Source: Clostridia bacterium
Lineage (GTDB): Bacteria; Bacillota_A; Clostridia; Lachnospirales; Lachnospiraceae
DNA length: 5,518 nucleotides
NCBI GenBank assembly: GCA_012515365.1
Contig: JAAYYM010000229.1
Location: 1 to 5,518 of the forward strand
Reading direction: 5' to 3'
The notes under the pieces are model-generated. The model saw only the letters and a program-made list of their open reading frames with translations. It made no database searches and was not told the DNA's origin. A program made the translations under genes and the position numbers. This document shows, piece by piece, positions 1-5,518 of the stretch; the first letter of the stretch is position 1, and each line of letters starts with the position of its first letter.

Positions 1-223
1 CACCAAAGTGTCCTAATACGATAGTTGCTTCTTCAACTGCTGCTGTTGCATCTGCAGGAGCTTCGGCTGTTGCATCCGCTGCTTCAGCAGGAGCTTCTGT
101 TGCTGCTGCCTCTGCCGCGGGAGCTGCCGGCGCTTCTGCAGCGGCATTTCCGGAACAACCAACGATACCTGCAACCATCATTGCTGCTAAAAATAAAGAT
201 ATTACTTTTTTTGACTTCCTCAT
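1..223 (-). CDS. Lipoprotein, N-terminal part (possible ABC-type solute-binding protein), truncated by window edge
   Basis: The minus strand reads from an ATG at 223-221 for 74 codons without a stop and leaves the window at base 1. GGAG (plus-strand CTCC, 231-234) lies seven bases before the ATG and supports this start. The protein begins MRKSKKVISLF, a positively charged n-region, followed by a hydrophobic stretch (residues 8-20). It then has a lipobox ending I-V-G-C with Cys23 as the predicted lipidated residue, so it should be exported and anchored to the outer face of the membrane. Residues about 27-66 are a low-complexity Ala/Pro/Glu/Thr linker with repeated DNA words (GATGCAACAGC and GAAGCTCCTGC each occur twice). 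Folded sequence seems to start at ATIVLGHFG. Such a linker after a lipobox is common in clostridial solute-binding lipoproteins, but the ligand-binding domain is outside the window, so the function is only a guess. Confidence 0.85.
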   Translation of the reverse strand, partial: MRKSKKVISLFLAAMMVAGIVGCSGNAAAEAPAAPAAEAAATEAPAEAADATAEAPADATAAVEEATIVLGHFG

Positions 224-260
224 AGTTCTTCTCCTTTTTCATTTCATAATGCGATTAACT

Positions 261-276
261 GTTAACGTGAATTCAC
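261..276. promoter_or_regulatory. Candidate operator: adjacent palindromes GTTAAC and GTGAATTCAC
   Basis: GTTAAC (261-266) is directly followed by the perfect palindrome GTGAATTCAC (267-276). They sit 38-53 bases upstream of the lipoprotein start codon. This position would suit a dimeric repressor or activator of that gene. No regulator family is identified and a chance palindrome cannot be excluded. Confidence 0.25.
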
Positions 277-389
277 TGATACCAAAATAACATCTTAACG
301 AAATCTTTACACTAGATTAAGTTGTCTGCATATGATAAAATGTTGTTTGAAAATGAACAGGAATTTCATATTATTTTGTCTTTTGACAA

Positions 390-395
390 TATAAT
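390..395 (+). promoter_or_regulatory. Candidate -10 element for the racemase gene
   Basis: A perfect TATAAT at 390-395 lies about 36 bases before the racemase ATG. The best -35 is weak: TTCATA at 365-370, four of six consensus bases with a 19-bp spacer. A consensus TTGACA (383-388) is only one base from the TATAAT, so the two cannot act together, and no good -10 follows that TTGACA at 16-18 bp. The -10 is plausible, the full promoter is not settled. Confidence 0.4.
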
Positions 396-430
396 ATAGG
401 ACTCACCGGTATTTATGGAGGTAAAAGCTA

Positions 431-1123
431 ATGAAAACAATAGGATTAATCGGTGGTATGAGTTGGGAAAGCACAGTTACATATTACCAGATTATTAATG
501 AAACGATTAAAGAGAAGTTTGGCGGATTCCATTCGGCAAAGATTCTTTTATATAGTGTTGATTTTGCTGAGATTGAGGAATGTCAGGCAAAGGGGGAGTG
601 GGACAGAAGTGCAGATATTCTGGCAACTGCGGCTCGGAATCTGGAAAAGGCAGGAGCAGATTTTATTGTTATATGCACCAATACGATGCATAAGGTCGTT
701 CCGCAAATTCAGGAGAGAATATCTATTCCGATTATTCACATTGCAGATGCCACGGCGGAAGAATTGAAAGCACATCATATTCAAAAAGTCGCTCTTCTCG
801 GAACGAAGTATACGATGACCCAGGAGTTTTACAGGGATAGAATTCGGGACAGCGGCATTGATGTTATTATTCCGAATGAGCAGGATGTGGAGCTGGTCAA
901 TCATGTTATTTATGATGAACTTTGTCTTGGAATCATTAATGATTCATCCAGAGATGAATATATCAGGATTATGGAAGCACTAAAGGCACGGGGAGCCGAA
1001 GGAGTCATTCTTGGCTGTACTGAAATAGGGCTTTTAGTACAACAGAAGGATTCGCCGCTTCCGGTCTTTGATACCACGCAGATTCATGCCCGCATGGCAT
1101 CGCTGAAAGCGATTGGGGAATAG
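431..1123 (+). CDS. Aspartate/glutamate racemase family protein (PLP-independent amino-acid racemase)
   Basis: A complete 230-residue protein, the usual length for this family. It should be a cytoplasmic cofactor-independent racemase that interconverts L- and D-amino acids (Asp/Glu or a broader set), supplying D-amino acids for the cell wall or signalling. The N-terminal MKTIGLIGGMSWEST is the family's opening motif. The first catalytic loop reads I-C82-T83-N84-T85-M-H and the second reads G-C196-T-E-I. When aligned with the classical PCNTAH loop, the usual first catalytic Cys falls on T83, while C196 is the second acid/base. As I recall, a Thr/Cys pair of this kind is described in an E. coli L-Asp/Glu-specific racemase and is linked to one-sided specificity. 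The start is supported by GGAGG (417-421) nine bases upstream. The gene appears monocistronic or weakly linked to the small ORF 66 bases downstream. Exact substrate is unknown. Confidence 0.93.
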   Translation: MKTIGLIGGMSWESTVTYYQIINETIKEKFGGFHSAKILLYSVDFAEIEECQAKGEWDRSADILATAARNLEKAGADFIVICTNTMHKVVPQIQERISIPIIHIADATAEELKAHHIQKVALLGTKYTMTQEFYRDRIRDSGIDVIIPNEQDVELVNHVIYDELCLGIINDSSRDEYIRIMEALKARGAEGVILGCTEIGLLVQQKDSPLPVFDTTQIHARMASLKAIGE

Positions 1124-1189
1124 TATTCAGTATTTTTAAGTCGGGATAAAAGGGATACATAAGAAAAATAGTATATTAGGAGGAAAAAG

Positions 1190-1345
1190 ATGTTTCTATT
1201 TGGAAAAAGCAAAGAAAGTGATAATTTTAGAGAAAAAAACGAAAAGGAAAGAAAAGAATCTGAGCAAAAGCAATCCAAAAAAGAAAACAAAAGTGAGTGG
1301 GATAAGTTGATTGAAGGTGATGCATTGGGCTTCTTCGATGATTGA
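1190..1345 (+). CDS. Small highly charged hypothetical protein (51 aa)
   Basis: An ATG at 1190 is preceded by a strong AGGAGG (1178-1183) at six bases, and the frame is open for 51 codons to TGA at 1343-1345. The protein begins MFLFGKSKES. It then has a Lys/Glu-rich stretch (residues about 7-35) likely to be helical or disordered, and ends WDKLIEGDALGFFDD with an acidic/aromatic tail. There is no signal peptide or membrane segment. I do not recognise a family. The good ribosome binding site, the lack of simple repeats and the ordered C-terminus make it more likely a real small protein than noise. It lies 66 bases after the racemase, with no clear terminator between them, so the two may be co-transcribed. 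Confidence 0.7.
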   Translation: MFLFGKSKESDNFREKNEKERKESEQKQSKKENKSEWDKLIEGDALGFFDD

Positions 1346-1457
1346 GAAATGACGAATAATAAGCTTGTTTAAGCCGGATTCAATCAGACAAGTATCTTTC
1401 TTTGGGAGAAGTTCAAATAATGATTTCCGCTTATTAGACTATCTTTCAGAAGCAAAT
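1346..1457 (+). other. Non-coding stretch, possible remnant of a short gene
   Basis: No complete gene is visible. One plus-strand frame (1353-1475) is open for 40 codons to a TAA and looks protein-like (SFFGRSSNNDFRLLDYLSEA) but has no ATG or ribosome binding site. A second frame (1363-1434) reads KYLSLGEVQIMISAY before a TAG. Either could be the tail of a decayed gene; neither is recognised. Confidence 0.3.
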
Positions 1458-1486
1458 TTGCAAAAGAATGCATAAAATGCTACAAT
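1458..1486 (+). promoter_or_regulatory. Promoter of the antitoxin-Fic operon
   Basis: TTGCAA (1458-1463) and TACAAT (1481-1486) are separated by 17 bp. A TG at 1478-1479 gives an extended -10 (TGCTACAAT). This fits a strong housekeeping promoter. The predicted transcript start is near 1493, about 93 bases before the antitoxin ATG, which leaves a fairly long leader. Confidence 0.7.
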
Positions 1487-1496
1487 AAGACTATAA

Positions 1497-1554
1497 ATAA
1501 ATAGGGTGTTATCCCTGATAGTTTTAGCGATAAGCCTACGCTTTCCCTGTTTAT
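1497..1554 (+). promoter_or_regulatory. Foldable leader upstream of the antitoxin-Fic operon
   Basis: The predicted 5' UTR can form a long stem between 1497-1506 and 1545-1554 (10 pairs including one G-U). An inner AGCG/CGCT stem lies at 1526-1529 and 1539-1542. The GGG at 1504-1506 can instead pair with CCC at 1513-1515 in a small hairpin AGGG-tgttat-CCCT. The two folds are mutually exclusive. No known riboswitch class is recognised and folding has not been computed. Confidence 0.3.
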
Positions 1555-1585
1555 ATAAGTACTAAACAAGGAAAGGAGAAAGAGG

Positions 1586-1765
1586 ATGCTTATAATGAAT
1601 AAAATGGAGAGAACAATAAGAAACACTGTAGGATGTATGGCGTTAGAAGGCATGAAATGTACAGAAGAAGAGATTAAAAATCTTAAAAGAATGCTATCCG
1701 GGGAAGTTTCTGCGCGCTCTCTTATTGAGCAATACAAGAAAGAAGCATCTTGTAAAGCAAAATGA
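1586..1765 (+). CDS. VbhA-like antitoxin of a Fic toxin-antitoxin pair
   Basis: A 59-residue protein directly upstream of, and overlapping by ATGA, the Fic toxin gene. Class I Fic toxins are held inactive by a separate small protein whose helix carries the inhibitory motif (S/T)xxxE(G/N); the Glu blocks productive ATP binding in the toxin. Here residues 17-22 read C-M-A-L-E-G, so Glu21 and Gly22 fit while the usual Ser/Thr is Cys17. The rest also fits small VbhA-type antitoxins: a helix with charged residues (TEEEIKNLKRML) followed by SGEVSARSLIEQY. The start at 1586 is chosen because AAAGGAG (1572-1578) is seven bases upstream; ATGs at 1595 and 1604 are alternatives. The frame is intact although the partner toxin is broken. 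Confidence 0.85.
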   Translation: MLIMNKMERTIRNTVGCMALEGMKCTEEEIKNLKRMLSGEVSARSLIEQYKKEASCKAK

Positions 1766-2361
1766 GATATGATTACGATTACGAATACGACCCTAAATAT
1801 TGCTACGCGGGCACTCATATTCTGAAAAACAAACTAAATATAATGAACAACGAGGACTTGGAAGAGGTAGAACGTAAAATCTGCACCGTTATCCGTGCAG
1901 CAATAAAGAATAAGCCACCCAAGGGCGATTTGGATTTTAATTACCTGCTCAAACTTCACAAAAGGCTATTTGCCGATATTTATGACTGGGCAGGTAAAAT
2001 AAGAACGGTGAACATCTCAAAAGGCAATCAATTTTGCCCGACTCAATTTATCAGAGACTACGCAGAAGGGATATTTGATAAGCTGAAAGATGAGAATTAT
2101 CTCCAAGGCTGCGATCCAGGTGCTCTTTCTGAGAGAGTAGCATTTTACCTTTCGTAGATTAACACCATTCATCCTTTCAGAGAAGGAAACGGAAGAGCGC
2201 AACGGCTTTTCATCACAATCATGGTCAATCGCATAGGATATGATTTATTGTTCGATAAAATTACTCAAGAAGAAATGATTAAGGCAAGTGCTGAGGCATT
2301 TGATAAGGAGTATGGTTTAATAACAGAACTTATTCGCAGATGCCTTGTTGAATTATCGTAA
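1762..2361 (+). pseudogene. fic: Fic-family AMP-transferase toxin, interrupted by an in-frame TAG
   Basis: The frame starts at the ATG overlapping the antitoxin stop and would encode about 199 residues, ending at TAA 2359-2361. Fic toxins transfer AMP (or another phosphate-containing group) from a nucleotide to a hydroxyl side chain of target proteins. The N-terminal part has the usual YAGTHILKNKLNI opening, and the core and flap region LHKRLFADIYDWAGKIR...NISKGNQFCPTQFI (about residues 65-97). Codon 132 (2155-2157) is TAG where relatives normally have Glu (YLS-E-IN), which fits a single GAG-to-TAG change. The same frame then continues unbroken with INTIHPFREGNGRAQR, a complete Fic active-site motif with His137. 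Translation would stop at 131 residues, before the catalytic loop, so the product should be inactive unless the stop is read through. There is no strong ribosome binding site of its own; translational coupling to the antitoxin is likely. Confidence 0.92.
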
Positions 2362-2468
2362 TAACTTAGACCTTCCCAAACGGAGAGATTTGTTTTTCGT
2401 TGTAAATATAACTCTACTTTTTTAAAAAGTAAGCGCAATGCTTATGCTACGCTAAATCTGAAAAGTTA
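2362..2468 (+). other. Intergenic spacer after fic, no gene
   Basis: No coding sequence is supported. A near-perfect AT palindrome ACTTTTT-T-AAAAAGT lies at 2416-2430, and GTAAGC/GCTTAT (2429-2434 and 2440-2445) can form a short stem. A weak hairpin UUCC/GGAG followed by TTTGTTTTT (around 2389-2397) could be a poor terminator for the fic operon. Confidence 0.4.
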
Positions 2469-2508
2469 TCCGGTTGGTAAGTATTTGTTGTAGAACTGGA
2501 CTTTTTTT
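2469..2508 (+). terminator. Rho-independent terminator between the fic operon and the CRISPR locus
   Basis: TCCGGTT (2469-2475) pairs with AACTGGA (2494-2500) as a 7-bp stem with one G-U pair and an 18-base loop. Seven T residues follow at 2502-2508. It would end transcripts from the fic side and insulate the small RNA gene that follows. The long loop makes it moderate rather than strong. Confidence 0.5.
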
Positions 2509-2525
2509 GTTGATAATGGTATTAT
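2497..2525 (+). promoter_or_regulatory. Promoter of the crRNA-like RNA
   Basis: TGGACT (2497-2502, four of six -35 consensus bases) and TATTAT (2520-2525, five of six -10 bases) are separated by 17 bp. The predicted start of transcription, 2531-2533, falls exactly at the beginning of the Cas12a repeat. An isolated repeat with a private promoter placed this precisely argues for a dedicated RNA gene and not array debris. Confidence 0.55.
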
Positions 2526-2532
2526 ATTTCAG

Positions 2533-2552
2533 TAATTTCTACTATTGTAGAT
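2533..2552 (+). CRISPR. Single isolated Cas12a-type direct repeat (mature part)
   Basis: TAATTTCTACTATTGTAGAT matches the processed repeat of type V-A crRNAs: AATTT, stem TCTAC (2538-2542), loop TATT (2543-2546), stem GTAGA (2547-2551), then T. This is the pseudoknot/hairpin handle bound and cut by Cas12a. Only one copy is present. The 5' part of a full 36-base array repeat (usually starting GTTT or GTCT) is absent, and no second repeat follows within spacer distance. It is therefore a mini-array remnant or a dedicated guide gene, not a working array. Confidence 0.93.
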
Positions 2553-2573
2553 AGTAAGTGCGTTTTTTAACAC

Positions 2574-2612
2574 AAGCAAGATGTGACAGGTTATGTCATA
2601 TGTTGCTTTTTT
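2574..2612 (+). terminator. Strong intrinsic terminator of the crRNA-like RNA
   Basis: Bases 2574-2588 pair with 2594-2608 around a five-base loop (2589-2593). The stem has 14 pairs with one G-G mismatch (2580/2602) and one G-U pair. The T tract runs 2607-2612. It stops the small RNA two bases before the cas12a -35 box (2615), so the small RNA and cas12a should be separate transcripts. Confidence 0.8.
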
Positions 2613-2614
2613 AA

Positions 2615-2643
2615 TTGACAAAAAGTGTATATCATGATATTGT
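2615..2643 (+). promoter_or_regulatory. Promoter of cas12a
   Basis: A perfect -35 TTGACA (2615-2620) is followed after 17 bp by TATTGT (2638-2643, four of six -10 bases). The predicted start is around 2649-2651, giving a leader of about 26 bases. A strong -35 with a modest -10 fits a promoter that is kept in check by repression. Confidence 0.75.
2629..2640. promoter_or_regulatory. 12-bp perfect palindrome within the cas12a promoter
   Basis: ATATCATGATAT is a perfect palindrome that fills the downstream part of the -35/-10 spacer and overlaps the -10. The position suits a dimeric protein repressor acting in addition to the predicted guide RNA. No regulator is known from this window. Confidence 0.35.
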
Positions 2644-2650
2644 CATAACA

Positions 2651-2663
2651 GCACTTACTTAAA
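2651..2663 (-). promoter_or_regulatory. Predicted Cas12a target site (seed match plus TTTA PAM) in the cas12a leader
   Basis: On the minus strand the sequence reads TTTA (PAM, 2663-2660) followed by AGTAAGTGC (2659-2651), identical to the first nine guide bases of the crRNA-like RNA. The site spans the predicted transcription start and ends one base before the GGAGG ribosome binding site. Cas12a bound here should block open-complex formation or early elongation. Confidence 0.8.
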
Positions 2664-2664
2664 A

Positions 2665-2669
2665 GGAGG
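2665..2669 (+). promoter_or_regulatory. Ribosome binding site of cas12a
   Basis: GGAGG at 2665-2669 is seven bases before the ATG at 2677, an optimal spacing that fixes the cas12a start. It directly abuts the predicted Cas12a target and PAM. Confidence 0.85.
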
Positions 2670-2676
2670 AAAAATT

Positions 2677-5518
2677 ATGAAGAACACTCTCTATAACAGT
2701 TTCATCAATAAATATCCTGTATCAAAGACTTTACGCTTTGAGCTGCGTCCACAAGGAAAAACACTCGAAAATATCGAAAAGAACGGGCTGCTGGAAGAGG
2801 ATATACACAGGGCAGAAAGCTATAAGGTAGTTAAAAAAATCATTGACGAGTATCATAAGTGCTTTATTGATGAGGCGTTAGAAGGTTTACGCCTTCAGGA
2901 GCTTGACGAATTTTATGATTTATATATGAAACGAAATAGAACAGATAAAGAAACAAAGGAGTTTGAAGAGTATCAAACAAGTTTAAGAAAGCAGGTTTCA
3001 AAGACACTGAAAGCACATCCGGCATATAAGACGTTATTTTCAGCAGATTTGATAAAAATTGACTTGCTGAATTTTGTCGAGGATGATGACCGAAGAAAAG
3101 TAATTGAAGAGTTCTCCAACTTCACTACATATTTTACGAATTTTCATACAAATCGTGAGAATATGTATAGTGATGAAGCCAAGTCCACATCAATAGCATT
3201 CAGAATTATCCATCAGAATCTTCCCAAGTTCATTGACAACATGAATACATTCAAAAAGGTGGCAGTTACAGATGTAAAAGCTAACTTTTCGACCATAGAG
3301 AAGGAACTTCAGCCGATTATGCAGGTAAACTGTGTAGAGGAAATGTTTGAAATGGAATATTTCAATTTGACGCTCACACAACAAGGAATTATTGCGTACA
3401 ATAGTATTTTGGGTGGGTTTGATGATGGGAACAATAAGCAGTATAAAGGTCTTAATCAGTACATTAATCTATACAATCAGAGACAAGGTAAGGATGGAAA
3501 ACTTGGAAAACTGAATATGTTATTCAAACAAATTCTGAGTGACCGTATCACAGCATCATTTATCCCGGAGATGTTTGAATCAGATCAGGAAGTAATAGAT
3601 GCGGTAAGATCATTTTATGAGCTGGAGATAGATAATTTTGTACAGACACACAATGTGTTATCCAAGATACAGGAACATGATCTTGAGAGAATCTATTTGA
3701 GAAATGATTTATCGCTAACCGAAATATCTCAGAAAATCTTTGGTGATTGGAGTGTTATACAAAATGGGCTGGGGATACAGTATGATTCTGATTATAGTGG
3801 AAAGAAGAGACCTAATACACTTGTATATGATGAAGAAAAGAAGAGGGTTTTGAAGAACAGGGGCAGTTTCTCTCTTACAGAAATTAATGAGGCCATTTCA
3901 TATTGCACCGGCGATAAGACTTACAATTCTATAGATCATTACTATGGAGCGTGCGAATTAAGTAACAAGGGCGGCGAGAGGGTTTGTTTTGTAAACGTGA
4001 TAAGAGAAAATTATGAAAAGGCGAGTGAGTTGTTGTGCACGGAGTATCCGAAGAATCAGAAACTGGTTAGTGATCAGCGAAGTATAGACTTAATCAAGAG
4101 CCTGCTGGATGCAATCAAGGATTTTCAGCGATATCTTAAGCCACTGTTGGGTAAGGGTGATGAGGCAGAAAAAGACGAAACCTTTTATGGAGAATTTCTC
4201 CCACTGTACGAAAGACTGGACTGCATAACGCTTTTGTATAACCGTGTAAGAAACTATGTTACACAGAAGCCATATTCAACAGAAAAGATTAAATTGAATT
4301 TTGCCAACTCTACCCTTATGAATGGTTGGGATTTGAATAAAGAAGCAGACAATACCGGAACAATTTTAAAAAAAGATGATTTGTATTATCTTGCAATAAT
4401 GGATAAAAAGGCAAATAGGGTGTTTAAGGATTATACAGATAATACAGATAATACAGATGAAAGTACGGATTACTATGAGAAGATGGAATATAAGTTATTA
4501 CCGGGACCTAACAAAATGTTGCCGAAAGTCTTTTTCTCAAAGTCGAGAATAGAAGAATTTGCTCCCAGTAATGAAATTATGGAGAACTATGCGAACAACA
4601 CGCATAAAAAAGGAGAGACCTTTAACATCAATGATTGTCGAAAGCTGATAGACTTTTTTAAGAAATCTATTAATCAGCACGAAGACTGGAAACATTTTAA
4701 TTTTCGTTTTTCGCCAACCGACACATATAATGACTTGAGTGGTTTTTATCGTGAAGTGGAGCAGCAGGGATATAAGATTACATTTCGACATGTATCTGCG
4801 GATTATATTGATAGAATGGTTGAGGAAGGTCGATTATATCTATTCCAAATCTATAACAAGGATTTTTCTCCACATAGTAAAGGATTACCCAATATGCACA
4901 CATTATACTGGAAAGAACTTTTTTCAGCGGAGAATCTAAATAATGTGGTGTACAAATTAAATGGCCAGGCAGAAGTTTTCTTTAGGAAAGCAAGCATAAC
5001 ACAAAAAGATATGGTGACACATGAGGCAGGATTACCTATTAAGAACAAGAATAAGTTAAATAAGAAGGTGGACAGTACATTTGAATATGAACTTATTAAG
5101 GACAAACGTTATACAGTCGATAAGTTCCAATTCCATGTACCTATCACAATGAACTTTAAGTCGGCGGGAGAAGAGAGGCTAAATAGATCTGTGAATGAGT
5201 GCATAAAGTATGCAGATGATGTTCATGTAATCGGAATTGACAGAGGTGAGAGACACTTACTTTATCTTACTGTAATCAATAGTCAGGGAGAAATTGTTGA
5301 GCAGTATTCTTTGAATGAGATTATTACAGGGACAGAAGCGAGTCCTCATCCCGTCAATTATCATGACTTGTTAGAATCAAAGGAAAAGAATAGAACATCT
5401 GCAAGACAGAACTGGAAGACAATTGAAAATATCAAGGAACTGAAAGAGGGTTATTTGAGTCAGGTTATTTACAAGATTAGTCAATTAATGCTTAAGTATA
5501 ATGCAATTGTTGTTCTGG
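2677..5518 (+). CDS. cas12a: CRISPR-associated effector nuclease Cas12a (Cpf1), type V-A; 3' end outside window
   Basis: An open frame of 947 codons runs off the right edge, about three quarters of a usual protein of roughly 1,250-1,300 residues. Cas12a processes its own crRNA and cuts PAM-flanked DNA guided by it. The N-terminus (YPVSKTLRFELRPQGKTLENI) is the WED-I/REC1 start. REC1 shows FTTYFTNFHTNRENMYSDEA (residues about 150-169). WED-II/PI follow with KPYSTEKIKLNF, GWDLNKE (Lys555, like the PAM-contacting K548 of the Acidaminococcus enzyme) and GPNKMLPKVFFSKS (Lys617, like K607). In WED-III, His782, Lys791 and Lys808 match the crRNA-processing residues H843, K852 and K869 of the Francisella enzyme. 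IGIDRGERH carries the RuvC-I catalytic Asp855. The sequence stops after NAIVVL, just before the expected RuvC-II Glu (EDLN), so RuvC-II/III, bridge helix and Nuc domains are unseen. No frameshift or stop is seen, so it is probably active. It is likely autoregulated by the crRNA-like RNA upstream. Confidence 0.98.
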   Translation, partial: MKNTLYNSFINKYPVSKTLRFELRPQGKTLENIEKNGLLEEDIHRAESYKVVKKIIDEYHKCFIDEALEGLRLQELDEFYDLYMKRNRTDKETKEFEEYQTSLRKQVSKTLKAHPAYKTLFSADLIKIDLLNFVEDDDRRKVIEEFSNFTTYFTNFHTNRENMYSDEAKSTSIAFRIIHQNLPKFIDNMNTFKKVAVTDVKANFSTIEKELQPIMQVNCVEEMFEMEYFNLTLTQQGIIAYNSILGGFDDGNNKQYKGLNQYINLYNQRQGKDGKLGKLNMLFKQILSDRITASFIPEMFESDQEVIDAVRSFYELEIDNFVQTHNVLSKIQEHDLERIYLRNDLSLTEISQKIFGDWSVIQNGLGIQYDSDYSGKKRPNTLVYDEEKKRVLKNRGSFSLTEINEAISYCTGDKTYNSIDHYYGACELSNKGGERVCFVNVIRENYEKASELLCTEYPKNQKLVSDQRSIDLIKSLLDAIKDFQRYLKPLLGKGDEAEKDETFYGEFLPLYERLDCITLLYNRVRNYVTQKPYSTEKIKLNFANSTLMNGWDLNKEADNTGTILKKDDLYYLAIMDKKANRVFKDYTDNTDNTDESTDYYEKMEYKLLPGPNKMLPKVFFSKSRIEEFAPSNEIMENYANNTHKKGETFNINDCRKLIDFFKKSINQHEDWKHFNFRFSPTDTYNDLSGFYREVEQQGYKITFRHVSADYIDRMVEEGRLYLFQIYNKDFSPHSKGLPNMHTLYWKELFSAENLNNVVYKLNGQAEVFFRKASITQKDMVTHEAGLPIKNKNKLNKKVDSTFEYELIKDKRYTVDKFQFHVPITMNFKSAGEERLNRSVNECIKYADDVHVIGIDRGERHLLYLTVINSQGEIVEQYSLNEIITGTEASPHPVNYHDLLESKEKNRTSARQNWKTIENIKELKEGYLSQVIYKISQLMLKYNAIVVL
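4432..4458 (+). repeat. 9-bp tandem repeat inside cas12a
   Basis: Three copies of (A/T)ATACAGAT in frame (4432-4440, 4441-4449, 4450-4458) encode YTD-NTD-NTD (residues 586-594), followed by the similar EST-D. It falls in a variable surface loop at about the WED-II/PI boundary, between the conserved LAIMDKK and KLLPGPNK segments. Copy number could change by slippage without breaking the frame. Confidence 0.75.

Follow-up and report, generated by a model that had tools for sequence, protein, structure and literature searches.

For CreRs (cas-regulating RNAs), the primary paper is given as Liu et al. (Cell Host Microbe, 2023; doi 10.1016/j.chom.2023.08.005). In the review sections available, CreRs are described as acting in type I-B, I-E and V-A systems by partial promoter complementarity (PMC13131331, PMC12737573, PMC12948488), as a first-pass annotation of the DNA studied here had likewise stated, and their derepression by competing crRNA or anti-CRISPR proteins is described as well (PMC12737573). 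CreA of CreTA is also made from an ectopic repeat and brings its effector, Cascade, to a promoter by a partial match, repressing a toxin; according to the accessible part of the same source, ectopic repeats are generally degenerate (PMC9458426). Racrs are solitary repeats under a promoter, with V-A candidates among them, which the available text describes as unassociated with cas genes (PMC10651486). Short natural guides can also keep a class 2 effector on DNA: in the excerpts at hand, SpyCas9 auto-repression is relieved by Acr proteins (PMC13131331) and scaRNA works with Cas9 (PMC9458426). A search covering part of the literature found no survey of V-A CreRs.

The window (the whole stretch of DNA analysed, 5,518 nt) ends within a cas12a gene that begins with an ATG at 2677 and stays open to the window end (2677–5518, plus strand; 947 aa), with matches to REC1, REC2, a PI-like region and the start of RuvC. 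Its product shares 54–59% identity with the best 119 of the other listed proteins. On the same strand, direct reading of the window gives a perfect single-copy Cas12a crRNA handle, the 3' part of a V-A repeat (TAATTTCTACTATTGTAGAT, 2533–2552, 20 nt), whose 5-bp stem folds and which is followed by a 21-nt guide (2553–2573). The first 9 nt of this guide, AGTAAGTGC (2553–2561), directly 3' of the handle, form a seed that matches the cas12a start region: read as the reverse complement from 2663 to 2651, the minus strand gives a TTTA PAM (2660–2663) and then the identical nonamer (2651–2659). Handle, nonamer and minus-strand copy with its PAM all lie exactly where the first-pass annotation had placed them. 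The target sits between the predicted −10 box of cas12a (2638–2643), which belongs to a promoter-like site found by consensus scan (TTGACA-17-TATTGT with TG ahead of the −10; 2615–2643, plus strand), and the ribosome-binding site AGGAGG (2664–2669, plus strand), which abuts the PAM; a 20-nt protospacer would extend to 2640 and overlap the −10 box. Past the seed, 5 of 11 further bases agree (14 of 20 overall), which is barely above chance. The repeat had been called isolated, and it is so within the window, where this handle is the single one and which does not include the CRISPR array of the genome. The 9-nt seed match likewise occurs once in the whole window besides the guide itself; the second-best match is 8 nt long, lies inside cas12a (+2584) and is preceded by ATAA, thus lacking a PAM. 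An Rfam search gave no match at gathering thresholds.

How often such a match arises by chance was estimated from 4,000 dinucleotide-preserving shuffles of the −800 to +60 region (860 bp). The 9-nt seed was present in 15 of them and lay beside TTTV in none. TTTV precedes 3.3% and TTTA 1.4% of positions in the eight regions examined, and multiplying the seed rate in shuffles by the TTTV rate gives an estimate of ~1 in 8,000 for seed plus TTTV over 860 bp, and less over 200 positions. The match is therefore improbable, as had been argued before, although the earlier figure of 1 in 100,000 was somewhat optimistic against this shuffle-based value.

In its layout the element resembles a complete RNA gene, with promoter-like boxes, handle, 21-nt guide and terminator. 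A consensus scan, together with −10 positions in relatives, places a promoter-like site TGGACT-17 nt-TATTAT, with TG ahead of the −10 box, at 2497–2525 (plus strand), and a transcription start ~7 nt past TATTAT would be at 2532, the edge of the handle. The scan found 3 promoter-like sites in 450 bp against 1.7 (s.d. 1.4) in shuffles; as such sites are no rarer in it than by chance, the scan alone is no proof of a promoter. Downstream of the guide lies a terminator hairpin followed by six T (2574–2612, plus strand). In a fold of 2569–2613 it reaches −18.0 kcal/mol (z −5.4), and none of 200 shuffles of this segment was equally stable; a simple terminator scan, in which stems permit no bulge, did not list it. 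The hairpin ends 2 bp ahead of the −35 box of cas12a, which starts at 2615, so the predicted RNA unit fits within 2497–2612. T-run hairpins also lie 3' of the guide in two of the loci compared below (L024 and L130).

Together, these features indicate that 2497–2612 is very probably the gene of a crRNA-like RNA, a type V-A CreR, predicted to guide Cas12a to its own promoter and repress cas12a. As with CreRs in the available review text, V-A with Cas12a included, a crRNA-like RNA from an ectopic repeat is predicted to bring the effector to the promoter of its own cas gene through a partial match. The window has one intact handle outside an array, and promoter-like boxes and a terminator that suggest RNA production; the guide matches the cas promoter region partially, by 9 nt beside TTTA, and the same rule is followed in six of seven other loci with a handle near cas12a. 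The handle is intact, and in place of the 5' half of the repeat there is a −10-like box. In this it differs from the ectopic repeats treated in the accessible part of PMC9458426, since just the 5' half is missing. CreA of CreTA shares the ectopic repeat RNA and the partial promoter match (PMC9458426, as far as available), but it represses a toxin with degenerate repeats and Cascade, whereas in the window the matching site belongs to cas12a itself and the handle shows no degeneration. The natural short guides that hold Cas9 on DNA, known to us from partial sources, resemble the element in its predicted hold of a class 2 effector on DNA, yet they are Cas9-type RNAs without a Cas12a handle, and the target of scaRNA is a lipoprotein operon.

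A Fic gene upstream made CreTA a candidate, which was rejected because no seed site with a PAM was found at that gene. Besides the guide itself, the two sites in the window that match the seed over at least 7 nt are the cas12a site and the 8-nt site inside cas12a, and the guide thus has no match to a linked toxin promoter. The Fic region itself (1586–2358) comprises a 59-aa frame and then a Fic/DOC gene broken by an in-frame TAG (2155–2157), both halves of which match Pfam Fic when searched separately; it may be a decayed Fic toxin–antitoxin pair or reflect a sequencing error. Further upstream, 431–1123 is an Asp/Glu racemase gene (Pfam PF01177) whose closest named relative is from Alkalibaculum bacchi (80% identity), a hint of a Bacillota host for the window DNA, and 2–223 on the minus strand is the start of an Ala/Glu-rich frame for a predicted secreted protein or lipoprotein, cut by the window edge.

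For comparison with other loci, 25 of 120 listed Cas12a proteins were aligned into a pattern with which a genome collection was scanned. This gave 377 pattern matches, 307 of which encode relatives; the best 80 of the 307 were kept and one viral contig was added. Whole-genome searches found cas12a in 7 of 397, 5 of 298, 17 of 393 and 6 of 245 genomes, with partly overlapping loci, and contributed 20 regions. Of the resulting 102 oriented loci, the window included, we dropped L074 (no start found) and L027 (upstream region the same as that of L022), leaving 100, in seven of which the cas12a frame is shorter than 700 aa. Protein searches of plasmid and phage collections returned one distant Cas12a, on a Butyrivibrio plasmid (L147), and one 5% fragment; such a handle is absent from the 18.9 kb of the plasmid locus. 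Seed matches were scored in the −800 to +60 region of each locus, with guides against the regions of all other loci as control.

Isolated perfect handles numbered 16 among the 100 cas12a loci. Eight of them lie within 1 kb upstream of cas12a (the window, L024, L144, L033 on the minus strand, L004, L076, L017 and L040). A seed match of at least 7 nt beside TTTV, in every case TTTA, was present in the own region for seven of these eight near handles compared with 3 of 792 cross-locus pairs, and the difference persisted at 8 nt or more (6 of 8 versus 0 of 792) and at 9 nt (5 of 8 versus 0 of 792). Because the window was known beforehand, the new matching cases are six of seven. The comparison thus supports the reading of the element as a CreR-type RNA. 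In the seven matching near loci, the match extends 7–15 nt from the guide start and is the longest seed match anywhere in the 5.5–18 kb examined, tied in L076 by two sites without a PAM. Taken singly, the shorter matches are weaker evidence: in shuffles, the 7-nt match of L033 with TTTV was seen in 14 of 4,000, the 8-nt match of L076 in 3 of 4,000 and the 5-nt match of L017 in 100 of 4,000. Altogether, eight other cas12a loci share the layout of the window with guides of their own, the match being weak in one.

The same counts bear on the possibility that the solitary repeat is an RNA anti-CRISPR, a Racr-like decoy from a mobile element, with an incidental seed match. In the available text of PMC10651486, type V-A Racr candidates inhibit a system of Moraxella bovoculi, solitary repeats of viruses are often found directly downstream of a promoter, and the solitary repeat in the window follows a promoter-like site. 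However, an incidental match would not be expected to recur in the own locus at seven of eight against 3 of 792. Racrs are repeats on viruses or plasmids, described in the same partial source as unassociated with cas genes, whereas the element of the window directly abuts cas12a on its upstream side and carries a seed that matches the start region of this gene; the window DNA had no match in phage or plasmid collections, and its guide, taken as 19 nt, had none in viral contigs. A decoy of this kind is therefore very unlikely.

Of the 8 isolated handles distant from cas12a, five lie within ~75 nt of a sequence end and are probably array ends. The other three are those of L067, L057 and L077. 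In L067 the handle stands beyond the array and its guide has a 9-nt match beside TTTG. The handles of L057 (10050) and L077 (11170), downstream of cas12a, have no PAM-adjacent site of at least 7 nt in the cas12a upstream region, and the best sites of their guides elsewhere in the locus lack TTTV; these two of the three distant handles not at a sequence end thus count against the main reading. Three further cases, L067, L130 and L069, were reached by other routes and are counted separately from the eight near ones. L130 has a handle with a perfect stem and a 7-nt loop and a 9-nt match beside TTTA. In L069, the final repeat of an ordinary array (7273–7303), where the contig ends inside the spacer, is followed by 12 nt that match the cas12a start region beside TTTA; this is a predicted array-encoded form of the same self-targeting. 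As L130 and L069 were found through a TTTV filter, their PAMs are not independent evidence.

Relaxed handles were also scanned. Among handles with one or two mismatches upstream of cas12a, an 8-nt seed match was found in 0 of 11 and 0 of 56, respectively. Those with exactly three mismatches gave 9 of 668 against 12 of 6,610 in the control (~1.2 expected). These nine comprise six cases already found, now with their register shifted (L076, L144, L004, L024, L040 and the window), L130, and two loci that we did not count, L007 and L143, in which the matching words are AT-rich. L130 is less certain than the main cases since it emerged from this three-mismatch set.

A repeat-spacer unit orphaned from a CRISPR array, with a spacer of foreign origin, would also leave an intact handle, and the matching guide of L069 does sit in an ordinary array. 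Ordinary array spacers, however, match their own cas12a upstream region at the chance rate only (4 of 930 versus 90 of 18,359 in the control at 7 nt); at 9 nt the counts are 1 of 930, the case of L069, and 3 of 18,359. Furthermore, a terminator stands 3' of the guide in the window, and wherever the ectopic copy could be compared with the array repeat of its own locus (L024, L144, L033, L004 and L067), it has retained the 3' handle, in some loci with an altered loop, and lacks the 5' half of the array repeat. We give an array remnant very little probability.

At the place of a normal repeat's 5' half, a perfect TATAAT ends 6–9 nt ahead of the handle in L024, L144, L017 and L040, where 0.7–2.2% of positions qualify; its counterpart in the window is TATTAT. 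With a −10 box at this distance, the RNA would start at the handle, making 5' processing unneeded. L033, L004, L076 and L067, all labelled Bacteroidota, have no such −10 box ahead of the handle. In L067 and L076, TATCTTTG overlaps the PAM or sits downstream of the target; its sequence fits the Bacteroidetes TAnnTTTG element. L024 (JAMPFJ010000001.1) is labelled Bacteroidales; its genome was placed in the family of L036, which is labelled Lachnospiraceae, and it has upstream TTGACA/TATTAT boxes. It is probably a mislabelled MAG.

When the best seed site was picked without regard to the PAM, it was preceded by TTTA in seven of the eight near cases; in L017, sites beside TTTA and ATTG are equally good. 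Guides and targets vary between loci yet agree within each locus. Handle and seed match had been expected to be kept together in relatives, which held for the seven near handles with at least 7 nt, whereas the match of L017 is down to 5 nt, a mismatch at position 6 and then 3 nt, beside TTTA. Covariation of guide and promoter site was borne out in part. L017 and L040 (both labelled Campylobacteraceae) have alignable upstream regions, and their guides differ at positions 5 and 8, where the targets changed likewise, giving two compensated changes; at position 6, the target of L017 changed and the guide did not, an uncompensated change. This variation also speaks to the idea that a protein repressor binds the nonamer copies as operator half-sites, with the handle there by coincidence. 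The copies in the window do form an inverted repeat ~90 bp apart, but they are direct in L017, L040 and L067, and the repeated word varies by locus while the handle on one side and TTTA/TTTG on the other stay, making such an operator extremely improbable.

The position of the target near the ribosome-binding site would also suit an ordinary antisense RNA, whose AGUAAGUGC would base-pair to GCACUUACU within the 5' untranslated region of cas12a and block translation without DNA guiding by Cas12a. The guide of the window is the complement of the mRNA strand immediately 5' of AGGAGG, and targets lie on the minus strand in eight of 11 cases. In the other three (L017, L040 and L067), the target is on the plus strand and the guide has the sequence of the mRNA strand instead of its complement. 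Likewise, the targets of L144 and L024 coincide with the −10 and −35 boxes or precede them and would hence be outside the mRNA. Pairing to mRNA also has no need of a Cas12a handle or of TTTA/TTTG beside the target. As targets occur on both strands, mRNA pairing cannot be general, whereas a PAM-dependent block on DNA fits both, and we regard the antisense explanation as unlikely. One location weighs against guidance of Cas12a to its own promoter as well: the target of L004 is 170 bp upstream of the ATG, ahead of its own handle, and we counted it against that main reading.

The element was present in 11 of the 100 loci, weakly in L017, and about nine in ten of these cas12a loci are without it. 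When the 11 carriers are mapped on a FastTree tree of 94 Cas12a proteins, 11 changes are required, of which starred branches force no fewer than nine, and the scatter is at least as great as with shuffled labels. Such a pattern would follow from repeated gain, from loss or from cases that were missed. For the closest relatives of L004, L024, L069 and L144, upstream regions were aligned for remnants of the element and are too diverged to separate gain from loss.

Cleavage by Cas12a usually needs matches longer than 7–15 nt. We propose a model in which the small RNA is transcribed from a promoter whose −10 box occupies the place of the 5' half of a normal repeat, so that its 5' end would be that of the mature handle, and is loaded into Cas12a via this handle. 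The 9-base seed match beside TTTA at 2651–2663 would then park Cas12a on its own promoter, the match being presumably enough to hold the protein and too short for cutting. Held there, Cas12a would block RNA polymerase, perhaps the ribosome too, and cas12a would be repressed. By analogy with the CreR review, repression would track free Cas12a and relax when array crRNAs or anti-CRISPRs occupy it.

V-A CreR autorepression is already known, and the element of the window is a further V-A case, predicted from its sequence and comparisons. For the broader picture, our confidence is evenly balanced: Cas12a self-silencing RNAs may have been built repeatedly in Bacillota, Bacteroidota and Campylobacterota, several by fusion of a −10 box to a handle, with seeds of ~7–15 nt beside TTTA at their own cas12a start, below cutting length, and with array-encoded (L069) and beyond-array (L067) forms as well, amounting to a convergent means of fixing the setpoint of a single-protein CRISPR effector. 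The comparison adds ten loci whose guides and targets are named, which makes the rules of Cas12a autorepression on PAM, seed length and position directly testable, and such natural guides suggest which short matches hold Cas12a without cutting. If the CreR reading of the window is right, its diverged Cas12a adjusts its own amount through a single small RNA, without a protein regulator, and its output would rise when guides or anti-CRISPRs tie up Cas12a.
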